Source of the DNA: Promicromonospora sp. MEB111
GTDB lineage: Bacteria; Actinomycetota; Actinomycetes; Actinomycetales; Cellulomonadaceae
Assembly: GCF_030209445.1 (NCBI RefSeq)
Contig: NZ_JARVSD010000019.1
Coordinates: forward strand, 62,001 to 126,000
Length of the DNA stretch: 64,000 nucleotides
Direction of reading: 5' to 3'
Below are positions 1 to 64,000 of the stretch, one piece after another. The translations under genes were made by a program, and so were the position numbers. Each line of letters starts with the position of its first letter. Position 1 is the stretch's first letter. Under the pieces are notes generated by a model. It searched no databases. It was not told the origin of the DNA and worked only from the letters and a program-made list of their open reading frames with translations.

Positions 1-1619
1 GCGAGCCGCAGCGAGCGGTAGATGCGGAACGCCTGCCGCACGTGCTCGGCCTGCTGCGTCTCCGAGTCGTGGTTGGCGGTCAGGAGGTGGCGCATGGCGT
101 CCACGGGGTCACCCGCGTCGCCGCCCGAGCGCGCCGAGGCGCGGGCCAGCACGTTGAGCACCATCGCGTGGTTCACGCGGAACTGGGAGACCAGGGGCTC
201 GGGATCGGCGTCGCGCAGGCGCTCGAACGTGGCGTCGGTCCAGTTCACGGAGCCCGACGGCGCCTTCTTGCGCACGATCTTCTTGAGCTTCTTCGGGTCG
301 TCGCCGGCCTTGGCCAGGATCTTCCGGTTCTCGATGACGTGCTCGGGCGCCATGACGAGCACCTCGCCCACGGTGTCGTACCCGGCGCGGCCCGCACGGC
401 CCGCGATCTGGTGGAACTCACGGGCGCTGAGGTGGCGCATGCGCTCGCCGTCGAACTTGACGAGGCTGGTCAGGAGCACGGTGCGGATCGGCACGTTGAT
501 GCCGACGCCGAGGGTGTCGGTACCGCACACGACCTTGAGCAGGCCCTTCTGAGTGAGGCGCTCCACGAGGCGGCGGTACTTGGGCAGCATGCCCGCGTGG
601 TGCACGCCCACGCCGTGCCGCAGGAACTTGCTGAGGATCTTGCCGAACCCGGTGCCGAACCGGAAGGCGCCCATCTCCGCGATGATCGCCTCCTTCTCGG
701 ACTTGCTGGAGACGTTCATCGACAGCAGCGACTGTGCCCGGTCGACGGCGTCCTTCTGCGTGAAGTGCACGACGTACACCGGGGCACGGTGCGTGGTCAC
801 CAGCTCCTGGATCACCTCGGTGAGCGGCTCCACCACGTAGGAGAAGGTGAGCGGCACGGGGCGCTCGGCGCCCGCGACCTCCGCGACGGGCCGCCCGGTG
901 CGCTCCTCGAGGTCCTCGCGCAGGCGGGTGGTGTCACCGAGGGTGGCGCTCATCAGGATGAACTGCGTGTTCGTGAGCTCCAGCAGCGGCACCTGCCAGG
1001 CCCAGCCGCGCTGCGGGTCGCCGTAGTAGTGGAACTCGTCCATGACGACCTGCGCGATGGCGTCGTCGTCCGCGGCGGTGTCGGTCTCGTCCGCGGCGTC
1101 GCCGCGGCGCAGCGCGAGATTCGCGAGGATCTCCGCGGTGCAGCAGATGATCGGGGCGTCCGGGTTGACGGCGGAGTCGCCCGTCATCATGCCGACGTTC
1201 TTGGAGCCGAAGGCGGCGACCAGGTCGAAGAACTTCTCGCTCACCAGCGCCTTGAGCGGAGCCGTGTAGTACGTACGGCCGCCGCGCCCGGACCGGTGGG
1301 CGGCCAGGGCGGCGAACTGCGCGCCCATCGCGACCATCGACTTGCCGGAGCCCGTGGGCGTCGCGAGGACCACGTGGGACCCCGTCATGACCTCCAGGAG
1401 GGCCTCCTCCTGGTGCGGGTAGAGCGCGCGCCCGCCCGCCGCGGCCCACTCGCCGAAGCTCTCGAACAGGACGTCCGGGTCGGGGTCCTTGCCCGTGGGC
1501 GCGGGCAGGTAGGGGATCAGGGTCCCCGCGGGCTTCGGGGCGCCCGACGACGAGGCGGGCCGGTCGGTGGCGGAGGGGGCGGTCGAGGTTGTCGACGTTG
1601 TCGAGGAGGGCGCGGTCAT
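1..1619 (-). CDS. DEAD/DEAH-box (Ski2-like) RNA/DNA helicase, C-terminus cut by window edge
   Basis: ATP-dependent superfamily 2 helicase. Reading leftward from ATG 1619 (an in-frame ATG at 1631 is an alternative), a Ser/Thr/Pro-rich tail of about 30 residues precedes the first RecA domain. It shows Walker A ATPTGSGKS (residues about 86-94), the Walker B/DExH box DEFHYYGD, motif III MSATL, and in the second RecA domain HHAGMLPKYRR and motif VI HQIAGRAGRAG. About 539 codons are present and the frame is still open at base 1. Actinobacterial homologues are about 850 residues and usually carry a DUF3516 C-terminus, which would lie outside. The EamA gene ends about 50 bp upstream on the same strand, so co-transcription is possible. 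Family certain; cellular role unknown. Confidence 0.95.
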   Translation of the reverse strand, partial: MTAPSSTTSTTSTAPSATDRPASSSGAPKPAGTLIPYLPAPTGKDPDPDVLFESFGEWAAAGGRALYPHQEEALLEVMTGSHVVLATPTGSGKSMVAMGAQFAALAAHRSGRGGRTYYTAPLKALVSEKFFDLVAAFGSKNVGMMTGDSAVNPDAPIICCTAEILANLALRRGDAADETDTAADDDAIAQVVMDEFHYYGDPQRGWAWQVPLLELTNTQFILMSATLGDTTRLREDLEERTGRPVAEVAGAERPVPLTFSYVVEPLTEVIQELVTTHRAPVYVVHFTQKDAVDRAQSLLSMNVSSKSEKEAIIAEMGAFRFGTGFGKILSKFLRHGVGVHHAGMLPKYRRLVERLTQKGLLKVVCGTDTLGVGINVPIRTVLLTSLVKFDGERMRHLSAREFHQIAGRAGRAGYDTVGEVLVMAPEHVIENRKILAKAGDDPKKLKKIVRKKAPSGSVNWTDATFERLRDADPEPLVSQFRVNHAMVLNVLARASARSGGDAGDPVDAMRHLLTANHDSETQQAEHVRQAFRIYRSLRL

Positions 1620-1678
1620 GGTGCTGCCCATTCTTGCAGGCGGGTGAAGCGGGGCGGCGATGTCCGCCGGTCGTCCGG

Positions 1679-2758
1679 CTACGCGGGGGTCGTCCGGGCG
1701 ACGGCGTCCGGCTGGTCGTCCGCGGGGGCGGCGTCGACCCGCTTCTCGCCGGCCTGGACCGCGATCACGCCGGCGAGGATCAGCACGCCGCCCACGAGCT
1801 GGACCGGCTGCGGCAGCTCGCCGAGCAGCAGCCAGGCGAAGCCGATGGCGGAGACGACCTCGAAGAGCCCGACGAAGGAGGACAGCCGCGGGCCGAGGAG
1901 CCGGCCCGCCGCGATGCCGGCGACGTAGGCGAACGCGGCGGTGACGACGCCGAGGCCGAGCAGCGGCAGCCACCACGGCACCGCCGTGCCCGCGTAGACC
2001 GGGGAGGCCGTGCTGTACTCCAGCGGCATCAGCCCGGTCACGCCGAGCAGGCCCAGGGCCACGGTCGCGGTCGTCAGGCCGCCGGCTGCCAGGGCGAGCG
2101 GCGGCAGGCCGGTGTCGACGTTCGCGTTGATGACGAAGTACGTCGAGACGCCGAGCATCGCGACCAGGGCCCAGGCGATGCCGACCGGGTCGACGGCCGT
2201 GGCGCCCGGGGCGCCCGAGACCAGGTTCAGCACGAGCACGAGGCCGACGGCGGCGAGCAGCGTGCCGCCGATCGTCGCCCTCGTCGGGCGCTGACCGTGC
2301 CGGAGCCAGAACCAGAGCACCACGGCGGCCGGCGCCGTGTACTCGATGAGCAGGGCCGGCCCGACGGGCATGTGCTGCACCGCCGAGAAGTAGGCGAACT
2401 GGCAGCCCGCGACGGACACCGCGCCGTAGACCGCGATGAGCCCGAGGTTGCGGCGGACCGGCCGCCAGTCGCCGCGCAGCGACACGATGCCGAGCGGCAG
2501 CACCACCAGCGTGGCGATCGCCACGCGGACCAGCACCATCGCGCCGGGGCTCCAGCCCGTGTCCAGGAGTCCGCTGGCGAACACCCCGGACAGGCTGAAC
2601 GCCACGGCCGAGGCGCCGGCGAACACCAGGCCCAGGGCGAGGTGGCGCGACGGTCCGGACCGGACGGCACGGAACGCGCGGAACCCGCGCGGCGCCGGCC
2701 GGCCGAGGCTCGGCCCGCCGGGGACCGGCCCGTTGATGTCAGGTGTCACAGCGCCCAT
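1679..2758 (-). CDS. EamA/RhaT-family drug/metabolite exporter
   Basis: 359-residue inner-membrane transporter with about ten hydrophobic helices arranged as two EamA repeats (roughly residues 35-170 and 185-320), the usual size for the DMT superfamily. The N-terminus is a short polar, Pro/Arg-rich cytosolic tail and the C-terminus is charged. Substrate cannot be read from sequence. ATG 2758 is preferred over ATG 2812 because a good promoter (-35 TTGACA, 18-bp spacer, -10 TAGCGT) lies between them and would leave only a few nucleotides of leader before 2758. The divergent neighbour is a CGNR zinc-finger protein, a class often controlling an adjacent exporter gene, so it is the likely regulator. 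Confidence 0.92.
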   Translation of the reverse strand: MGAVTPDINGPVPGGPSLGRPAPRGFRAFRAVRSGPSRHLALGLVFAGASAVAFSLSGVFASGLLDTGWSPGAMVLVRVAIATLVVLPLGIVSLRGDWRPVRRNLGLIAVYGAVSVAGCQFAYFSAVQHMPVGPALLIEYTAPAAVVLWFWLRHGQRPTRATIGGTLLAAVGLVLVLNLVSGAPGATAVDPVGIAWALVAMLGVSTYFVINANVDTGLPPLALAAGGLTTATVALGLLGVTGLMPLEYSTASPVYAGTAVPWWLPLLGLGVVTAAFAYVAGIAAGRLLGPRLSSFVGLFEVVSAIGFAWLLLGELPQPVQLVGGVLILAGVIAVQAGEKRVDAAPADDQPDAVARTTPA

Positions 2759-2766
2759 GGGTCCTG

Positions 2767-2796
2767 ACGCTACGAGTGGAGCGAGTAATGTGTCAA
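2767..2796 (-). promoter_or_regulatory. Promoter of the EamA gene, overlapping the opposing CGNR promoter
   Basis: On the minus strand TTGACA (2796-2791) and TAGCGT (2772-2767) are separated by 18 bp; the EamA ATG follows 8 nt after the -10. On the plus strand TAATGT (2786-2791) ends 6 nt before GTG 2798 of the CGNR gene. The two promoters share base 2791, so both polymerases cannot occupy them at once. Confidence 0.7.
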
Positions 2797-2797
2797 C

Positions 2798-3346
2798 GTG
2801 GTTTTCACTCATGACACCGAGGAGTCGCTCCAGGCCGCCGTCGTGCTCGTGAACGCGGGCGAGCCACCGGTCACGATCGAGACGGTGGCCGACCTCGACG
2901 CGTTCTTCGCCGGGCAGGGCTACACGGGACGGCACGACAGCACGCAGGCCGAGCTGGAGGAGGTGCTCGGGCTGCAGCCGCGGCTGCGTGAGCTGCTCAC
3001 CGCCGACCGCGACGCGGCCGTCGCGCTGGTGAACGACATGCTGTCCACCGCCGGCGCGGTGCCGCAGCTCGTGCGGCACCCGCCGGCCGACTGGCACATC
3101 CACGCCGTGCCGAGCGACGCGCCGCTCGCCACGCGCATCCTGGTCGAGACGGCGATGGCGATGATCGACGTGATCCGGGACGACGAGCTCTCCCGCCTCG
3201 CGGTGTGCGCCGACGACGACTGCGCGGGGATCGTCCTGGACCTGTCCCGCAACCGGTCGCGGCGCTACTGCTCCACGACCTGCAGCAACCGCAACGCCCA
3301 GGCCGCCCACCGGGCCCGGCGCGCGGATCAGGCGTCGACGGCGTAG
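2798..3346 (+). CDS. CGNR zinc-finger (ABATE domain) putative transcriptional regulator
   Basis: 182 residues. The N-terminal part (about 1-130) resembles the ABATE stress-response domain. The C-terminal 45 residues form a CGNR-type zinc finger: CADDDC, then YCSTTCSNR followed by an Arg-rich helix ending HRARRAD. The usual CGNR tetrad is CSNR here, but the spacing and four Cys are intact. The GTG start has no Shine-Dalgarno and sits 6 nt after a TAATGT box, so a leaderless transcript is likely. Divergent from and probably regulating the EamA exporter. Its 3' end overlaps the convergent P-loop kinase gene by 19 bp. Family call is firm; target gene is inferred from position. Confidence 0.9.
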   Translation: MVFTHDTEESLQAAVVLVNAGEPPVTIETVADLDAFFAGQGYTGRHDSTQAELEEVLGLQPRLRELLTADRDAAVALVNDMLSTAGAVPQLVRHPPADWHIHAVPSDAPLATRILVETAMAMIDVIRDDELSRLAVCADDDCAGIVLDLSRNRSRRYCSTTCSNRNAQAAHRARRADQASTA

Positions 3347-3948
3347 CGGGAGCGACCCGAGGCCATGGCCGCGACGATCGCGTCGGCCACCCCGGCGACG
3401 TCGTCCGGCAGGTCGGTCAGCACGGCCCCGGGTGGGGCGTCCGGGCCGCCGGCGCCGGCCGCGTCGGGGCGCGACGTCGTCGCCCGGACGAAGTCGTCGT
3501 GCATGTGCTGCGCGGCGTCGAGGTCCGTGAAGCCGTGGCCGGTGCGCGTCTCGACCCGCTTGAGGCAGACCTCCGCGGGCGGCAGCAGCACCACGTAGTC
3601 GAGCACCGCGACGCCGGCGAGCCGTGCGAACGTGGGCAGGAACCACGGCCCGATCACGCCGTCGTAGACCACGGCCATGCCCCCTGCGGCGAAACCGCCC
3701 GCGGCGGCCGCCGCCGCGCGGACCGTCGTGTCGTTCTGGGCGTGCGACTCCGGGAGCCACGGCGGGACCATCCCGCGCCGCAGGAAGCGGAAGAACGCGT
3801 CGCCCTCCACCAGGACGCTCGGCTCCCAGCGGTCGGCCAGGGCCTCGGACACCGTGGACTTGCCGGAGCCGGGCGGACCGGTCACGACGAGCAGGCCCGG
3901 GGTGACGGTCCCCGTCCCGGCCCCGGTCTCGCGGTCGGTCCCGCTCAT
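3328..3948 (-). CDS. P-loop AAA-family small-molecule kinase / phosphotransferase-like protein
   Basis: 206-residue P-loop protein of the AAA_33/zeta-toxin/chloramphenicol-phosphotransferase-like type. Walker A GPPGSGKST is near residue 22-30, followed by an acidic strand VEGDAFF and a VVYDGVIGP segment; an Arg-containing lid (KRVETRTGHGF) is near residue 130. Such proteins transfer phosphate from ATP to small molecules or sugars; the substrate is unknown. The start ATG 3948 overlaps the stop of the upstream APH-like kinase by 4 bp (ATGA), which implies translational coupling and a shared function. The gene ends inside the convergent CGNR gene by 19 bp. Confidence 0.85.
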   Translation of the reverse strand: MSGTDRETGAGTGTVTPGLLVVTGPPGSGKSTVSEALADRWEPSVLVEGDAFFRFLRRGMVPPWLPESHAQNDTTVRAAAAAAGGFAAGGMAVVYDGVIGPWFLPTFARLAGVAVLDYVVLLPPAEVCLKRVETRTGHGFTDLDAAQHMHDDFVRATTSRPDAAGAGGPDAPPGAVLTDLPDDVAGVADAIVAAMASGRSRYAVDA

Positions 3949-4763
3949 CCGAGGTCCCACAGGAGGCGGTACCAGGCCACCCGGTCCGGGTCCTCGTCGA
4001 TCCCGTACGCCTCGTAGACCAGGTAGTCGTACCCGGGGCCGTAGTTCCACCCCAGGCTGTAGGTTGCGACGGCGAGGTCGGCCCAGCGGTCGGCGACGCC
4101 GAGCCCGCCGAGGTCCACGTGACCGGCCCACGTGCCGTCGTCGGCGAGCAGGGTGTTGGGCGCGCAGGCGTCGCCGTGGCAGACGACGACCCGGTCGTGC
4201 TCGGGTGCGTCCAGGAGGCGCGCCCGCGCCTCGGCCGACCACCCGTCGGCGGCGTGGCCCCGGGCCGCCCGGTCCTCGGCGATCGCCATCCGGTCCTCGA
4301 TGCTCCAGGTCCACGGGCACTCGTCGACGGGCAGCGCCTCGTGCAGCGCGCGCAGCCCGGCGCCGATGGCCCGGGCCGCCGTCTCGGGCTCGGCGAGCCA
4401 CCGCGGGTCGACGGCGGAGCGTGCGGGCATCGCGGCCGTGACCAGCCACTTCGCCTGCTCGTCGGAGCCGACGTCGAGGACGTGCGGCACCGGCGTCCAG
4501 GTCTCGGCCCAGCGCATCCGCGCGGCCTCGTTCGCCAGGTCGACCCGTTCCGTCGTGGCCCGGTCCGAGAAGGGCATCCACTTGACGTAGCAGGTGGACG
4601 ACGGCGTCGGGTCTGTCGCGGGGTGCGTCGTGGGCTGTGGCGAGCGGTCGACCCGGAAGGTCAGGCCGCCCAGCTCGTTGCGCCAGGCCGGCGTGATGAC
4701 TCCGTCGCCGGCCAGCTCGCGCACGACGTCGGGCACCGAGACCGCTTCGGCGGGGATCGTCAT
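3945..4763 (-). CDS. Aminoglycoside-phosphotransferase-fold kinase, APH(3')-type (copy 1)
   Basis: 272 residues with an APH/choline-kinase fold. The Brenner motif VVCHGDACAPNTL gives the catalytic Asp and metal-binding Asn, and HVDLGGLGVADRWADLA is the second metal-binding segment, both of the APH(3') pattern. The N-lobe carries YVKW, the likely ATP-binding Lys. Family members phosphorylate aminoglycosides or unrelated hydroxyl metabolites, so resistance cannot be asserted. A CACCCT box ends 6 nt before ATG 4763 and there is no Shine-Dalgarno, consistent with leaderless expression. It is translationally coupled to the P-loop kinase and is clearly paralogous to the gene at 6180-7115. Confidence 0.9.
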   Translation of the reverse strand: MTIPAEAVSVPDVVRELAGDGVITPAWRNELGGLTFRVDRSPQPTTHPATDPTPSSTCYVKWMPFSDRATTERVDLANEAARMRWAETWTPVPHVLDVGSDEQAKWLVTAAMPARSAVDPRWLAEPETAARAIGAGLRALHEALPVDECPWTWSIEDRMAIAEDRAARGHAADGWSAEARARLLDAPEHDRVVVCHGDACAPNTLLADDGTWAGHVDLGGLGVADRWADLAVATYSLGWNYGPGYDYLVYEAYGIDEDPDRVAWYRLLWDLG

Positions 4764-4809
4764 GGGCCCAGGGTGGCAGACCGGGCCCCGTGACCACGAG
4801 GTGAATTCC

Positions 4810-4878
4810 GGGTGCGCCGTCCGGGTGCGCCGTCCGTGTCCGCCGAACCGGCCTCCTCCGAACCGGCCTCCTCCGAAC
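4810..4878. repeat. Two short non-coding tandem repeats (13-bp and 15-bp units)
   Basis: Between the divergent kinase and DUF418 genes a 13-bp unit (GTGCGCCGTCCGG) occurs twice from about 4812, followed by a 15-bp unit CCGAACCGGCCTCCT at 4843-4857 and 4858-4872 with a partial third copy to 4878. They lie upstream of both genes. Likely replication-slippage minisatellites; no function is evident. Confidence 0.75.
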
Positions 4879-4950
4879 GATGTATGCCGCCGTGCGGAGA
4901 TCGGCCGGATGGCCGACGCCGTGGCGCCCGGACCGCGACAGGCTCGGGAC

Positions 4951-6201
4951 ATGCCCGCCAACCAGCCGTCGAGCACGGCCACACCAACCTCGCCCGTCGT
5001 GTCGCGGACCCCGTCGTCCGCCGCCGTTCCCACGGGCGCGAGCGGCCGGATCCTCGCGCTCGACGTGCTGCGCGGGATCGCGATCCTCGGCACCCTCGCG
5101 AGCAACATCTGGCTGTTCACCACCCCGGGCGGTCCGGCGGCGTGGCTCTCGGACGGCTTCGCCACCGACGACCCGGTGCGGACCGTGCTGCAGGCGCTGT
5201 CCAACGGGAAGTTCCTCGCACTGCTCACCCTGCTCTTCGGGGTGGGGCTCGAGCTGCAGTACCGCTCCATGGTGCGGCAGGGCCTGCCGTGGCCCGGCCG
5301 GTACGTGCTCCGGGCCGCGATCCTCTTCGTCGAGGGTCTGCTGCACTACGTGCTGGTCTTCGAGTTCGACGTGCTGATGGGGTACGCGATCGCGTCGCTG
5401 CTCGCCGCCTACCTGGTCGGACGCAGCGACCGGGTGGTGCGCGTCTGGGGCGGCGTGGTGGCCGGCGTCTACGTCGCGGCGATCGTGGCGCTCACCGCAC
5501 TGCTGGTCAGCACCTCGGACGCGGGAGGCGGACAGCAGGGCGGACAGGGCCAGCGGGGCGGGCAGGGCGCGCCGGCCGCCGCGGGCGACGGCGCAGCGAG
5601 CCTGTCGACCGCGAGCTGGCTGGACCAGGTGGTGCTGCGGCTCACGCACATGGACGTGTTCCGGATCGAGCTGCTCCTCATCGTGCCGTCGGCCACGGTG
5701 CTGTTCCTCGTGGGCTCACGGCTCGTCCGCGCCGGGATGTTCTCGACGACGGAGGAGGGGGCGCGGCTGCGTCGTCGGCTCGCGTGGATCGGGCTGGGGG
5801 CCGGTGTGCCGCTGAACGCGCTGACCACGTGGGCCGGGCCGGGCTGGGTCCTCGTGGACCGCTACCTGGTCCCGCCGCTGGTGGCGCTGGGGATCCTCGC
5901 CCTGGGTACGACGCTCGTCGCCCGTCTTCGGCCGGGCGGCTCGCCGAGCCTGCTGCGGCGCGGCGTCGAGGGGGTCGGGCGGACGGCGCTGTCCTGCTAC
6001 GTGCTGCAGAACGTGCTCGCCTCGGTGATCTGCTTCGACTGGGGTCTCGGCCTCGCCGGAGGCGAGCCGTGGCAGGTCGTGCTGATCTGGGCGGGCATCT
6101 CGCTGACGCTGATGGTGGCGGCGCCCCTGTGGCTGCGCAGATGGCCGCGGGGCCCGATCGAGCTGGTGATGCACCGCGTCTACGACGCGGGCCGCAGGTG
6201 A
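4951..6201 (+). CDS. DUF418-family multi-pass membrane protein
   Basis: 416 residues, mostly hydrophobic, with roughly ten membrane helices. The signature ALDVLRGIAILGTLASNIW near residue 35 and the C-terminal block RTALSCYVLQN are typical of DUF418 (YeiB-like) proteins, whose biochemical role is undefined though they are distantly related to membrane acyltransferases. A Gly/Gln-rich loop (residues about 190-215) interrupts the helices. ATG 4951 is chosen because a CAGGCT box ends 6 nt before it; ATG 4909 is the upstream alternative. Flanked by two paralogous APH-type kinases; its last 22 bp overlap the end of the convergent one. Confidence 0.85.
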   Translation: MPANQPSSTATPTSPVVSRTPSSAAVPTGASGRILALDVLRGIAILGTLASNIWLFTTPGGPAAWLSDGFATDDPVRTVLQALSNGKFLALLTLLFGVGLELQYRSMVRQGLPWPGRYVLRAAILFVEGLLHYVLVFEFDVLMGYAIASLLAAYLVGRSDRVVRVWGGVVAGVYVAAIVALTALLVSTSDAGGGQQGGQGQRGGQGAPAAAGDGAASLSTASWLDQVVLRLTHMDVFRIELLLIVPSATVLFLVGSRLVRAGMFSTTEEGARLRRRLAWIGLGAGVPLNALTTWAGPGWVLVDRYLVPPLVALGILALGTTLVARLRPGGSPSLLRRGVEGVGRTALSCYVLQNVLASVICFDWGLGLAGGEPWQVVLIWAGISLTLMVAAPLWLRRWPRGPIELVMHRVYDAGRR

Positions 6202-7115
6202 CGTCGCCGGCCGGGATCTCGCCGGCCGGGATCCCGCTGGTCGGGGCAGCACGGGCTGGGCTGCCCGACGCGCCGCACCCGGAGCGCCTCCTCGGCGTCC
6301 CAGAGGGCCCGGTAGTAGGTGGTGCGTTCGGGGTCGGGCGCGACGCCGTAGGCGGCCAGGACCAGCGGCTCCAGCCCCGGGCCGTAGCGGCGGGTGACGC
6401 TGCGCGTGGTCACCGCGATGTCGGACCAGCGGTCGGCCACGCCCAGGTCCCCGACGTCGACGTGGGCCGCGAACCGGCCGCCGCGGTCCAGCAGCGTGTT
6501 GGGCACGGTCGCGTCGCCGTGGCACACGACCAGCCGGTCCACCGGCGGCGGGCTGCCCAGCGTCGTCGCGATCGGCGCCCGGGACGCCGCGCCGGTCGTG
6601 GTCGTGAGGGCGGCGACGCGCAGCTCCGCCGTGCGGACGAACGGGCAGGTGTCGGTGGGGAGCGCGTCGTGGAACCGGCGCAGGCCCAGGCCGACGGCGA
6701 TCGCCGAACGCTTCGCGAGGGCGCGCCAGCGGGGTTCGATGGCGGACGTCGCGAGCGCGCCGCCCACCTCGACGGTCTCGGTGAGCAGCCAGGAGCCGTG
6801 CGGGTCGCGTCCCACGGCGAGCACGCGGGGCACCGCCGTGAACGATCCGGCCCAGGTCAGCCGGTCCGCCTCGGCGAACGGGTCCGGGCAGGCCGACGCG
6901 CGGGGTACCCACTTGAGGTAAGCGCTCCGCCCGGCGGTGTCCGACGTCGGACCGGTCTCCCGCCGTGGGTCCTCGAGCCGGGCAGTGAGACCGCCGTACT
7001 CGTTGCGCCACACGGGAACGACCGTCGCGACGGGCCGCAGTCGTCCGGCCAGGTCGTGCACGACGGGCGGTACTTCGACAGGGGTCGGACCGATGCCGAC
7101 CAGTGCGCTCGACAC
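6180..7115 (-). CDS. Aminoglycoside-phosphotransferase-fold kinase, APH(3')-type (copy 2)
   Basis: 311 residues, paralogous to the kinase at 3945-4763: both share WRNEYGGLT/WRNELGGLT near the N-terminus, a Y(V/L)KW ATP-binding strand, VCHGDAxxPNTLL with the catalytic Asp/Asn, and HVD(L/V)GxLGVADRW. The start is GTG 7115; no ATG lies in frame nearby. Beyond the homologous region there is an extra 30-residue Arg/Pro-rich tail containing a duplicated DPGRR unit. The 3' end overlaps the DUF418 gene by 22 bp. Substrate unknown; the kinase/DUF418/kinase arrangement suggests a duplication around the membrane gene. Confidence 0.87.
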   Translation of the reverse strand: MSSALVGIGPTPVEVPPVVHDLAGRLRPVATVVPVWRNEYGGLTARLEDPRRETGPTSDTAGRSAYLKWVPRASACPDPFAEADRLTWAGSFTAVPRVLAVGRDPHGSWLLTETVEVGGALATSAIEPRWRALAKRSAIAVGLGLRRFHDALPTDTCPFVRTAELRVAALTTTTGAASRAPIATTLGSPPPVDRLVVCHGDATVPNTLLDRGGRFAAHVDVGDLGVADRWSDIAVTTRSVTRRYGPGLEPLVLAAYGVAPDPERTTYYRALWDAEEALRVRRVGQPSPCCPDQRDPGRRDPGRRRHLRPAS

Positions 7116-7252
7116 GCCATCATCGTCCCATAGAGCGGGTGAAAAATGGCTCCCCGTTCTCGACGCTGCCGGGTACTGGTCGACACGGCGGGGCCGGGTG
7201 TCCGGCGCACGGATCGGCGTCGGGCACCCGGCCCCGGGTGAGTTCCTGGGCG

Positions 7253-7879
7253 TCAGACGGCGGTCAGCGCCCCGCGCGTGCCGAGGGCGGTGGGCGCCTG
7301 CGTGTCCGCGCCGGCGTCGGCCGCGGCGGCGCCGGTCACCGTGACGTCGACGCACTGGTAGAACGCGTTGACGGTGTTGGCGATGTTCCAGCGGGCGAAG
7401 ATCGTGTGGTCGCCGGCGGGCAGGCCGGTCAGGGTGTGCTCGACGGTCGCGCCGGGCTGGGCGCCGCCGTCGTCCACGGTCTTGAAGAGCTGGCCGTCCA
7501 CGAAGTACTCCCACGTGGAGGTGGCGTGCCGGGCGGTGATCTGCCAGCGGAACGTGGTGTCGCCGCCGATGGTGGTGCGCGGCCAGGGCAGCGAGTCGTC
7601 GTCGACCACGGTGAAGCCGCTGCCGCCCGAGCACTGCGTGGAGCCCTTCGGGGCCTCGATGCTCTGCGGCTCGTACTGGAGGCCGCCGCAGTCGAAGCTC
7701 ACGGCGCCGGTGGCGCAGTGGTCCGCGCGGCTCGGCGGGCTGGTGATCCAGCCGTGGGCCTGCGCCTGCGGCAGCAGCGCGCTGGGGGCGGCGGTGAGGA
7801 AAGCCGCCGCGAGTGCCAGGGCGGCGAGCGCGGAGAGCAGGAGGCGGGTCTGCGGGCTTGCGGTTCGTGCACGGTTCAC
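7253..7879 (-). CDS. Secreted AA10 lytic polysaccharide monooxygenase (copy 1)
   Basis: 208-residue single-domain, copper-dependent LPMO that oxidatively cleaves chitin or cellulose outside the cell. A 41-residue signal peptide ends ...AQA, leaving His42 (HGW) as the mature N-terminus, the first histidine-brace ligand; the second is His118 in TARHATSTWEYF. The axial Phe lies in NAFYQCVDV near the C-terminus, as in CBP21. Paired Cys residues suggest disulfides. There is no carbohydrate-binding module. The GTG start 7879 has a Shine-Dalgarno-like GGAAGG about 7 nt upstream. Paralogue of 8286-8894 with identical spacing of the brace residues. The GTG is about 100 nt below a recognisable promoter. 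Confidence 0.96.
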   Translation of the reverse strand: MNRARTASPQTRLLLSALAALALAAAFLTAAPSALLPQAQAHGWITSPPSRADHCATGAVSFDCGGLQYEPQSIEAPKGSTQCSGGSGFTVVDDDSLPWPRTTIGGDTTFRWQITARHATSTWEYFVDGQLFKTVDDGGAQPGATVEHTLTGLPAGDHTIFARWNIANTVNAFYQCVDVTVTGAAAADAGADTQAPTALGTRGALTAV

Positions 7880-7984
7880 GGTGATGCCTTCCGTTGTGCG
7901 AGCGGGACGCCCGGCCCGGGCGAGGCCCTGGGGTGGGTGCGCCGCGTCCGCGTCGAGCGGGTGAAATTTTCCGGGTAGGCATCG

Positions 7985-8013
7985 AACCTAGGAAATGGTC
8001 GCTTTGCTGACAA
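7985..8013 (-). promoter_or_regulatory. Predicted promoter of LPMO copy 1
   Basis: Minus-strand TTGTCA (8013-8008) and TAGGTT (7990-7985) are separated by 17 bp. Transcription would start near 7978, giving a leader of about 100 nt before GTG 7879. Confidence 0.6.
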
Positions 8014-8100
8014 TGAGGGTGAATTCGTACGCGGTTCCCCGTATTTTTCGGCCGTGGGTGCCCGAACGGGTCGTCACGCACGTGATCAGGACCGGCCATC

Positions 8101-8184
8101 TGACTCACCGCACCGCGCTCGCCGAGTCAGCGGGGCAGTCCGACCGAGCGACTGACTCGCCGCATTCCGCGCGGCGAGTCAGTC
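8101..8184. repeat. Two TGACTC/GAGTCA dyads between the LPMO genes
   Basis: The 406-bp gene-free stretch 7880-8285 holds the copy 1 promoter, these dyads and the copy 2 terminator. The second dyad is a perfect 14-bp inverted repeat (8150-8163 with 8171-8184, 7-nt spacer) built on GACTGACTCGCCGC. The first is TGACTC at 8101-8106 with GAGTCA at 8124-8129. Both share the half-site TGACTCrCCG. They lie 90-170 bp upstream of the -35 of copy 1, so they could be an upstream operator or hairpins; no T-tract follows. Confidence 0.7.
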
Positions 8185-8210
8185 ACGCGGTCGTCTGTCG
8201 TAGGACAGGC

Positions 8211-8248
8211 GAACGGCCGGCCTCCCCGGCGGGGGAGACCGGCCGTTC
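8211..8248 (-). terminator. Hairpin terminator after LPMO copy 2
   Basis: GAACGGCCGG (8211-8220) pairs with 8239-8248, and the inner CTCCCC (8222-8227) pairs with 8232-8237 across one mismatch, giving a 17-position GC-rich stem with a 4-nt loop. It begins 38 nt after the LPMO stop codon. There is no strong U-run, as is common in GC-rich actinobacteria. Confidence 0.75.
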
Positions 8249-8285
8249 CGGCCGTCGTTCCTGGCGGCCGTCTACCGGCGAGCGG

Positions 8286-8894
8286 TCACAGCTGGGCGGC
8301 CAGCAGGCGCCCGTCGACCGCCGTCTGGCCGGCGCTCGGGCTGCCACCACCGATGTTGACGTCCATGCAGGCGTAGAACGCCATGGCGGTGTCGTACACG
8401 TTCCACCGGGCGAGGATCGTGTGGTTGCCGCTCGGCAGGCCCGTGAGGGTGTGCGTGACGGTCGCGGGCGGTGTGGCCCCGTTGTCGTTCACCGTCTTGA
8501 AGAGCTGGCCGTCCACGAAGTACTCCCAGCTGGCCGTCCGGTGGAAGGCCGTCAGGGTCCACCGGAAGGTGTGCGTGCTGCTGATGCTGGTACGGGGCCA
8601 GGCAAGGGAGCTGTTGTCCAGCGTGGTGAAGCGGCTGCCGCCCGAACAGAGCTTCGACCCCTTCGGTGCCTCCACGCTCTGCGGCTCCCATTCGACGCCG
8701 TTGCAGGACCAGCTCACGGTCCGCTTGGCGCAGTGGTCCTGTCGGCTCGGTGGCGAGACGACCCAGCCGTGGGCCTCGGCCCTGGGGGTCAGGGCGTTCG
8801 GTGTGGCGACCAGCGCCGTCAGGGTCAGGGCCAGGACGGCGAGGACGCCGAGCAGGACTCTGACGACGGGTGTCTGCGGTGCGGTGACTCTCAT
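8286..8894 (-). CDS. Secreted AA10 lytic polysaccharide monooxygenase (copy 2)
   Basis: 202 residues, single AA10 domain. The signal peptide ends RAEA, exposing His42 (HGWVV); His118 in TAFHRTASWEYF completes the copper histidine brace. ARWNVYDTAMAFYACMDV carries the axial Phe. Start chosen at ATG 8894 because GAGGTGA lies 6-7 nt upstream; the alternative GTG 8903 would lie within that Shine-Dalgarno. The protein aligns without gaps to copy 1 at the brace residues, so this is a tandem duplication that has diverged (VVSPPSRQDHC against ITSPPSRADHC). Both genes point the same way but each has its own promoter, and a terminator lies between them. Confidence 0.96.
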   Translation of the reverse strand: MRVTAPQTPVVRVLLGVLAVLALTLTALVATPNALTPRAEAHGWVVSPPSRQDHCAKRTVSWSCNGVEWEPQSVEAPKGSKLCSGGSRFTTLDNSSLAWPRTSISSTHTFRWTLTAFHRTASWEYFVDGQLFKTVNDNGATPPATVTHTLTGLPSGNHTILARWNVYDTAMAFYACMDVNIGGGSPSAGQTAVDGRLLAAQL

Positions 8895-8913
8895 GGGGCT
8901 CACCTCGTGATCT

Positions 8914-9023
8914 GTAGTGGGGAACTACGAACTTGGGAACTTCCTGGAGTGCTCCTGAGTGCTCGGGTGCGACAGACACGACGCTAGAAAGGGGGAGGAC
9001 CCGGCGACAAGTAGGGCAACTAC
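8914..9023 (-). promoter_or_regulatory. Promoter of LPMO copy 2 with two GTAG-N5-CTAC-type dyads
   Basis: Minus-strand TTGTCG (9010-9005), 18-bp spacer and TAGCGT (8986-8981) form the promoter, with a leader of about 80 nt. A dyad GTAG-GGCAA-CTAC (9011-9023) abuts the -35 on its upstream side, and a related dyad GTAGT-GGGGA-ACTAC (8914-8928) lies in the leader about 20 nt before the start codon. Possible operator pair. Confidence 0.55.
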
Positions 9024-9061
9024 GTACTCGCGCGGGCCCGAGATCCGCGGATCGGCGCCGG

Positions 9062-9982
9062 TTACGGCGTGCCGAGCACCGCGTCGCAGGCCTGGAGCAG
9101 GCGCTGCCGGAGCGCGCCGGACCGGCGCGCGAAGTCGCGCTGCCGGCGCACGTACTCGGCCTTGCCGTCGGGCGTCTCGATCCGGATGGCGGCCACGCCG
9201 TACTCGGAGACGTCGTACGGGGAGGCCGCCATGTCGGTCCAGCGGATGTCGCGGGCCAGCTCGAACGCGTCGAGCAGCAGGTCGCCGGGCACGGCCGGGC
9301 CGAGCTTGAGGCACCACTTGTAGAGGTCCATGTTGGCGTGCAGGCAGCCCGGCTGCTCCATGCCGACCTGGGCGGCGCGCGTCGGCTGGAGCTGGTTGCG
9401 CGACGTCGCCTCCGGCGTGAAGAACCGGAACGCGTCGAAGTGCGAGCAGCGCACGGGGTTGGCCTCGACCACGGCGTCGGTGCCCTCGTGCCCGAGCCGG
9501 AGCGGCAGCGGGTGCCGCTGGTCGCGGCCCGCCTCGCGGTCGCGGTAGACCATGGCCCACTCGTGCAGCCCGAAGCAGCCGAACGTGCCGGGCCGCGACG
9601 CCGTCGCCGACAGCAGCTCGCGGACGTACCGCACGGTGTCGCCGCGGTCGGCGAGGAACGCGTCGAGGTCGAGCGTCACGGCGCCGTCCGGCCGGGACAC
9701 CCGGTGCCACCGCCAGGCGGTGCGGTCCTCCGGGTCGAGCACGCCCCCGCCGTCGGGCAGCGCGAGGGCGACGCCCGCACCCGGGTGCCAGCGGCGCAGG
9801 TGTGCGACGCGCGTGGGGTAGTACGTGAACAGGAAGTCCTCGATCGCGTGCTTGCGCCCGGCCGCGCGGGCGGCGCGCCAGACCGCGGTGAGCGCGTCCG
9901 CGCGCCCGGCGTGGGCGGCGGCGAGGGGCACCCACTCCTCGGGGAGCAGCGCCGCGGTCGGCCTGCCGAGGACTGTGGTCAC
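9062..9982 (-). CDS. Conserved actinobacterial protein, often labelled 3-methyladenine DNA glycosylase
   Basis: 306 residues, soluble. Contains HAIEDFLFTYYPTRVAHLRRWHPGAG near the N-terminus, LHEWAMVYR in the middle and GCLHANMDLYKWCLKLGP towards the C-terminus, the conserved blocks of an actinobacterial family of this length. Databases commonly call such proteins 3-methyladenine DNA glycosylase, but I see no helix-hairpin-helix glycosylase motif, so function should be considered unknown. The GTG 9982 start follows TACCCT by 6 nt with no Shine-Dalgarno, predicting a leaderless transcript. Divergent from the aldo/keto reductase gene. Confidence 0.8.
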   Translation of the reverse strand: MTTVLGRPTAALLPEEWVPLAAAHAGRADALTAVWRAARAAGRKHAIEDFLFTYYPTRVAHLRRWHPGAGVALALPDGGGVLDPEDRTAWRWHRVSRPDGAVTLDLDAFLADRGDTVRYVRELLSATASRPGTFGCFGLHEWAMVYRDREAGRDQRHPLPLRLGHEGTDAVVEANPVRCSHFDAFRFFTPEATSRNQLQPTRAAQVGMEQPGCLHANMDLYKWCLKLGPAVPGDLLLDAFELARDIRWTDMAASPYDVSEYGVAAIRIETPDGKAEYVRRQRDFARRSGALRQRLLQACDAVLGTP

Positions 9983-10091
9983 CGGTCCAGGGTACGGCGG
10001 CCGCGACACCCGTCCGGGCCCGGCCGGCGGTGCGCGACGGCCCGGGCACCGCGGCTCGGGCCGCGCCGCGCGCGACGCATAGGGTGCGACC

Positions 10092-11054
10092 ATGTCCGAC
10101 CTTCCTCTGCGCCGCCTCGGGCGCTCCGGCCTGTCCGTTCCCGTCGTCGGCCTGGGGTGCAACAACCTCGGCCGCCCCGGCACCGTCACCGAGACCGCGG
10201 AGGGGGCCACGGCCCTGGTCGACGCCGCGGTCGACGCGGGCGTGACCTTCTTCGACACCGCGGACGCCTACGGCGCCCGGCCCGGGCTGTCCGAGGAGCT
10301 CCTCGGCGCCGCGCTCAAGGGGCGCCGCGACGACGTGCTCATCGCCACGAAGTTCGGGCTCGACGTGCACGGCGCGAACGGCCAGGACTTCGGGGCGCGT
10401 GGGTCGCGCCGGTACATCGTGCGGGCGGCCGAGGCGTCGCTGCGCCGGCTGGGCACGGACTGGATCGACCTCTACCAGCTCCACGCGCCCGACCCGGCGA
10501 CCCCGGTCGACGAGACGCTCGCCGCCCTGGACGACCTCGTCCGCTCCGGCAAGGTCCGCTACGTGGGCCACTCGAACTTCCGCGGCTGGCAGGTGGCCGA
10601 CGCCGAGCACGTGGCCCGGGCGGCCGGCGGCACCCGGTTCGTCTCCGCGCAGAACCAGTACTCCCTGCTCAGTCGGGGTCTGGAGCGCGAGGTGCTGCCG
10701 GCCGCGCGGGCCTACGGGATCGGCGTGCTGCCGTTCTTCCCCCTGGCTAACGGTCTGCTCACCGGCAAGTACACGGGCGGCGCCCGGCCGGACGGATCCC
10801 GGCTGGTGGTCCAGAAGCGCGACCTGCTGGAGACCGCCCCGTGGGCGGTGCTCGACCGGTTCGGAGCGTTCTGCCGGGAGCGCGGCGTCGCCGAGACCAC
10901 CGTCGCGTTCTCGTGGCTGCTGTCCCGGCCCGAGGTGTCGTCGGTGATCGCCGGCGCCACCCGGCCCGAGCAGGTGCGCGGCAACGCCCAGGCCTGGACC
11001 TGGACGCCGACGGCGGAGGATCTTGCGGAGCTGGACGAGATCTTCCCGGCCTGA
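10092..11054 (+). CDS. Aldo/keto reductase
   Basis: 320-residue (beta/alpha)8 NADPH-dependent oxidoreductase. FFDTADAYG contains the catalytic Asp and Tyr, IATKFG the catalytic Lys, and YQLHAPD the His, so the tetrad is complete. GHSNFRGW and SVIAGATRPEQVRGN form the usual cofactor-binding end. Length matches the YajO/AKR11-12-type group. TAGGGT ends 6 nt before ATG 10092 and there is no Shine-Dalgarno. The gene is followed after about 15 bp by a long inverted repeat that could end its transcript. Substrate unknown. Confidence 0.93.
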   Translation: MSDLPLRRLGRSGLSVPVVGLGCNNLGRPGTVTETAEGATALVDAAVDAGVTFFDTADAYGARPGLSEELLGAALKGRRDDVLIATKFGLDVHGANGQDFGARGSRRYIVRAAEASLRRLGTDWIDLYQLHAPDPATPVDETLAALDDLVRSGKVRYVGHSNFRGWQVADAEHVARAAGGTRFVSAQNQYSLLSRGLEREVLPAARAYGIGVLPFFPLANGLLTGKYTGGARPDGSRLVVQKRDLLETAPWAVLDRFGAFCRERGVAETTVAFSWLLSRPEVSSVIAGATRPEQVRGNAQAWTWTPTAEDLAELDEIFPA

Positions 11055-11070
11055 CCTGTCAGCCCTCGAG

Positions 11071-11142
11071 CACGTGTCAGACGTACAGGTCACTCGGGTG
11101 TCCTGTACATCTGACACGTGGGGCGCGGTCTGACACGTAGGG
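11071..11142. promoter_or_regulatory. 19-bp inverted repeat plus direct repeat overlapping the PhzF promoter
   Basis: CACGTGTCAGACGTACAGG (11071-11089) is repeated inverted at 11102-11120 with one mismatch and a 12-bp spacer. The half-site TCTGACACGT recurs directly at 11110 and 11129 (13 of 14 positions identical over TCTGACACGTrGGG). The last copy overlaps the predicted PhzF -35 CTGACA (11130-11135), 17 bp before the -10 TAGCGT (11153-11158). It could serve as both terminator of the reductase gene and operator of PhzF. Confidence 0.65.
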
Positions 11143-11165
11143 ACCGGCTGGATAGCGTGGCGGGC

Positions 11166-12047
11166 ATGAGCCACCCGTCGCGTCCGTTCCGTCAGGTCAA
11201 CGTCTTCTCCGCCACCCCGACGGGCGGCAACCCCGTCGCCGTCGTGCACGGGGCCGACGGCCTCACCGACGAGCAGCTGGCCGCCTTCGCCCGGTGGACC
11301 AACCTCTCCGAGACCACGTTCCTGCTCGACCCGACCGAGGCCGGGTGGGACGCCGGCGCCGACTACCGCGTGCGGATCTGGACGCCGGGCGGTGAGCTGC
11401 CGTTCGCCGGTCACCCGACGCTCGGCACCGCGCACGCCTGGCTGGAGGCGGGCGGCGTGCCCCGCGGGCCGGACGTGGTCCAGGAGTGCGGCGTGGGCCT
11501 GGTGCGGGTGCGGCGCGAGGACACGGGCGCGGGGCAGCGCCTCGCGTTCGCCGGTCCGCCCCTGACCCGGTCGGGCGCCGTCGACGACGCCGACGTGGAG
11601 CAGATCGCGCGCTCGCTGCGCCTGGGGGTGTCCGACGTCGTCCGCTCGGCCTGGGTCGACAACGGTCCGGGCTGGGTCGCGGTCCAGCTCCGCGACGCCG
11701 GCACGGTGCTCGGCCTGGAGCCGGACCTCGTGGCGATGGGCGACCTCAAGCTGGGCGTCGTCGGCGAGTACCCGAGCGGTCACGGGAGCGGCGACGCCGA
11801 CGCGCCCGCCGTCGAGGTGCGTGCGTTCGTCCCGTCCATCGGGGTGGGGGAGGACCCGGTGACCGGCAGCCTCAACGCGGGCCTCGGGCAGTGGCTCGCC
11901 GGCGACGTGCTGCCGTCGTCGTACGTCGCGTCGCAGGGGACGGCGCTGGGGCGTGCCGGGCGCGTCCACGTCGAGAAGCTGTCCGACGGCGAGGTGTGGG
12001 TGGGCGGCGACACGTTCACGACGATCGTCGGCGAGGTGACGCTCTAG
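11166..12047 (+). CDS. PhzF-family isomerase/epimerase-fold protein
   Basis: 293 residues with the two-lobed diaminopimelate-epimerase fold. The N-lobe shows VNVFSATPTGGNPVAVV and NLSETTFLL, in which the Glu is the conserved catalytic acid of PhzF; ELPFAGHPTLGTAHAWL is the second signature, and GEDPVTGSLNAGLGQWL the C-lobe one. True phenazine genes are absent around it, so it is a housekeeping or orphan PhzF homologue. TAGCGT ends 7 nt before ATG 11166. A repeat-rich operator-like region lies directly upstream. Confidence 0.93.
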   Translation: MSHPSRPFRQVNVFSATPTGGNPVAVVHGADGLTDEQLAAFARWTNLSETTFLLDPTEAGWDAGADYRVRIWTPGGELPFAGHPTLGTAHAWLEAGGVPRGPDVVQECGVGLVRVRREDTGAGQRLAFAGPPLTRSGAVDDADVEQIARSLRLGVSDVVRSAWVDNGPGWVAVQLRDAGTVLGLEPDLVAMGDLKLGVVGEYPSGHGSGDADAPAVEVRAFVPSIGVGEDPVTGSLNAGLGQWLAGDVLPSSYVASQGTALGRAGRVHVEKLSDGEVWVGGDTFTTIVGEVTL

Positions 12048-12188
12048 CTGTACCCGGCCATGACGTTGGTGACGTTCACCTTGTCACGCAGGGGGTAGAG
12101 CTGGGTCACGACCCCCCGCTCGCTGCAGGGCCGCGCGTGGTTCCCAGAGAGCGCGGCGGCTGCTGCGCCCGGTCGACCATCACATCGG

Positions 12189-13664
12189 TCACTGAGGCGC
12201 GCCGTGCTCCTTCGACGTGCGCATCCGGCGCGCGACGGCCAGGAGGACGGCGCCCGTGCCGAGCAGCGCCGTCGCGAGCAGACCCGGTGTCACCCAGGAA
12301 CTGCCCGTCGCGGCGAGGCCGCCCGACTCGCCCGCGCCGCTGCCCGGGTCGGCCGGTCCCGCGGAAGGTTCGGGACCCGTGGTCGGCGCGCCGGTCGGTG
12401 CGGGTTCCGGTGTCGGCGTGGGCGTGGGGGTCGGGCTGGGTGTGGGCTCGACCGCCTGAATGTCGAGAGACCCCAGCGCCGTGCAGTCGCTGGCCGCTCC
12501 GCTCACCTGAATCTCCTTGGCGCCGGGGGCGACGTCCTCCGGGACGTCCAGGTCGCCCGCGACGTCTCCCGACTCGTCCGCCGTCAGCCAGCCGAGCGGC
12601 GTCGCCTCGGGGTACAGGACCGCGAGGACGTCTTCGCCCGCCTGGAAGCCGGAACCGGTGACCGTGACGGTGCCCCCGCCCGTGAGTGCATCGGGATCTA
12701 CGGCGAGCGGCGCGTCCGGGGTGGCCGTGGGTTCCGGCGCCACCTCCTCGTCGGGGTTCGCCGGGCTCGGGAGCTCGCTGTCGAACACCTCGTAGCCGAT
12801 GTCGGCGAACAGGAACCCGTTCCCGGCCGTCCCCGGAGCGGGCGGAAGCCCCGTGAGATAGCCGACGCCGCTCTCCGAAGGAGCGCTCGTGGTCAGCCGG
12901 AACGTCAGCTCGTCGACCAGCGCGTCGGTGGCGTTGCCAGTGACCCGGAAATAGTTCTCCCAGGTCGTGACGCCCGAGCAGGCCGAGACGAGCTCGCCGT
13001 CCACCAGGATCCGCACGACGTCGCTCGCGTCGGCACGGAACAGGGCAGAGATGTCGATGGTGTGCGGCACCGACGGATCGACGACGGCGAACGTCTCCGA
13101 GCGCCACTGGCTGAGGCCTGCCCCCGTCGCCTCCGGCGGCAGCCAGAAGCTCCCGATCTCGAGCCCGGCGGCCGTGTGCCGCAGGACGATCACGCCTCCG
13201 TACCTGGACGCGGAGTCGATCGGGACCTCGAGCAGCAGACCGTCCTGCACAGCGCCGGTCGCCGATGCCACCGTGTACCGCGCGGCGAACGTGTTGGCCG
13301 TGGCTCCTGCCACTCCCGGCTCTCCCGCGCTGTCGATGATCGGCGACCGGAGAAACCTCGTGCCCGGGATCGTCGCGTTCGAGACCCTCAGGCTCCGTCC
13401 CGCACCCAGGCCGGAGTCGGGAAAGGACGAGTTCTCGACGAGTGCGAGGTCGAAGCCCGTGCCGTTGGCCAGCCACCCGTTCTGTCCGGACGGGCTACCC
13501 GGGCCGATGGTGTACCCCGGGTCGTCGAAATCGATCACGATCGACGGTGCGGCGAACGCCGCGGACCCGATTCCCAGCACCGCGAGAATCCCCACGGCAG
13601 CGCCTGTCGCGACCGCCTGCCATCGTCGGGGGCTGCCGGACAGCTCTCGTCGAACACCAGTCAT
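12189..13664 (-). CDS. Secreted cell-wall-anchored protein with LAATG sorting signal
   Basis: 491 residues. A signal peptide (about 1-38, ending AAFAA) precedes a beta-rich region (40-310) beginning IDFDDPGY that looks like a lectin/laminin-G-like jelly roll (GQNGWLANGTGFD, RSLRVSNA). An Ig-like or IPT segment (about 330-415, VTVTGSGFQAGEDV) follows. Then comes a wall-spanning Pro/Thr-rich stretch, LAATG, a hydrophobic helix and the tail RRMRTSKE. LAxTG is the motif recognised by class E sortases in actinobacteria. No catalytic residues are evident; probably adhesion or polysaccharide binding. The first ATG after the signal-peptide context is 13664. No sortase gene lies in this window. Confidence 0.85.
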   Translation of the reverse strand: MTGVRRELSGSPRRWQAVATGAAVGILAVLGIGSAAFAAPSIVIDFDDPGYTIGPGSPSGQNGWLANGTGFDLALVENSSFPDSGLGAGRSLRVSNATIPGTRFLRSPIIDSAGEPGVAGATANTFAARYTVASATGAVQDGLLLEVPIDSASRYGGVIVLRHTAAGLEIGSFWLPPEATGAGLSQWRSETFAVVDPSVPHTIDISALFRADASDVVRILVDGELVSACSGVTTWENYFRVTGNATDALVDELTFRLTTSAPSESGVGYLTGLPPAPGTAGNGFLFADIGYEVFDSELPSPANPDEEVAPEPTATPDAPLAVDPDALTGGGTVTVTGSGFQAGEDVLAVLYPEATPLGWLTADESGDVAGDLDVPEDVAPGAKEIQVSGAASDCTALGSLDIQAVEPTPSPTPTPTPTPEPAPTGAPTTGPEPSAGPADPGSGAGESGGLAATGSSWVTPGLLATALLGTGAVLLAVARRMRTSKEHGAPQ

Positions 13665-13892
13665 GAGGGGACCACCCGTCGAGGTCGTTGACGCGAGCGG
13701 AACATGCCCGCGGGCTGGAGCCGCCGATTCAAAATAGCCCGGTGTCCGAGGTCCCGCGATCGGTACGGACTCAAAGGAACCGCCGCAGGGACGCCCGCAC
13801 GACAGGTTCGGGTCCAGACACCACCTCAGCACTGTGCACTTGTAAGTTATGTGACAGACGATCCTCCAGCGGTCGGGCGTCCGGTCCGGGCG

Positions 13893-15173
13893 CTACGGGA
13901 ACGACTTCCGGGCGACCCACCCGAACAGGCGCTCCAGCGGGCCGCGGCCCAGCAGAGCCCGCCACAGCGTCGCCACGACGAGGGTGACGAGCACCATCCA
14001 GCCCAGCGGCGTGTTGGTCGCGGGGTCGAGGAGGTCCCAGTAGGTGCGGGTCCACCACCAGATGGTGACGATCTGCAGGGAGTAGACGGTCAGGGCCAGC
14101 GCGCCGACGGCGGCCAGCGGCGTCACGAACGCCAGCACGACGACGCGAGCGGCCTGCAGGACGCCGCCTGTCTGCGCTCCGTCCCGTGCCGCCGCGTTGT
14201 CCCCGGCCCCCGCGACGGCCCCGGCCGACCAGCCGTCCCGCGCCACCCCGCCGAGCAGCAGGCACAGCCCGAGCACGCCGAGCGCGAACCCGCCGGAGCC
14301 GAGCGCCTCGAACATCGTGTCGTCGTGCGGCCCCTCCAGGTACAGCCCGGACACGGGCGGCCAGGGGTCCGACCAGGCGGGCGGGGATGCCGCGAACTCC
14401 GACGACGTCACGGTGACCTGCCCCTCGATCGCGGTGAGACCCCCGGCGTCGGCCACCAGGACCGCCGAGGCGACCGCCGTCAGGGCGGCCACCCCGAACC
14501 CGCCCGCCACCAGGCCCAGGTGCACCGTGGGCGACCGCAGGTCGCAGCGCCCCAGCGCGAGCCCGGCGAGCACGTACGCCATCCAGACCAGGGCGGGGTA
14601 GTGGCCCGTGAGGAGAAAGTCGGTGGCCGCGCCGGAACCGTCGTGCGGCGCTCGCAGGCCGGCGCGGGCCAGCGCCTCCGGCCCGTAGTAGACGAGGACC
14701 GGACCCACCACCGCGACCAGCACGGCGATCGCCGCCAGCCGCCCCGGCGGCACGCGCAGGAACGGCAGCGCCAGCACGAAGTAGGCGGCGTAGAAGCCCA
14801 GGATGAGCAGCACGCGGGTGCCGAACAGGTCGAGCACCGCGACCAGGGCCAGGAGCAGCACGACGCGCACGAGGATCCGGGCGCGGGCCGTGCGCATCCG
14901 CTCGCCGGTGAACGGTGTGGAACCGCCCGTGACCAGGGCCAGGGACAGGCCGGCGACCGTCGCGAACAGGATCGACGACCGCCCGTGCGCGAGGCTCAGC
15001 CAGCCCTCGAACGTGCCGAGATCGTCCGAGGTGACGCCCACGTGCGCCGTGAACATGCCGAGCACCGCGACGCCCCGCGCGATGTCGGCGCCGAGCACGC
15101 GGCCCGGGCCGCCGAGCAGGTGGTCGCGGAGGGTGCTCCGCACGCGGGAGGACGGCTGGGCAAGCGTGGACAT
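13893..15173 (-). CDS. DUF418/heparan-glucosaminide-acetyltransferase-like membrane protein
   Basis: 426 residues with about ten membrane helices. The N-terminal signature LGADIARGVAVLGMFTAHVG, followed by LAHGRSSILFATVAG, matches the DUF418/DUF1624 acyltransferase-like superfamily, and the C-terminal ALALTVYSLQI block resembles DUF418. Predicted to move acyl groups onto extracytoplasmic substrates by analogy, but activity is unproven. ATG 15173 follows an AAGGAT box by 6 nt. Divergent from the methyltransferase gene with 125 bp between starts. The 228 bp between its stop and the LAATG gene start show no further feature. Confidence 0.82.
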   Translation of the reverse strand: MSTLAQPSSRVRSTLRDHLLGGPGRVLGADIARGVAVLGMFTAHVGVTSDDLGTFEGWLSLAHGRSSILFATVAGLSLALVTGGSTPFTGERMRTARARILVRVVLLLALVAVLDLFGTRVLLILGFYAAYFVLALPFLRVPPGRLAAIAVLVAVVGPVLVYYGPEALARAGLRAPHDGSGAATDFLLTGHYPALVWMAYVLAGLALGRCDLRSPTVHLGLVAGGFGVAALTAVASAVLVADAGGLTAIEGQVTVTSSEFAASPPAWSDPWPPVSGLYLEGPHDDTMFEALGSGGFALGVLGLCLLLGGVARDGWSAGAVAGAGDNAAARDGAQTGGVLQAARVVVLAFVTPLAAVGALALTVYSLQIVTIWWWTRTYWDLLDPATNTPLGWMVLVTLVVATLWRALLGRGPLERLFGWVARKSFP

Positions 15174-15298
15174 GCGCGCATCCTTGCGCGTCGCGCGGAC
15201 CGGCGCGCGGGGGCCACGCCGGGTGATCAGCTGGACAACCGTCCCGAAGGATGAGAACGCGGATGTGCACGCCCGTGCGGCGCACATACAGTGCGGCC

Positions 15299-16363
15299 AT
15301 GACCGGCAGCGCCAACGAGCACGACTCGGCCCGCATCGACCCGTCCGTCCCGACGCCCAGCCACGAGCTCGGCAACCGGTTCGGCGGCCGATTCGGCGAT
15401 CCCGCCAACGACGGCAGCGGCGGCCCCGCCCGCGACCGGACGACGCCCGCGGGCACCGACCCCATCGACGCGGTCGACGCCCCCAGCAGCCTGACGAGCC
15501 TGACCCGCGGTGCGGAGAGCCCCGACAACCCGGGCGCGGGGACCGACCTGACCAAGGAGTCCGAGTCCTACACGCACGGGCACCACGAGTCGGTGCTGCG
15601 CTCGCACCGGCGCCGGACGGCGGCGAACTCCGCCGCGTTCCTGCTGCCGCACCTGCTCTCCGACATGACGCTGCTCGACGTGGGCTGCGGCCCCGGCACC
15701 GTCACCGTCGACTTCGCCGAGCGGCTGACACAGGGCAGCGTCGTCGGCGTCGACGCCTCCGACGACGTGCTGGAGTCGGCCCGCGGCCTCGCCGACGCGC
15801 ACGGCACCAAGAACATCAGCTTCGAGCACGCCAACGCCTATGAGCTGCCCTTCGAGGACGACTCGTTCGACGTCGTCTTCGCCCACCAGCTCCTGCAGCA
15901 CCTCTCCGACCCGGTCGCGGCCCTGCGCGAGATGAGGCGCGTGGCCAAGCCGGGCGGGTTCGTCGCGGTGCGCGACGCCGACTACGAGGCCATGACCTGG
16001 TACCCGGAGTCCGCGGAGCTCACCGAGTGGAACATGCTCTACCACGAGGTCACGCACACCTACGGCTTCGAGCCCGACGCCGGGCGCCGGCTCGCCTCGT
16101 GGGTGCGGGACGCCGGTTTCGACCCCGCCACGATCGAGCCCGGAGCGAGCGTCTGGTGCTACGCCACCCCCGACGACCGCACCTGGTGGGGCGGGCTGTG
16201 GGCCGAGCGCTGCACCGAGTCGAACTTCGCCGTGCAGGCCAAGGACTCGGCGCTCGCGGACGACGTGGCCCTCGAACAGCTCGCCCAGGGCTGGCGCGAG
16301 TGGGCCGCGGCACCGGACGGCTGGTTCGCGGTGCTCAACGGCGAGGTCCTGGCGCGCGCCTGA
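15299..16363 (+). CDS. Class I SAM-dependent methyltransferase with disordered N-terminus
   Basis: 354 residues. The first 90 or so are Gly/Asp/Pro-rich and likely disordered. From about residue 120 a Rossmann methyltransferase begins with motif I LLDVGCGPGTVTVDF, acidic loop VVGVDAS, and motif IV FDVVFAHQLLQHL, followed by REMRRVAKPGG, a UbiE/Methyltransf_11 pattern. TACAGT (15287-15292) ends 6 nt before ATG 15299 with no Shine-Dalgarno, indicating leaderless initiation. The last 29 bp overlap the end of the convergent serine hydrolase. Substrate unknown. Confidence 0.9.
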   Translation: MTGSANEHDSARIDPSVPTPSHELGNRFGGRFGDPANDGSGGPARDRTTPAGTDPIDAVDAPSSLTSLTRGAESPDNPGAGTDLTKESESYTHGHHESVLRSHRRRTAANSAAFLLPHLLSDMTLLDVGCGPGTVTVDFAERLTQGSVVGVDASDDVLESARGLADAHGTKNISFEHANAYELPFEDDSFDVVFAHQLLQHLSDPVAALREMRRVAKPGGFVAVRDADYEAMTWYPESAELTEWNMLYHEVTHTYGFEPDAGRRLASWVRDAGFDPATIEPGASVWCYATPDDRTWWGGLWAERCTESNFAVQAKDSALADDVALEQLAQGWREWAAAPDGWFAVLNGEVLARA

Positions 16364-17828
16364 CCTGTTCGCCCCGGAGCCGGACGAGGCGGGCGGCGAG
16401 CCCGCCGCCCGCCGCCAGCACGAGCGCCACGCCCAGCAGCACCACCGCGGGGTACAGCCACAGCACGACGCGGTAGGCGGCCACGGGTTCGGACAGGCCC
16501 ATGAGCGTGGCCCCGAGCCAGGGGAGCGCCGCGCCGAGGAGCGTGACCAGCGCGAGCGGCACCAGGCGCAGCACGGTGGCGCGCCGGGAGCCGGCGGCGC
16601 GGCGCTCCGCCCACCGGTGGGAGCGGACGACGACGAGCACCCCGGCCAGCAGGACGAGCGCGGCGACGCCCACGAGGACGGCGTTGAACGGGTCGAACGG
16701 GTTGGTCATCGGCAGGGGCGTGCCGCCGTCGACCGCCACGACGGCGTCGCGCGTCAGTGCCATGGGATCCCCGGCGGCGTTGGCGAGCACCACGGCGCCG
16801 GTCCCGGTCACCGGGGAGAACTCGATCCCGGACGCGAAGGTGGCGAGCGTGCCGCCGTGCCCGACCAGGGGCGCGTCGTCGCCGTCGGCCGTGGTGCCGT
16901 GCCAGCCGTACCCGTACTCCGCGCCGCTCGCCGGGACGTCGTGGAACGCGCGGAAGGTCTCCTCGCGCAGCAGCCGCTCGCCCGTCGCGGACGTGCCGTC
17001 GCCCACCTGGAACCGCAGCCAGGCCGTCATGTCCCGGGCGGTCGAGACGATGCCGCCGCTCCCGGCGCAGGCGAGCGGGAGCTCCGGCACGGCGACCCGC
17101 ACGGGACCCAGCAGGGAGAAGCCCCGGTCGAGGCCGGCCGGCTCGGCGTCGCAGCGCTCGGTGACGGTCGTGGACGACATGCCGAGCGGCTCGAAGACGT
17201 TCTGGTCGAGGTACGGGCCGAAGTCGGCGTCGGCCGTGCGCTCGACCAGCCGGGCCAGCACCGCGTAGCCGGCGTTGCTGTACAGGGTGGTGGTTCCCGG
17301 GTCGGCGGCCAGCTTCTCGGGTGCCAGCCGGCCGACGGTCTCCGCGGGCGCCGACGCCGGGTCGGAGGAGTACTCCAGCCCCGTCGCGGCCAGGCCGGAC
17401 CGGTGCGTCAGGAGGTGCTCGACCGTGATCGAGCGGTACCGGTCGTCGGCCAGGCGGAACTCCGGGAGCACCTCGACGACCGGGTCGTCGAGCTCGAACC
17501 GCCCGGCGTCCACCTGCTGCAGCACCGCCAGCGCGGTGAACGCCTTGCTCATCGAGCCGATGCGCATCGGCGTGTCCTCGCCGACCGGTGCACCGCTGCC
17601 CGTCGTCCCGTGCACCCGCACGTGCGCGTCGCCGTCGGCCAGCGTCACCAGGGCCAGGCCCGGGGCGCGGTGCACCCGGACGTACTCGGCCAGGTGCCGG
17701 TCGACGTCGGCGTCGTCCGCCGCTGCCGACGCCGCCGGGGCGAACGCGACCACCGCCGCCGTCAGGAGCGCGACGCCCTGTGCCGCGCGGAGGCGCACCC
17801 GCCGCGCCCCGGTCCGGTCGTTCCTCAT
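16335..17828 (-). CDS. Membrane-tethered serine hydrolase of the class C beta-lactamase/DD-peptidase family
   Basis: 497 residues. A signal peptide (about 1-36) is followed by a beta-lactamase-fold domain with the nucleophile motif SMSK (SxxK), the YSN motif (YxN) and GHGGT as the third active-site element. After residue 380 three or four hydrophobic helices anchor the enzyme, ending in a basic tail. This soluble-domain-plus-TM layout is common in actinobacterial esterase or D-amino-acid-peptidase homologues; a resistance role is not implied. Start ATG 17828 has GAGGAG 8 nt upstream. The 3' end overlaps the methyltransferase by 29 bp. Confidence 0.92.
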
Positions 17829-18000
17829 CCGAGCTCCTCGTCGCCGTGCCCGGCGCCGTGCGCGGCCGGGTCGTCCCGTGCGTCACGCTATGGACGTGGG
17901 CGGGCCCCCGGCATCGGGGATGACCTGGGCTGGGGCCCTGAACCGCCCCTGACCCACCCCTGACGGGGGTCCACGGCCTCGCGCGGCTTACGCTGAGCCC

Positions 18001-18783
18001 GTGCGTATCGCGAGATTCACCACCGGAGACGACCCCCGCTTCGCCCTCGTGCAGCAGGAGGGCGACAAGACCTTCCTCGCCGTGCTGGGTGGCGACCCCC
18101 TCTACATGCCGGCCATGCCGACCGGCGAGCGCATCGAGCTGGGCGACGGCGTCCGGCTGCTCGCCCCGGTGATCCCGCGCTCCAAGATCGTGTGCGTGGG
18201 CAAGAACTACGCCGACCACGCCAAGGAGATGGGCGGCGATGTCCCGACCACGCCGCTGCTGTTCTTCAAGCCGAACACCGCCGTGGTCGGCCCGGACGAC
18301 CCGATCGTGCTGCCGGACTTCACGCAGGAGGTCTCCTACGAGGCCGAGCTGGCCGTCGTGATCTCCAAGGTCTGCAAGGACGTCACCCCGGAGAACGCGT
18401 CGTCGTACATCCTCGGGTACACCGTCGCGAACGACGTGACCGCGCGGGACGCCCAGCGCACCGACGGCCAGTGGGCCCGCGCCAAGGGCTTCGACACCTC
18501 GTGCCCACTCGGCCCGTGGATCGACACCGACCTGAACCCGGAGGACGTCGCCGTGCGCTCGCGCGTCAACGGCGAGCCCCGCCAGGACGGCCGCACCCGC
18601 GACATGGTGTTCGACGTGCCGTTCCTCGTCTCGTACATCTCCGAGGCCATGACCCTGCTGCCCGGCGACGTGATCCTCACCGGCACCCCCGCCGGCGTGG
18701 GCCGGATCGACCAGGGCGACCGCGTCGAGGTCGAGGTCGAGGGTGTGGGCGTCCTGGCCAACCCGGTGCTGCGGCGCCGCTGA
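18001..18783 (+). CDS. Fumarylacetoacetate hydrolase (FAH) family protein
   Basis: 260 residues, the FAH C-terminal fold used for C-C bond hydrolysis, decarboxylation or isomerisation of 2-oxo acids. KIVCVGKNYADHAKEMG opens the domain; YEAELAVVIS supplies metal-binding Glu residues and GDVILTGTPAGVG the closing motif. Reaction not determinable. This gene sits upstream of gltX in many actinobacteria. GTG 18001 follows TACGCT by 6 nt, a leaderless pattern. The NUDIX gene starts 1 nt after its stop codon. Confidence 0.93.
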   Translation: MRIARFTTGDDPRFALVQQEGDKTFLAVLGGDPLYMPAMPTGERIELGDGVRLLAPVIPRSKIVCVGKNYADHAKEMGGDVPTTPLLFFKPNTAVVGPDDPIVLPDFTQEVSYEAELAVVISKVCKDVTPENASSYILGYTVANDVTARDAQRTDGQWARAKGFDTSCPLGPWIDTDLNPEDVAVRSRVNGEPRQDGRTRDMVFDVPFLVSYISEAMTLLPGDVILTGTPAGVGRIDQGDRVEVEVEGVGVLANPVLRRR

Positions 18784-18784
18784 G

Positions 18785-19390
18785 GTGGGCCGCGAGACTC
18801 AGCCGGGAACACGGCCAGGGACGCTGCCCGGCACGTCGCTGCACGCCGACGCCCTGGCGACCCTGCGCTCCTGGACCGGGCCGACGCCGGAGCAGGAGCG
18901 CCTCCGGGCGCGGTACGTCACCCACCTCGAGGCGCACGCCGACGGGGTGTTCCGGGAGTCGGTGCCGGACCACCTGACGGCGTCGACCCTGGTGCTGTCG
19001 CACGACGGCGCGCGGGTGCTCCTCACCCTGCACGCCAAGGCGCGGCGCTGGTTCCAGCTCGGCGGCCACCTGGAGGCCGGGGACGTGTCGCTGGCCGACG
19101 CCGCCGCCCGCGAGGCGCGCGAGGAGTCCGGGATCGCGGGGCTCGTGCTCGACGCCGTCCCGGTGCACCTCGACGAGCACGTCGTGCCGTTCTGCCGGCC
19201 GGGCACCGGCGACCCGGCCCGGCCGGTGCACCACCTGGACGTGCGGTTCGTCGCGGTCGCGGCACCCGGCGCGGAGACGGCGGTCTCGGACGAGTCCCTG
19301 GACCTGCGCTGGTGGCCGGCCGACGCGCTGCCCGAGCCCGAGCTGACCGAGCTGGTCGTGCTGGCCCGCGCCCGGACCCGTGGAGCATGA
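18785..19390 (+). CDS. NUDIX hydrolase
   Basis: 201 residues counted from GTG 18785, directly after the FAH stop codon; a shorter start is possible because the first 15 residues are low-complexity. The NUDIX box reads GGHLEAGDVSLADAAAREAREESG: REAREESG matches RExxEExG, but the acidic residue at the GX5E position is Asp. The family hydrolyses nucleoside diphosphates linked to another moiety. WFQLGGH and LRWWPADALPE are typical flanking blocks. Likely in one transcript with FAH and the next gene, 7 bp away. Confidence 0.88.
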   Translation: MGRETQPGTRPGTLPGTSLHADALATLRSWTGPTPEQERLRARYVTHLEAHADGVFRESVPDHLTASTLVLSHDGARVLLTLHAKARRWFQLGGHLEAGDVSLADAAAREAREESGIAGLVLDAVPVHLDEHVVPFCRPGTGDPARPVHHLDVRFVAVAAPGAETAVSDESLDLRWWPADALPEPELTELVVLARARTRGA

Positions 19391-19397
19391 TCGAGCA

Positions 19398-20246
19398 ATG
19401 ATCATCAGGCGCTCCACGGCCCGGGTCCGGCCCGGGCTGCTCGACGAGTTCCGCACGTTCATCGAGGCGGGCACCGCCGGGTTCACGGCGCTCGACGGCT
19501 TCGTGAGCGACGAGATCGTCGTCCGCTGGGGGAGCGCGGCCCCGGCCGGCCCGACGCCCGACACGCTGACCTACGTGAGCCGCTGGCGCGATGCCGCGGC
19601 GCTCGCGGCGTACGCCGGGCCGGGGTGGCGCACCGAGCCCGTCGTGCTGCCCGACGAGGACCGGTTCCTCCTCGAGCCGCTGCGCGTGCGGCACGTCGAG
19701 CTCCGGCACGCCGTACCGGCGGACGCCCCGGCGATCGCCGCCGTCTGGCACGCCGCCTGGGGCGACGGCCACCGTGGCCTCGTGCCGTCGGCGCTGGAAG
19801 CGGTCCGGACCCGGGAGTCGTTCGGCCCCCGCGCGGCGGCCCGGGTCCCGGGGACGACGGTGGCGGTTGCCCTCGCCGCACCGGCGGACGGCGGAGCGGC
19901 GGACGGCGGGCCGGCGGACGGCGGGTCGGCGGACGGTGGGCCGGATCAGGACACCGTCGCCGGTTTCGTGACCGTCAAGGGCGAGGAGCTGGAGCAGCTC
20001 TTCGTCGCCGCGGCCCACCGGGGCTCCGGGATCGCGTCCGACCTGCTGTCCGCGGGGGAGGCCCGGATCGCGGCCGCCGGGCACACGGAGGCCTGGCTCG
20101 CCGTCGTGACGGGCAACACGCGGGCCCGCCGGTTCTACGAGCGGGCGGGCTGGTCGGACGGCGGCCCGCTGGACTACCAGGCGGAGACCTCCGAGGGGCC
20201 CGTGCCCGTCGCGACGCGGAGGTACGTCAAGCGGCTGCCCCGCTGA
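19398..20246 (+). CDS. Fusion of an ABM-like dimeric barrel domain and a GNAT N-acetyltransferase
   Basis: 282 residues. Residues 1-90 (MIIRRSTARVRPG ... YVSRWRDAAALAAYAG) look like an antibiotic-biosynthesis-monooxygenase (dimeric alpha/beta barrel) domain. Residues 95-280 are GNAT: VRHVELRHAVPADAPAIAAVW at the start, LEQLFVAAAHRGSGIASDLL as the acetyl-CoA P-loop, and TGNTRARRFYERAGW at the end. The loop between GNAT strands carries four copies of a pentapeptide ADGGx. The GNAT part resembles small-molecule acetyltransferases; acceptor unknown. CATGAT ends 6 nt before ATG 19398; GTG 19380 is the longer alternative. Confidence 0.82.
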   Translation: MIIRRSTARVRPGLLDEFRTFIEAGTAGFTALDGFVSDEIVVRWGSAAPAGPTPDTLTYVSRWRDAAALAAYAGPGWRTEPVVLPDEDRFLLEPLRVRHVELRHAVPADAPAIAAVWHAAWGDGHRGLVPSALEAVRTRESFGPRAAARVPGTTVAVALAAPADGGAADGGPADGGSADGGPDQDTVAGFVTVKGEELEQLFVAAAHRGSGIASDLLSAGEARIAAAGHTEAWLAVVTGNTRARRFYERAGWSDGGPLDYQAETSEGPVPVATRRYVKRLPR

Positions 20247-20339
20247 CCGATCGGGCGCGACCGCTCCCAGCCGTCCGCCCCGGGCACCCACCGCCGACAT
20301 TCGTGGTCAGCGCGGTGCCCGGCACGCATCATGGTCCCC

Positions 20340-20792
20340 GTGGAGACCGCACGACGATTCCTGGCACTGGCCCCCGTGGCATTCGGCATCACCGCGGTGG
20401 TGCTCGTCTACCTCCAGACGAGCGGCGACATCGCGTGGGACGGCGTCGGGTTCGGTCTGGTGAGCGCGCTCGCGGTGACGGTCGGCGCGCTCGTGTCGAT
20501 CGTCGCCGCGGCCGCCCTGCTCCGGCTGCTGGAGGTCCGCAACGACTGGGCGTCGCTGGGTGTGGGCCTCGTCCTGGCCACGGTCGTCCTGGCGGTCGCC
20601 TACTTCGTCGTCGCCGTGTCGCTGCCGGAGGGGGACGAGGGGTGGCCCCTGCTCTTCGTCCTGACTCCCGCCTTCGCGTCGATCCCGGTGTGGCCGGGCT
20701 TCGCGGTCGCGCTCCTGATCCGTGGCCGGTGGGGCCGGGCGGCCCGGCAGGCGCCGCCGTCGGGCCCGGCAGCGCCTAGGCTTGGCCCGTGA
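20340..20792 (+). CDS. Small multi-pass membrane protein of unknown function
   Basis: 150 residues with four predicted membrane helices and a positively charged C-terminus ([10 protein letters not shown]); no recognised domain. GTG 20340 follows CATCAT by 7 nt; an ATG at 20331 is the alternative. Its TGA overlaps the GTG of gltX by 4 bp (GTGA), so the two may be coupled, although gltX also has its own -10 box. Confidence 0.72.
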
Positions 20793-22261
20793 CTTCCGTG
20801 ACCGACACCCCGACCCAGCCCGCGCCCGACGGCGCGGCCGTGCGCGTCCGCTTCGCGCCGTCCCCGACCGGCATGTTCCACGTGGGTGGCGCTCGTTCCG
20901 CGCTGTTCAACTGGGCCGTGGCGAAGCAGCAGGGCGGCACGTTCGTGCTGCGCATCGAGGACACCGACGCCTCGCGGAACCAGCCCGAGTGGGTGGACGG
21001 CATCCTGTCGGCCATGGAGGCGCTGGGCATCCGCAAGGAGGACCCGGCGTTCGAGGGGCCGTACTTCCAGTCCGAGAACGCGGGCATCCAGAAGGACGCC
21101 GCCCAGCGGCTGTTCGCCGAGGGCAAGGCGTACTACTGCGACTGCACGCGGGACGCCCTGATCGCGCGCACCGGAAACCAGCAGACCGGCTACGACGGCT
21201 TCTGCCGCGACCGCGGCCTGGAGTACGCCGAGGGCCGCGCGCTGCGCTTCCGCACGCCGGACGAGGGGGAGACGCAGGTCGTCGACCTGATCCGCGGCAA
21301 CCCGACGTTCCCGAACGCGAACCTCGAGGACTTCGTGATCGCACGCGGCAACGGCTCGCCGGTGTTCCTGCTGGCCAACGTGGTGGACGACATCGACGAG
21401 AGCATCACGCTCGTCATGCGCGCCGAGGAGCACCTGCCCAACACCCCCAAGCAGCAGCTGCTCTGGGAGGCCCTGGGCCACACCCCGCCGCAGTGGGCGC
21501 ACATGCCGGTGATCGTCAACGAGAAGCGGCAGAAGCTCTCCAAGCGTCGCGACAAGGTGGCCCTGGAGGACTACCTCGCGGAGGGCATCCTGCCCGACGC
21601 GATGGTCAACTACCTGATGCTGCTGGGCTGGGCGCCGGGCAACGACGAGGAGATCCTGCCGTTCGACGAGCTGGTGCGCCGGTTCCGCGTCGAGGACATC
21701 AACTCCTCGTCCGCGTTCTTCGACGTCAAGAAGCTCACCGCGTTCAACGGCGAGTACATCCGTGCCCTGAGCGTCGAGGACTTCGCCGCGGCCTGCGCGC
21801 CGTGGCTGCAGGCCCCCGCCGCGCCGTGGACGCCGGAGCAGTTCGACCAGGGCGTGTTCGACGCCGTCGCGCCGCTCGCGCACTCCCGCGTGGCCCTGCT
21901 GTCCGAGATCACGGCCAACGTCGACTTCCTGTTCCTGGACGACCCGATCATCGACGAGGACTCCTGGAACAAGGCCATGAAGGCCGGCGCCGCCGAGCTC
22001 CTCGCCGACGTCCGCGTGGCCCTGGCCGACGCGGCCTGGGAGGCCGAGCCGCTCAAGGACGTGGTCACGGTCGTGGGCGAGAAGCACGGCATGAAGCTGG
22101 GCAAGGCGCAGGCCCCGGTCCGCGTCGCCGTGACCGGACGCCGCATCGGCCTGCCGCTCTTCGAGTCGCTCGAGGTGCTGGGCCGGGAGCGCACGCTCGC
22201 GCGGGTCGACGCCGCCCTGGCTCGCCTCGCCGAGACGGCGTCGGCGAACGTGGCGTCCTAG
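20789..22261 (+). CDS. gltX: Glutamyl-tRNA synthetase
   Basis: 490 residues, class I aminoacyl-tRNA synthetase charging tRNA-Glu (and, in actinobacteria lacking GlnRS, tRNA-Gln for amidation by GatCAB). [21 protein letters not shown] holds the HIGH-equivalent HVGG, and KLSKR is the KMSKS equivalent. CDCTRD and CRDRG form the Cys-containing insert. GTG 20789 lies 6 nt after TAGGCT, a leaderless-type start. It is fitting that tRNA-Gln and two tRNA-Glu genes follow within 4 kb. Confidence 0.98.
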
Positions 22262-22368
22262 TACCCGGGAGTCCTGAGGTCCGGGGGTCTGGCGCCCGGG
22301 GAGTCTTGGCATCCGGACGCCCGGCGTCCGGCGCCTCGACCGGGGCGTTCTGGACTAACGTGGCAGAC

Positions 22369-23571
22369 GTGACCGACGCCATGACACCTGACGCCGTGCC
22401 GCCCACGACCGATCAGCCCGCAGCGGCCCCGAGCCCGACCGCACCACAGCCGACGCCGCAGTCCTCGTTGCCGGGGGCTGCGGCGCCGTCGTCCCCGACG
22501 GTGTCGTCGGCATGGGCCCCGGCCGCGGCGCCGCAGGTGCTGCCGTCCGGGCCGCGGGAGTACCCGCAGGCCCTCCGGGGCCCGCGGCACCGCTGGTGGA
22601 GACCCCTGGTCGGGCTGGCCGCGGTCACCGTCGGCGTGATCGTGGTGTTCGGGGCGATGCTGCTGTACGCCCTCGTGTGGATCGTCGCCCAGGCGCTGGG
22701 CACCCAGCTCCCGGACCCGGGCAGCGTCACCGATGCCTGGTTCGTGTCGCCGGCCGGCCTGCTCGTGACGAACCTCGGGCTCGCGCTCGGCATCCCGCTC
22801 GCGCTCGTCGCGACCTGGGCGCAGGCCCGGCGTGCCGGCCTGGTCTCCTCCGTGCTGGGGCGCGTGCGCTGGCGCCTGCTGCTCGGCGGGCTCGGGATGT
22901 CGCTGCTGCTCCTGGTGCCGCTCACGATCGGCACGAGCATCCTGATGGCCCTGCTCGGCGCGCCCGACGCCGGTGCGGGCGCCGGATCGGGCGCCGACGA
23001 GGCCGGCCTGTGGCCGCTCACGCCGGCGTCCGGCTGGCTGGTTCTCGCGCTCGTGATCCTGCTGACGACGCCGCTGCAGGCGGCCGGCGAGGAGTACTTC
23101 TTCCGCGGCTGGCTGACGCAGTGGATCGGCAGCATGCTGCGCCGGCGGTGGGTCGCGGTGCTGGTGCCCGCCGCGGCGTCGGCCCTGCTGTTCGCGATGG
23201 CGCACGGCGCGCAGAGCCCCTGGCTGTTCGCCGACCGGCTGGTGTTCGGCCTGGTCGCGAGCCTGCTCGTGTGGCGCACCGGCGGGCTGGAGGTCGCCGT
23301 CGCGCTGCACGCGGCCAACAACCTGGTGGCGTTCGGCCTCGCGATCGCCTACGACGGGCTCCAGGACTCGCTGCTGATCACCGAGGTGGCGCCGTCCGAG
23401 GGAGCGGTCAGCATCGGTGTCACGCTCGTCACGACCGTGGCGCTGCTGTGGTGGGCACGACGCCGCAGGCCGACGCTGGTGGTGACGGATCCTGTGCCGG
23501 TGGTGGGTCCGGTGGTGGGTCCGGTGACGGGGCCGGTGGAGTACGAACGGGCAAAGGGAGAGACGGCATGA
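22369..23571 (+). CDS. CPBP-family intramembrane metalloprotease
   Basis: 400 residues. A Pro/Thr/Ser-rich cytosolic tail (about 1-70) leads into eight or so membrane helices. The CPBP (Abi, Rce1-like) motifs are AGEEYFFRGWL (EExxxR), FAMAHG with the second His, and LHAANN with the third. The C-terminus repeats GPVV/GPVT/GPVE. Related proteins process prenylated peptides, immunity proteins or membrane substrates; the target is unknown. GTG 22369 follows TAACGT by 7 nt; ATG 22381 is a fallback. The stop overlaps the HAD gene by 4 bp. Confidence 0.88.
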   Translation: MTDAMTPDAVPPTTDQPAAAPSPTAPQPTPQSSLPGAAAPSSPTVSSAWAPAAAPQVLPSGPREYPQALRGPRHRWWRPLVGLAAVTVGVIVVFGAMLLYALVWIVAQALGTQLPDPGSVTDAWFVSPAGLLVTNLGLALGIPLALVATWAQARRAGLVSSVLGRVRWRLLLGGLGMSLLLLVPLTIGTSILMALLGAPDAGAGAGSGADEAGLWPLTPASGWLVLALVILLTTPLQAAGEEYFFRGWLTQWIGSMLRRRWVAVLVPAAASALLFAMAHGAQSPWLFADRLVFGLVASLLVWRTGGLEVAVALHAANNLVAFGLAIAYDGLQDSLLITEVAPSEGAVSIGVTLVTTVALLWWARRRRPTLVVTDPVPVVGPVVGPVTGPVEYERAKGETA

Positions 23572-24356
23572 CGACGGACGGCATCCTGTTCGACGTCGAC
23601 GACACCCTCGTCGACACCAAGGGCGCCTTCGCGCGGGCGCTAGAGGCCGTGCGGGCGGAGCACCTGCCGCACGTCCCGGCCGAACGCGACCCGGAGATCC
23701 TGTCGCACTGGCGCACCGACCCGGGCGGCTTCTACGGCCGCTACACCCGCGGCGAGATGGACCACGTGACGCAGCGTCGGCACCGGGCGGCGCTGCTGCA
23801 CGAGACGTTCGGCGCCGCGCCGGTCACGGAGACGTCCTTCGAGGCGTGGGACGCGCTGTTCTGGGGCACCTTCGAGCGGTCGTGGACGGCGCACGACGAC
23901 GCCCGCGCCGCCATCGACGCCGCCCTCGCGGCGGGCCTCCGCGTCGGTGTGGTGACGAACGCCGCGACGGAGCTCCAGGAACGCAAGCTGAAGGCCGCCG
24001 GACTGGGCGACCTGCCCGTGCTCGTCGGGGTCGACACCCTGGGCTTCGGCAAGCCGGACCCCCGCGTTTTCCTGGAGGGCGCGCGCAAGCTGGGCGTCGA
24101 GCCGTCCCGGACCGCCTACGTGGGTGACGAGCCCGCGGTGGACGCGCTGGCGGCCCACGAGGCGGGCCTCACGGGGGTCTGGCTGGACCGGGCGGGCCAC
24201 CGGCGGGGTCCGGGCTACGGCGGCCACGCGGGGCCGCGCACGGTCCTGCAGGGCGACCCGCAGGACCCGGAGGTGCTGCGCGCGGCGGGCGTCGTGGTGG
24301 TCGAGACGCTGGCGGAGCTCCCGGGAGCACTGGGCTACGGGACCGGCCTCGGCTGA
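23568..24356 (+). CDS. HAD-superfamily hydrolase
   Basis: 262 residues. Motif I LFDVDDTLVD gives the nucleophile Asp and acid-base Asp, motif II VVTNA the Ser/Thr, motif III KPDPRVF the Lys, and motif IV YVGDEPAVDALAAHEAG the metal-binding acidics. The helical cap (residues 20-110) makes it a subfamily I phosphatase. Translation is coupled to the protease through ATGA overlap, and AGGGAG lies 8 nt before the ATG. Substrate not evident; downstream comes the tRNA cluster. Confidence 0.92.
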   Translation: MTTDGILFDVDDTLVDTKGAFARALEAVRAEHLPHVPAERDPEILSHWRTDPGGFYGRYTRGEMDHVTQRRHRAALLHETFGAAPVTETSFEAWDALFWGTFERSWTAHDDARAAIDAALAAGLRVGVVTNAATELQERKLKAAGLGDLPVLVGVDTLGFGKPDPRVFLEGARKLGVEPSRTAYVGDEPAVDALAAHEAGLTGVWLDRAGHRRGPGYGGHAGPRTVLQGDPQDPEVLRAAGVVVVETLAELPGALGYGTGLG

Positions 24357-24546
24357 CGCCCGGGCGCTGAGAACGGTGCTGGGAACGGTGCTGGGAACGC
24401 GCTCGGCGGACCCGATCCGACACGGGTGACGGACGGCACGCCCATTCCGTTTTGCCCACCGTCCGAGGTCAGGTAATGTTCTCCAGCGGTAGGGCCCCCA
24501 CGGAATACCTGTCGGAGACAGGTGTATCCAGGCGGTCATACCCCCA

Positions 24547-24618
24547 TGGGGTATGGTGTAATTGGCAGCACGAGTGGTTCTGGTCCACTTAGTCTAGGTT
24601 CGAGTCCTGGTACCCCAG
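24547..24618 (+). tRNA. tRNA-Gln (anticodon CTG)
   Basis: 72-nt cloverleaf: acceptor TGGGGTA pairs with TACCCCA (24611-24617), discriminator G24618. The anticodon arm GTGG-TTCTGGT-CCAC carries CTG at 24580-24582, and the T-arm contains GGTTCGAGTCC. CCA is not encoded. Upstream, 24357-24546 shows a 12-bp tandem repeat (gaacggtgctgg) near 24371 and a TAATGT box near 24473 that could be the tRNA promoter. Confidence 0.95.
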
Positions 24619-24707
24619 CGCAGAGCATTGCGCATCCCACACCGACGCAAGTTGGTCGTAGGGTGCGCTATCGTTCTCACGGTGCCGGTTCATACCGGTA
24701 GTTCAAG

Positions 24708-24780
24708 GCCCCCATCGTCTAGCGGCCTAGGACGCCGCCCTCTCACGGCGGTAACGCGGGTTCAAATCCCGCTGGGGGTA
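24708..24780 (+). tRNA. tRNA-Glu (anticodon CTC), copy 1
   Basis: 73-nt cloverleaf: acceptor GCCCCCA pairs with TGGGGGT (first pair G-T wobble), discriminator A24780. Anticodon stem CCGCC/GGCGG with loop CTCTCAC gives CTC at 24742-24744; T-arm contains GGTTCAAATCC. Identical to copy 2, including the preceding 7 nt. Confidence 0.96.
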
Positions 24781-24817
24781 CGCAGTCCACCGGCTTCGGT
24801 CGGCGGACGAGTTCAAG

Positions 24818-24890
24818 GCCCCCATCGTCTAGCGGCCTAGGACGCCGCCCTCTCACGGCGGTAACGCGGGTTCAAATCCCGCTGGGGGTA
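24818..24890 (+). tRNA. tRNA-Glu (anticodon CTC), copy 2
   Basis: Exact duplicate of the tRNA at 24708-24780; an 80-bp block (24701-24780) recurs at 24811-24890 with a 110-bp period. Anticodon CTC at 24852-24854. A rho-independent terminator starts 7 nt downstream, so the tRNAs probably form one transcript. Confidence 0.96.
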
Positions 24891-24896
24891 CAGATG

Positions 24897-24926
24897 AAGG
24901 CCCGGTCCACGAGGACCGGGCCTTTT
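24897..24926 (+). terminator. Rho-independent terminator of the tRNA cluster
   Basis: Perfect 12-bp stem AAGGCCCGGTCC (24897-24908) with 24913-24924, 4-nt loop, ending in TTTT. The classic form, rare in this GC-rich sequence. The 24927-25014 remainder contains a 10-bp inverted repeat CGAACGTAGG (24946-24955 with 24992-25001). Confidence 0.92.
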
Positions 24927-25014
24927 GCTTTCGGGAGCAGGGCGTCGAACGTAGGGTTCGTCGCTCTCTGAGCTTTCATGGGCCGACGATGCCTACGTTC
25001 GCCGGCCGGCCGCG

Positions 25015-26109
25015 TCAGCGGATCTTCGGGTCCTTGCCGCCCTCGATGAACGGGCTGGGCAGGGCGTCCGACCCGTCGGTCGCGGACGTCGGCCCGCCGG
25101 GCACGTGGTCGCCGCCCTTGCCGTCGCTGGTCCTGCCCGGCAGCCTCGTGCTGCCCGAGGAGGCCGCCACCGCGGCCGTGCCGTTCGCCGGCGGCCGGAC
25201 GGCGCCCGCGGGCTCGCCGCCGCCCGGGCGGGTGCCGCCCGCGCCGTCGTGCGCCGCGCTGCCGGAACCCACGCCGGCCTGCCCCGCACCGGCCTGCCCC
25301 GCACCGCGGGCGAGCGGGTTCCCGGCCGCCCCGCGGTCCGGAGCGACGCCGTCCGAGACGACGCCGTCCGAGACGACACCGCTCGTCGCGACGCCGTCGG
25401 AGGCCACGCCCGAAGCCCCGGGAACCGGGCCCGCCAGGTCGCGCAGCACCGGGACCTCGATGCGCTGCGTCGGCGGGTTGCTGCGGCGGCCGATCCGCGG
25501 CATGAGCGCGGGTGGTGCGGCGGGCGCCGGCTCGACAGGCGGTGCCGCCTGCGGGCGGAAGTCGGGGTCGGCCTGGGCGGCGGCCTCGGCGTCGGCGGCG
25601 TCCGGGTGGAAGAGCGTCGCGATGATGAGGCGGTACCGCGAGTCGGGGCGCGGGATCCAGGTGACGCGGTCGAGCGCCTGGTCCTGGCCCGCGGTCTCGA
25701 AGATGAAGGTGCCGAAGCCGAGCACCTGGCCGAGCGGGGTGCGCTCGTACCCGAGGTCGGTCACCTTCTCGGCCGGCATCATCGCCACCCGGTGCACCAG
25801 GAGCCCGGTGAGCAGGATCAGCCGGCGGTCGGTCATCACGAACCACTCGGCCCGCCAGTCCAGCCACTTGTAGAGCAGCCGCAGACCGAGCACCAGGAAC
25901 GGCAGCCACACCCAGGCGAGGCTGTCGCGGACGTCCGGGTCCACCGCGACGAGGATCGCCAGCCCCAGGACGAACGCTCCGGTCGTCGTGAGGATCGGCT
26001 CCCAGAGCCTGGCCCAGTGCCGTCGGGTGGCGACGATCACCTTCTCGTCCGCGAGGATGTACCGCTGCAGGGCGCGATGACGGATCACGAAGTCCGCTGC
26101 TGCGCTCAT
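25015..26109 (-). CDS. Membrane protein with bacterial PH domain and long low-complexity tail
   Basis: 364 residues. Two membrane helices (about 35-80) lead into a bacterial PH-like (bPH2/YdbS, DUF304) domain with YKWLDWRAEWFVMTDRRLILLTGLL and DLGYERTPLGQVLGFGTFIFETAGQDQ. From about residue 190 to the end the chain is Pro/Ala/Gly-rich and disordered, including pentapeptide repeats of the SDGVV type. ATG 26109 has GGGGAGA about 7 nt upstream. Function unknown; neighbours are the small membrane protein gene and the tRNA cluster. Confidence 0.85.
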   Translation of the reverse strand: MSAAADFVIRHRALQRYILADEKVIVATRRHWARLWEPILTTTGAFVLGLAILVAVDPDVRDSLAWVWLPFLVLGLRLLYKWLDWRAEWFVMTDRRLILLTGLLVHRVAMMPAEKVTDLGYERTPLGQVLGFGTFIFETAGQDQALDRVTWIPRPDSRYRLIIATLFHPDAADAEAAAQADPDFRPQAAPPVEPAPAAPPALMPRIGRRSNPPTQRIEVPVLRDLAGPVPGASGVASDGVATSGVVSDGVVSDGVAPDRGAAGNPLARGAGQAGAGQAGVGSGSAAHDGAGGTRPGGGEPAGAVRPPANGTAAVAASSGSTRLPGRTSDGKGGDHVPGGPTSATDGSDALPSPFIEGGKDPKIR

Positions 26110-26235
26110 GCGGGTCTCCCCGGGTGCGTTCGGAATGGTCCTCTTGCCGTGGGCACGCCCGCCGGCGGACCCACGGGACGGGCCGGCGGCGGGTCTGCCC
26201 GAGGAACCCCGAGCCCCGCCGCCGACCCTACGTCG

Positions 26236-26418
26236 TCACCGGCCGATGGACCCGGTGAAGAGCTCCTCGAAGAAGGTGCCGATGTTCGCGATGGCACCCC
26301 AGATGACGTCCCAGAGGGCGAGCACGACGTCGGCGGATCGCTCGGGGTCGTTGATGACCGAGTAGAGCAGGAAGATCACCACGACCCAGATGATGATGAG
26401 TCTCACCTTTGGCGGCAT
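26236..26418 (-). CDS. Small single-pass membrane protein
   Basis: 60 residues: MPPKVRLIIIWVVVIFLLYS forms a basic N-terminus and one membrane helix, followed by an amphipathic C-terminal half (ADVVLALWDVIWGAIANIG). Start ATG 26418 is supported by GGAGGA 7 nt upstream. No known domain. Located upstream of the PH-domain gene on the same strand, so possibly co-transcribed. Confidence 0.75.
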   Translation of the reverse strand: MPPKVRLIIIWVVVIFLLYSVINDPERSADVVLALWDVIWGAIANIGTFFEELFTGSIGR

Positions 26419-26621
26419 CAGATTCCTCCGACGTTGGTGCGCGCGCACCGGGTGTGCGCACGTCGCGGACGAGACTACTGACACCACCCGGACCTGGGGA
26501 ATCACCGCGCCCGGCGTGGCGGCCCAACGCTCACGGACCGCTCACCGGCCGCACACGTCGCGCTCACCGGCCGCGGCCGGTGAGGCTCGGCGGGCGCCGT
26601 CCGTCGGACGGCGCCCGCGCG

Positions 26622-27341
26622 TCACTCGCCAGACCGGTGCAGCACCTCGGTGAGCTTGTTCGCGGCGGCGACGACGGCGGCCGAGTGCAGCCGGCCGGGC
26701 TGCCGCGAGAGCCGCTCCACGGGCCCGGACACGCTGACGGCCGCCACGACTCGGCCCGAGGGGCCGCGCACCGGCGCCGAGACCGAGGCCACACCGAGCT
26801 CACGTTCTGAGACCGACTGTGCCCAGCCCCGGCGTCGGACACCGGAGAGGATCGTGGCCGTGAACGTGGCGTCGCGCAGGCCGCGGTGGAGGCGGTCCGG
26901 CTCCTCCCAGGCGAGCAGGACGTGCGCCGCGGAACCCGCGCTCATGCTGAGCGTGGCGCCCACGGGGATGGAGTCGCGCAGGCCGACCGGGCGCTCGGCG
27001 GCGGCGACGCACACGCGGTGGTCGCCCTGCCGGCGGTAGAGCTGCGCGCTCTCGCCCGTGTGGTCGCGCAGCGCTATGAGCACCGGGTTCGCTGCCGCCA
27101 GCAGGCGGTCCTCACCGGCGGCCGTGGCCAGCTCGTTGAGGCGCGGGCCCAGTACGAACCGCCCCTGCATGTCCCGTGCCACGAGGCGGTGATGCTCCAG
27201 AGCCACCGCCAGGCGGTGCGCCGTCGGGCGAGCCAGGCCGGTGGAGGAGACGAGCTGCGCCAGGGTGGCCGGGCCGGCCTCGAGTGCCCCGAGGACGGAC
27301 GCCGCCTTGTCCAAGACGCCGACTCCGCTAGTATCGTCCAT
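26622..27341 (-). CDS. ndgR: IclR-family regulator of leucine biosynthesis
   Basis: 239 residues. N-terminal winged helix-turn-helix ([40 protein letters not shown]) and an IclR effector domain (from about residue 85). Position, divergent from leuCD, is the hallmark of NdgR (Streptomyces)/LtbR (Corynebacterium), which controls branched-chain amino-acid genes. ATG 27341 lies 6 nt after CAATAT, giving a leaderless-type start; its -35 is the palindromic TTGCAA at 27373-27378. Confidence 0.93.
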
Positions 27342-27433
27342 ACCGCGATATTGCCGTCTCGGAACGTGAGATTGCAAGTCGAGGCCCAAAGTTGTTTCTG
27401 ACAGAGGTAGTTTTGACAGGGAGGCGAACCGCA
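27342..27433. promoter_or_regulatory. ndgR-leuC intergenic control region
   Basis: Contains the ndgR -10 (CAATAT, 27353-27348 on the minus strand) and -35 TTGCAA (27373-27378), 18 bp apart, and between them the dyad TCTC-N7-GAGA (27357-27371), a candidate NdgR operator. The leuC Shine-Dalgarno AGGGAGG is at its right end. No leader peptide rich in Leu codons is seen. Confidence 0.6.
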
Positions 27434-28963
27434 ATGGCCGGCACGCTGGCGGAGAAGGTCTGGGAAGCGCACCTCGTGCGTCGAGGCGAGGACGGCTCGC
27501 CTGATCTTCTCTACATCGACCTGCACCTGGTCCACGAGGTCACGAGCCCGCAGGCGTTCGAGGGTCTGCGCCTTGCCGGACGGCAGGTGCGGCGACCCGA
27601 CCTCACGATCGCGACCGAGGACCACAACACCCCCACGCTCGACATCGACCGGCCGATCGCCGACGCGACGAGCCGCACGCAGATCGAGACGCTGCGCGCC
27701 AACGCCAAGGAGTTCGGCGTCCGGCTGCACAGCCTCGGTGACGCGGACCAGGGCATCGTCCACCAGGTGGGACCGCAGCTGGGGCTGACCATGCCCGGCC
27801 TCACCGTCGTGTGCGGCGACTCGCACACGTCCACGCACGGCGCGTTCGGCGCGCTCGCGTTCGGCATCGGCACGTCCGAGGTGGAGCACGTGCTCGCCAC
27901 CCAGACGCTGCCGCTCGCGCCGTTCAAGACCATGGCGATCACGGTCAACGGCGCGCTGCCCGCCGGCGCGACCTCCAAGGACATCATCCTGGCGATCATC
28001 GCCAAGATCGGCACCGGCGGCGGCCAGGGCTACGTGCTCGAGTACCGCGGCGAGGCCATCCGGGCGCTGTCGATGGAAGCCCGCATGACCATCTGCAACA
28101 TGTCGATCGAGGCCGGCGCGCGCGCCGGCATGATCGCGCCGGACGAGACCACGTTCGAGTACCTCAAGGGCCGCCCGCACGCGCCCGAGGGCGAGGACTG
28201 GGACACCGCCGTCGAGTACTGGAAGACCCTGCGGTCCGACGACGACGCGGAGTTCGACGCCGAGGTGGTGCTCGAGGCGGCCGACCTGGAGCCGTTCGTC
28301 ACCTGGGGCACCAACCCGGGTCAGGGCCTGCCGCTGTCGGCGTCCGTGCCCGTCCCGGCGGACATCGCCGACGAGGACGAGCGCCTCGCGGCCGAGCGGG
28401 CCCTGGAGTACATGGGCCTCCAGGCCGGCACGCCGCTGCGCGACGTGAGCGTCGACACGGTGTTCATCGGCTCCTGCACCAACGGCCGCATCGAGGACCT
28501 CCGGTCCGTCGCGAAGGTCGTCAAGGGCCGGAGCAAGGCCGAGTCCGTCCGGGTCCTGGTGGTCCCGTCGTCGGCCCGCGTGCGCCTGCAGGCCGAGGCC
28601 GAGGGCCTCGACGTGATCTTCAAGGAGTTCGGCGCCGAGTGGCGCAACGCCGGGTGCTCCATGTGTCTCGGCATGAACCCGGACCAGCTCGCGCCGGGGG
28701 AGCGGTCGGCCTCGACGTCGAACCGCAACTTCGAGGGGCGGCAGGGCAAGGGCGGGCGCACCCACCTGGTGTCGCCGCTGGTGGCCGCCGCGACGGCGAT
28801 CCGGGGCACGCTCTCCAGCGTGGGCGACCTGGACCTGCCGTACGACATCGACATCACCACGTTCGACGGCACGCCGCTCGACGGCGTGGGCGTCTCCCCG
28901 CTGGGTGAGTCCGTCGTCGTCGACCTGCCCGTTCCCGTAGCGATCCAGCCCGCGCTGCGCTGA
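27434..28963 (+). CDS. leuC: 3-isopropylmalate dehydratase large subunit
   Basis: 509 residues, aconitase-family subunit that with LeuD isomerises 2- to 3-isopropylmalate in leucine biosynthesis. The [4Fe-4S] ligands are the Cys in GSCTNGR and the two in [27 protein letters not shown] and the C-terminal [10 protein letters not shown] are diagnostic. It is slightly longer than typical, with an acidic stretch around [12 protein letters not shown]. Start ATG 27434 has AGGGAGG about 9 nt upstream; an AGGTAGTTTTGACA stretch precedes it. leuD starts 14 nt after the stop. Confidence 0.98.
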
Positions 28964-28977
28964 GAGGACCACTGACC

Positions 28978-29613
28978 ATGGAGAAGTTCACCACGCACAC
29001 CGGCGTCGGCGTCCCGCTGCGGCGCAGCAACGTCGACACCGACCAGATCATCCCGGCCGTGTACCTCAAGCGGGTCACGCGCACCGGGTTCGAGGACGCG
29101 CTGTTCGCGGCGTGGCGCGGCGACCCGTCGTTCGTGCTGAACCAGGAGGCGTACTCCGCGGGGTCCGTGCTCGTGGCCGGCCCGGACTTCGGTACCGGCT
29201 CGTCGCGCGAGCACGCCGTCTGGGCGCTCAAGGACTACGGCTTCCGGGTCGTGCTGTCCTCCCGGTTCGCCGACATCTTCCGCGGGAACTCGGGCAAGCA
29301 GGGCCTGGTCGCGGGCATCGTCTCGCCCGAGGACATCGAGATCCTGTGGAAGATCCTGGAGACCAAGCCGGGCACGGAGGTGACCGTCGACCTGGGGGCC
29401 AAGACCGCCACGGCCGACGACGTCACGGTGCCGTTCCAGATCGACGACTACACGCGGTGGCGGCTCATGGAGGGGCTCGACGACATCGGGCTCACCCTCC
29501 AGGAGGCCGACAAGATCACGGCGTTCGAGGAGACCCGGGCGTCGTGGCGCCCGAAGACGCTGCCGGCCCGGCACCTGCCGTCCGTCGAGATCGAGGCGGC
29601 GCGCCCGGTCTGA
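28978..29613 (+). CDS. leuD: 3-isopropylmalate dehydratase small subunit
   Basis: 211 residues. Swivel domain of isopropylmalate isomerase: [15 protein letters not shown] near the N-terminus and [25 protein letters not shown] as the substrate-recognition loop. Partner of LeuC, same operon, 14-nt gap with AGAGGA upstream. It is followed by a strong bidirectional terminator; in many relatives murA/plsC/gpsA come soon after, but here they are 31 kb away. Confidence 0.98.
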
Positions 29614-29638
29614 GGTCCGGCTTCCGCCCGACGTCTCT

Positions 29639-29690
29639 CGCTCGCGCCCCTGCTGCGGTCAGTCTCCTGACCGCAGCAGGGGCGCGAGCG
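29639..29690. terminator. Bidirectional 24-bp hairpin between leuD and the LLM gene
   Basis: A perfect 24-bp inverted repeat (29639-29662 with 29667-29690) with a TCTC loop lies between two convergent genes, 26 nt after leuD and 39 nt from the LLM stop. No T-tract; the stem is exceptionally stable. Confidence 0.85.
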
Positions 29691-29728
29691 CGTTCGCGAC
29701 GTAGGGCCCGGGTCGACGATGGCGCCCG

Positions 29729-30595
29729 CTACAGGGCCGGCGGACCCTGGCGCACCTTCTCCAGGAGCGACTCCGCCGAGTCCTTCGCCGGGTCCCACCA
29801 GGACTCGATCCACCAGGTCACGCCGGCGTCCGCCATGGCGCGGGCCTGCTCGGCGGCCTGGGCGGGGTCGCTGGACAACTTGCCCTGCAGGATGACGTCG
29901 AACGGGCGATCGGCATCGTCTGGGCTCGCCGGCTCCGGCCGGTTCGCCGTGAGCCACTCGACCAGCCCGGCGATGTCGTCCGTCGTCAGGTCGTCCGCCG
30001 TGCCCCGCAGCTGCGGGACGATCCCGTCCCAGCGCAAGGCCCGCCGCAGGTTCTTGGCGGGCGGGCGCTCGGCGTCCCAGACACCGACCGGCCACACCGG
30101 GATGCGGCCGTTCACCGGGGGCTCGGGAAAGCGGAACGGACCCGTGGTGATCTGCCCGCCGGAGACCTCGAACTCCTCGCCCGACCACGACTTCTCCAGC
30201 CACGCCAGCGTCTCGTCGAGCAGGGCTGCGCGGTCCTTCAGCTCCGTGGCCTGGCCCGGGACGGACGTGAAGCCCCGGTCGTCGGTCACGCCGACGCCGA
30301 CGGGCAGCACCAGGCGTCCGCCCGAGAGCCGGTCCACGGTGAGCGCCCGCTGCGCGAGCTCCCACGGCCGGTGCCGGGGCACGGCGAACACCATCGCGCC
30401 GAGCGTGATCCGTTCGGTCACGACCGCCGCGGCCGCCAGGATGGCGAACGGGTCGTAGACCGGCATGGCCCACTCACCGCCGAGGTTGATGGCGTCCCAG
30501 GTGAAGTAACCGTCCCAGCCGTGCTCCTCGATCTCGCGGGCGAGTGCCACGTGCTGGTCGATGGTGCCGAAGCTGCTGATGAACCCGAACTTCAT
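29729..30595 (-). CDS. LLM-class flavin-dependent oxidoreductase
   Basis: 288 residues, luciferase-like (beta/alpha)8 barrel. MKFGFISSFGTIDQHVALAREIEEHGWDGYFTWD opens the fold; ITLGAMVFAVPRHRPWELAQRALTVDRLSGGRLVLPVG is the diagnostic LLM block. It may use FMN or F420; the window shows only the relic of another F420-type enzyme. ATG 30595 has AGGAGG 5 nt upstream. Convergent with leuD, divergent from rnhA. Substrate unknown. Confidence 0.92.
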   Translation of the reverse strand: MKFGFISSFGTIDQHVALAREIEEHGWDGYFTWDAINLGGEWAMPVYDPFAILAAAAVVTERITLGAMVFAVPRHRPWELAQRALTVDRLSGGRLVLPVGVGVTDDRGFTSVPGQATELKDRAALLDETLAWLEKSWSGEEFEVSGGQITTGPFRFPEPPVNGRIPVWPVGVWDAERPPAKNLRRALRWDGIVPQLRGTADDLTTDDIAGLVEWLTANRPEPASPDDADRPFDVILQGKLSSDPAQAAEQARAMADAGVTWWIESWWDPAKDSAESLLEKVRQGPPAL

Positions 30596-30730
30596 CGGTC
30601 CTCCTGATGCGTCGTCGTACGGGGGCCGACTCACACGCTATGCCGGACCACTGACACTCGGCCCGGTGGTGGCCCGGCGGCGGTGCCGGTCACGGCGTGC
30701 GTCGTCGGCCCGCCGGTTAGGGTGAGCCCC

Positions 30731-31198
30731 GTGACCAGCACGAGCACCAGCACGAGCGCGACGCGGCCGACCGCGGAGATCTGGACCGACGGAGCCTGCA
30801 AGGGCAACCCTGGCCTGGGTGGATGGGGCGCGCTGCTGCGTTCCGGCACGCACGAGAAGGAGCTGTTCGGCGGGGACCCGGTCACCACGAACAACCGCAT
30901 GGAGCTCACCGCCGTCGTCGAGGCGCTCAAGGCGCTCAAGGGCCCCACCGTCGTCACGCTGCACGTCGACTCGACGTACGTGATGAACGGGATGAAGACC
31001 TGGATCCACGGCTGGAAGCGCAACGGCTGGAAGACGGCGAGCAAGCAGCCCGTCAAGAACGTAGACCTCTGGCAGGCGCTCGACGCCGAGGTCGCCAGGC
31101 ACGAGGTGAGCTGGGTCTGGGTCAAGGGCCACGCGGGCGACCCGGGCAACGAGCGCGCCGATGCGCTCGCGAACAAGGGTGTCGACAGCGTGCGCTGA
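30731..31198 (+). CDS. rnhA: Ribonuclease HI
   Basis: 155 residues; cleaves RNA in RNA-DNA hybrids. The DEDD active site is complete: Asp20 (TDGAC), Glu58 (NNRMEL), Asp80 (VDST) and the Asp in [10 protein letters not shown]. It has the basic-protrusion segment [13 protein letters not shown] 30731 follows TAGGGT by 7 nt, which supports this start and removes an upstream tail; an N-terminal Ser/Thr alternation (STSTSTS) remains. The length is normal. Confidence 0.96.
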
Positions 31199-31286
31199 CG
31201 CAGGGCAGGGCACGTCGGGCCGCAGGTCCGGCCAACGAGACAGAAGTCACGTCACCACGATTCGCGCGCACCAATACCCTTGAGTC

Positions 31287-32690
<1,404 letters not shown>

Positions 32691-32727
32691 GTCCGGCTGC
32701 CCGGCCTGCCGGGCGCCGAACCTGGCC

Positions 32728-32767
32728 AGAGGCCCGGATCCGCGGGATTCCGCGGGTCCGGGCCTCT
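32728..32767 (+). terminator. Hairpin terminator after lpd
   Basis: 18-position stem AGAGGCCCGGATCCGCGG (32728-32745) with 32750-32767 (one U-G pair), loop GATT, 38 nt after the lpd stop codon. GC-rich, followed by TCG rather than a U-run. Confidence 0.8.
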
Positions 32768-32875
32768 TCGCGTCCTGGGTGTCGTGGACACCAATGGCCC
32801 TGTGATCGGAATCTCGGGCGCCGGATCTACCGGAGTACGCCCCGACGTAGAGGCTCGGAATGTTTGACGGTCGGT

Positions 32876-33511
32876 CTATCGCTCGGCCCAGGCCCGTTCG
32901 AGCACCCCTAGGAATGTGGCTGTGGTTTGCGCGCCGGAGAGGCCGTACTTCCGGTCGACCACGAAGAATGGCACGCCTGTGATGCCCAGCCGGGCCGCCT
33001 CGTCCTCGTCCGCACGCACGTCCTCGGCGTAGGCACCGGCGTCCGTCAGGACGGCGCGGACCTCGGCCTCGTCGAGCCCCGCGCGGATGGCGAGCTCCAC
33101 CTGGTGCTCCGGGTCGTAGATGCTTCGCTCGGCGGAGAAGTTGCCCTCGTAGAACAGAGCGAGCAACTCGTCGCCGACACCACGGTCGGCCGCCAGGCGC
33201 AGCAGCCTGTGCAGGTCGAAGGTGTTGCCGTGATCGCGGAAGTCGACGAGGTAGTCGAGCCCTTCGGCTCGGGCGAGTTGGGCGAGGTCCTCTTCGGCGG
33301 CGCGGGCCTGCTGCGGTGTCATGCCGTACTTCTCCGCGTGCTTCGGCCCGGTCGTCGGGCGCGTCTCGGCCAATCGGCGGTCGAGCTCGAAGGAGCGGTG
33401 GACCACCTCGACGTCGTCGCGGTGGGGGAAGGCGACCAGAGCCTTCTTGAAGCGTGCCTTGCCGATGAAGCACCAGGGGCAGGACACGTCGGACCAGATC
33501 TCGACGCGCAA
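32876..33511 (-). CDS. DsbA-family (FrnE-type) oxidoreductase
   Basis: 211-residue cytosolic thioredoxin-fold protein with helical insert. SCPWC at residues 10-14 is the active disulfide (CPWC), and GITGVPFFVVDRKYGLSGAQ contains the cis-Pro loop and the C-terminal signature of the FrnE/2-hydroxychromene-isomerase group. The start is TTG 33511, supported by AAGGAG about 9 nt upstream and by no in-frame ATG/GTG. Its promoter (-10 TACACT, 33614-33609) is flanked by two 17-bp palindromes identical in type to those at the divergent SnoaL gene, so both are likely repressed by the TetR protein at 34246. Thiol-redox or electrophile stress role is inferred. Confidence 0.9.
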   Translation of the reverse strand: MRVEIWSDVSCPWCFIGKARFKKALVAFPHRDDVEVVHRSFELDRRLAETRPTTGPKHAEKYGMTPQQARAAEEDLAQLARAEGLDYLVDFRDHGNTFDLHRLLRLAADRGVGDELLALFYEGNFSAERSIYDPEHQVELAIRAGLDEAEVRAVLTDAGAYAEDVRADEDEAARLGITGVPFFVVDRKYGLSGAQTTATFLGVLERAWAER

Positions 33512-33581
33512 TGCACTTACTCCTTGGGTTCTGCGGGATGCGCCGACCTCTGCCGGGTCCGACGGGGCGGGCGCTCGTTTA

Positions 33582-33742
33582 CGGACGACAGTCGTCCGCT
33601 TCTGTTGGAGTGTAAGCGGACGACGCTCGTCCGTCTGGTTGTAGTGGGCAGATCATGTGTCGCCTGGCTCACAGCAGCCTCCGGGAATTCGGACGATGGC
33701 CGTCCGGTTAGGCTCGGTACGCAAGCGGACGAGAGTCGTCCG
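33582..33742. promoter_or_regulatory. Four 17-bp operator palindromes in two mirror-image promoters
   Basis: Palindromes CGGACGAnnnTCGTCCG lie at 33582-33598 (8-bp arms), 33617-33633, 33690-33706 (6-bp arms) and 33726-33742. Minus-strand -10 TACACT (33614-33609) sits between the first two; plus-strand TAGGCT (33709-33714) sits between the last two. In both, 2 bp separate the -10 from the upstream palindrome and 10 or 11 bp from the downstream one. This is a classic double-operator arrangement, most simply bound by the TetR protein encoded at 34246. Confidence 0.88.
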
Positions 33743-33791
33743 AATGTCTTGGCGCCCGGTACGGCGCCGGAACACCCGAGGAGACATGGAT

Positions 33792-34253
33792 ATGAGTGAC
33801 CTGGCTGAGCTCACCCGGCGCCTGGACGCGCTGGAGGCGGTCGAGGAGATCAAGAAGCTGAAGGCGCGGTACTTCCGCTTCGTGGACGAGAAGAAGCATG
33901 ACGAGCTCGCGGCGCTGTTCACGCCGGACGCCACGCTGGTGACCGACGGGATCACCTGGGGTTCCCCTCGTGAGTTCGCGGACACCATCCGCGACCTGAC
34001 GGGTGACGCGCCGTCGGTGCACCACGGGCACATGCCGGAGATCGAGATCCTGGGCGAGGACTCGGCGTCCGGTATCTGGGCGATGGAGGACTTGCTGACC
34101 TTCCCCGTCGGGCCCGAGGCCCCTGAGGGGCACAACGGTTACGGGCAGTACCGTGAGACCTATCGCAAGGTCGACGGCCGGTGGCTGATCGACTCGGTGC
34201 TGCTGACTCGCCTGCGGATGGACGCTCTGGAGAACTGGGACCCGGATGCCTGA
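33792..34253 (+). CDS. SnoaL-like / NTF2-fold protein
   Basis: 153 residues. An N-terminal helix (LAELTRRLDALEAVEEIKKLKARYFRFVDEKKHDELAALFTPDATL) then cone-shaped beta sheet, the SnoaL_4 layout, with VHHGHMPEIEILGEDSASGIWAMED and a C-terminal WLIDSVLLTRLRMD. Members act as hydratases, isomerases or small dehydratases; the substrate is unknown. ATG 33792 is preferred to ATG 33786 because GAGGAG (33778-33783) lies 8 nt before it. The gene overlaps the TetR gene by 8 bp and has two operator palindromes at its promoter. Confidence 0.88.
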   Translation: MSDLAELTRRLDALEAVEEIKKLKARYFRFVDEKKHDELAALFTPDATLVTDGITWGSPREFADTIRDLTGDAPSVHHGHMPEIEILGEDSASGIWAMEDLLTFPVGPEAPEGHNGYGQYRETYRKVDGRWLIDSVLLTRLRMDALENWDPDA

Positions 34254-34875
34254 CCTGGATACCACCACGGATGTCCGCGCCGACGCGCGGCGCAACCGGC
34301 GCCAGCTGATCGTCGCGGCCCGGGAAGCTATCGCCTCCCGCGGCCTCGACGTATCGGCGCTGGACATCGCGACCGCCGCGGGAGTGGGGGTGGGCACCCT
34401 CTACCGCCGCTTCGGCACCAAGGACTCGCTTTTGGACGCCGTCGTCGTCGGCCTGTACGACGAGATGCTCGAAAGCGCGCAGGAGTGCCTGCGCATCGAG
34501 GATCCCTGGGAAGGGCTGAGCCGGTTCGTCATGGAGCTGGCCGGCGCCCACCGCGACAGCCGAGGTGTGGCCGAGGTGACCGCCGCGTGCGACACCGTGC
34601 CCACGCCCGAGATCGAGGAGCGGACCACGGCCCTGCAGGACGCCGTCATCCGGCTCACCGACCGGGCGTACGCGGCCGGCGCGCTGCGCGCGGACGTGAC
34701 GTGGCAGGACGTCATGATCAGTTCGCGCGCGGGGTTGGACACCGACCACTGCCTCGGCGTCGACGCGGGACCCGACGGATGGCGCCGCGTCATCACGCTC
34801 CTCCTTGACGGGATGCGCGCCCCCGGACACACGCCCCTGAGCGGCACCGCGCCCCACCTGCACGACAACTCCTAG
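34246..34875 (+). CDS. TetR/AcrR-family repressor of the dsbA/snoaL cluster
   Basis: 209 residues. The N-terminal helix-turn-helix domain reads RRQLIVAAREAIASRGLDVSALDIATAAGVGVGTLYRRFGTKDSLLDAVV; the C-terminal ligand domain is all-helical (about 70-209). Its start overlaps the SnoaL stop by 8 bp, so it is translated with the gene it probably controls. The four palindromes at 33582-33742 have the size and symmetry of TetR operators and flank the -10 boxes, which makes this the prime candidate. Ligand unknown. Confidence 0.93.
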   Translation: MPDLDTTTDVRADARRNRRQLIVAAREAIASRGLDVSALDIATAAGVGVGTLYRRFGTKDSLLDAVVVGLYDEMLESAQECLRIEDPWEGLSRFVMELAGAHRDSRGVAEVTAACDTVPTPEIEERTTALQDAVIRLTDRAYAAGALRADVTWQDVMISSRAGLDTDHCLGVDAGPDGWRRVITLLLDGMRAPGHTPLSGTAPHLHDNS

Positions 34876-34955
34876 CACCAGGCCGACCAGGCCACGGCAC
34901 GTACGAGGTCGTGGCTGGTTCCCGTGCGCCCAGAACTGAGTGAGGAAGAACCGGC

Positions 34956-35906
34956 ATGAGAGCCATCGGAATGACGACATTCGGCGGACCAGACGTCCTG
35001 CGCGAGCTCGACCACCCCGAGCCGGAGGTGGGTGACGATGAGGTACGGATCCACGTGGCGGCCGTGACCGTCAACAACGGCGACCTCAGGATGCGCCGCG
35101 GCGAGGTGCACCAGCTTCGCCACGACGCCCCGTGGGTCCCGGGGATGGAGGCCGCGGGGGTCGTCGACGCCGTCGGAACGCGGGCTGCGGACCGGTTCCG
35201 CGTCGGCGAGGCGGTCACGGCACACGTGTGGCCGATCGACCCACGCGGTGGCGCCTACGCGGAGCTCACCGTCGCCGACATGAACCGTGTGGTGCGCACA
35301 CCCCACGGCGCCTCGATCGCGCAGGCGGCGACCCTGCCGATGAACGGTCTGACCGCCTACCAGACCGTCGAGGCGATGGGGCTCGAGCGGCCGGGCACGG
35401 TGGCCGTGATCGGCGCCGCGGGCGCGGTCGGCGGCTACATCGTGCAGCTCGCCGTCGCCGCCGGGCACCGCGTGGTCGCGGACGCCGCGGACACGGACCG
35501 GGCGCTGGTCGAGAGCCTCGGCGCGCACGTCGTCGTCCCGCGCGGGGACGGTGTGGTCGACGCGATCCGTGCGGCGGTCGGCGAGGTGGACGCCGTCGCC
35601 CTGGCAGCCATGCCCACGCTCGATGTCGCGGAGATCGTCCGCCCCGGTGGTGCCGTGGCGTCCGTCGTCGGGTTCGGCGATCCCGGCCAGGTCATGGCCG
35701 CGCGCCGCCGTCGCGTCCGGCTCGCTCCCGTGGTGGTGGACGCCATCGCCGAGCCGGCACCGATGCTCCGGCACCTCGGCGAGCTCACCGAGCGCGGCGA
35801 GATCACGCTACGGGTCGCGGACGAGCTCCCGGCCGAGGACGCATCCGAAGCCCATCGCCGTCTGGAGTCGGGCGGCGTCCGCGGGAGGATCGTCCTCAGG
35901 TTCTGA
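34956..35906 (+). CDS. Zinc-independent MDR (quinone oxidoreductase-type) reductase
   Basis: 316-residue NADPH-dependent medium-chain reductase. GroES-like N-domain (MRAIGMTTFGGPDVLRELDHPEPEVGDDEVRIHV), nucleotide motif AVIGAAGAVGGYIVQLAVAAGHRVVA and C-terminal LRVADELPAEDASEAHRRLESGGVRGRIVLRF are typical of QOR. The zinc ligands of alcohol dehydrogenases are absent. GAGGAA lies about 7 nt before ATG 34956. 80 bp after the TetR gene, same strand, so possibly in the same operon; no palindrome of the 33.6-kb type precedes it. Its 3' end overlaps a pseudogene tail. Confidence 0.92.
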   Translation: MRAIGMTTFGGPDVLRELDHPEPEVGDDEVRIHVAAVTVNNGDLRMRRGEVHQLRHDAPWVPGMEAAGVVDAVGTRAADRFRVGEAVTAHVWPIDPRGGAYAELTVADMNRVVRTPHGASIAQAATLPMNGLTAYQTVEAMGLERPGTVAVIGAAGAVGGYIVQLAVAAGHRVVADAADTDRALVESLGAHVVVPRGDGVVDAIRAAVGEVDAVALAAMPTLDVAEIVRPGGAVASVVGFGDPGQVMAARRRRVRLAPVVVDAIAEPAPMLRHLGELTERGEITLRVADELPAEDASEAHRRLESGGVRGRIVLRF

Positions 35907-36268
35907 GGCGGTGCCGCGATCCAGGAGTGGGCCCGGCGCCGGGCCGGCCCACTCCCGGGCCGCCGAAAGGCCACGGAGGCTGCTGGGCGCGTACCAGCTC
36001 GACCACCGGTATCAGCCGGTCGGTCATGCTCTGGTACCCAGCGAACTGCGGCTGGACGGCGGACTGCTTTGGCGAGGTACTCCTCGCTTCCGCCCTTGCT
36101 GGCGAAGGCGAGGATGCGGCCGTTCTCACCTAAGTGGACCAGGGGCGTGATCCGCTCCTTGACGGACTTGGCGCCGACGTTGTGCACCAGGACCAGAGGC
36201 TTGTCCGCGAAGACGCCTCCGGCGCGGCCGCCGTTCGCACGAAACTCGGCGATCACGGTCTGGTTCAT
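35896..36268 (-). pseudogene. Decayed deazaflavin (F420)-dependent nitroreductase (Ddn/Rv3547-like)
   Basis: From ATG 36268 the N-terminus MNQTVIAEFRANGGRAGGVF then GAKSVKERITPLV and ILAFASKGG match the Ddn/DUF385 family. The homologous chain then jumps directly to its C-terminal part, KQSAVQPQFAGYQSMTDR, LIPVVELVRA, which is in a different minus-strand frame from about 36085 to 36000. So the middle (the PDWYHNL region and following beta strands) is deleted and the frame is shifted. The downstream frame runs on to 35896 without a native end. Non-functional remnant; base composition here is slightly less GC-rich than around it. Confidence 0.8.
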
Positions 36269-36361
36269 GGCATCGCGTCTCTGTCCCGGTTCGATAACGG
36301 CCCCCGAGCAGCGCGACCGTGATGTGCTCTCACCGTCGAGGTTCATGGATGATGACTGCTC

Positions 36362-36652
36362 ATGGACGCCAGAAAGCCGCTGTCGGGTCTCTACGCCCCG
36401 ATGCCCGAGGTAGGCACGAAGAAGTTCTGCGTGTTCTGTCGCGAGCCGGTGACCCTGGAGCGGGCGGCGTCGGGGTGGCACTACTGGACGGCGGCCGGTG
36501 ACCCGGTGGACGGCGGCCGGCACTGCTACGGCGGCACGATGGGCAACGTCCACTCGCCGGCACTGCGCACCCTGCACCTGCCGCTGGCGGAGTCCGACGA
36601 CCAGAAGTGGGCCTGGCGGTACTCGCCGGAGGGCGAAGGCCGGTTGCAGTAG
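36362..36652 (+). CDS. Small hypothetical protein with a CxxC pair
   Basis: 96 residues, soluble. FCVFC near residue 23 and a later HCYGG suggest a metal site or small zinc ribbon, but only one clear CxxC is present. It is rich in Trp and Tyr (ASGWHYWTAAGDP). No domain recognised. It lies between the Ddn pseudogene and the SLC13 gene, with its start divergent from the pseudogene. A GATGATGAC stretch precedes the ATG, with no clear Shine-Dalgarno. Confidence 0.6.
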   Translation: MDARKPLSGLYAPMPEVGTKKFCVFCREPVTLERAASGWHYWTAAGDPVDGGRHCYGGTMGNVHSPALRTLHLPLAESDDQKWAWRYSPEGEGRLQ

Positions 36653-36678
36653 CACGCGTGCGCGACGTGCCCGCCGGC

Positions 36679-38274
36679 TCAGAACGGCCAGATCAGCGGC
36701 ACGTACCACACCGCCGCCGCGAGGAACACGAGGGCCAGCGGCAGGCCGAGACGCCAGTAGTCCCCGAACCGGTAGCCCCCGGGCTGCAGCACCATCAGGT
36801 TGACCGGTGTCGCGATCGGGGTGAGGAACGCGGCGGCCCCGACCACCGCGAGGGCCATCATGAACGGCTGCACGCTCACGTCGAGCGTCTGGGCGAACGA
36901 CACCGCGACCGGCGCCATGACGAGCACGGTCGCGACGTTCGAGATGAACTGGCCGAGCACGAGCGTGAGCGCGCACAGCGCCAGGAGCGCCAGATGTGGC
37001 GAGCCGCTGCCGGTGAGGCGCATCACGACGTCGGCCATCGCCTCGGCCGCGCCCGAGGACACGAACGCCGCCGACAAGGGGATGAGCGCGGCGATGAGGA
37101 TGACCGTGTCCCACGAGATCGCCCGGAGGCTCTGGGGAACGGTGAGCACCTTCAGCAGGACCAGCGCCCCCGCGGCGAGCAGCCCGACGATCACCGGAGG
37201 GACGGCGCCGGTCGCCAGGAGCCCGATCGTCGCGATCAGCACCCCCAGGCAGCGCCTCCAGCCGGTCCCGAGCGGCACGCTCCGCTGGAGGCTCTGCGAC
37301 GCCTCGACGGCGATGACGTCCGGTGACCGGGTGTAGCGGTGCAGCGCCTCCCACGGCCCGCGGACCAGGACGGAGTCACCGGCCTGCAACGACAGCGCTC
37401 CCGACGAGGCCGAGCCGTCGGAACCGGCCGAGGAGTCGCTGCCGCGGCGCAGCGCGACCACCACGAGATCCTCGTCCCGCGTGGTCATGCCCGGGCTGAC
37501 GCGCCGCCCGATCAGGGTCGAGCGCGGCGCGATGAGCACCTCGACGACTCCGGCCGTGTCCGTGAAGAGGCGGGCCGCGTCGAGCTCCGCGGTGTAGCTC
37601 TCCCGCCACGAACGCACCCGTTCGTGCGGGTCGGCCGCGACGTCGACCAGGTGCTCCGGGACCCGCTCCGGCAGGAGACGCTCGCCGAGGGTCACGACGA
37701 GGAGCATCGTGACCAGGACGAGCGGCAGGCCCACCAGCGCGAACTCGAAGTACCCGAACTCCCGGCCGCCCGACTCCGCGGCGACCTCGGAGACGATGAC
37801 GTTCACCGGGGTCCCGGTCAGCGTCAGCATCGACCCCGCGCTGGCGGCGAACGCCACGGGGACGAGCATCCTCGACGGCACGATGCCGGCCCGCGCGGCG
37901 GCGACGACGGCGACGGGCAGGAGCGCCGCGACGGCTCCGTTGATGCTGATGACCGCCGCGAGGAGCGCCGTGCCGCCGACCATCGCCACGAGCAGCCCGG
38001 CGCGCCCCCACGACGAGCACTTCTCGAGCTGCGTCCCGATCCACGCCGTGATCCCCGTCGTCGCCAGTGCCTCACCGAGCACGAACAACGTGGCGATGAA
38101 CAGGACGATCGGATCGCTGAAGCCGGACAGGGCCTCGCCCAGGTCGAGCACGCCGGTCGCCCACAACGCGACCGGCACGAACAGCGCGACGATCACGAGC
38201 GGCACCCGGTTGGTCGCGAAGCCGAGCACCGCCAGCGACAGGATCACGAGGGTCGCGACCAGGGGGTCGATCAT
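36679..38274 (-). CDS. SLC13/DASS-family anion permease with RCK-C (TrkA-C) insert
   Basis: 531 residues: two membrane bundles of about five or six helices separated by a cytosolic region (about 215-330). FALVGLPLVLVTMLLVV precedes it and it contains TrkA-C-like segments (TLIGRRVSPGMTTRDEDLVVVALRRG, LQAGDSVLVRGPWEALH). The first half has INGAVAALLPVAVV and TGTPVNVIV; the second has SNVATVLVMAPVAVSFA and IATPVNLMV, the paired sodium/substrate motifs of DASS transporters (sulfate or dicarboxylates). ATG 38274. Divergent from the RclA-like gene across 120 bp. Confidence 0.9.
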   Translation of the reverse strand: MIDPLVATLVILSLAVLGFATNRVPLVIVALFVPVALWATGVLDLGEALSGFSDPIVLFIATLFVLGEALATTGITAWIGTQLEKCSSWGRAGLLVAMVGGTALLAAVISINGAVAALLPVAVVAAARAGIVPSRMLVPVAFAASAGSMLTLTGTPVNVIVSEVAAESGGREFGYFEFALVGLPLVLVTMLLVVTLGERLLPERVPEHLVDVAADPHERVRSWRESYTAELDAARLFTDTAGVVEVLIAPRSTLIGRRVSPGMTTRDEDLVVVALRRGSDSSAGSDGSASSGALSLQAGDSVLVRGPWEALHRYTRSPDVIAVEASQSLQRSVPLGTGWRRCLGVLIATIGLLATGAVPPVIVGLLAAGALVLLKVLTVPQSLRAISWDTVILIAALIPLSAAFVSSGAAEAMADVVMRLTGSGSPHLALLALCALTLVLGQFISNVATVLVMAPVAVSFAQTLDVSVQPFMMALAVVGAAAFLTPIATPVNLMVLQPGGYRFGDYWRLGLPLALVFLAAAVWYVPLIWPF

Positions 38275-38394
38275 GCCTGTCCCGTCGGTCGAGGGTGTCG
38301 TTGCACGAGCCCCATCGTCGCACCCGGCCGGACGGGACGGGCGGGCCGGGACGCCGCGCTGGTCGTGATCCGGGCCACCCGGCAAGATCGACGC

Positions 38395-39870
38395 ATGACC
38401 AACCTCGCTGACGAGTCCGTGACGACCCGGTCCGCCGAGCTCGACGTCGACCTCGCGGTGGTCGGCTTCGGCAAGGGCGGCAAGACCCTCGCGGCCACCA
38501 TGGCCCGCCACGGCAGCCGGGTCGCGATGATCGAGCAGTCCGACCGCATGTACGGCGGGACGTGCATCAACATCGGGTGCGTCCCCACCAAGGCCCTCGT
38601 GCACGACGCCGAGAACGGCTCGGCCGACGTCCCCGGTCCGGACCGGTACCGTCGCGCCGCGGAGCGCACCGACGCCCTGACCACGCTGTTGCGCGGCAAG
38701 AACTTCGCGATGCTCGACACCCTCGACACCGTGACCGTCATCACCGGCACCGCGGCCTTCGCGGACCCCCACACCCTGGTCGTCACGGCCGGCGACGACA
38801 CCCTGCGGGTCACCGCGCGGACGATCGTCGTCAACACCGGCGCCGATCCCGAGCTCCCGCCGGTCCCGGGACTGCGCGAGAGCGAGCGCGTGGTCACCAG
38901 CACCCAGCTGCTCGCCCGCACCGAACGGCCCGACGAGCTCGTCGTCCTCGGCGGCGGGTACGTCGCCGTCGAGTTCGCGTCGATGCACGCCGCGTTCGGC
39001 GCGCGCGTGACCCTCCTCGCCCGGGGGCCGCGCATCCTGCGGGCCGAGGACGACGACGTCGTCGCCACCGCCACCGAGATCCTGACCGACGCGGGCGTCA
39101 CGATCCGCACGGGAGCCACGGTCACCGGCGTCGCCGACGAGGACGGCGTCGCCGTCGTCAGCTACACCGATCAGGCAGGCGGGCCGCAGACGGTCCGGGG
39201 CGACACGGTGCTCGCCGCCCTGGGACGTCGTCCGCACACCGCCGGTCTCGGTCTCGACGCCGCCGGGATCCGGACGGACGCCCGCGGCGCCGTCGTGGTC
39301 GACGAGCACCTGCGCACCACCCAGCCGCACGTCTACGCGGTCGGTGACGTCAACGGCGGGCCGCAGTACACCTATGTCTCGCTCGACGACCACCGGATCG
39401 TGCTCGACCACCTCACCGGGGAGGGCCACCGCACCACCACGGACCGCAGGGCCGTCGCCTCCGCGCTCTTCATGACCCCGCCCCTGGCGCGGGTCGGCCT
39501 CACCGAGGCCGAGGCCCGCGCGTCGGGCCGCCCGCTCCTCGTCGCCCGGAGGCGGGTCGCCGACATGGCGACCGTGCCCCGGGCGCGCATCGTCCACGAT
39601 CCGCGGGGCGTCATGAAGGCGGTCGTCGACGCCGAGACCGATCAGATCCTCGGCGTCACGATGCTCAGCCACGACGCCCACGAGACGATCAACACGGTCG
39701 CGCTCGCCATGCGCCACGGCGTGACGGCCGGCGAGCTGCGCGACGAGATCTACACCCACCCGTCCATGACCGAGGCCCTCAACGACCTGTTCGCCAACCT
39801 CCGGCCGGTCGAGGACCCGGTCGACGACGGTGCGCCCGGCCGGTCACACGGACCGGCCGGGACCGAGTGA
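38395..39870 (+). CDS. rclA: RclA-like FAD/NAD(P)H disulfide oxidoreductase
   Basis: 491 residues in the class I pyridine-nucleotide disulfide oxidoreductase family. VVGFGKGGKTLAATMARHG binds FAD, MYGGTCINIGCVPTKALVHDA holds the CxxxxC redox pair, and VVLGGGYVAVEFAS binds NAD(P)H. VGDVNGGPQYTYVSLDDHR and VFMTPP-like ALFMTPPLARVGLTEAEAR are diagnostic of RclA rather than of lipoamide or glutathione reductases. E. coli RclA counters hypochlorous/hypothiocyanous acid and reduces copper. An N-terminal extension of about 15 residues is present. ATG 38395 follows CAAGAT by 6 nt. Confidence 0.88.
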   Translation: MTNLADESVTTRSAELDVDLAVVGFGKGGKTLAATMARHGSRVAMIEQSDRMYGGTCINIGCVPTKALVHDAENGSADVPGPDRYRRAAERTDALTTLLRGKNFAMLDTLDTVTVITGTAAFADPHTLVVTAGDDTLRVTARTIVVNTGADPELPPVPGLRESERVVTSTQLLARTERPDELVVLGGGYVAVEFASMHAAFGARVTLLARGPRILRAEDDDVVATATEILTDAGVTIRTGATVTGVADEDGVAVVSYTDQAGGPQTVRGDTVLAALGRRPHTAGLGLDAAGIRTDARGAVVVDEHLRTTQPHVYAVGDVNGGPQYTYVSLDDHRIVLDHLTGEGHRTTTDRRAVASALFMTPPLARVGLTEAEARASGRPLLVARRRVADMATVPRARIVHDPRGVMKAVVDAETDQILGVTMLSHDAHETINTVALAMRHGVTAGELRDEIYTHPSMTEALNDLFANLRPVEDPVDDGAPGRSHGPAGTE

Positions 39871-40572
39871 TCACCGCGGGACGTATCCCAGCGACGACGC
39901 TGCGCCGTCACCCCGGGTCCCGGCGGGGACCAGCGTGAGCACCAGCGCGTCCGCCGCGTCCATGGATGCGGCTCCGCCGTCCGGGCCACGTGGGGCCTGT
40001 GCCTCGGCCAGGAGGTTGCCCGGGCCCTGGGCGACCACGTAGGCCCGCTCGACGGTGCACGGCGTGCCCAGCACCACCTTGGCGTCGCCCTCGCCCGTCA
40101 GCGTGGTCCTGTTCGCCGTGTCCGCCTGCCACGGCAGCGCCGTGCAGGAGGACGCCCCGCTCGCCGAGGAGTCGACGTCGAGGACGGCGAGCGCTCCGGA
40201 GGGCCGTTCGAGGTACCTCGGCGCCGTGATGCCGGGGGCCTCGGCCAGCGCCGGAACGAGGCCGTCCGCGCCGGCCGGGTCGGCCGTCGGGCCGACCACC
40301 GCGTCGACGACGACGCGGACGCGTGCGGCGCCGGATACGAGCACGAGCCGGTCGGGCGTCTCGGTGACGATCGACCACCCGCCGGCGGCCAGCTCGCCGC
40401 TGTCCAGTGCGGCGCGGCCGCCCAGCACGAGCCTCGGCCCGTTCGTCTCCTCGTCCTCCAGGGGCCGTGCGGTGGCCGGTGCGCCCAGCGCGAGCGTCGC
40501 GGCGCCCACCGCGGCGAGCATGCCCGCCAGCAGGCCGGCGCGACGCGTGTCCCGAGGGTTCTGTCCAGTCAT
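39871..40572 (-). CDS. Secreted protein of unknown function
   Basis: 233 residues. A signal peptide (RRAGLLAGMLAAVGAATLALGAPATARP) precedes an acidic soluble domain of beta character with two Cys (SSCTALP and GTPCTVERAYVVAQ), probably a disulfide. No known family recognised. ATG 40572 is supported by GAAGGAA 8-9 nt upstream. Convergent and immediately abutting rclA (stop codons adjacent), and divergent from the large LuxR-type regulator, which may control it. Confidence 0.72.
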   Translation of the reverse strand: MTGQNPRDTRRAGLLAGMLAAVGAATLALGAPATARPLEDEETNGPRLVLGGRAALDSGELAAGGWSIVTETPDRLVLVSGAARVRVVVDAVVGPTADPAGADGLVPALAEAPGITAPRYLERPSGALAVLDVDSSASGASSCTALPWQADTANRTTLTGEGDAKVVLGTPCTVERAYVVAQGPGNLLAEAQAPRGPDGGAASMDAADALVLTLVPAGTRGDGAASSLGYVPR

Positions 40573-40687
40573 GGTTCCGTTCCTTCGTGATCGGACCCCT
40601 CCCGACGGAGCCCTGGTACGAGCGACGCTAGGAGCGGGCGCGAGACGGGACATGACCGGAACGGACCATCTTCGAGGGCCGGCGCAC

Positions 40688-40705
40688 ATGGTCAGATCTG
40701 ACCAT
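40688..40705. promoter_or_regulatory. Perfect 18-bp palindrome upstream of the LuxR-type gene
   Basis: ATGGTCAGATCTGACCAT is fully symmetrical and ends 23 bp before the predicted -10 TAACGT (40729-40734) of the LuxR-type gene, whose -35 region (about 40706-40711) is not consensus. It sits between this gene and the divergent secreted protein, as an activator or autoregulation site would. Confidence 0.7.
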
Positions 40706-40741
40706 CGACCCGTTCGAGCGCCCCGGCGTAACGTTGCTGAC

Positions 40742-43660
40742 GTGGCCGGTTGGTCGGCGCAGGAGCAGCCGCACCGCGGCGAGGCGGCTCGGGGCCGGTT
40801 CGTCGGGCGCCGGGCCGAGCGCGCCCAGCTCCAGGAGGCCTGGGCGGCGGCGCGCGCCGGGTCGCGCCAGGTCAGGTTCGTGGGCGGCGAGCCGGGGGCC
40901 GGGAAGTCGCGCCTCCTGACCCAGCTCGCGGCCGAGCTGCCGCGTGACGGGGTGACGGTGCTCACCGGCGCGTGCCCGAGCACGCTCGCGTCACCCTACG
41001 AGCCGTTCGTGGCCCCGGCCGCCGCGATGCGGGCGGCGATCGCCGACGGCGCGCTCCCGCTGGCCCGCCCGTCGCCCGACGAGCAGGCCGTGGCGGGCAC
41101 GGTCGCGCTCCTGGGCACGGTCGTGGGCGAGCGTCCGGCAGGCCGCGCGTCCCGCCGCGACCTGCTCGACGCGGTCGTCACCTCGGTGCGTTCGGCGGCC
41201 GCCGTCGAGCCGCTCGTGCTGCTGCTCGACGACGTGCACTGGGCGGGCGAGACCGCCTGGGAGCTGCTCTCGTACCTCGTGGAGCAGACGGCGGACCTCC
41301 GGCTGCTTCTCGTGGCGACCCACCGCGTGACCGCGACCGACCGGACCGACCACCTCGTGAACCATGTGGCCCGCCTCTACCGGCTCGACGGTGTGCGCCG
41401 CGTCGACCTGCCGCCGCTCGCCGCGGCGGACGTCGAGGAGTATCTCCAGAAGGAGGCGAACGTGCCGGCCGCGCTGGCCCGGACCGCCGCCGTGGACCTG
41501 CGCGAGCGCACCGGCGGCAACGCGTACTTCGTCCGCGAGCTCGTGCAGACCCTCGCGGCGGAGGGCCCCGCCGGGTTCGTGCAGCCGGGCGGGCGGATGC
41601 CGCCGTCGGTACAGGACGCGGTCGAGGCACGGCTGGGCGCGCTGGACGCCGAGGCGCGGGGGACGGTCGAGCGTGCGGCCGTCATCGGCGACGTCGTGGA
41701 CGTGGACCTGCTGGTCGCCGCGGGCGAGACCCAGCCCGAGGCGGCGCTCGGTCACCTCGACGCCGCGGTCGACGCCTACCTGCTCGAACCGGTCGACGAC
41801 GCGCCGACCGCCGTCCGCTTCCGGCACGCCATCACGCGGGACGTCGTGCTCGGCGCGATGCCGTCCGCCCGCCGTACGGTCCTCCACCTGCGGGTCGCCC
41901 GCGCGCTCGAGGCGCGCGGCGGCCGGGGCGCCGCTCATGCGGCCCAGGTGGCCCACCACTTCGAGGCGGCCTATGTGCTGGGCCATCGCGCGGAGGCCGT
42001 GCGCTACCTGCGCCTCGCCGCCGTCCTGGCGGCGGAGGGCCTGGCGCACGACGAGGCCGCCGACCTCTACGAGCGCGCCGCGGCGATCGACGACGACAGG
42101 GCGCGGGCCGACGACGCCACCCTGCTCGCCTCCCGGGAGCGCATGCTGACCGGCGCGTTCGTACGGTCGCGGGCGCTCGCGGAGCCGGTCGCGGACGACG
42201 CGGCGTCCGCGCACAGGCTCCGGGCCGCCGTGCAGTACGAGGACGCCAACTGGCGGACCAACGTCGCCGGGGGCAGGTCGGTCGCGCTGCTGCGTGCCGC
42301 ACTCGACTCGTCGGACGACCAGGACGAGGAGCTCCGGATCCGCGCGAAGGCGGGCCTGGGCCGCGCGCTCGCCTTCGACGGCGAGGACGAGCCGGGCCGT
42401 GTGCTGTTCGAGCGCTCGATCACGCGTGCCCGCGAGCTCGGGGGCGATGACCTGCTCGGGGATGTCCTGGTCGCCTCGCTCGTCCTCGGCAGCGCCGTCA
42501 CCGACGCCGACGTCAAGCTCGGCCGTGCGATCGAGCTGTCCGAGCTCTGCCTGCGAACCCATGACCTCTTGCGCCTGGGCCCGGCGGCCTCGTACCGCAC
42601 GCTGCTCGGCTACCAGCGCGGGGACACTGCTGTCGTCCGGGCAGGTCTCACCGACCTGCGCCTGGCGGTCGAGAGCACCCACCAGCGCTACTTCGGCTAC
42701 CTCGCGGGCTGCGTGGACTTCTCGGACCACCTGGCCGCCGGACGCCTGGCACGAGCGGCCCAGGTGTCGGAGGCGCTGCTCGAGATCGGCCATGCCGTGG
42801 AGCTCGACGAGCACGTGGGCCCTGACGGCCAGTACGGCGTGCAGCAGTTCGTGCTCCGCCGGGAGCGGGGTGAGCTGGACGAGGTCCGCGGGCTCGTCAG
42901 CGGCGACGACGACTTCGGCGGACGGTGGGTGCCCGGCCTGCTCGCGCTCTACACCGAGCTCGGGATGCACGACGCCGCGCGCCGCGCGCTGTGGTGGCTG
43001 ATCGAGTCCGGGACGGCCGAGTCGTCACCCGGTACCCGCGCGGGCGTCCTGGCGTTCCTGTCCGACGCGGCGGTCGCGCTCGGCGACCTGGAGGCGGCCC
43101 GGGTGGTGCGCACCGCGCTCGCACCCTACGCCGGGCTCAACATCATGTTCGGCTCGCTCGTCAGCGCGATGGGCAGCGCCGACCGCTACCTGGGCTCCCT
43201 CGACGCCCTGCTGGGCACGGAGGGCTGGGAGGCGGAGTTCGCGCGGGCGGAGGCGATGGACCGCGCGATGGGAGCGCACCTGCACGTGGCCCACACCCTG
43301 GCCGCGCACGTGGCGGCGCACCTCACGACGGGCGCGGACGGCTGCGACGTCGGGGCGCTCGCCGCCGAGGCGCGGCGCATCGCCACATCGGTGGGGTCAC
43401 GACGGGTGCTCCGCATGCTCGACGCCGCGCTCGGGGAGCCCGTCGGCGTCCGGGCGCGGCGCGCCGACGGGCTCACCGAACGTGAGATCGAGGTGCTGCG
43501 GCTCGTGGCGCAGGGACTGAGCAACCGCGAGGTGGCGCGCTCGCTGGTCATCAGCGAGAACACGGCCGCCAACCACGTGCGCAGCATCCTGCTCAAGACG
43601 GGCTGCGAGAACCGGACCCGCGCCGCGCGGTACGCGGCGACCCAGGGCCTGCTCGACTGA
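40742..43660 (+). CDS. Large LuxR-family (LAL-type) ATPase transcriptional regulator
   Basis: 972 residues. Order: AAA/NACHT-like ATPase with Walker A GGEPGAGKSRL (near residue 45) and Walker B LVLLLDDVHWA (about 160); winged-helix/TPR-like helical middle (about 300-880); and C-terminal LuxR helix-turn-helix GLTEREIEVLRLVAQGLSNREVARSLVISENTAANHVRSIL. Such LAL/MalT-like regulators are signal-responsive activators. GTG 40742 is chosen because TAACGT ends 7 nt before it and the FVGR motif starts soon after; the frame is open far upstream without coding features. The target is plausibly the divergent secreted protein. Confidence 0.92.
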   Translation: MAGWSAQEQPHRGEAARGRFVGRRAERAQLQEAWAAARAGSRQVRFVGGEPGAGKSRLLTQLAAELPRDGVTVLTGACPSTLASPYEPFVAPAAAMRAAIADGALPLARPSPDEQAVAGTVALLGTVVGERPAGRASRRDLLDAVVTSVRSAAAVEPLVLLLDDVHWAGETAWELLSYLVEQTADLRLLLVATHRVTATDRTDHLVNHVARLYRLDGVRRVDLPPLAAADVEEYLQKEANVPAALARTAAVDLRERTGGNAYFVRELVQTLAAEGPAGFVQPGGRMPPSVQDAVEARLGALDAEARGTVERAAVIGDVVDVDLLVAAGETQPEAALGHLDAAVDAYLLEPVDDAPTAVRFRHAITRDVVLGAMPSARRTVLHLRVARALEARGGRGAAHAAQVAHHFEAAYVLGHRAEAVRYLRLAAVLAAEGLAHDEAADLYERAAAIDDDRARADDATLLASRERMLTGAFVRSRALAEPVADDAASAHRLRAAVQYEDANWRTNVAGGRSVALLRAALDSSDDQDEELRIRAKAGLGRALAFDGEDEPGRVLFERSITRARELGGDDLLGDVLVASLVLGSAVTDADVKLGRAIELSELCLRTHDLLRLGPAASYRTLLGYQRGDTAVVRAGLTDLRLAVESTHQRYFGYLAGCVDFSDHLAAGRLARAAQVSEALLEIGHAVELDEHVGPDGQYGVQQFVLRRERGELDEVRGLVSGDDDFGGRWVPGLLALYTELGMHDAARRALWWLIESGTAESSPGTRAGVLAFLSDAAVALGDLEAARVVRTALAPYAGLNIMFGSLVSAMGSADRYLGSLDALLGTEGWEAEFARAEAMDRAMGAHLHVAHTLAAHVAAHLTTGADGCDVGALAAEARRIATSVGSRRVLRMLDAALGEPVGVRARRADGLTEREIEVLRLVAQGLSNREVARSLVISENTAANHVRSILLKTGCENRTRAARYAATQGLLD

Positions 43661-43704
43661 CACGGAGGATGTCCGACGGCCGGGACCGTCGGACGGTCGA
43701 GCCC

Positions 43705-43977
43705 TCAGACGACCGGTTCGAGCGCACCGGACGGCAGGATCCGCCCGGCGACCTCGACCACCCGGTCCGCGGGGATCCCTGCCACCGCGGCGGCGCTCAG
43801 GATCAGCTCGGCGGTCGGCGCCTCGTAGAGGCAGTACGACTTGCGATGGTCGAGCGAGAGGAACGAGTACAGCCAGCGCACCCCCTCGTTGGCGTTGATC
43901 TCGTTGAGCTTGTCGAAGGCGCCCAGGTAGGGCTCGACGCGTTCCGCGTAGGTACGCTCGATGACATAGAGCGGCAC
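43705..43977 (-). CDS. DUF4242 (SCO4226-like nickel-binding) protein
   Basis: 90 residues with a ferredoxin-like fold: begins PLYVIERTYAERVEPY, has WLYSFLSLDHRKSYCLYEAPTAELILSAAAVAGIPADRVVEV. The family has a structurally characterised nickel-binding member in Streptomyces (SCO4226). GTG 43977 has a near-perfect Shine-Dalgarno AAGGAGGT 6 nt upstream. Convergent with the LuxR-type regulator, 44 bp apart. Confidence 0.85.
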   Translation of the reverse strand: MPLYVIERTYAERVEPYLGAFDKLNEINANEGVRWLYSFLSLDHRKSYCLYEAPTAELILSAAAVAGIPADRVVEVAGRILPSGALEPVV

Positions 43978-44000
43978 GATGGACCTCCTTCAGCCCGGTC

Positions 44001-45329
44001 TCACGGACAGCGCGGCACCGGAGCGCTCCACGTGGTGTTCGACCGGTTCGAGACGTAGTAGTCGCTGACCCAGCGGTTGCCGTACAGCTTGTTCCACACC
44101 GAGGTGGTGCCCACTCGGCTCCCCGTCGCCTGGCACATCACGGGGGCCAGGGCGCCGCGGCGCAGCGGGCTGCCGGTGGTCGGGAACGACGCCCCCGGGC
44201 CGGTGCGCGCGTTGAGCGAGTCGACGGTCACCTGCCCCGGGTAGAGGCACCGCGGCAGCCCCGAGGAGAACCCGGTGTTCGACGGCGTCGAGACGTAGTA
44301 GTCGCTCGCCCACGCCCCGTTGGTCAGCCGGTCCCACACCGACGTCGTGCCGACCGTCTGCCCGGTGGCCTGGCACACCACGAACAGCGTGGCACCCGGC
44401 TGGTAGGTACGGACGGCGGGGTAGGACGTCGCCGGGCCGCTGCGGACGTTCAGCGACTCCGTGCTCGTCACCCGGTAGGTGCGCGCGACCGTGGCGACGG
44501 GCGCCTTGACGTTGTCGGAGTCGATGGCCATCGTCACCCCGCCCCAGGGCTCGGTGTGGTCGCCCTGGTACTGCTTGGCGCGCTGGTAGTTCGACCAGTG
44601 CGCGTTCGGCGCCGTCGGCCAGTCGGTCAGCGAGGGGTCGCCGTCCCAGCGGGCCATCCAGACGGCGTCCGGGCGGGCGTACGTGGTCCAGTTGTAGGCG
44701 TCGGAGAGGTCGCGGATCCCCGAGTCCTGGTGCGCGTACACGCCCGCCAGGTACCCCGAGGCGTGCACCGTCTTGGTCCACGCCGAGACGTACCGGTGCA
44801 CCGCCGTCCGGCAGCTCGCGTCGGCCCGGTCGTAGTGCTCGACGTCCGCGTACAAGCCGCTGCCCGGCCGCACGCCCAGGGCCGCGGCCCGCGTGACGGC
44901 GTCCGCGCCGTCCGAGTTTCCCCGGGCCGTGGCATCGGCCGCGGTGTAGCGGTTCGGCTTGCTGCTGCCGAACTTACAGAACGGCTGGTAGCCGAAGTAG
45001 GTGGGGAGCAGCTTCCACCCGCCCACGACGGCGTCGCGCACCCACGTCCGGGTCAGATTCGGCTGGGCGCAGCCGCGGTTGTTGCCGCCGAAGTAGATGT
45101 TCACCACCTTGTACGGCGACATGCCCTGCCACGCCGCCAGCTTCGCGAGCGTCGGCGCTTCGCAGGTGTCGAAGCCGAGGCCGTCGGCCCGGGTCATGGT
45201 CGATCCGGACGTGAAGTACACCGGGGTCTCCGGCTCGGCGGCGGCAGGGAGGGCGAGTCCGCCGAGCAGCACGGCCAGGCTGCCGCCGAACGCCGCCAGG
45301 CTCCTGAGGATGGTGCGGATGGCGGACAT
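44001..45329 (-). CDS. Secreted DUF1906 glycoside-hydrolase-like protein with two SH3 domains
   Basis: 442 residues. Signal peptide (about 1-32, ending LPAAAEP). Residues 35-270 match the Rv2525c-like DUF1906 glycoside-hydrolase-like barrel: GLGFDTCEAPTLAKLAAW, YKVVNIYFGG, YADVEHYD with the acidic pair, and VWMARWDG. Two bacterial SH3 repeats follow, each starting SLNVRSGP/SLNARTGP and ending WASDYYVS/WVSDYYVS, for wall binding. Probable cell-wall or glycan hydrolase; activity unproven. ATG 45329 has GGAGGT 7 nt upstream. Divergent from the SRPBCC gene. Confidence 0.88.
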   Translation of the reverse strand: MSAIRTILRSLAAFGGSLAVLLGGLALPAAAEPETPVYFTSGSTMTRADGLGFDTCEAPTLAKLAAWQGMSPYKVVNIYFGGNNRGCAQPNLTRTWVRDAVVGGWKLLPTYFGYQPFCKFGSSKPNRYTAADATARGNSDGADAVTRAAALGVRPGSGLYADVEHYDRADASCRTAVHRYVSAWTKTVHASGYLAGVYAHQDSGIRDLSDAYNWTTYARPDAVWMARWDGDPSLTDWPTAPNAHWSNYQRAKQYQGDHTEPWGGVTMAIDSDNVKAPVATVARTYRVTSTESLNVRSGPATSYPAVRTYQPGATLFVVCQATGQTVGTTSVWDRLTNGAWASDYYVSTPSNTGFSSGLPRCLYPGQVTVDSLNARTGPGASFPTTGSPLRRGALAPVMCQATGSRVGTTSVWNKLYGNRWVSDYYVSNRSNTTWSAPVPRCP

Positions 45330-45441
45330 GGGGAACCTCCGTGGACGGGCCCCCTCACCTACCTCGGAGTGTCCGTCTCCCGAGGTCGCGGCGGCAGGGT
45401 CTTTGGTCCCGACCCTGCGGGCCCGCGGGTAGGGTCCGGGC

Positions 45442-45942
45442 ATGGCTGGTTCGAGCGAGGCGGGTCCGGGCGCCGTTGGTTCGGGGGACGCCGGTTCGGG
45501 CGGCGTCGGCCCCCGGCGCTACCGGGACGTGCGCGCCGCGACGGTCGGCGCCCCGCCCGAGGTGGTGTGGCGCGCCGTCCTGGACCAGGTCGAGGTGCTC
45601 GGGCGGCCCGCCTGGTACGTGCGCCTGATCGGCTGCCGCGACCGGCGGCCCGAGGGGCCGCGCCCGCTCACGGCGGGTTCCGTGGTGCCGGGCTTCCGGG
45701 TCCGGGCGGCGGACGCGCCGGGTCGGCTCGTGCTCGACGGCGTCCACCGGTTCTCGGTCTACACCCTCACCTTCCGGCTCGTGCCCGACGACGCCGGCAC
45801 GCGGGTCGAGGCGCACACCGACGCGACCTTCCCGGGCGTGCTCGGTGCGGTCTACCGCCTGCTGGTCATCGACTCCGGCTTCCACAAGATCGCGACCCGG
45901 AGCATCGTGACGCGCGTCCGGCGCCGGGTGCTGGCGGCCTGA
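45442..45942 (+). CDS. SRPBCC (START/polyketide-cyclase-like) domain protein
   Basis: 166 residues. The first 25 are Gly/Ser/Ala-rich (GAVGSGDAGSGGVG) and disordered. Then a helix-grip fold: RYRDVRAATVGAPPEVVWRAVLDQ, a central YVRLIG, and the long C-terminal helix TFPGVLGAVYRLLVIDSGFHKIATR. The ligand is unknown. TAGGGT ends 6 nt before ATG 45442, so a leaderless transcript is likely. Confidence 0.78.
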   Translation: MAGSSEAGPGAVGSGDAGSGGVGPRRYRDVRAATVGAPPEVVWRAVLDQVEVLGRPAWYVRLIGCRDRRPEGPRPLTAGSVVPGFRVRAADAPGRLVLDGVHRFSVYTLTFRLVPDDAGTRVEAHTDATFPGVLGAVYRLLVIDSGFHKIATRSIVTRVRRRVLAA

Positions 45943-46024
45943 GCAGCCCGGGTTCACCTCGTCGTGGGGCAGGGTTCACGAAAACGAATGTGTCGGCCCC
46001 TCGTCGTGCGCAAGGATGACGGGC

Positions 46025-47200
46025 GTGGACCCGCGAGCTGACGCTGCTGCCCTGGTGGCCGACCGTTACCCCGAGGCGCGCTGGGCGCTGCTCGCGGGCA
46101 GCGTGCTCGACCCCGGCTCCCGCACGGCGGGCTCCGACCTGGACATCGTGGTGTGCCTGCCGGACGACGCCGTCGGGCACCGCGACGCGCTGCGCTGGCG
46201 GGGCTGGCCGGTCGAGCTGTTCGTGAACACCGAGGCGGGGCACCGCTGGTTCATCGCCAAGGAGACGGCCCGGAGACGGCCCACGCTGGCGCGCATGATC
46301 GCCACGGGGGTGCTCGTGGCGGGCCCCGCCGGGGCGGTCGACGGTCTGCAGGCCGAGTGTCGCGCCCTGCTGGACGCCGGCCCCGGTCCGGCGTCGGACA
46401 CCGCGCTGGAGGACGCCCGGTACGGCGTCACGGACCTGCTGGACGACCTCGCGTACGCGCGGGACGGCGGCGAGGCGGACGTGGTGCGGTCCGTGCTGTG
46501 GGAGCGGGTCGGGCACCTCGCGCTGGCCGCGGCCGGGCGGTGGGACGGCGGCGGCAAGTGGCTGCTGCGCGAGCTGCGCACCTGGGACCTGGGCTATGCC
46601 GCCCGCTGGGTGGCCGCCCGGCACGACGACCAGGCCATGGTCGACGTCGCCCGCGCCACCCTGGACGCGGCCGGCGGACCGCTCTTCGAGGGGTACCTGC
46701 GCCAGGCGCCCGTCGTCGACGAGCCGCAGGCGGTCCGCACCGTCCCGCCGGTGGTGGTGCGCCGCTCGGCCCGCGCGATCCTGCTCGACGCCGCCGGTCG
46801 CCTCGTGCTGATCAAGCGGACCGTGCGGGGCCGGGCGCCGTACTGGGTGACGCCCGGCGGCGGCGTCGAACCCGAGGACGCCTCCGTCGAGCACGCGCTG
46901 CGCCGCGAGCTGATGGAGGAGCTGGGCGCCACGGCGGACGTCGTCCGGCAGGTGTTCCTGACCTCCCGGCCCAAGGACGCGGGCGTCGCGGTGCACCACT
47001 ACTTCCTCGCGCGCGTGACCTCCATGGACCTGGCACTGCGGTCCGGCCCGGAGTTCCAGGAGCCGACGCGCGGCACCTACGACGTCGAGCACGTGGACCT
47101 GCGCGACGAGAAGGCGCTCGCGGACGTCGACCTGGTGCCCACCGCGCTCAAGGCGTTCATCCGGACCAACCGGCACGCGCTGCTCGCGGAGGCGCCGTGA
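46025..47200 (+). CDS. Fusion of a nucleotidyltransferase domain and a NUDIX hydrolase domain
   Basis: 391 residues. N-terminal pol-beta-type nucleotidyltransferase: LLAGSVLDPGSRTAGSDLDIVVCL holds the GS...DxD motif. A helical middle (about 90-235) follows. A complete C-terminal NUDIX domain has GGGVEPEDASVEHALRRELMEELGA (GX5E-like acidic, RELMEELG) preceded by RAPYWVTPGG. The combination suggests nucleotide-modifying then nucleotide-hydrolysing activity on one chain. GTG 46025 follows AAGGAT by 7 nt; ATG 46016 is the alternative. Likely an operon with the kinase at 47217. Confidence 0.85.
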   Translation: MDPRADAAALVADRYPEARWALLAGSVLDPGSRTAGSDLDIVVCLPDDAVGHRDALRWRGWPVELFVNTEAGHRWFIAKETARRRPTLARMIATGVLVAGPAGAVDGLQAECRALLDAGPGPASDTALEDARYGVTDLLDDLAYARDGGEADVVRSVLWERVGHLALAAAGRWDGGGKWLLRELRTWDLGYAARWVAARHDDQAMVDVARATLDAAGGPLFEGYLRQAPVVDEPQAVRTVPPVVVRRSARAILLDAAGRLVLIKRTVRGRAPYWVTPGGGVEPEDASVEHALRRELMEELGATADVVRQVFLTSRPKDAGVAVHHYFLARVTSMDLALRSGPEFQEPTRGTYDVEHVDLRDEKALADVDLVPTALKAFIRTNRHALLAEAP

Positions 47201-47220
47201 CCCTCGCGGAGGCGCCGTGA
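47183..47220 (+). repeat. Tandem 18-bp duplication at the gene junction
   Basis: CTCGCGGAGGCGCCGTGA occurs at 47183-47200 and again at 47203-47220 (20-bp period). The first copy ends the upstream gene; the second carries the GGAGG and GTG start of the kinase. Before duplication the genes would have overlapped by GTGA. Confidence 0.9.
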
Positions 47221-48113
47221 TCGAGGTCCCCGCGACCTTCCTCGCGATGCCGCGCTGGTGGACCGCGACGGCCGCCGAGGAACAGTGGCTGGCCGATCTG
47301 CCGCGCCTGGTGGACGCCCGGTGCCGGCGCTGGGACCTGACGGTCGACGGCCCGCCCCTGCACGGGTCGAACGCGCTGGTCGTCCCCGTGCGCCGGGCCG
47401 GGTCGCCCGCCGCGCTCCGCCTGACACCTCCGGACGACGACACCGCCGCGCTCTCGACGGCGCTGGAGTTCTGGCGCGGCCACGGCGTGGTGGGGGAGCT
47501 CGAGGCGGACCCCGCGGCCGGGGTGCTCCTGCTGGAACGGCTCGACCCGCACCGCTCGCTCGCGCGCCAGCCCCTGGACGTCGCGTTCGCCGAGATCGGC
47601 CGGATCGCTCGGTGCCTCGCGATCCCCGCCGGCGACGACGTCGCGGCCGGCGTCGGCCGCGTGGCGGACGACGTGGCCCGGCTGACCCCGCGCCTGCGCC
47701 CCGCCTGGGAGCACCTGGGCCGGCCGTTCGACCCGGGCGTGCTGGACCTCGCGGCCGACGCCGCGGCCGTGATCCTCGCCGGCGACCGGGATCCGGTGGC
47801 GGTGAACACCGACCTGCACTTCGACCAGGTGCTGCGGGACCGGGACGGCCGGTGGTGCGTGGTCGACCCCGTGCTGAGGCGGGGCGACGCGGAGCGGACG
47901 GCGGTGAACGTGCTCTGGCACCGGGTCGACGAGATGACCGACCGGGAGATCCCCGGCTGGTTCGACGTGCTGGTCGAGGCCGCGCGGCTCGACGTCGAGC
48001 TGGCCCGGGCGTGGGCGCTGTGGCGGGTCACCGACTACTGGGTCTGGGGTCTGGACAACGGCCTCACCGAGGACCCGCCCCGGTGCGCCCGGCTCGTCGC
48101 CGCCCTGGGCTGA
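47217..48113 (+). CDS. APH(6)/hydroxyurea-kinase-type phosphotransferase
   Basis: 298 residues of the APH_6_hur group (aminoglycoside 6-phosphotransferase-like). VNTDLHFDQVL replaces the HGDLHxxN catalytic loop: the Asp is kept, but His is Asn and the metal-ligand Asn is Gln. VVDPVLRRGD supplies the second metal-binding Asp. This NTDLHxxQ form is, as I recall, a recurring actinobacterial subfamily. Start GTG 47217 lies 16 nt beyond the nucleotidyltransferase stop with GGAGG just upstream. Substrate unknown. Confidence 0.85.
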   Translation: MIEVPATFLAMPRWWTATAAEEQWLADLPRLVDARCRRWDLTVDGPPLHGSNALVVPVRRAGSPAALRLTPPDDDTAALSTALEFWRGHGVVGELEADPAAGVLLLERLDPHRSLARQPLDVAFAEIGRIARCLAIPAGDDVAAGVGRVADDVARLTPRLRPAWEHLGRPFDPGVLDLAADAAAVILAGDRDPVAVNTDLHFDQVLRDRDGRWCVVDPVLRRGDAERTAVNVLWHRVDEMTDREIPGWFDVLVEAARLDVELARAWALWRVTDYWVWGLDNGLTEDPPRCARLVAALG

Positions 48114-48235
48114 CCGCGCCGCGTGTCGCGCCGACGGCGTCCCGAGCTGCGTTCGCGACCTGCTGACGCGTGGCCCAGGATGGTGGCGACAGGCACCGGC
48201 GACGAGAGCCGGCGCCGCGAGCACCGGAGGACGTC

Positions 48236-48553
48236 GTGGGCTCCACCAAGTCGGGCGGCAGCACCAAGCACCGCGGGGGCGGCCTGAAGCGGCTCGTCAC
48301 GATCGTGACCATCGGCCTGGCGGTCGTGGCAGTGATCAAGGAGCTGCGCCTTCCGGAGGAAGAACGCACGTGGAACGGCAAGGTCGCGGCCGTGGTGCCG
48401 TACGACTTCCGGTTCCCGACGCTGGAGCGCGCCAAGGAACGGCTGTGGGACCCGGACGCGGAGCACGTCATCGGGCCGCGCGTCTTCGGCGTCGGCTGGG
48501 CGGTCAACGTGGGCCGCGTCGTCGCGCTGGTCCGGGAGAAGCTCGGCGTCTGA
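48236..48553 (+). CDS. Small membrane-anchored protein, DUF5808-like C-terminus
   Basis: 105 residues. A basic Gly/Ser-rich tail, one membrane helix (LKRLVTIVTIGLAVVAVI) and a C-terminal block LWDPDAEHVIGPRVFGVGWAVNVGRVV resembling the DUF5808 pattern. GTG 48236 has GGAGG 6 nt upstream, which decides the start over a longer frame. Function unknown. Confidence 0.7.
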   Translation: MGSTKSGGSTKHRGGGLKRLVTIVTIGLAVVAVIKELRLPEEERTWNGKVAAVVPYDFRFPTLERAKERLWDPDAEHVIGPRVFGVGWAVNVGRVVALVREKLGV

Positions 48554-48640
48554 GTTGCTCGGCGGCTGCCCGGCAGGCGGCGTTCCGACCGCCGGCTGCG
48601 GCGCTGACCTCCCCGTCCGGCGAGGGTTCCGGCACAGACC

Positions 48641-49870
48641 TCAGTGGTCGGCGTCCCACCGTGCGACCTCGGAACCCTTCGCCCCGCCGTACATGTCGAC
48701 GACCTCGCCGTCGGGCCCGTAGGTGACCGAGGCGTCGTCGTACGGGCCGGAGCCCCAAACGACGATCTCGTAGGCCCGGCCGGTGTCGCCGAACGCCGGG
48801 TTCGGCACGTGGACCCGGACGGTGACCAGGTCCTCCGGCTCGAAGCCCGCCTGCCGCGGCAGCCGGTCGGCGAGCTCCTGGAGCGAGCCCCAGTCGACGT
48901 CGGCGGCGTCGAAGGTCAGCAGCGGCAGCTCGTCGTCGCTCGGCTGGATGGGCGACGGTTCGTGCCGCACCACGTCGCCGCGCGCCCAGACGAGGTCGTC
49001 GGTGTTGTCGGAGCCGGGGGTCGCGGGCACGGTCGCGGTCGCCGTCGTGCTGCCGAGGCCGACGTCAGTGAAGGAGCTGTCCCCGGCCTCGGCGACGAAC
49101 GCGTCGACGACCTCCTGCGCGCGCACCGGGTCGAGGGTGCTGGCCTCCCGGTCGACGCGCCGCTCCTGGGCCGCGGAGACCTCCAGCAGCGGCGTGCCGG
49201 AGAGTACCGCGGCGACGTCCTCGCGCACGGGGTAGAGGCGGGCGGCGAACCCGACGAGGACCAGGAGCGCGAGCAGCACCGCCGGGATCTTCACCAACCC
49301 ACGCGCGTCGCGGCCCGCGCTCACGGGCACCGCCGCCCACTCGTCGGGCTCGTCCATGCGGGCGACCGTGTCCGCCTGCGCGGCCTTCTCCCGCCACGAC
49401 TGCGGCGGGGACTGGAGCAGGGTCACGCCGGGGGCGTCCGCCTTCTCCTGCAGCACCACGACCACGGCCCCCGGCTGGAACTGCGGCAGGCGGGTCCTGT
49501 CGATCAGCGCGCGGGTGGTCGTCGTGTACGCGGCGCGGGTCCGGGCGGCGACGGCGAGCCGCAGCTCGGCCACGGGGTCGTCGTTGATCTCGGTCCCGGT
49601 CGAGGAGATGTCCAGCACCTTGGCCAGGTGCAGGCGGCCCTCGCGCTCGGCGGTGACCACGACGTCGACCGACGGCGTGGTGCGCAACGCGCTGGTCCCG
49701 CCGATGCCCACGAGGGTGGTCACCACGGCCGTGAGCGCGACCGCGAGGATGCTCACGACCAGGGCGACGGGCAGCCACCAGGCCGGGGCGCCGTGATCGA
49801 GCCGGAGACCGATCAGCAGGATGCAGGCGAGGGCGAAACCCACGGCGAGAGAGCGCACTATCCGGATCAC
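48641..49870 (-). CDS. Membrane protein of unknown function with periplasmic C-terminal domain
   Basis: 409 residues. Two N-terminal helices (RIVRSLAVGFALACILLIG and WWLPVALVVSILAVALTAVV), a cytosolic beta-rich region (about 80-190), a third helix (KIPAVLLALLVLVGFAARL) and an extracytoplasmic domain of about 180 residues. No characterised family recognised. GTG 49870 is preferred because AATACT ends 6 nt before it; ATG 49912 is the longer alternative. Divergent from the TctCBA transporter. Confidence 0.75.
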   Translation of the reverse strand: MIRIVRSLAVGFALACILLIGLRLDHGAPAWWLPVALVVSILAVALTAVVTTLVGIGGTSALRTTPSVDVVVTAEREGRLHLAKVLDISSTGTEINDDPVAELRLAVAARTRAAYTTTTRALIDRTRLPQFQPGAVVVVLQEKADAPGVTLLQSPPQSWREKAAQADTVARMDEPDEWAAVPVSAGRDARGLVKIPAVLLALLVLVGFAARLYPVREDVAAVLSGTPLLEVSAAQERRVDREASTLDPVRAQEVVDAFVAEAGDSSFTDVGLGSTTATATVPATPGSDNTDDLVWARGDVVRHEPSPIQPSDDELPLLTFDAADVDWGSLQELADRLPRQAGFEPEDLVTVRVHVPNPAFGDTGRAYEIVVWGSGPYDDASVTYGPDGEVVDMYGGAKGSEVARWDADH

Positions 49871-50054
49871 GCGGCAAGTATTCCGGACACCTCTGACATT
49901 CCGGGGTGGCATCGTTCGCCGACGAGGTCACCGTTAGGTCAAGCCATGAGAACTTTGTGGCGTACATCACATGTTGGGCGGTAATGTCACGGTCTCGACC
50001 GGATCGACTGCCACGGATCAACCTCTGCCAGATCAACGATGATCGGAGACGGAC

Positions 50055-51068
50055 ATGACCCCCGCCGCACCCCGGAGACACCGGAAGGCCGCCGCGTACC
50101 TCGGTGCGCTCGCCGGTCTCAGCCTCGCCCTGGCCGCCTGCTCCTCGGGCGGCGGCTCCGACCCCGCCGCCTACCCCGAGGACGACATCGAGGTGATCGT
50201 GCCGTTCTCCGCCGGCGGCCCCACCGACACCGTGACCCGCATGGTCGCCGAGCCCATGGCCGAGGAGCTGGGCGTGCAGCTCGTGGTCCAGAACGTCGAC
50301 GGCGCGGGCGGCACCGTCGGAGCCGGACAGGCCGCGACGGCCGAGCCGGACGGCTACACCGTGCTCATGCACCACATCGGCATGTCCACGGCGCCGGCGC
50401 TCTACGCCGACCTGGCCTACGACCCCGTGGCCGACTTCAAGCCGGTCGGTCTCGTCACCGAGGTGCCCATGACGATCATCGCGCGCGCCGACTTCGAGCC
50501 CGACACCTTCGAGGAGTTCGTCACCTTCGTCCAGGAGAACGCCGACACGGTGACGATGGCGCACGCCGGCGAGGGCTCCGCCTCCAACCTGTGCGGCCTG
50601 CTCCTGACGGACGCCCTCGGCGTCGACCTGACGGCCGTGCCCTATGACGGCACCGGCCCCGCCATGGCCGAGATCGTGGGCGGACAGGTCGACTTCATGT
50701 GCGACCAGACCACGAACACGACCGGCCAGATCACGGCGGGCGAGGTCAAGGCCTACGCGGTGACGACCCCCGAGCGGATCGAGGCCCTGCCCGACCTGCC
50801 CACCACGACGGAGGGCGGCCAGCCGGACATCCAGGTCAGCGTGTGGCACGGCCTGTACGTCCCGGCCGAGACGCCCGACGAGATCGTCGAGAAGCTCACC
50901 GGCGCGCTCCAGGTGGCGCTGGCCGACCAGGGCGTCGTCGACCAGATGGCCGACCTCGGCACCGCGCCCGTGAGTGCCGACCAGGCCACCCCCGAGGCGC
51001 ACGCGGCGCTGCTGGAGGAGCAGATCGCGACCTGGGGCGGGATCATCGCCGACGGTCAGGGAGGCTGA
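50055..51068 (+). CDS. tctC: Tripartite tricarboxylate transporter substrate-binding lipoprotein
   Basis: 337 residues. Lipoprotein signal LSLALAACSSGGGS (LAAC lipobox), then a Bug/TctC periplasmic fold: IEVIVPFSAGGPTDTVTRMVAEPMAEELG and NVDGAGGTVGAGQAATAEPDGYTVL are diagnostic. It captures di- or tricarboxylates for TctAB. Shine-Dalgarno GGAGA precedes ATG 50055. Divergent from the membrane protein at 48641; the intervening 184 bp contain the promoter region. First gene of tctCBA. Confidence 0.95.
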   Translation: MTPAAPRRHRKAAAYLGALAGLSLALAACSSGGGSDPAAYPEDDIEVIVPFSAGGPTDTVTRMVAEPMAEELGVQLVVQNVDGAGGTVGAGQAATAEPDGYTVLMHHIGMSTAPALYADLAYDPVADFKPVGLVTEVPMTIIARADFEPDTFEEFVTFVQENADTVTMAHAGEGSASNLCGLLLTDALGVDLTAVPYDGTGPAMAEIVGGQVDFMCDQTTNTTGQITAGEVKAYAVTTPERIEALPDLPTTTEGGQPDIQVSVWHGLYVPAETPDEIVEKLTGALQVALADQGVVDQMADLGTAPVSADQATPEAHAALLEEQIATWGGIIADGQGG

Positions 51069-51069
51069 G

Positions 51070-51648
51070 ATCGGCGCCCTCCGGCCCCGTTCGACGGGCG
51101 ACCTCGTCGCGGGCCTGATCTTCCTCGGCCTCGGCGCGGCGTTCGCCGTCGGGGCGCTCGGGTACGAGCTCGGCGCCCTCCTCGAGATGGGCCCGGGGTA
51201 CGTGCCGCTCGCCCTCGGCCTCGTGCTCGCCGCGCTCGGCCTCGCGACCGTCGTCAAGGCGTACGTCGCGCCCGACCCGGCGCCCGGCGAGGTGGCCGAC
51301 GTTGTGCCGGGCGACGCCGTGCCGGGCGACGCCGTGCCCGACGACGCCGTGCCCCACGACGCCCGTCCCGACGACGCCGCGCCCGACCCCCGCCCGCTCG
51401 CCGGTCTCCGGTGGCGGCCGACGCTGGCCGTGTTCGCGGCCGTGGTGTTCTTCGCGCTCACGGTCGAGGGGCTCGGCCTGCTGCCCGCGACCTTCGGCAC
51501 CGGCCTGCTCGCCGCGCTGGCCCGGCCCGGCACCAGGCCGTTGCAGGCCCTGGTGATCGCAGCCGGCCTGACGGCGGCGAGCTGGGTCATCTTCGTCGTC
51601 CTGCTGCAGCTGCGCCTGCCGCTGCTGGGCGACGGGCTCGGCGGCTAG
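51070..51648 (+). CDS. tctB: Tripartite tricarboxylate transporter small membrane subunit, apparent AUC start
   Basis: 192 residues; four helices (DLVAGLIFLGLGAAFAVGAL to WVIFVVLLQL) as in TctB, the accessory subunit of the secondary tricarboxylate transporter. The loop between helices two and three is unusual: five pentapeptides of the GDAVP/DDAVP type with a 15-bp DNA period. No ATG, GTG or TTG lies in frame between the tctC stop and residue 40 (ATG at about 51190). AGGGAGG (51058-51064) stands 5 nt before ATC 51070, which makes AUC the best start candidate. It begins 1 nt after the tctC stop. Confidence 0.82.
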   Translation: MGALRPRSTGDLVAGLIFLGLGAAFAVGALGYELGALLEMGPGYVPLALGLVLAALGLATVVKAYVAPDPAPGEVADVVPGDAVPGDAVPDDAVPHDARPDDAAPDPRPLAGLRWRPTLAVFAAVVFFALTVEGLGLLPATFGTGLLAALARPGTRPLQALVIAAGLTAASWVIFVVLLQLRLPLLGDGLGG

Positions 51649-51676
51649 GCCCCCGGCGGGAACGAGGAGAGACGAC

Positions 51677-53185
51677 ATGGACCTGCTCGACAACCTCGCC
51701 CTCGGGTTCTCCGAGGCGCTCCAGTGGCACAACCTGCTGTTCTGCCTGCTCGGCGTCGCGCTCGGCACCGCGGTCGGCGTGCTGCCCGGCATCGGGCCCA
51801 CGGCGACCATCGCCCTGCTGCTGCCGATCACGTTCGGGTTCGACGACCCGACGTCGGCCCTCATCATGCTCGCCGGCATCCACTACGGCGCCCAGTACGG
51901 CGGGTCGACGACGGCGATCCTGCTCAACCTGCCCGGCGAGTCGTCGGCGGCGGTCACGGCGATCGACGGGCACCAGATGGCGCGCTCCGGCCGGGCCGGG
52001 GTGGCGCTCGCGGTGGCGGCGCTCGGCTCGTTCGCGGCCGGGACGGTCGCGACCGTGGTGCTCGCCGTCGCCGCCCCGCCGCTGGCCCGCGCCGCGCTCG
52101 CGTTCGGGGCCGCCGAGTACTTCTCGCTCGTGGTGCTCGGCCTCGTGGCGTCGATCGCGCTGGCGAGCGGCTCCACGCTCAAGGCGCTCGCGATGATCGT
52201 GCTCGGCATCCTGCTGGGCACCGTGGGCCAGGACCTGTACACGGGCACGCCGCGGTTCACCTTCGGCGTGCGCGAGCTGTACCAGGGGCTGAGCTTCGTG
52301 GCGGTCGCCGTCGGCGTGTTCGGCATCGCGGAGATCCTGCGCAACCTGCACGACCCGCGCACCCGGACCCGCATGGTCAGCCGCGTGGCGAACCTGTGGC
52401 CCGGCCGGGCCGAGCTGCGGCGGATCGTCGCGCCGGTGCTCCGCGCCACCGGGCTCGGGTCGCTGCTGGGCGTGCTCCCGGGCGGCGGGCACGTGCTCGC
52501 CTCGTACGCGTCGTACGCGGTGGAGAAGCGGATCTCGCGGACGCCGGGGGAGTTCGGGCACGGGGCGATCGAGGGCGTGGCCGGCCCGGAGTCGGCGAAC
52601 AACGCCGCTGCGCAGACGTCGTTCATCCCGCTGCTGACGCTCGGGCTGCCCGCCCACCCCGTGATGGCCCTGATGGTGGGCGCGTTCATCATCCAGGGCA
52701 TCACGCCCGGCCCCGACGTGATGACCGAGCAGCCGGCCCTCGTCTGGGGCCTGATCGCGTCCATGTGGATCGGCAACGTGCTGCTGGTGCTGCTCAACCT
52801 GCCGCTCATCGGGCTGTGGGTGCGCATGCTGTCGGTGCCCTACTCGGTGCTGTTCCCCGTGATCGTGGTGTTCGCGTGCATCGGCACCTACTCGTTGAAC
52901 CAGAACCCGTGGGACGTGCTCGCGATGGCGTTCTTCGGCGTGCTGGGCTTCGTGCTGGTGCGCTGCGGGTGCGAGCCCGCGCCGCTGCTGCTCGGGTTCG
53001 TGCTGGGGCCCATGCTGGAGGAGAACCTGCGGCGGGCCCTGCTCATCTCCCGGGGCGACCCCACGGTGTTCCTCACGCGCCCCATCTCGGCGGTGCTGCT
53101 CACCCTGGCGGTGCTGGCGCTGGTCATCGCGGTGCTCCCGGCGATCCGCCGCAAGCGCGACGTGGTCTTCGCGGAGGACGAATAG
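51677..53185 (+). CDS. tctA: Tripartite tricarboxylate transporter large membrane subunit
   Basis: 502 residues, about twelve helices. GVLPGIGPTATIALLLPITFGFDDPTSALIMLAGIHYGAQYGGS and GVLPGGGHVLASYASYAVEKR are the paired TctA signature repeats. It forms the transport channel with TctB and receives substrate from TctC. ATG 51677 has GAGGAGA about 8 nt upstream. The downstream gene points the opposite way; no terminator hairpin is obvious. Confidence 0.95.
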   Translation: MDLLDNLALGFSEALQWHNLLFCLLGVALGTAVGVLPGIGPTATIALLLPITFGFDDPTSALIMLAGIHYGAQYGGSTTAILLNLPGESSAAVTAIDGHQMARSGRAGVALAVAALGSFAAGTVATVVLAVAAPPLARAALAFGAAEYFSLVVLGLVASIALASGSTLKALAMIVLGILLGTVGQDLYTGTPRFTFGVRELYQGLSFVAVAVGVFGIAEILRNLHDPRTRTRMVSRVANLWPGRAELRRIVAPVLRATGLGSLLGVLPGGGHVLASYASYAVEKRISRTPGEFGHGAIEGVAGPESANNAAAQTSFIPLLTLGLPAHPVMALMVGAFIIQGITPGPDVMTEQPALVWGLIASMWIGNVLLVLLNLPLIGLWVRMLSVPYSVLFPVIVVFACIGTYSLNQNPWDVLAMAFFGVLGFVLVRCGCEPAPLLLGFVLGPMLEENLRRALLISRGDPTVFLTRPISAVLLTLAVLALVIAVLPAIRRKRDVVFAEDE

Positions 53186-53200
53186 GGGTCGCGGGAGCCT

Positions 53201-53945
53201 TCAGATCGTGAGGAGGCCCCGGGTCAGGGCCGTGACCGCGCCCCCCACCGCCACCGTGACCGCGATGCGGGAGGCGACCGGGGTCGGCAGCCGCCGGGCC
53301 AGGACGTTGCCGAACGCCACCCCGGCGAGCACGGCGGCGAGCAGCACCGGCCAGACCCACCACGCGGGGGCGGAGCCGGCCGGGATCGCGCCGAAGCCCA
53401 GCTTGGTGACCACCGACATGACATTCATGACCACGAGCAGCGGCTGCATCGTCGCGGCGAACGACCGGTGCTCCCAGCGGGTGGCCATCGCGTAGGGTCC
53501 AGGCGGGCGCCGCCACGCCCGACGTCGTGTTCATGAAGCCCGCCGCCAGGCCGGTGACGACGGCGACGGAACGGCCCTGGATCCGCACCCGCCGCCGCAG
53601 CAGGGCCGAGGCGCCCAGCGCGAGCAGCACGGAGCCGCCCACGATCACGTCGAGCCACGCGGTGTCGGCCTCGCGGACCGTCAGCGCGCCGAGGACCGAG
53701 CCCACCAGCATGAGCGGCAGGATCGTGACCACCCGCCGCCAGTCCACGCCGTCCCGCAGCGCCCGCAGGATGAGCAGCGCCGTGACGATCGCGGCCACGT
53801 TGCTGACCAGCACGCCCACCGACGCGCCCAGGAACACCGTGAGCACCGGCGCGGCCACCATGCCGACGCCCATCCCGGCGACGCGCTGCAGCCCGGCCCC
53901 GAGGACGACGGCCAGGCACGCTGCGATCAGGGCCGTCGTCTCCAC
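53201..53945 (-). pseudogene. TauE/SafE-family exporter interrupted by a frameshift
   Basis: From GTG 53945 (TAGCGT ends 6 nt upstream, leaderless type) the frame encodes a TauE/SafE N-half: helices ALIAACLAVVLGAGLQRVAGMGVGMVAAPVL to FMNTTSGVAAPAWT. At about 53494-53497 the family pattern passes to another minus-strand frame: YAMATRWEHRSFAATMQPLLVV through to 53201. The junction bases read as if two bases of a Leu-Tyr pair were lost. Together the halves give a normal length of about 248 residues. It is either a recent pseudogene or a sequencing error; the family exports sulfite, sulfoacetate or related anions. It lies next to tctA. Confidence 0.85.
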
Positions 53946-54045
53946 CCGGACACGCTAACCCCGATCCGCGGCCGCGCTGGTCCGCGAGATGCCCTGTTCA
54001 GCGGGCCGCTCGGTGGTGCGTCTCACACCGTGACGGCCAGGTCGG

Positions 54046-55392
54046 TCAGCGGGCCCGCGGCCACACCACGGTGAACCGGGCGCCGCCGTCGGGCGACTCG
54101 CCGACGGCGGCCCGGCCGCCCCGGCGGCGGACGAGCTCGGCGACCAGCGCCAGGCCGAGCCCGGCGCCGCCGGAGGTGCGCGCGCGGTCGTCGGACACCC
54201 GGTAGAAGCGGTCGAAGACCTTGGCCCGGTGCTCGGGCCGCACCCCGGGGCCGTCGTCGTCGACGAGCACGCGCACGGTGGACCGGCCCGCGAGCACCGA
54301 GACCACGACCCGCGTGCCGGCGTACCGGCAGGCGTTGCGCAGCAGGTTGTCCAGGACGAGCCCGGTCTCCGTGCGCGCGGCGGCCGCCCAGACCTGGTCG
54401 GCCGCGACGTTGACCAGGATCGGCACCGGCTGCTCCCCGGCGCGCGCCACGGCCGCGTGCACCTCGCCCACCAGGTCCACGTCGTCCGACGGGGGCAGCT
54501 CGCCGGCGTCCGAGCGGGCCAGCGCCAGCAGCCCGTCGAGCAGGGCCGACAGCCGTTCGGCGTCCGCGAGCACGTCGGCGTGCACCTCCTGCGAGAGCGC
54601 CGGGTCGGGGTTGGTCACCGCGACCTCCGACTGGAGGCGGATCGACGCCACCGGCGACCGCAGCTCGTGCGCGGCGTCGCCCGTGAACCGCCGCAGCCGC
54701 TCCGTGGTGGCCTCCTGCCGGTCCAGCAGCTCGTTGAAGTCGCCGGCCAGGGCGCGCAGCTCGCCGGCCGCGGCGTCGGGCACCGCCAGCCGGGCGCCGG
54801 GCGCGAGCCGGCGCACGGACTGGCGCATCCGGGCGACCGGGGCCAGCGCGGACCCGACGGCGAACCAGATCGCGACGCCCGCCACCACGGTCCCGACGAG
54901 AGCCGTGACCAGCAGCCAGCGGCTGCCCGACGCCTCGGCGGCGCGTTGCCCCACGAGCCCGGTGCCGACGACCACGAGCCGCTGGCTCCCGTCGGGCGCG
55001 GTGACGACGGAGCCCTGCCAGCGCACCTGCCGCCGGTCGCCCGCGGTGACCGGGGTCCCGGCCTTCAGCGCCCGCACCTGGTCCCGCGTCAGGGCGGGCG
55101 GCGGGGCGTCGTCGACGGCGCCGCCCGCGGTGTCCAGCACGCGCACCTCCAGGCCGTCGGCCGAGGCGGGTTCCGTGCCGGTGACGACGTCGTGGGCGGC
55201 CCCGCTCAGCGCCGTCCGGAGCTCGTCGTCCACGGCGCCGGTCAGGAGCGGTGCCAGGCCCCGGCCCGCGACCATCGCCAGGCCCAGCAGGCAGGCCAGC
55301 GTGACCGCCGTGGCGAGGGCGGTGATCCGCAGGCGCAGCGAGAAACCCGCCCAGGGCGCTCCTGTCCGGTGCCCGCCGGGCGCCGCCGGCAC
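54046..55392 (-). CDS. Two-component sensor histidine kinase
   Basis: 448 residues. A membrane helix (about 20-48), an extracytoplasmic sensor domain (50-155), a second helix (159-180), HAMP (180-230), HisKA with the phospho-acceptor His242 in TGDAAHELRSPVASI, and the ATPase domain with N-box DNLLRNACRYAG, VDDDGPGV and GGAGLGLALVAELV. GTG 55392 shares one base with the response-regulator stop (TAGTG), so the pair is coupled. Signal unknown; the divergent LolA-like/ABC operon is the obvious target. Confidence 0.95.
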   Translation of the reverse strand: MPAAPGGHRTGAPWAGFSLRLRITALATAVTLACLLGLAMVAGRGLAPLLTGAVDDELRTALSGAAHDVVTGTEPASADGLEVRVLDTAGGAVDDAPPPALTRDQVRALKAGTPVTAGDRRQVRWQGSVVTAPDGSQRLVVVGTGLVGQRAAEASGSRWLLVTALVGTVVAGVAIWFAVGSALAPVARMRQSVRRLAPGARLAVPDAAAGELRALAGDFNELLDRQEATTERLRRFTGDAAHELRSPVASIRLQSEVAVTNPDPALSQEVHADVLADAERLSALLDGLLALARSDAGELPPSDDVDLVGEVHAAVARAGEQPVPILVNVAADQVWAAAARTETGLVLDNLLRNACRYAGTRVVVSVLAGRSTVRVLVDDDGPGVRPEHRAKVFDRFYRVSDDRARTSGGAGLGLALVAELVRRRGGRAAVGESPDGGARFTVVWPRAR

Positions 55393-56075
55393 TAGGGCAC
55401 GCCCCCGAGCCGGTACCCCTGCCCCCGGACGGTCCGGACCAGGTCGCCGGCGCCGACGGCCGCGAGCTTGCGGCGCAGGTAGCCCACGTACACCTCGACG
55501 ACGTTCCGGGTCGCGGCCTGCTCGTCGCCCCAGACCTCCGTCAGCAGCTCCTGCTTGGTCCACACCGTCCCGGCGCGCGAGGCCAGCGCCACGAGCAGCG
55601 CGTACTCGCGCGGGCTCAGGGGTACGTCGACGTCGGCGTAGCGGACGGCACGGGCCCCGCGGTCGACGGTCAGCGGCCCGAGCCGGATCGGCTCCCGCGT
55701 GGTGCCCGGGGCCGCGCGGCGCAGGAGGGCGCGGAGCTGGGCGAGCAGCACCACGAACGAGAACGGCTTGACCACGTAGCCGTCGGCTCCGAGGTCCAGC
55801 CCGTCGGCCTGGTCCACCTCGCCGTCCTTCGCGGAGACGAGCAGCACGGGCGTGGTGACGCCGGCGGACCGCAGCTCCTGGAGCACGCGGTACCCGGACA
55901 GGCCCGGGATCATGATGTCCAGCAGCACCGCGTCGAACGACCCGGTCCGCGCCAGCCGCAGCCCGGCCGGGCCGTCTGCCGCGACCGTGACGTCCATGCC
56001 CTCGGCGCGCAGGCCGCGGTCCAGCGCCTTGCGCACGCCCGGCTCGTCGTCGACCACGAGAATCTGCGGTCTCAT
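55392..56075 (-). CDS. OmpR-family response regulator
   Basis: 227 residues. The receiver domain holds Asp53 (LLDIMIPG) with acidic DDE at 9-11 and the conserved Lys in VVKPFSF. The C-terminal winged helix ends VVEVYVGYLRRKLAAVGAGDLVRTVRGQGYRLGG. ATG 56075 (RPQILVVDDE) is chosen because CATGCT ends 7 nt before it; ATG 56087 is also in frame. Cognate of the kinase at 54046-55392. Confidence 0.95.
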   Translation of the reverse strand: MRPQILVVDDEPGVRKALDRGLRAEGMDVTVAADGPAGLRLARTGSFDAVLLDIMIPGLSGYRVLQELRSAGVTTPVLLVSAKDGEVDQADGLDLGADGYVVKPFSFVVLLAQLRALLRRAAPGTTREPIRLGPLTVDRGARAVRYADVDVPLSPREYALLVALASRAGTVWTKQELLTEVWGDEQAATRNVVEVYVGYLRRKLAAVGAGDLVRTVRGQGYRLGGVP

Positions 56076-56218
56076 GCCTGCCAGCATGCCGCACGCGGCG
56101 GCCGGTGCGTATGCCGGGCGGGTGCCGGCCGGCAGGTCGGGACGTTCTCAGCGAGGTCTCAGGCGCCACGGGGGATCGTGGAAGGAGCAGACTGGTTCCA
56201 CACGCGAAGGAGCGGGAC

Positions 56219-57400
56219 ATGAGGCCGAGGACGAAGGCGCTGGTCGCCGCCGGGTCAGGGATCGCGGTCGGGCTGGGCGGGCTGGCGCTGACCGCGCTGC
56301 CCGCCGGGGCGGACGACGATCCGGTGCTGCCCGCGATCGACGCGGAGCAGCTCGTGACCTCCGCGCTGGAGGCCACGCCGCCCGCGTTCGACGGCGTGGC
56401 CGAGGTGAGCAACGAGCTCGGGCTGCCCGCCGTGCCCGGGGCGGACGCCCTGGACTTCGAGTCGGTGCGGGTGTTCCACGACGGCGCGGAGTCCGCCCGG
56501 GTCCAGGTCGAGCGGCCGACGTCGGAGCTGACGTTCGTCAAGAACACCGACGAGGCGTGGGCCTACGACTCGCAGGAGAACAGCGCGCGGCAGCTCACCT
56601 GGGACGACGCGGACCTCGCGGCGGCCAGGGAACGGGCCGGGCAGCACGCCGCGAAGCAGGGCCACGCCGAGGCACGGATGGCGGACCCGGCGCAGGCGGC
56701 GACCGAGATCATCGAGCAGCTGCGCCCGACCAGCGACATCGTCGTGGACGGCACGGCTCGGGTCGCCGACCGGGCCGCGTACGAGCTCGTGCTGACGCCC
56801 AAGCCGACGGAGAAGACGCTGCTGCGCGAGATCACGGTGGCGATCGACGAGCAGACGCGCGTGCCGCTGCGGTTCGACGTGTATGCGAACGGCAGGTCCG
56901 AACCGGTCCTGTCGCTCGGCTTCGTCGAGTTCGAGGTCGGCGCGCAGGACGCCGGTCTGTTCGAGTTCACGCCGCCGGCCGGCGCTGACGTCAAGACCAC
57001 CGACGCGGGTGACGTCGCGCAGGCCCGGGGCGAGCACGCGGGGGAGGCCGGCGAGCCGGGCGGCCCCGGGGAGAGCCTGACGACGGTCGGCGACGGCTGG
57101 GACGCGGTGCTGGTGGGCACGGTGCCCGCCGAGGCGCTGGGCCAGGACGTCGCCGGTGCGGGACCCGCCGGGAGCGAGGGCTTCCTCGGCGGCGCAGGAT
57201 CGGCGGGAGGCGGGTCGGCGGGAGGCGAGCAGGACCTCGCCGGGCTCCTGGCCCAGATCGGCCAGCCGGTGTCCGGGGAGTTCGGCTCCGGCTCGTACGT
57301 CCGGATCGCCGTCGGCGGTGCGATCGTCACCGACGACGGCCGGGTCGCGGCCGGCGCGGTGCCCCAGCAGGTGCTCGTCGACGCCCTGGACCAGCAGTGA
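56219..57400 (+). CDS. Secreted LolA/RseB-like lipoprotein-carrier-fold protein
   Basis: 393 residues. Signal peptide (about 1-32, ending PAGADDD). The body has LolA/DUF2092-type features: WAYDSQENSARQLTW, YELVLTPKPTEKTLLREITVAIDEQTRVPLRFDVYANG, LSLGFVEFEVG. The last 130 residues include Gly-rich linkers (GGAGSAGGGSAGGEQ) and a final strand region. ATG 56219 has GAAGGAG 8 nt upstream. Its stop overlaps the ABC ATPase by 4 bp (GTGA), so it belongs to an operon that the adjacent two-component system probably senses or controls. Confidence 0.85.
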   Translation: MRPRTKALVAAGSGIAVGLGGLALTALPAGADDDPVLPAIDAEQLVTSALEATPPAFDGVAEVSNELGLPAVPGADALDFESVRVFHDGAESARVQVERPTSELTFVKNTDEAWAYDSQENSARQLTWDDADLAAARERAGQHAAKQGHAEARMADPAQAATEIIEQLRPTSDIVVDGTARVADRAAYELVLTPKPTEKTLLREITVAIDEQTRVPLRFDVYANGRSEPVLSLGFVEFEVGAQDAGLFEFTPPAGADVKTTDAGDVAQARGEHAGEAGEPGGPGESLTTVGDGWDAVLVGTVPAEALGQDVAGAGPAGSEGFLGGAGSAGGGSAGGEQDLAGLLAQIGQPVSGEFGSGSYVRIAVGGAIVTDDGRVAAGAVPQQVLVDALDQQ

Positions 57401-58446
57401 CCGAACCAGCAGTGATCGCAGGCTCGGCGGGCGCCGTGGCGGCGCGGACGCGGGGCCTGCGCAAGGTCTACCGCGGCACGGTCGCCGTGGACGGCGTGGA
57501 CCTGGAGGTGCCCGAGGGCGCCGTGGTCGGGATGCTGGGGCCCAACGGTTCCGGCAAGACGACGACCATCCGCATGCTGCTGGGCCTCGTCCAGCCGACC
57601 GAGGGGGAGATCGAGCTGCTGGGCGTCCCCGTCCCGGGGGCCGCGGACCGGGTGCTCCCGCACGTCGGGGCGCTCGTGGAGGGGCCGGGCTTCCACCCGT
57701 TCCTGTCCGGCCGGGAGAACCTGCTGCGGTTCGCCGCCGCCGAGCCCCTGCTGTCCGGACGGGAGCTGGACGGCGCCGTGTCCGCCGCGCTGGAGCGGGT
57801 GGGCCTGGCGGGCGCCGCCCGCAAGAAGTACCGCGCGTACTCGCTGGGCATGAAGCAGCGGCTGGGGCTCGCCTCGGCGCTGCTGGCACCGCGCCGGCTC
57901 GTCGTGCTGGACGAGCCCACGAACGGCCTCGACCCGGCCGGTACGCAGGAGGTGCGCCGGATCATCGCCGAGCTGCACGCCCAGGGGGTGACGGTGCTCG
58001 TCTCGTCGCACCTCCTGGCGGAGGTTGAGGCGACCTGCACCCACGTCGTCGTGCTGAACGCGGGCGTCGTGGTGGCGCAGGGCCCGCTGGACGACCTGCT
58101 GGAGTCCGGCAACCCCACGCTGCTCGTGGTCACCGCCGACGGCGCGGCGGCCGCGGCGGCTCTGCACGACCACCGGGTCACCGCGTGGCTCGCCCCGGCC
58201 GGCGTGCGCGTGGATCTCACGGGCACGACGCCGGCGACCGTGATCGAGACGCTGGTCCGGGCCGGGGTCCGGGTCGACGAGGCCCGGCGGGAGCGCACCG
58301 GGCTGGAGGACGTCTTCGCGCGGCTCACGCACGACCTCGGGGAGGCCTCGGGCGAGCGCACCGCCGACCAGCCCGCCGCCGCCGAGCCCGCCAGCGACCA
58401 GCCCGCCGGAGCCCGGCCCGCACCCGACCAGGAGCCGGTCCGATGA
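57397..58446 (+). CDS. ABC transporter ATP-binding protein
   Basis: 349 residues. Walker A GPNGSGKTTT, signature LGMKQRLGLA (MKQR form typical of CcmA/NatA-type exporters), Walker B LVVLDEPTNGLDP and switch His (VSSHLLAEV). The C-terminal 110 residues are accessory, with repeated Ala/Pro/Glu. Overlaps the LolA-like gene upstream and the permease downstream by 4 bp each, so the three proteins are made together. Confidence 0.95.
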   Translation: MTEPAVIAGSAGAVAARTRGLRKVYRGTVAVDGVDLEVPEGAVVGMLGPNGSGKTTTIRMLLGLVQPTEGEIELLGVPVPGAADRVLPHVGALVEGPGFHPFLSGRENLLRFAAAEPLLSGRELDGAVSAALERVGLAGAARKKYRAYSLGMKQRLGLASALLAPRRLVVLDEPTNGLDPAGTQEVRRIIAELHAQGVTVLVSSHLLAEVEATCTHVVVLNAGVVVAQGPLDDLLESGNPTLLVVTADGAAAAAALHDHRVTAWLAPAGVRVDLTGTTPATVIETLVRAGVRVDEARRERTGLEDVFARLTHDLGEASGERTADQPAAAEPASDQPAGARPAPDQEPVR

Positions 58447-59342
58447 CCGCCCAGGCCACGGTCGCGACCCAGGAACCGGCGCCGGACCGCCTGCGCGCCC
58501 CGGTCGGCCGCCTGCTGCGCGCCGAGCTGCGGTGGATCTTCCGGCGTCCGCGGACGCTGGTGGTGCTGGGCCTGCTCACCGTGCTCCCGGTGATCACCGG
58601 GGTGGCCGTCGACCTGACCGCGAACGGCGGGGCCGCCCCGGCCACGGGCGGACCCGGCCCGGACGGGCCCGGCGGGGAGCCGCCGATCTTCGTGACCATG
58701 GCCACCAGCGCGTTCGTGCTGCCGCTGGGCTCGCTGATGACGCTGCTGATGCTCCTGCTGCCGCTCACGGTGGCGATGGCGGCGGGCGACGCGCTGGCCG
58801 GCGAGCAGTCCCACGGCGCGCTGCGCGGCTGGCTGCTCGCACCCGTGGCCCGCGGCCGGCTGCTCGTGGTCAAGGCCGTGGGCGTGCTGGTGGTCGCCCT
58901 GGTCGCGGCCACGCTCGTCGTCGCGTCCGGCTTCGTCACCGGGCTGGTCCTGGCGGGGGCGGACAACCTGGCGTCGATGTCCGGGACGGAGCTGTCCCTC
59001 GGGGAGGTACTGGGGCGGCTGGTCGTCGCGATCGCCTGGGCGACGCTCTACCTGATGGCGGTGGGCGCGGTGGCGCTGGCGATCTCGGCGTCCACCGAGC
59101 ACCCCATGCTGGTGGTGGTGAGCGTGCTCGGCGGGCTGATCGTGTCCGGGGTGCTGCTGCAGATCTCGGCCCTGGACTGGCTGCACCCGTACCTGCTGCC
59201 GCAGTCGCTGGGCAGCCTGGTCGACCTGATCCGGGACCCCGTGGCGACGGGCGGCCTGGGTGAGGGCGCGTTCCGGGCGCTGTGCTACCTGGTGATCGGC
59301 ATGTCGCTGGCGTACGCCCGCCTCACGACGCGCGACGGCTGA
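58443..59342 (+). CDS. ABC transporter permease (ABC-2 type)
   Basis: 299 residues with six helices and a large loop after the first (residues about 55-90, Gly/Pro-rich). LLLPLTVAMAAGDALAGEQSHGALRGWLLAPVARGRLLVVKAVGVLVV is the typical ABC-2 export permease block. ATG 58443 overlaps the ATPase stop (ATGA). Exported substrate unknown. A strong hairpin follows. Confidence 0.92.
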   Translation: MTAQATVATQEPAPDRLRAPVGRLLRAELRWIFRRPRTLVVLGLLTVLPVITGVAVDLTANGGAAPATGGPGPDGPGGEPPIFVTMATSAFVLPLGSLMTLLMLLLPLTVAMAAGDALAGEQSHGALRGWLLAPVARGRLLVVKAVGVLVVALVAATLVVASGFVTGLVLAGADNLASMSGTELSLGEVLGRLVVAIAWATLYLMAVGAVALAISASTEHPMLVVVSVLGGLIVSGVLLQISALDWLHPYLLPQSLGSLVDLIRDPVATGGLGEGAFRALCYLVIGMSLAYARLTTRDG

Positions 59343-59350
59343 GCGCACGA

Positions 59351-59391
59351 ACGCCGTCGCGCACCCCCGTGCGGAAGGTGCGCGACGGCGT
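59351..59391. terminator. Bidirectional hairpin between ABC permease and MFS genes
   Basis: Perfect 15-bp inverted repeat ACGCCGTCGCGCACC (59351-59365) with 59377-59391, 11-nt loop, between convergent genes and 9 nt after the permease stop. Confidence 0.85.
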
Positions 59392-59420
59392 CGGCGGGAG
59401 AGGCGCGCGGGGCGCGGCCG

Positions 59421-60803
59421 TCAGGCCCCGACGTTCTCCGCGTAGTCCACGTCGCGCGTCTCGTGCGTCAGGAGCAGCGCGACCAGCGTGATCACGGCCA
59501 TCGCCGAGAGGTAGACGCCCACCAGCACGGGGGAGCCGCCGGCCTCGGCCCACAGCCACACGGCGATGAACGGGGCCACCGCCGCGCCCAGCACCGAGGA
59601 CAGGTTGTACGCGATGCCGGAGCCCGTGTACCGCACGTTCGCCGGGAACAGCTCGGGCAGGACGGCGGCCATCGGGCCGAACGTGAGGCCCATGAGCGTG
59701 AAGCCGAGGATCAGCAGGGTCTGCACGCCCACGTGGCCCGCGGCGAACAGCGGCACGAACAGCCCGCCGAACACGATGATCGCGACGGTCACCCAGATGA
59801 GGTGCTTGCGGCGGCCGAACTTCTCCGCCATCGGCCCGGACGCCAGCGTGAAGATGCCGAAGAACACGACGCCCACGATCAGCATCCAGAGGAAGTCGAT
59901 CTTCTCGTAGCCGAGGCCGGCGGGGGAGCCGTCGGTCGGCGCGGTCGGCGCGACGCCGTAGTTCAGCGTGAACGTCGTCATCAGGTAGAACAGCGCGTAG
60001 GTGGCCAGCATGATGAACGTGCCCGAGATGATCTGCCTCCACGAGGTGCGGAAGACGCGGGCCACGGGCACCCGGCTGACGGCCTCGGCCTCGAGCACCT
60101 TGCGGAACGCGGGGGTCTCGAGCAGCGAGAGCCGCACCCACAGGCCCACGATCACCAGCACGGCCGACGCGAGGAACGGGATGCGCCAGCCCCAGGCGGC
60201 GAACTGCTCGGGCGTGAGCGACGTGGACAGGGCGATGAACACCGTGTTGGCGAGGATGAAGCCGATCGGCGCGCCGAGCTGCGGGAACGTGCCGTAGATG
60301 GCGCGCTTGCCCTCGGGCGCGTTCTCGGTGGCGAGCAGGGCGGCGCCGCTCCACTCGCCGCCCAGGCCGAGGCCCTGGCAGAACCGGCACAGCACCAGCA
60401 CCGCCGGGGCGGCCACGGCCCAGCCCGGCGTCGACGCGGCCGGGATGAGGCCGATCAGCACCGTCGCGACACCCATCGTGAGCAGCGACGCGACCAGCGT
60501 CGCCTTGCGGCCGATGCGGTCACCGAAGTGCCCGAACAGGACCGAGCCGACCGGCCGCGCCACGAAGGCGACGCCGAACACGGCGAACGACGACAGGAGC
60601 TGTGTCGTGGGGTCCTCGGCGTTCGGGAAGAACAGCGTCGGGAAGACCAGCGAGGCGGCCGTCGCGTAGATGTAGAAGTCGTAGAACTCGATGGACGTAC
60701 CGATGAGGGAGGCGAGGACGACGCGGCCGCGAGGATTGCCGGCCGGCACTGTGCTCTCCCCGCCGCCGGGGGTCCCGGCGGTCGGCGCTGCGGAGGTGCT
60801 CAT
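59421..60803 (-). CDS. MFS transporter, metabolite:H+ symporter (MHS) family
   Basis: 460 residues with twelve helices. TSIEFYDFYIYATAASLVFPTLFFP, GHFGDRIGRKATLV and CRFCQGLGLGGEWSGAALL are the MHS-family (ProP/shikimate/KgtP-like) signature; the second half includes GPMAEKFGRRKHL. Substrate possibly dicarboxylate or aromatic acids. ATG 60803 follows TAATCT by 6 nt (60815-60810). The 281 bp to murA contain that promoter and, on the other strand, TGAATACT near 60964-60971 as a possible murA extended -10. Confidence 0.93.
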   Translation of the reverse strand: MSTSAAPTAGTPGGGESTVPAGNPRGRVVLASLIGTSIEFYDFYIYATAASLVFPTLFFPNAEDPTTQLLSSFAVFGVAFVARPVGSVLFGHFGDRIGRKATLVASLLTMGVATVLIGLIPAASTPGWAVAAPAVLVLCRFCQGLGLGGEWSGAALLATENAPEGKRAIYGTFPQLGAPIGFILANTVFIALSTSLTPEQFAAWGWRIPFLASAVLVIVGLWVRLSLLETPAFRKVLEAEAVSRVPVARVFRTSWRQIISGTFIMLATYALFYLMTTFTLNYGVAPTAPTDGSPAGLGYEKIDFLWMLIVGVVFFGIFTLASGPMAEKFGRRKHLIWVTVAIIVFGGLFVPLFAAGHVGVQTLLILGFTLMGLTFGPMAAVLPELFPANVRYTGSGIAYNLSSVLGAAVAPFIAVWLWAEAGGSPVLVGVYLSAMAVITLVALLLTHETRDVDYAENVGA

Positions 60804-61084
60804 CCCGCGAGATTAGGCGCGCCGTCCGCCATCCGGGAAGTGCGTCTCGCGATGCGGATGGGGTCTTGACGTAGGCTGCCGACGGCGGCATGCGCGGGCC
60901 CTGTGGACGCGCGGCGTGTCGAACTGCGACCTGGTGCGTCGCGAGTGAAGGTGTGGTGAACGGTGAATACTCCCACCGGTTGCCGTGTTGGCACGACCGG
61001 CGGTGAGGGGCAGGATCGACCGGGCTCCCGGAGGCTCCGCCATCGGACATCCATCATCGGAACGAACGAGACGACGACGAGGAT

Positions 61085-62401
61085 ATGAACGATCTGCTGT
61101 ATGTGAACGGCGGCAACCCGTTGACCGGGACCATCACCGTTCGAGGCGCAAAGAACTTCGTGTCGAAGTCCATGGTGGCTTCTCTGCTGGGGGAGACCCC
61201 GAGCGTGCTGCGGAACGTTCCGCAGATCCGTGACGTCAAGGTCGTCTCGGGGCTCCTGGACCTGCACGGCGTGAACGTCAAGTACGACACCGACGCCGGC
61301 ATCCTGGACCTCGACCCGTCCAACGTCGAGTCCGCCCACGTGGCCGACATCGACGCCCACGCCGGCTCCAGCCGCATCCCGATCCTGTTCTGCGGGCCGC
61401 TGCTGCACCGCCTCGGCGAGGCGTTCATCCCGGACCTGGGCGGCTGCCGCATCGGCGACCGCCCGATCAACTACCACCTCGACATCCTGCGCCAGTTCGG
61501 CGCCGTCGTGGACAAGCGGCCCAACGGCATCCACCTGCGGGCGCCGCGCCGCCTGCAGGGCACCAAGATCTCGCTGCCCTACCCGTCGGTGGGCGCCACG
61601 GAGCAGACGCTCCTGACGGCGGTCCGCGCCGACGGCATCACCGAGCTCTCGGGCGCGGCGATCGAGCCCGAGATCATGGACCTCATCGCGGTGCTGCAGA
61701 AGATGGGCGCCATCATCTCGGTCGACACCGACCGCGTGATCCGCATCGAGGGCGTCGACCGCCTCGAGGGTTACACCCACACCGCGCTGAACGACCGGAT
61801 CGAGACCGCCTCCTGGGCCTCCGCGGCCCTGGCCACGGGCGGCGACATCACCGTCAAGGGTGCCACGCAGCCCGAGATGATGACGTTCCTCAACACCTTC
61901 CGGAAGGTCGGCGGCCGGTTCGAGGTGCAGGACGACGGCATCCGCTTCTGGCACGCCGGCGGCGACCTGAAGTCCATCGTGCTGGAGACCGACGTGCACC
62001 CGGGCTTCATGACCGACTGGCAGCAGCCGCTCGTCGTCGCGCTCACGCAGGCCACCGGCCTGTCGATCGTGCACGAGACCGTGTACGAGAACCGCTTCGG
62101 CTTCACGGACGCGCTGCGCAAGATGGGCGCCACCATCCAGGTCTACAAGGAGTGCCTGGGCGGTCGCGACTGCCGGTTCGGCCAGCGCAACTTCCACCAC
62201 TCCGCCGTCGTCTCCGGCCCGACGCCGCTCTCCGCGGCGGACATCGAGGTCCCGGACCTGCGCGGCGGGTTCAGCCACCTCATCGCGGCGCTGGCCGCCA
62301 AGGGGCAGTCGACGGTGCGCGGCATCGGCCTGATCGACCGCGGCTACGAGAACTTCCAGGACAAGCTGGAGGCCCTGGGCGCCGAGGTCGTCCGCGGCTG
62401 A
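61085..62401 (+). CDS. murA: UDP-N-acetylglucosamine 1-carboxyvinyltransferase
   Basis: 438 residues; first committed step of peptidoglycan synthesis, transferring enolpyruvate to UDP-GlcNAc. Lys23-Asn24 (RGAKN) and the active-site Cys121 (LGGCRIGDRPINYH) correspond to E. coli Lys22/Asn23 and Cys115, so the enzyme should be fosfomycin-sensitive. GFMTDWQQP is the mobile-loop conserved block. ATG 61085 has GAGGA close upstream. A terminator follows, then plsC and gpsA. In many relatives it sits next to leuD. Confidence 0.97.
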   Translation: MNDLLYVNGGNPLTGTITVRGAKNFVSKSMVASLLGETPSVLRNVPQIRDVKVVSGLLDLHGVNVKYDTDAGILDLDPSNVESAHVADIDAHAGSSRIPILFCGPLLHRLGEAFIPDLGGCRIGDRPINYHLDILRQFGAVVDKRPNGIHLRAPRRLQGTKISLPYPSVGATEQTLLTAVRADGITELSGAAIEPEIMDLIAVLQKMGAIISVDTDRVIRIEGVDRLEGYTHTALNDRIETASWASAALATGGDITVKGATQPEMMTFLNTFRKVGGRFEVQDDGIRFWHAGGDLKSIVLETDVHPGFMTDWQQPLVVALTQATGLSIVHETVYENRFGFTDALRKMGATIQVYKECLGGRDCRFGQRNFHHSAVVSGPTPLSAADIEVPDLRGGFSHLIAALAAKGQSTVRGIGLIDRGYENFQDKLEALGAEVVRG

Positions 62402-62428
62402 CGCCCTCCCGACGACGCCCGCACGGGT

Positions 62429-62464
62429 CAGACGCTCGGGCCACCTCGGTGGCCCGAGCGTCTG
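62429..62464 (+). terminator. Hairpin terminator after murA
   Basis: 17-bp inverted repeat CAGACGCTCGGGCCACC (62429-62445) with 62448-62464; the 2-nt spacer means the loop must open the innermost pairs. It lies 28 nt after the stop codon. Confidence 0.8.
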
Positions 62465-62516
62465 GCACGTCAGGGCGGGGGCGGGGTTCGCGGTTCGGCC
62501 GAGTATTCTTTCGGCC

Positions 62517-63272
62517 GTGTCCATCCCACGCCCTGAGTCACGCATGTATCGCTTCGTCGCGTTCATCGTGCGGAACCTCATGTTCGCGCTGTGCAAGTAC
62601 GAGTGGAAGGGCGGCGAGAACTTCCCGGCCAAGGGCGGGTTCATCGCCGCGGCCAACCACGTCACGGAGCTCGACGCGCTGACGCTGGCGCACTACCTCT
62701 TCGACATGGGCCGTGAGCCCCGCATCCTGGCCAAGCGCGGCCTGTTCGACTCGCCGCTGACGGGGTGGGCGCTGCGGGGCACCAAGATGATCCCGGTGGA
62801 CCGCGACTCCGCGAAGTCCGCCGAGTCGCTGAAGGACGCCGCGAGCCAGCTCGGCGACGGCGCCTGCGTGGCGATCCTGCCGGAGGGAACGCTGACGCGG
62901 GACCCCGACTACTGGCCGATGGAGGGCAAGACGGGCGTGGCCCGCATCGCGCTGACGACGCGCCTGCCGGTGCTGCCGGTCGCGCAGTGGGGCGTCACGG
63001 AGATCCTCGGCCGGTACAGCCGCGTGCTCAAGCCGTTCCCGCGCAAGAAGGTGACCATCCAGACCGGCCCGCCTGTGGACCTGAGCGACCTGTACGACCG
63101 GCCCCAGGACACCGCGACCCTGCGTGAGGCCACGAGCCGCATCATGGACGCCATCACCGCCGAGCTGGAGCAGATCCGCGGGGAGGTCGCGCCCAAGCCG
63201 CGCTTCGACCTGCGCAAGCACCCCGACTACGAGGCCAAGATGACGAACTACCCGCCGGTGGAGCGCCCGTGA
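62517..63272 (+). CDS. plsC: 1-acyl-sn-glycerol-3-phosphate acyltransferase
   Basis: 251 residues; acylates lysophosphatidate to phosphatidate on the inner membrane. N-terminal hydrophobic helix (YRFVAFIVRNLMFALC); active site NHVTELD (NHxxxxD), ILPEGTLTRD (PEGT) as the third motif. GTG 62517 follows TATTCT by 7 nt with no Shine-Dalgarno, so transcription from its own promoter after the murA terminator is likely. Its TGA overlaps the gpsA GTG by 4 bp. Confidence 0.94.
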   Translation: MSIPRPESRMYRFVAFIVRNLMFALCKYEWKGGENFPAKGGFIAAANHVTELDALTLAHYLFDMGREPRILAKRGLFDSPLTGWALRGTKMIPVDRDSAKSAESLKDAASQLGDGACVAILPEGTLTRDPDYWPMEGKTGVARIALTTRLPVLPVAQWGVTEILGRYSRVLKPFPRKKVTIQTGPPVDLSDLYDRPQDTATLREATSRIMDAITAELEQIRGEVAPKPRFDLRKHPDYEAKMTNYPPVERP

Positions 63273-64000
63273 GCGCCGCGACGCAGCCCAAGGTCGCCGT
63301 GCTCGGCGCGGGCTCGATGGGCACCACCTTCGCGATGGTCCTGGCCGACGCCGGGTGCGACGTCACCCTGTGGGGTCGCGACGCCGCGGTGCTCCACGCC
63401 GTCGAGACGACGCACCGCAACGAGAAGTACCTGCCGCGCGTGCAGCTCCCGCCGATGCACGGCACGACCGACCCGGCGGTCGCCCTGGCGGGCGCCTCCA
63501 TCGTGGTCGTGTCGGTTCCGTCCCAGGTCGCCCGCGCCACGCTGGAGTCGATGAAGGGCCTGGTGCACGACGTCGCCGCGCCGGGTGCCGTCGTCGTCTC
63601 GCTGATGAAGGGCGTCGAGCTCGGCACGGACAAGCGCATGAGCCAGGTCATGGCCGAGGTGCTGGACCTGCCGGACGAGCGCGTCGCCGTCGTCTCCGGA
63701 CCCAACCTGGCGCCCGAGATCGCGGAGCGGCAGCCGACGGCGACCGTGGTCGCCTCGCGCAGCGAGGCCACGGCCCAGCTCGTGGCCGCGGCCTGCTCGA
63801 CCGGGTACTTCCGCCCCTACACGAACACCGACGTGGTGGGCGTGGAGCTGTGCGGCGCGGTGAAGAACATCATCGCCCTGGCCGCGGGCATGGCCCAGGG
63901 CCAGGGCTTCGGCTGGAACACGCTGGCGACGCTCATCACGCGCGGCCTCGTGGAGATCACGCGCCTGGGCCTCGCGCTGGGGGCCGACGCCGCCACGTTC
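63269..64000 (+). CDS. gpsA: Glycerol-3-phosphate dehydrogenase [NAD(P)+], C-terminus beyond window
   Basis: Supplies sn-glycerol-3-phosphate for phospholipid synthesis, in step with the neighbouring acyltransferase. VAVLGAGSMGTTFAMVLADAG binds NAD(P); MKGVELGTDKRMS, VSGPNLAPEIAERQPTA and the catalytic Lys in VELCGAVKNIIALAAGMAQG are present. 244 codons are visible of about 335 expected. GTG 63269 overlaps plsC (GTGA). ddl usually follows in related genomes. Confidence 0.97.
   Translation, partial: MSAATQPKVAVLGAGSMGTTFAMVLADAGCDVTLWGRDAAVLHAVETTHRNEKYLPRVQLPPMHGTTDPAVALAGASIVVVSVPSQVARATLESMKGLVHDVAAPGAVVVSLMKGVELGTDKRMSQVMAEVLDLPDERVAVVSGPNLAPEIAERQPTATVVASRSEATAQLVAAACSTGYFRPYTNTDVVGVELCGAVKNIIALAAGMAQGQGFGWNTLATLITRGLVEITRLGLALGADAATF

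What the first reader, a model, noticed from the sequence alone, without database searches (positions are those of the whole stretch)
33582..33742. Mirror-image double-operator promoters for a DsbA/SnoaL/TetR/MDR cluster
Four 17-bp palindromes CGGACGAnnnTCGTCCG flank two divergent -10 boxes (TACACT 33614-33609 minus, TAGGCT 33709-33714 plus). The geometry repeats almost to the base: 2 bp from upstream palindrome to -10, and 10 or 11 bp from -10 to downstream palindrome; centre-to-centre 35 and 36 bp. This is direct in the sequence. That a TetR repressor encoded in the same cluster binds them, silencing a FrnE-type thiol oxidoreductase, an NTF2-fold enzyme and perhaps a quinone oxidoreductase, is inference. 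The cluster looks like a small inducible detoxification or redox module I do not recognise as described.
Basis: partly seen in the sequence, partly recalled or inferred. Interest (0 to 1): 0.8.

Follow-up and report, generated by a model that had tools for sequence, protein, structure and literature searches.

The report
Paired-operator TetR detoxification regulon
A soil actinobacterium carries four copies of a DNA docking site around two back-to-back promoters; the same site, promoter layout and repressor gene recur in related bacteria in front of varying redox and drug-pump genes, so this looks like an undescribed but ordinary kind of chemical-sensing switch.

Summary
Three exact copies and one one-mismatch copy of CGGACGAnnnTCGTCCG lie at the stated coordinates; the three exact ones are the only ones in the 6.23 Mb host genome (0.09 expected). 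With its flanks the site is a 23-bp palindrome. In 27 of 28 site pairs a TAnnnT -10 box lies inside the pair at 2, 6 or 7 bp from one palindrome (2,000 shuffles: mean 2.2, maximum 9). The pairs front SnoaL, DsbA, SDR and MFS genes; three lie outside the tetR cluster, two of them in front of the same SDR gene.

Best reading: the TetR dimer represses promoters sandwiched between two operators, and an unknown small molecule releases it. Binding, repression and ligand are inferred, not shown. The 2-bp mirror geometry is that of Promicromonospora; relatives mostly have 7 bp. Some results cut against a tight coupling (G930, G868). New member of a known kind, with unusually variable targets.

The parts
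32876..33511 (-). DsbA/FrnE-like thiol oxidoreductase gene (TTG start, CPWC motif); judged cytosolic because the domain begins at residue 3
   Evidence: Pfam DSBA E 1.3e-36, residues 3-202; PDB 3gl5 SCO1869 E 6.5e-78 and FrnE E 3.3e-52; TTG start; CPWC in 7 of 8 stretches including the window's, the eighth being a partial match
33579..33601 (.). operator 1 (17-bp core 33582-33598), downstream of the minus-strand -10 box
33609..33614 (-). putative -10 box TACACT of the dsbA-side promoter
   Evidence: same layout in P. thailandica L038
33614..33636 (.). operator 2 (core 33617-33633), upstream of the minus-strand -10 box
33687..33709 (.). operator 3 (core 33690-33706, one mismatch), upstream of the plus-strand -10 box
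33709..33714 (+). putative -10 box TAGGCT of the snoaL-tetR promoter
   Evidence: related layout in other loci
33723..33745 (.). operator 4 (core 33726-33742), downstream of the plus-strand -10 box
33786..34253 (+). [quoted passage not shown]
   Evidence: Pfam SnoaL_4 E 6.9e-24; BaiE E 2.6e-21
34246..34875 (+). TetR-family regulator gene (SbtR-like C-terminal domain); start overlaps the snoaL stop
   Evidence: Pfam TetR_N 7.1e-13, TetR_C_43 5.1e-09; clade
34956..35906 (+). MDR-family quinone-oxidoreductase-like gene, 80 bp after tetR, no operator of its own; co-transcription is assumed
   Evidence: Pfam ADH_N and ADH_zinc_N_2; same position in L038

Best explanation
A TetR-family repressor encoded at 34246-34875 binds 23-bp palindromes (AAnCGGACGAnnnTCGTCCGnTT). 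Two operators flank each -10 box: one lies over the -35/spacer side and the other just after the expected transcription start. A dimer on either or both would keep RNA polymerase off. Through the two mirrored pairs it silences dsbA/frnE to the left, and snoaL, tetR itself and probably the MDR gene to the right. A small hydrophobic or electrophilic compound, or its product, is expected to bind the C-terminal domain, release the protein from DNA and switch on the redox enzymes (in relatives also an efflux pump). Shown: sites, geometry, conservation with this TetR clade, and recurrence before varying gene families, including three pairs outside the tetR cluster. Inferred: binding, repression, the ligand and the detoxification role.
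For: Operators at 21 of 22 TetR orthologue loci. TetR clade of 22 monophyletic against 28 paralogues (FastTree local support 0.871); with L046, which also has a site, 0.998. Double operator in 17 of 22 TetR-bearing genomes, 0 of 22 in the backwards control; 24 of 27 pairs lie within 2.8 kb of tetR, and in G785 and G881 the pair lies far from tetR in front of the SDR gene that is clustered with tetR in other species. -10 box inside the pair in 27 of 28 pairs. In the host four sites stand out, all here. Five homologous MDR-SDR clusters with no relative of this TetR beside them show no pair and no site scoring above 13.1, against a median of 30 for the 62 sites. In 12 loci tetR has one site at -36 or -37, in 11 of them with a TAnnnT box and the start codon right behind it (my reading).
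Against: No binding or expression data. In G930 the TetR is present with one site, but its distant MDR-SDR cluster has none of note. G868 also has only the site in front of tetR. The pair at L044 -119 has no -10 box, and the box in L045 faces away from snoaL. Four of 28 paralogue loci have a two-mismatch site, and in two of them (L020, L026) it overlaps the start of that paralogue's gene, so related TetR proteins may use similar sites. Some weak sites in the counter-test clusters (13.1, 9.1) exceed the lowest score among the 62 sites, 7.7. The window's MDR gene has no operator of its own. No strong -35 element was found.
Confidence: 0.82

Rival explanations
1. The TetR-operator system is right, but the genes form a catabolic or tailoring pathway (for example for a steroid- or polyketide-like compound) and not a detoxification response; the inducer is then the pathway substrate.
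For: SnoaL is closest among solved structures to BaiE, a steroid dehydratase, and all 10 SnoaL stretches keep the residues aligned with BaiE's Tyr, Asp, His and Asp (that these are BaiE's catalytic residues is recalled). SDR and MDR oxidoreductases and one amidohydrolase occur with the sites.
Against: The gene set differs from species to species, unlike a fixed pathway, and includes a DHA2 efflux pump above NCBIfam's cut-off. None of the operator-fronted genes identified here is a ring-cleavage or CoA enzyme, but not all neighbouring genes were annotated.
Confidence: 0.3
2. The palindromes are bound by a different regulator encoded elsewhere, and the neighbouring TetR is a bystander.
For: Palindrome ownership is not proven biochemically; the host has 9 matches to this TetR at E 1e-10 or better, and two paralogue loci have a similar site at the gene start.
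Against: Sites are found at 21 of 22 loci of this TetR clade, sit in front of tetR itself, and no pair is seen at five homologous gene clusters without it alongside.
Confidence: 0.06
3. The palindromes act as RNA hairpins or terminators, not as DNA operators.
For: The scan flagged 33582-33598 as terminator-like (1 found, 0.3 expected).
Against: The sites lie on both sides of -10 boxes, many upstream of the predicted start, in pairs at constrained spacing, with conserved A/T flanks outside the stem.
Confidence: 0.02

Closest known systems
Tn10 TetR/tetO (tetR-tetA)
   Same: Two palindromic operators in the intergenic region repress divergent promoters, including the regulator's own (passage read in PMC3511530).
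   Different: Different operator sequence; four sites as two separate promoter pairs; targets here are mostly redox enzymes; tetR lies downstream of snoaL and is not divergent from a pump gene.
MAB_4384 of Mycobacterium abscessus (PDB 5OVY)
   Same: Best solved relative of the window's TetR by sequence (phmmer E 3.4e-25); repression of divergent genes from a palindrome; the authors' model has two dimers on one operator (passages of PMC5895659).
   Different: Its operator is one 27-bp degenerate palindrome in front of an MmpS5/MmpL5 pump; no SnoaL, DsbA, SDR or DHA2 targets in the passages seen.
Streptomyces TetR regulators with several palindromes, e.g. SCO7222 (3 sites), SCO3367 (2 sites)
   Same: Several copies of one palindrome in a divergent intergenic region; targets include oxidoreductases and MFS pumps (passages of PMC3511530).
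   Different: Other operator sequences; neither a conserved -10 sandwich nor targets swapped across species is described in the passages seen.
SbtR of Thermus thermophilus (organism recalled)
   Same: C-terminal domain hit PF21597 TetR_C_43, SbtR-like, E 5.1e-09.
   Different: Domain-level similarity only; its operator was not compared here.

Membership tests
TetR-family transcriptional regulator | N-terminal TetR_N helix-turn-helix domain | tested here: met
   PF00440 E 7.1e-13, 48.6 bits against cut-off 24
TetR-family transcriptional regulator | TetR-type C-terminal domain | tested here: met
   PF21597 36.7 bits against cut-off 27; ligand binding itself not tested
TetR-family transcriptional regulator | Palindromic operator near its own or neighbouring promoters | tested here: met
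   21 of 22 orthologue loci
TetR-family transcriptional regulator | Dimer binds operator; ligand releases it | not testable with these tools
   needs gel shift and ligand screen
Paired-operator (tetO-like) repression | Two operators at the regulated promoter | tested here: met
   28 pairs examined, 25 with centres 34-40 bp apart and 3 at 46 bp. Not met at tetR's own promoter in 12 loci (one site), and only single sites were found in G868 and G930
Paired-operator (tetO-like) repression | -10 element lies between the operators | tested here: met
   27 of 28 pairs with TAnnnT at 2, 6 or 7 bp; shuffles mean 2.2, maximum 9; in L045 the box faces away from the gene
FrnE/SCO1869-type DsbA | DSBA domain with CxxC, no export signal | tested here: met
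   absence of a signal judged only from the domain starting at residue 3
BaiE-like dehydratase (SnoaL_4) | SnoaL_4 fold and the aligned Tyr-Asp-His-Asp residues | tested here: met
   (10 of 10 stretches); that these are the catalytic residues is recalled
BaiE-like dehydratase (SnoaL_4) | Dehydratase activity on a steroid | not testable with these tools
   -
PIG3-type NAD(P)H quinone oxidoreductase (TIGR02824) | Score above the curated cut-off | tested here: not met
   129.3 bits against 296.8; only MDR superfamily membership is claimed

The most novel reading that the evidence does not exclude
One TetR orthologue group and a transplantable double-operator promoter form a portable plug-in regulon. 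Across Micromonosporaceae, Promicromonospora and Microbacterium the cassette has been placed before at least four unrelated gene types (SnoaL, DsbA, an SDR or SDR-MFS unit, an amidohydrolase), with MDR genes carried along downstream, sometimes far from tetR. All would respond to one chemical signal, perhaps a quinonoid or steroid-like natural product, and could be read out by cloning the cassette before a reporter.
Probability: 0.45. Interest if true: 0.5.

Novelty: new member of a known kind. Interest (0 to 1): 0.42.

Why it matters
It turns a hand-read motif into a defined regulon with a named regulator, a 23-bp operator, a promoter rule and target genes across several genera. The ligand of one TetR clade becomes directly testable, and a compact operator-promoter pair becomes available as a biosensor. 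The varying targets show how one chemical sensor can recruit different enzymes and pumps. It does not overturn a known principle.

Tried and rejected
Genome-wide regulon in the host: not supported. Outside the cluster two sites fit the 23-bp motif at three mismatches, against four matches in the backwards control. Other TetR proteins of the same broad family sharing the operator: 4 of 28 paralogue loci have a two-mismatch site and none is paired; two of the four (L020, L026) overlap the start of the paralogue's gene, so a looser kinship of sites stays possible. Plasmid carriage: 7 of 72,556 records match at E 1e-20 or better, the best 40.7% identical, so no plasmid-borne orthologue was found. 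A sigma-70 consensus scan gave no promoter. Literature: I saw only listings (20 of 56 papers; 20 of 725; 12 of 14; 10 of 50; 10 of 129; 10 of 538), and one search found 0; none of the listed titles and abstract starts describes this regulon or motif. That is no proof that none exists. Rows dropped before the pair count: L092 and L046, and neighbouring sites with centres outside 33-46 bp (L038 63 bp; L046 19 bp). The 62 sites were chosen by a match of the 17-bp core within two mismatches, so conservation of the core is partly by construction; that of the flanks is not. The paralogue half was wrong, because loci on the minus strand were read in the wrong direction; it was redone and is not used.

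Full report
Observation. They are far beyond chance. In the window there are 3 exact matches against none in 100 shuffles, and the exact motif occurs three times in the 6,233,258-base genome, all here, where 0.087 are expected from composition. With up to two mismatches the 17-bp motif occurs 87 times in the genome, so single degenerate sites mean little; the clustering and the exactness are the signal. The host is taken to be a Promicromonospora species: the genome table puts G194 in the same genus, and G194's contig has the length and TetR identity of the P. thailandica record L038.

Genes. On the minus strand lies a DsbA-family protein close to SCO1869 and FrnE. On the plus strand follow a SnoaL_4/NTF2 protein closest among solved structures to BaiE, a TetR-family regulator whose start codon overlaps the snoaL stop, and an MDR-family oxidoreductase 80 bp further on. 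The MDR protein stays below the curated cut-off of all 17 NCBIfam models it hits, so only superfamily membership is claimed.

Relatives. A scan of a collection of 84,980 species genomes with the TetR protein, which finds close relatives only, gave 12 loci: eight with 71-95% identity (Promicromonospora thailandica, Plantactinospora, four Micromonospora loci, Asanoa, Microbacterium timonense), one at 49% (a Solirubrobacterales MAG) and three partial Streptomyces hits. In the host's family 2 of 221 genomes have an orthologue (100% and 95%); the other hits listed there are 42% identical or less, and the list was cut. In the family of Plantactinospora, taken to be Micromonosporaceae, 18 of 354 genomes match at E 1e-40 or better, one of these (G669) at only 44% identity. 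In samples of 396 order-level and 394 class-level genomes only the host itself does. Among the groups sampled the regulator is thus patchy and commonest in Micromonosporaceae.

Phylogenetic footprint. I oriented 24 loci by tetR: 22 distinct orthologue loci (66-100% identity), L046 (49%) and L092 (45%). Sites with at most two mismatches, paired or just in front of tetR, occur in 21 of the 22. The exception (L094, the same locus as L041) is a contig end with about 200 bases upstream of tetR. L046 has an exact site and a weaker one; L092 has none near tetR. From 62 sites the motif is AAnCGGACGAnnnTCGTCCGnTT: the positions of GGACG and its complement are 98-100% conserved, with A at 90% and 73% in the two flank positions. 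Because sites were picked by the core, only the flank conservation is independent of the choice. The 22-member clade is monophyletic against 28 paralogues (FastTree local support 0.871), and 0.998 with L046. As a control, 4 of 28 paralogue loci contain a two-mismatch site, none paired; in L020 and L026 it overlaps the start of the paralogue's own gene, so a looser kinship of sites outside the clade is not excluded.

Geometry. I examined 28 pairs: 25 at tetR loci and 3 outside. Centres are 34-40 bp apart in 25 and 46 bp in 3. A TAnnnT box starts 7 bp from one palindrome in 20 pairs, 2 bp in 6 and 6 bp in 1; one pair has none. With 2,000 shuffles of the spacer letters the mean is 2.2 and the maximum 9. 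By my reading the box faces a neighbouring gene of the set in 26 pairs; in L045 it faces away. In the 7-bp kind the palindrome's own CGGACG would lie 18 bp upstream of the box, in the place of a -35 element (inference). In front of tetR itself 12 loci have a single site at -36 or -37; by my reading, 11 of them have a TAnnnT box 6-8 bp after it and the start codon 6-7 bases after the box, which suggests a leaderless, self-repressed tetR.

Targets. Operators precede SnoaL, DsbA, SDR, SDR-MFS, MFS and tetR genes. MDR genes lie downstream of tetR on the same strand in 7 of 8 loci that have a good match, and on the other strand in L045. The MFS protein exceeds NCBIfam's DHA2 efflux cut-off (247.8 against 230.2). 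The double operator occurs in 17 of 22 TetR-bearing genomes, 27 pairs in all, with none in the backwards control. Of these, 24 lie within 2.8 kb of tetR. In G785 and G881, whose tetR stands with a single site, the pair is far away in the genome or on another contig and directly in front of the SDR gene (81% identical to that of Plantactinospora); in G816 a pair 9 kb from a tetR precedes an amidohydrolase. Five genomes lack a pair: G619 (contig end), G623 and G669 (distant TetR), G868 and G930 (single site only).

Counter-test. Of 180 genomes of the same family, 9 have the SDR at E 1e-100 or better. The six genomes with an SDR at least 81% identical all hold the TetR; one of them is the query's own. 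Five homologous MDR-SDR clusters have no match to this TetR in the 14-17 kb fetched around them; three of them are in G706 and G709, which are not among the 18 genomes with a TetR hit. None of the five has a pair; their best matrix scores are 13.1, 9.1, 5.5, 1.8 and -1.0, against a median of 30 and a range of 7.7-36.9 for the 62 sites. Two of the five lie in genomes that do have the TetR: the second copy in G702, whose tetR-linked copy has a pair, and the one in G930, which is evidence against a fully tight coupling.

Mechanism and physiology. The simplest reading is steric repression: one dimer over the upstream side and one over the start region of each promoter, released by a ligand. The enzymes and the pump fit removal of a redox-active or hydrophobic compound. 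One Micromonosporaceae locus (L087) also has a rifampin monooxygenase gene (NF033145, 915 bits, cut-off 800) just upstream of the operator pair, MFS and tetR; this hints at aromatic polyketides, but the other loci were not scanned for that family. The BaiE-like SnoaL leaves a steroid-like substrate open; passages on BaiE and SteC were read in PMC13101464 and on Hsh2/BaiE in PMC12175502.

Against the literature. Paired operators at divergent promoters are the original TetR arrangement (passage in PMC3511530). The nearest solved relative, MAB_4384 (5OVY), uses a single 27-bp palindrome bound by two dimers in the authors' model (passages of PMC5895659). The papers listed (partial listings) and the empty one search showed nothing on this operator or gene set. 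Verdict: a well-supported new TetR regulon of a known kind; notable for its varying targets and its recurring promoter sandwich; ligand unknown.

Noticed in passing
window 35990-36268 (-): N-terminal half of an F420H2-dependent quinone reductase-like protein (PF04075, profile positions 5-63 of 130), which then runs into unrelated sequence; looks like a truncated gene.
   Followed up: partly
window 38395-39870 (+): FAD oxidoreductase of the RclA/MerA group (525.5 bits to RclA, below its cut-off of 740), a second redox-stress-type gene about 2.5 kb past the cluster.
   Followed up: partly
L087 (G816), 8173-9600 minus strand: Rifampin monooxygenase (above curated cut-off) just upstream of an operator pair, a DHA2-like exporter and tetR; a possible clue to the ligand class.
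   Followed up: partly
L036 (G402), 1501-1555: A pair of palindromes with centres 38 bp apart at the start of a reading frame that looks like an MFS transporter by eye (not tested), with no -10 box and no TetR relative within 1.5 kb; the only genome besides the host among 396 phylum genomes with a hit.
   Followed up: partly
L104 / L128 (G816): A double operator in front of an amidohydrolase (PRK08204 family, above cut-off), a target type seen only once.
   Followed up: partly
L043, L090, L081, L083: L043 and L090 hold two diverged SnoaL genes; the minus-strand copies there and in L081 and L083 read AHSGAMPEIT where the others read VHHGHMPEIE, which suggests specialisation.
   Followed up: no
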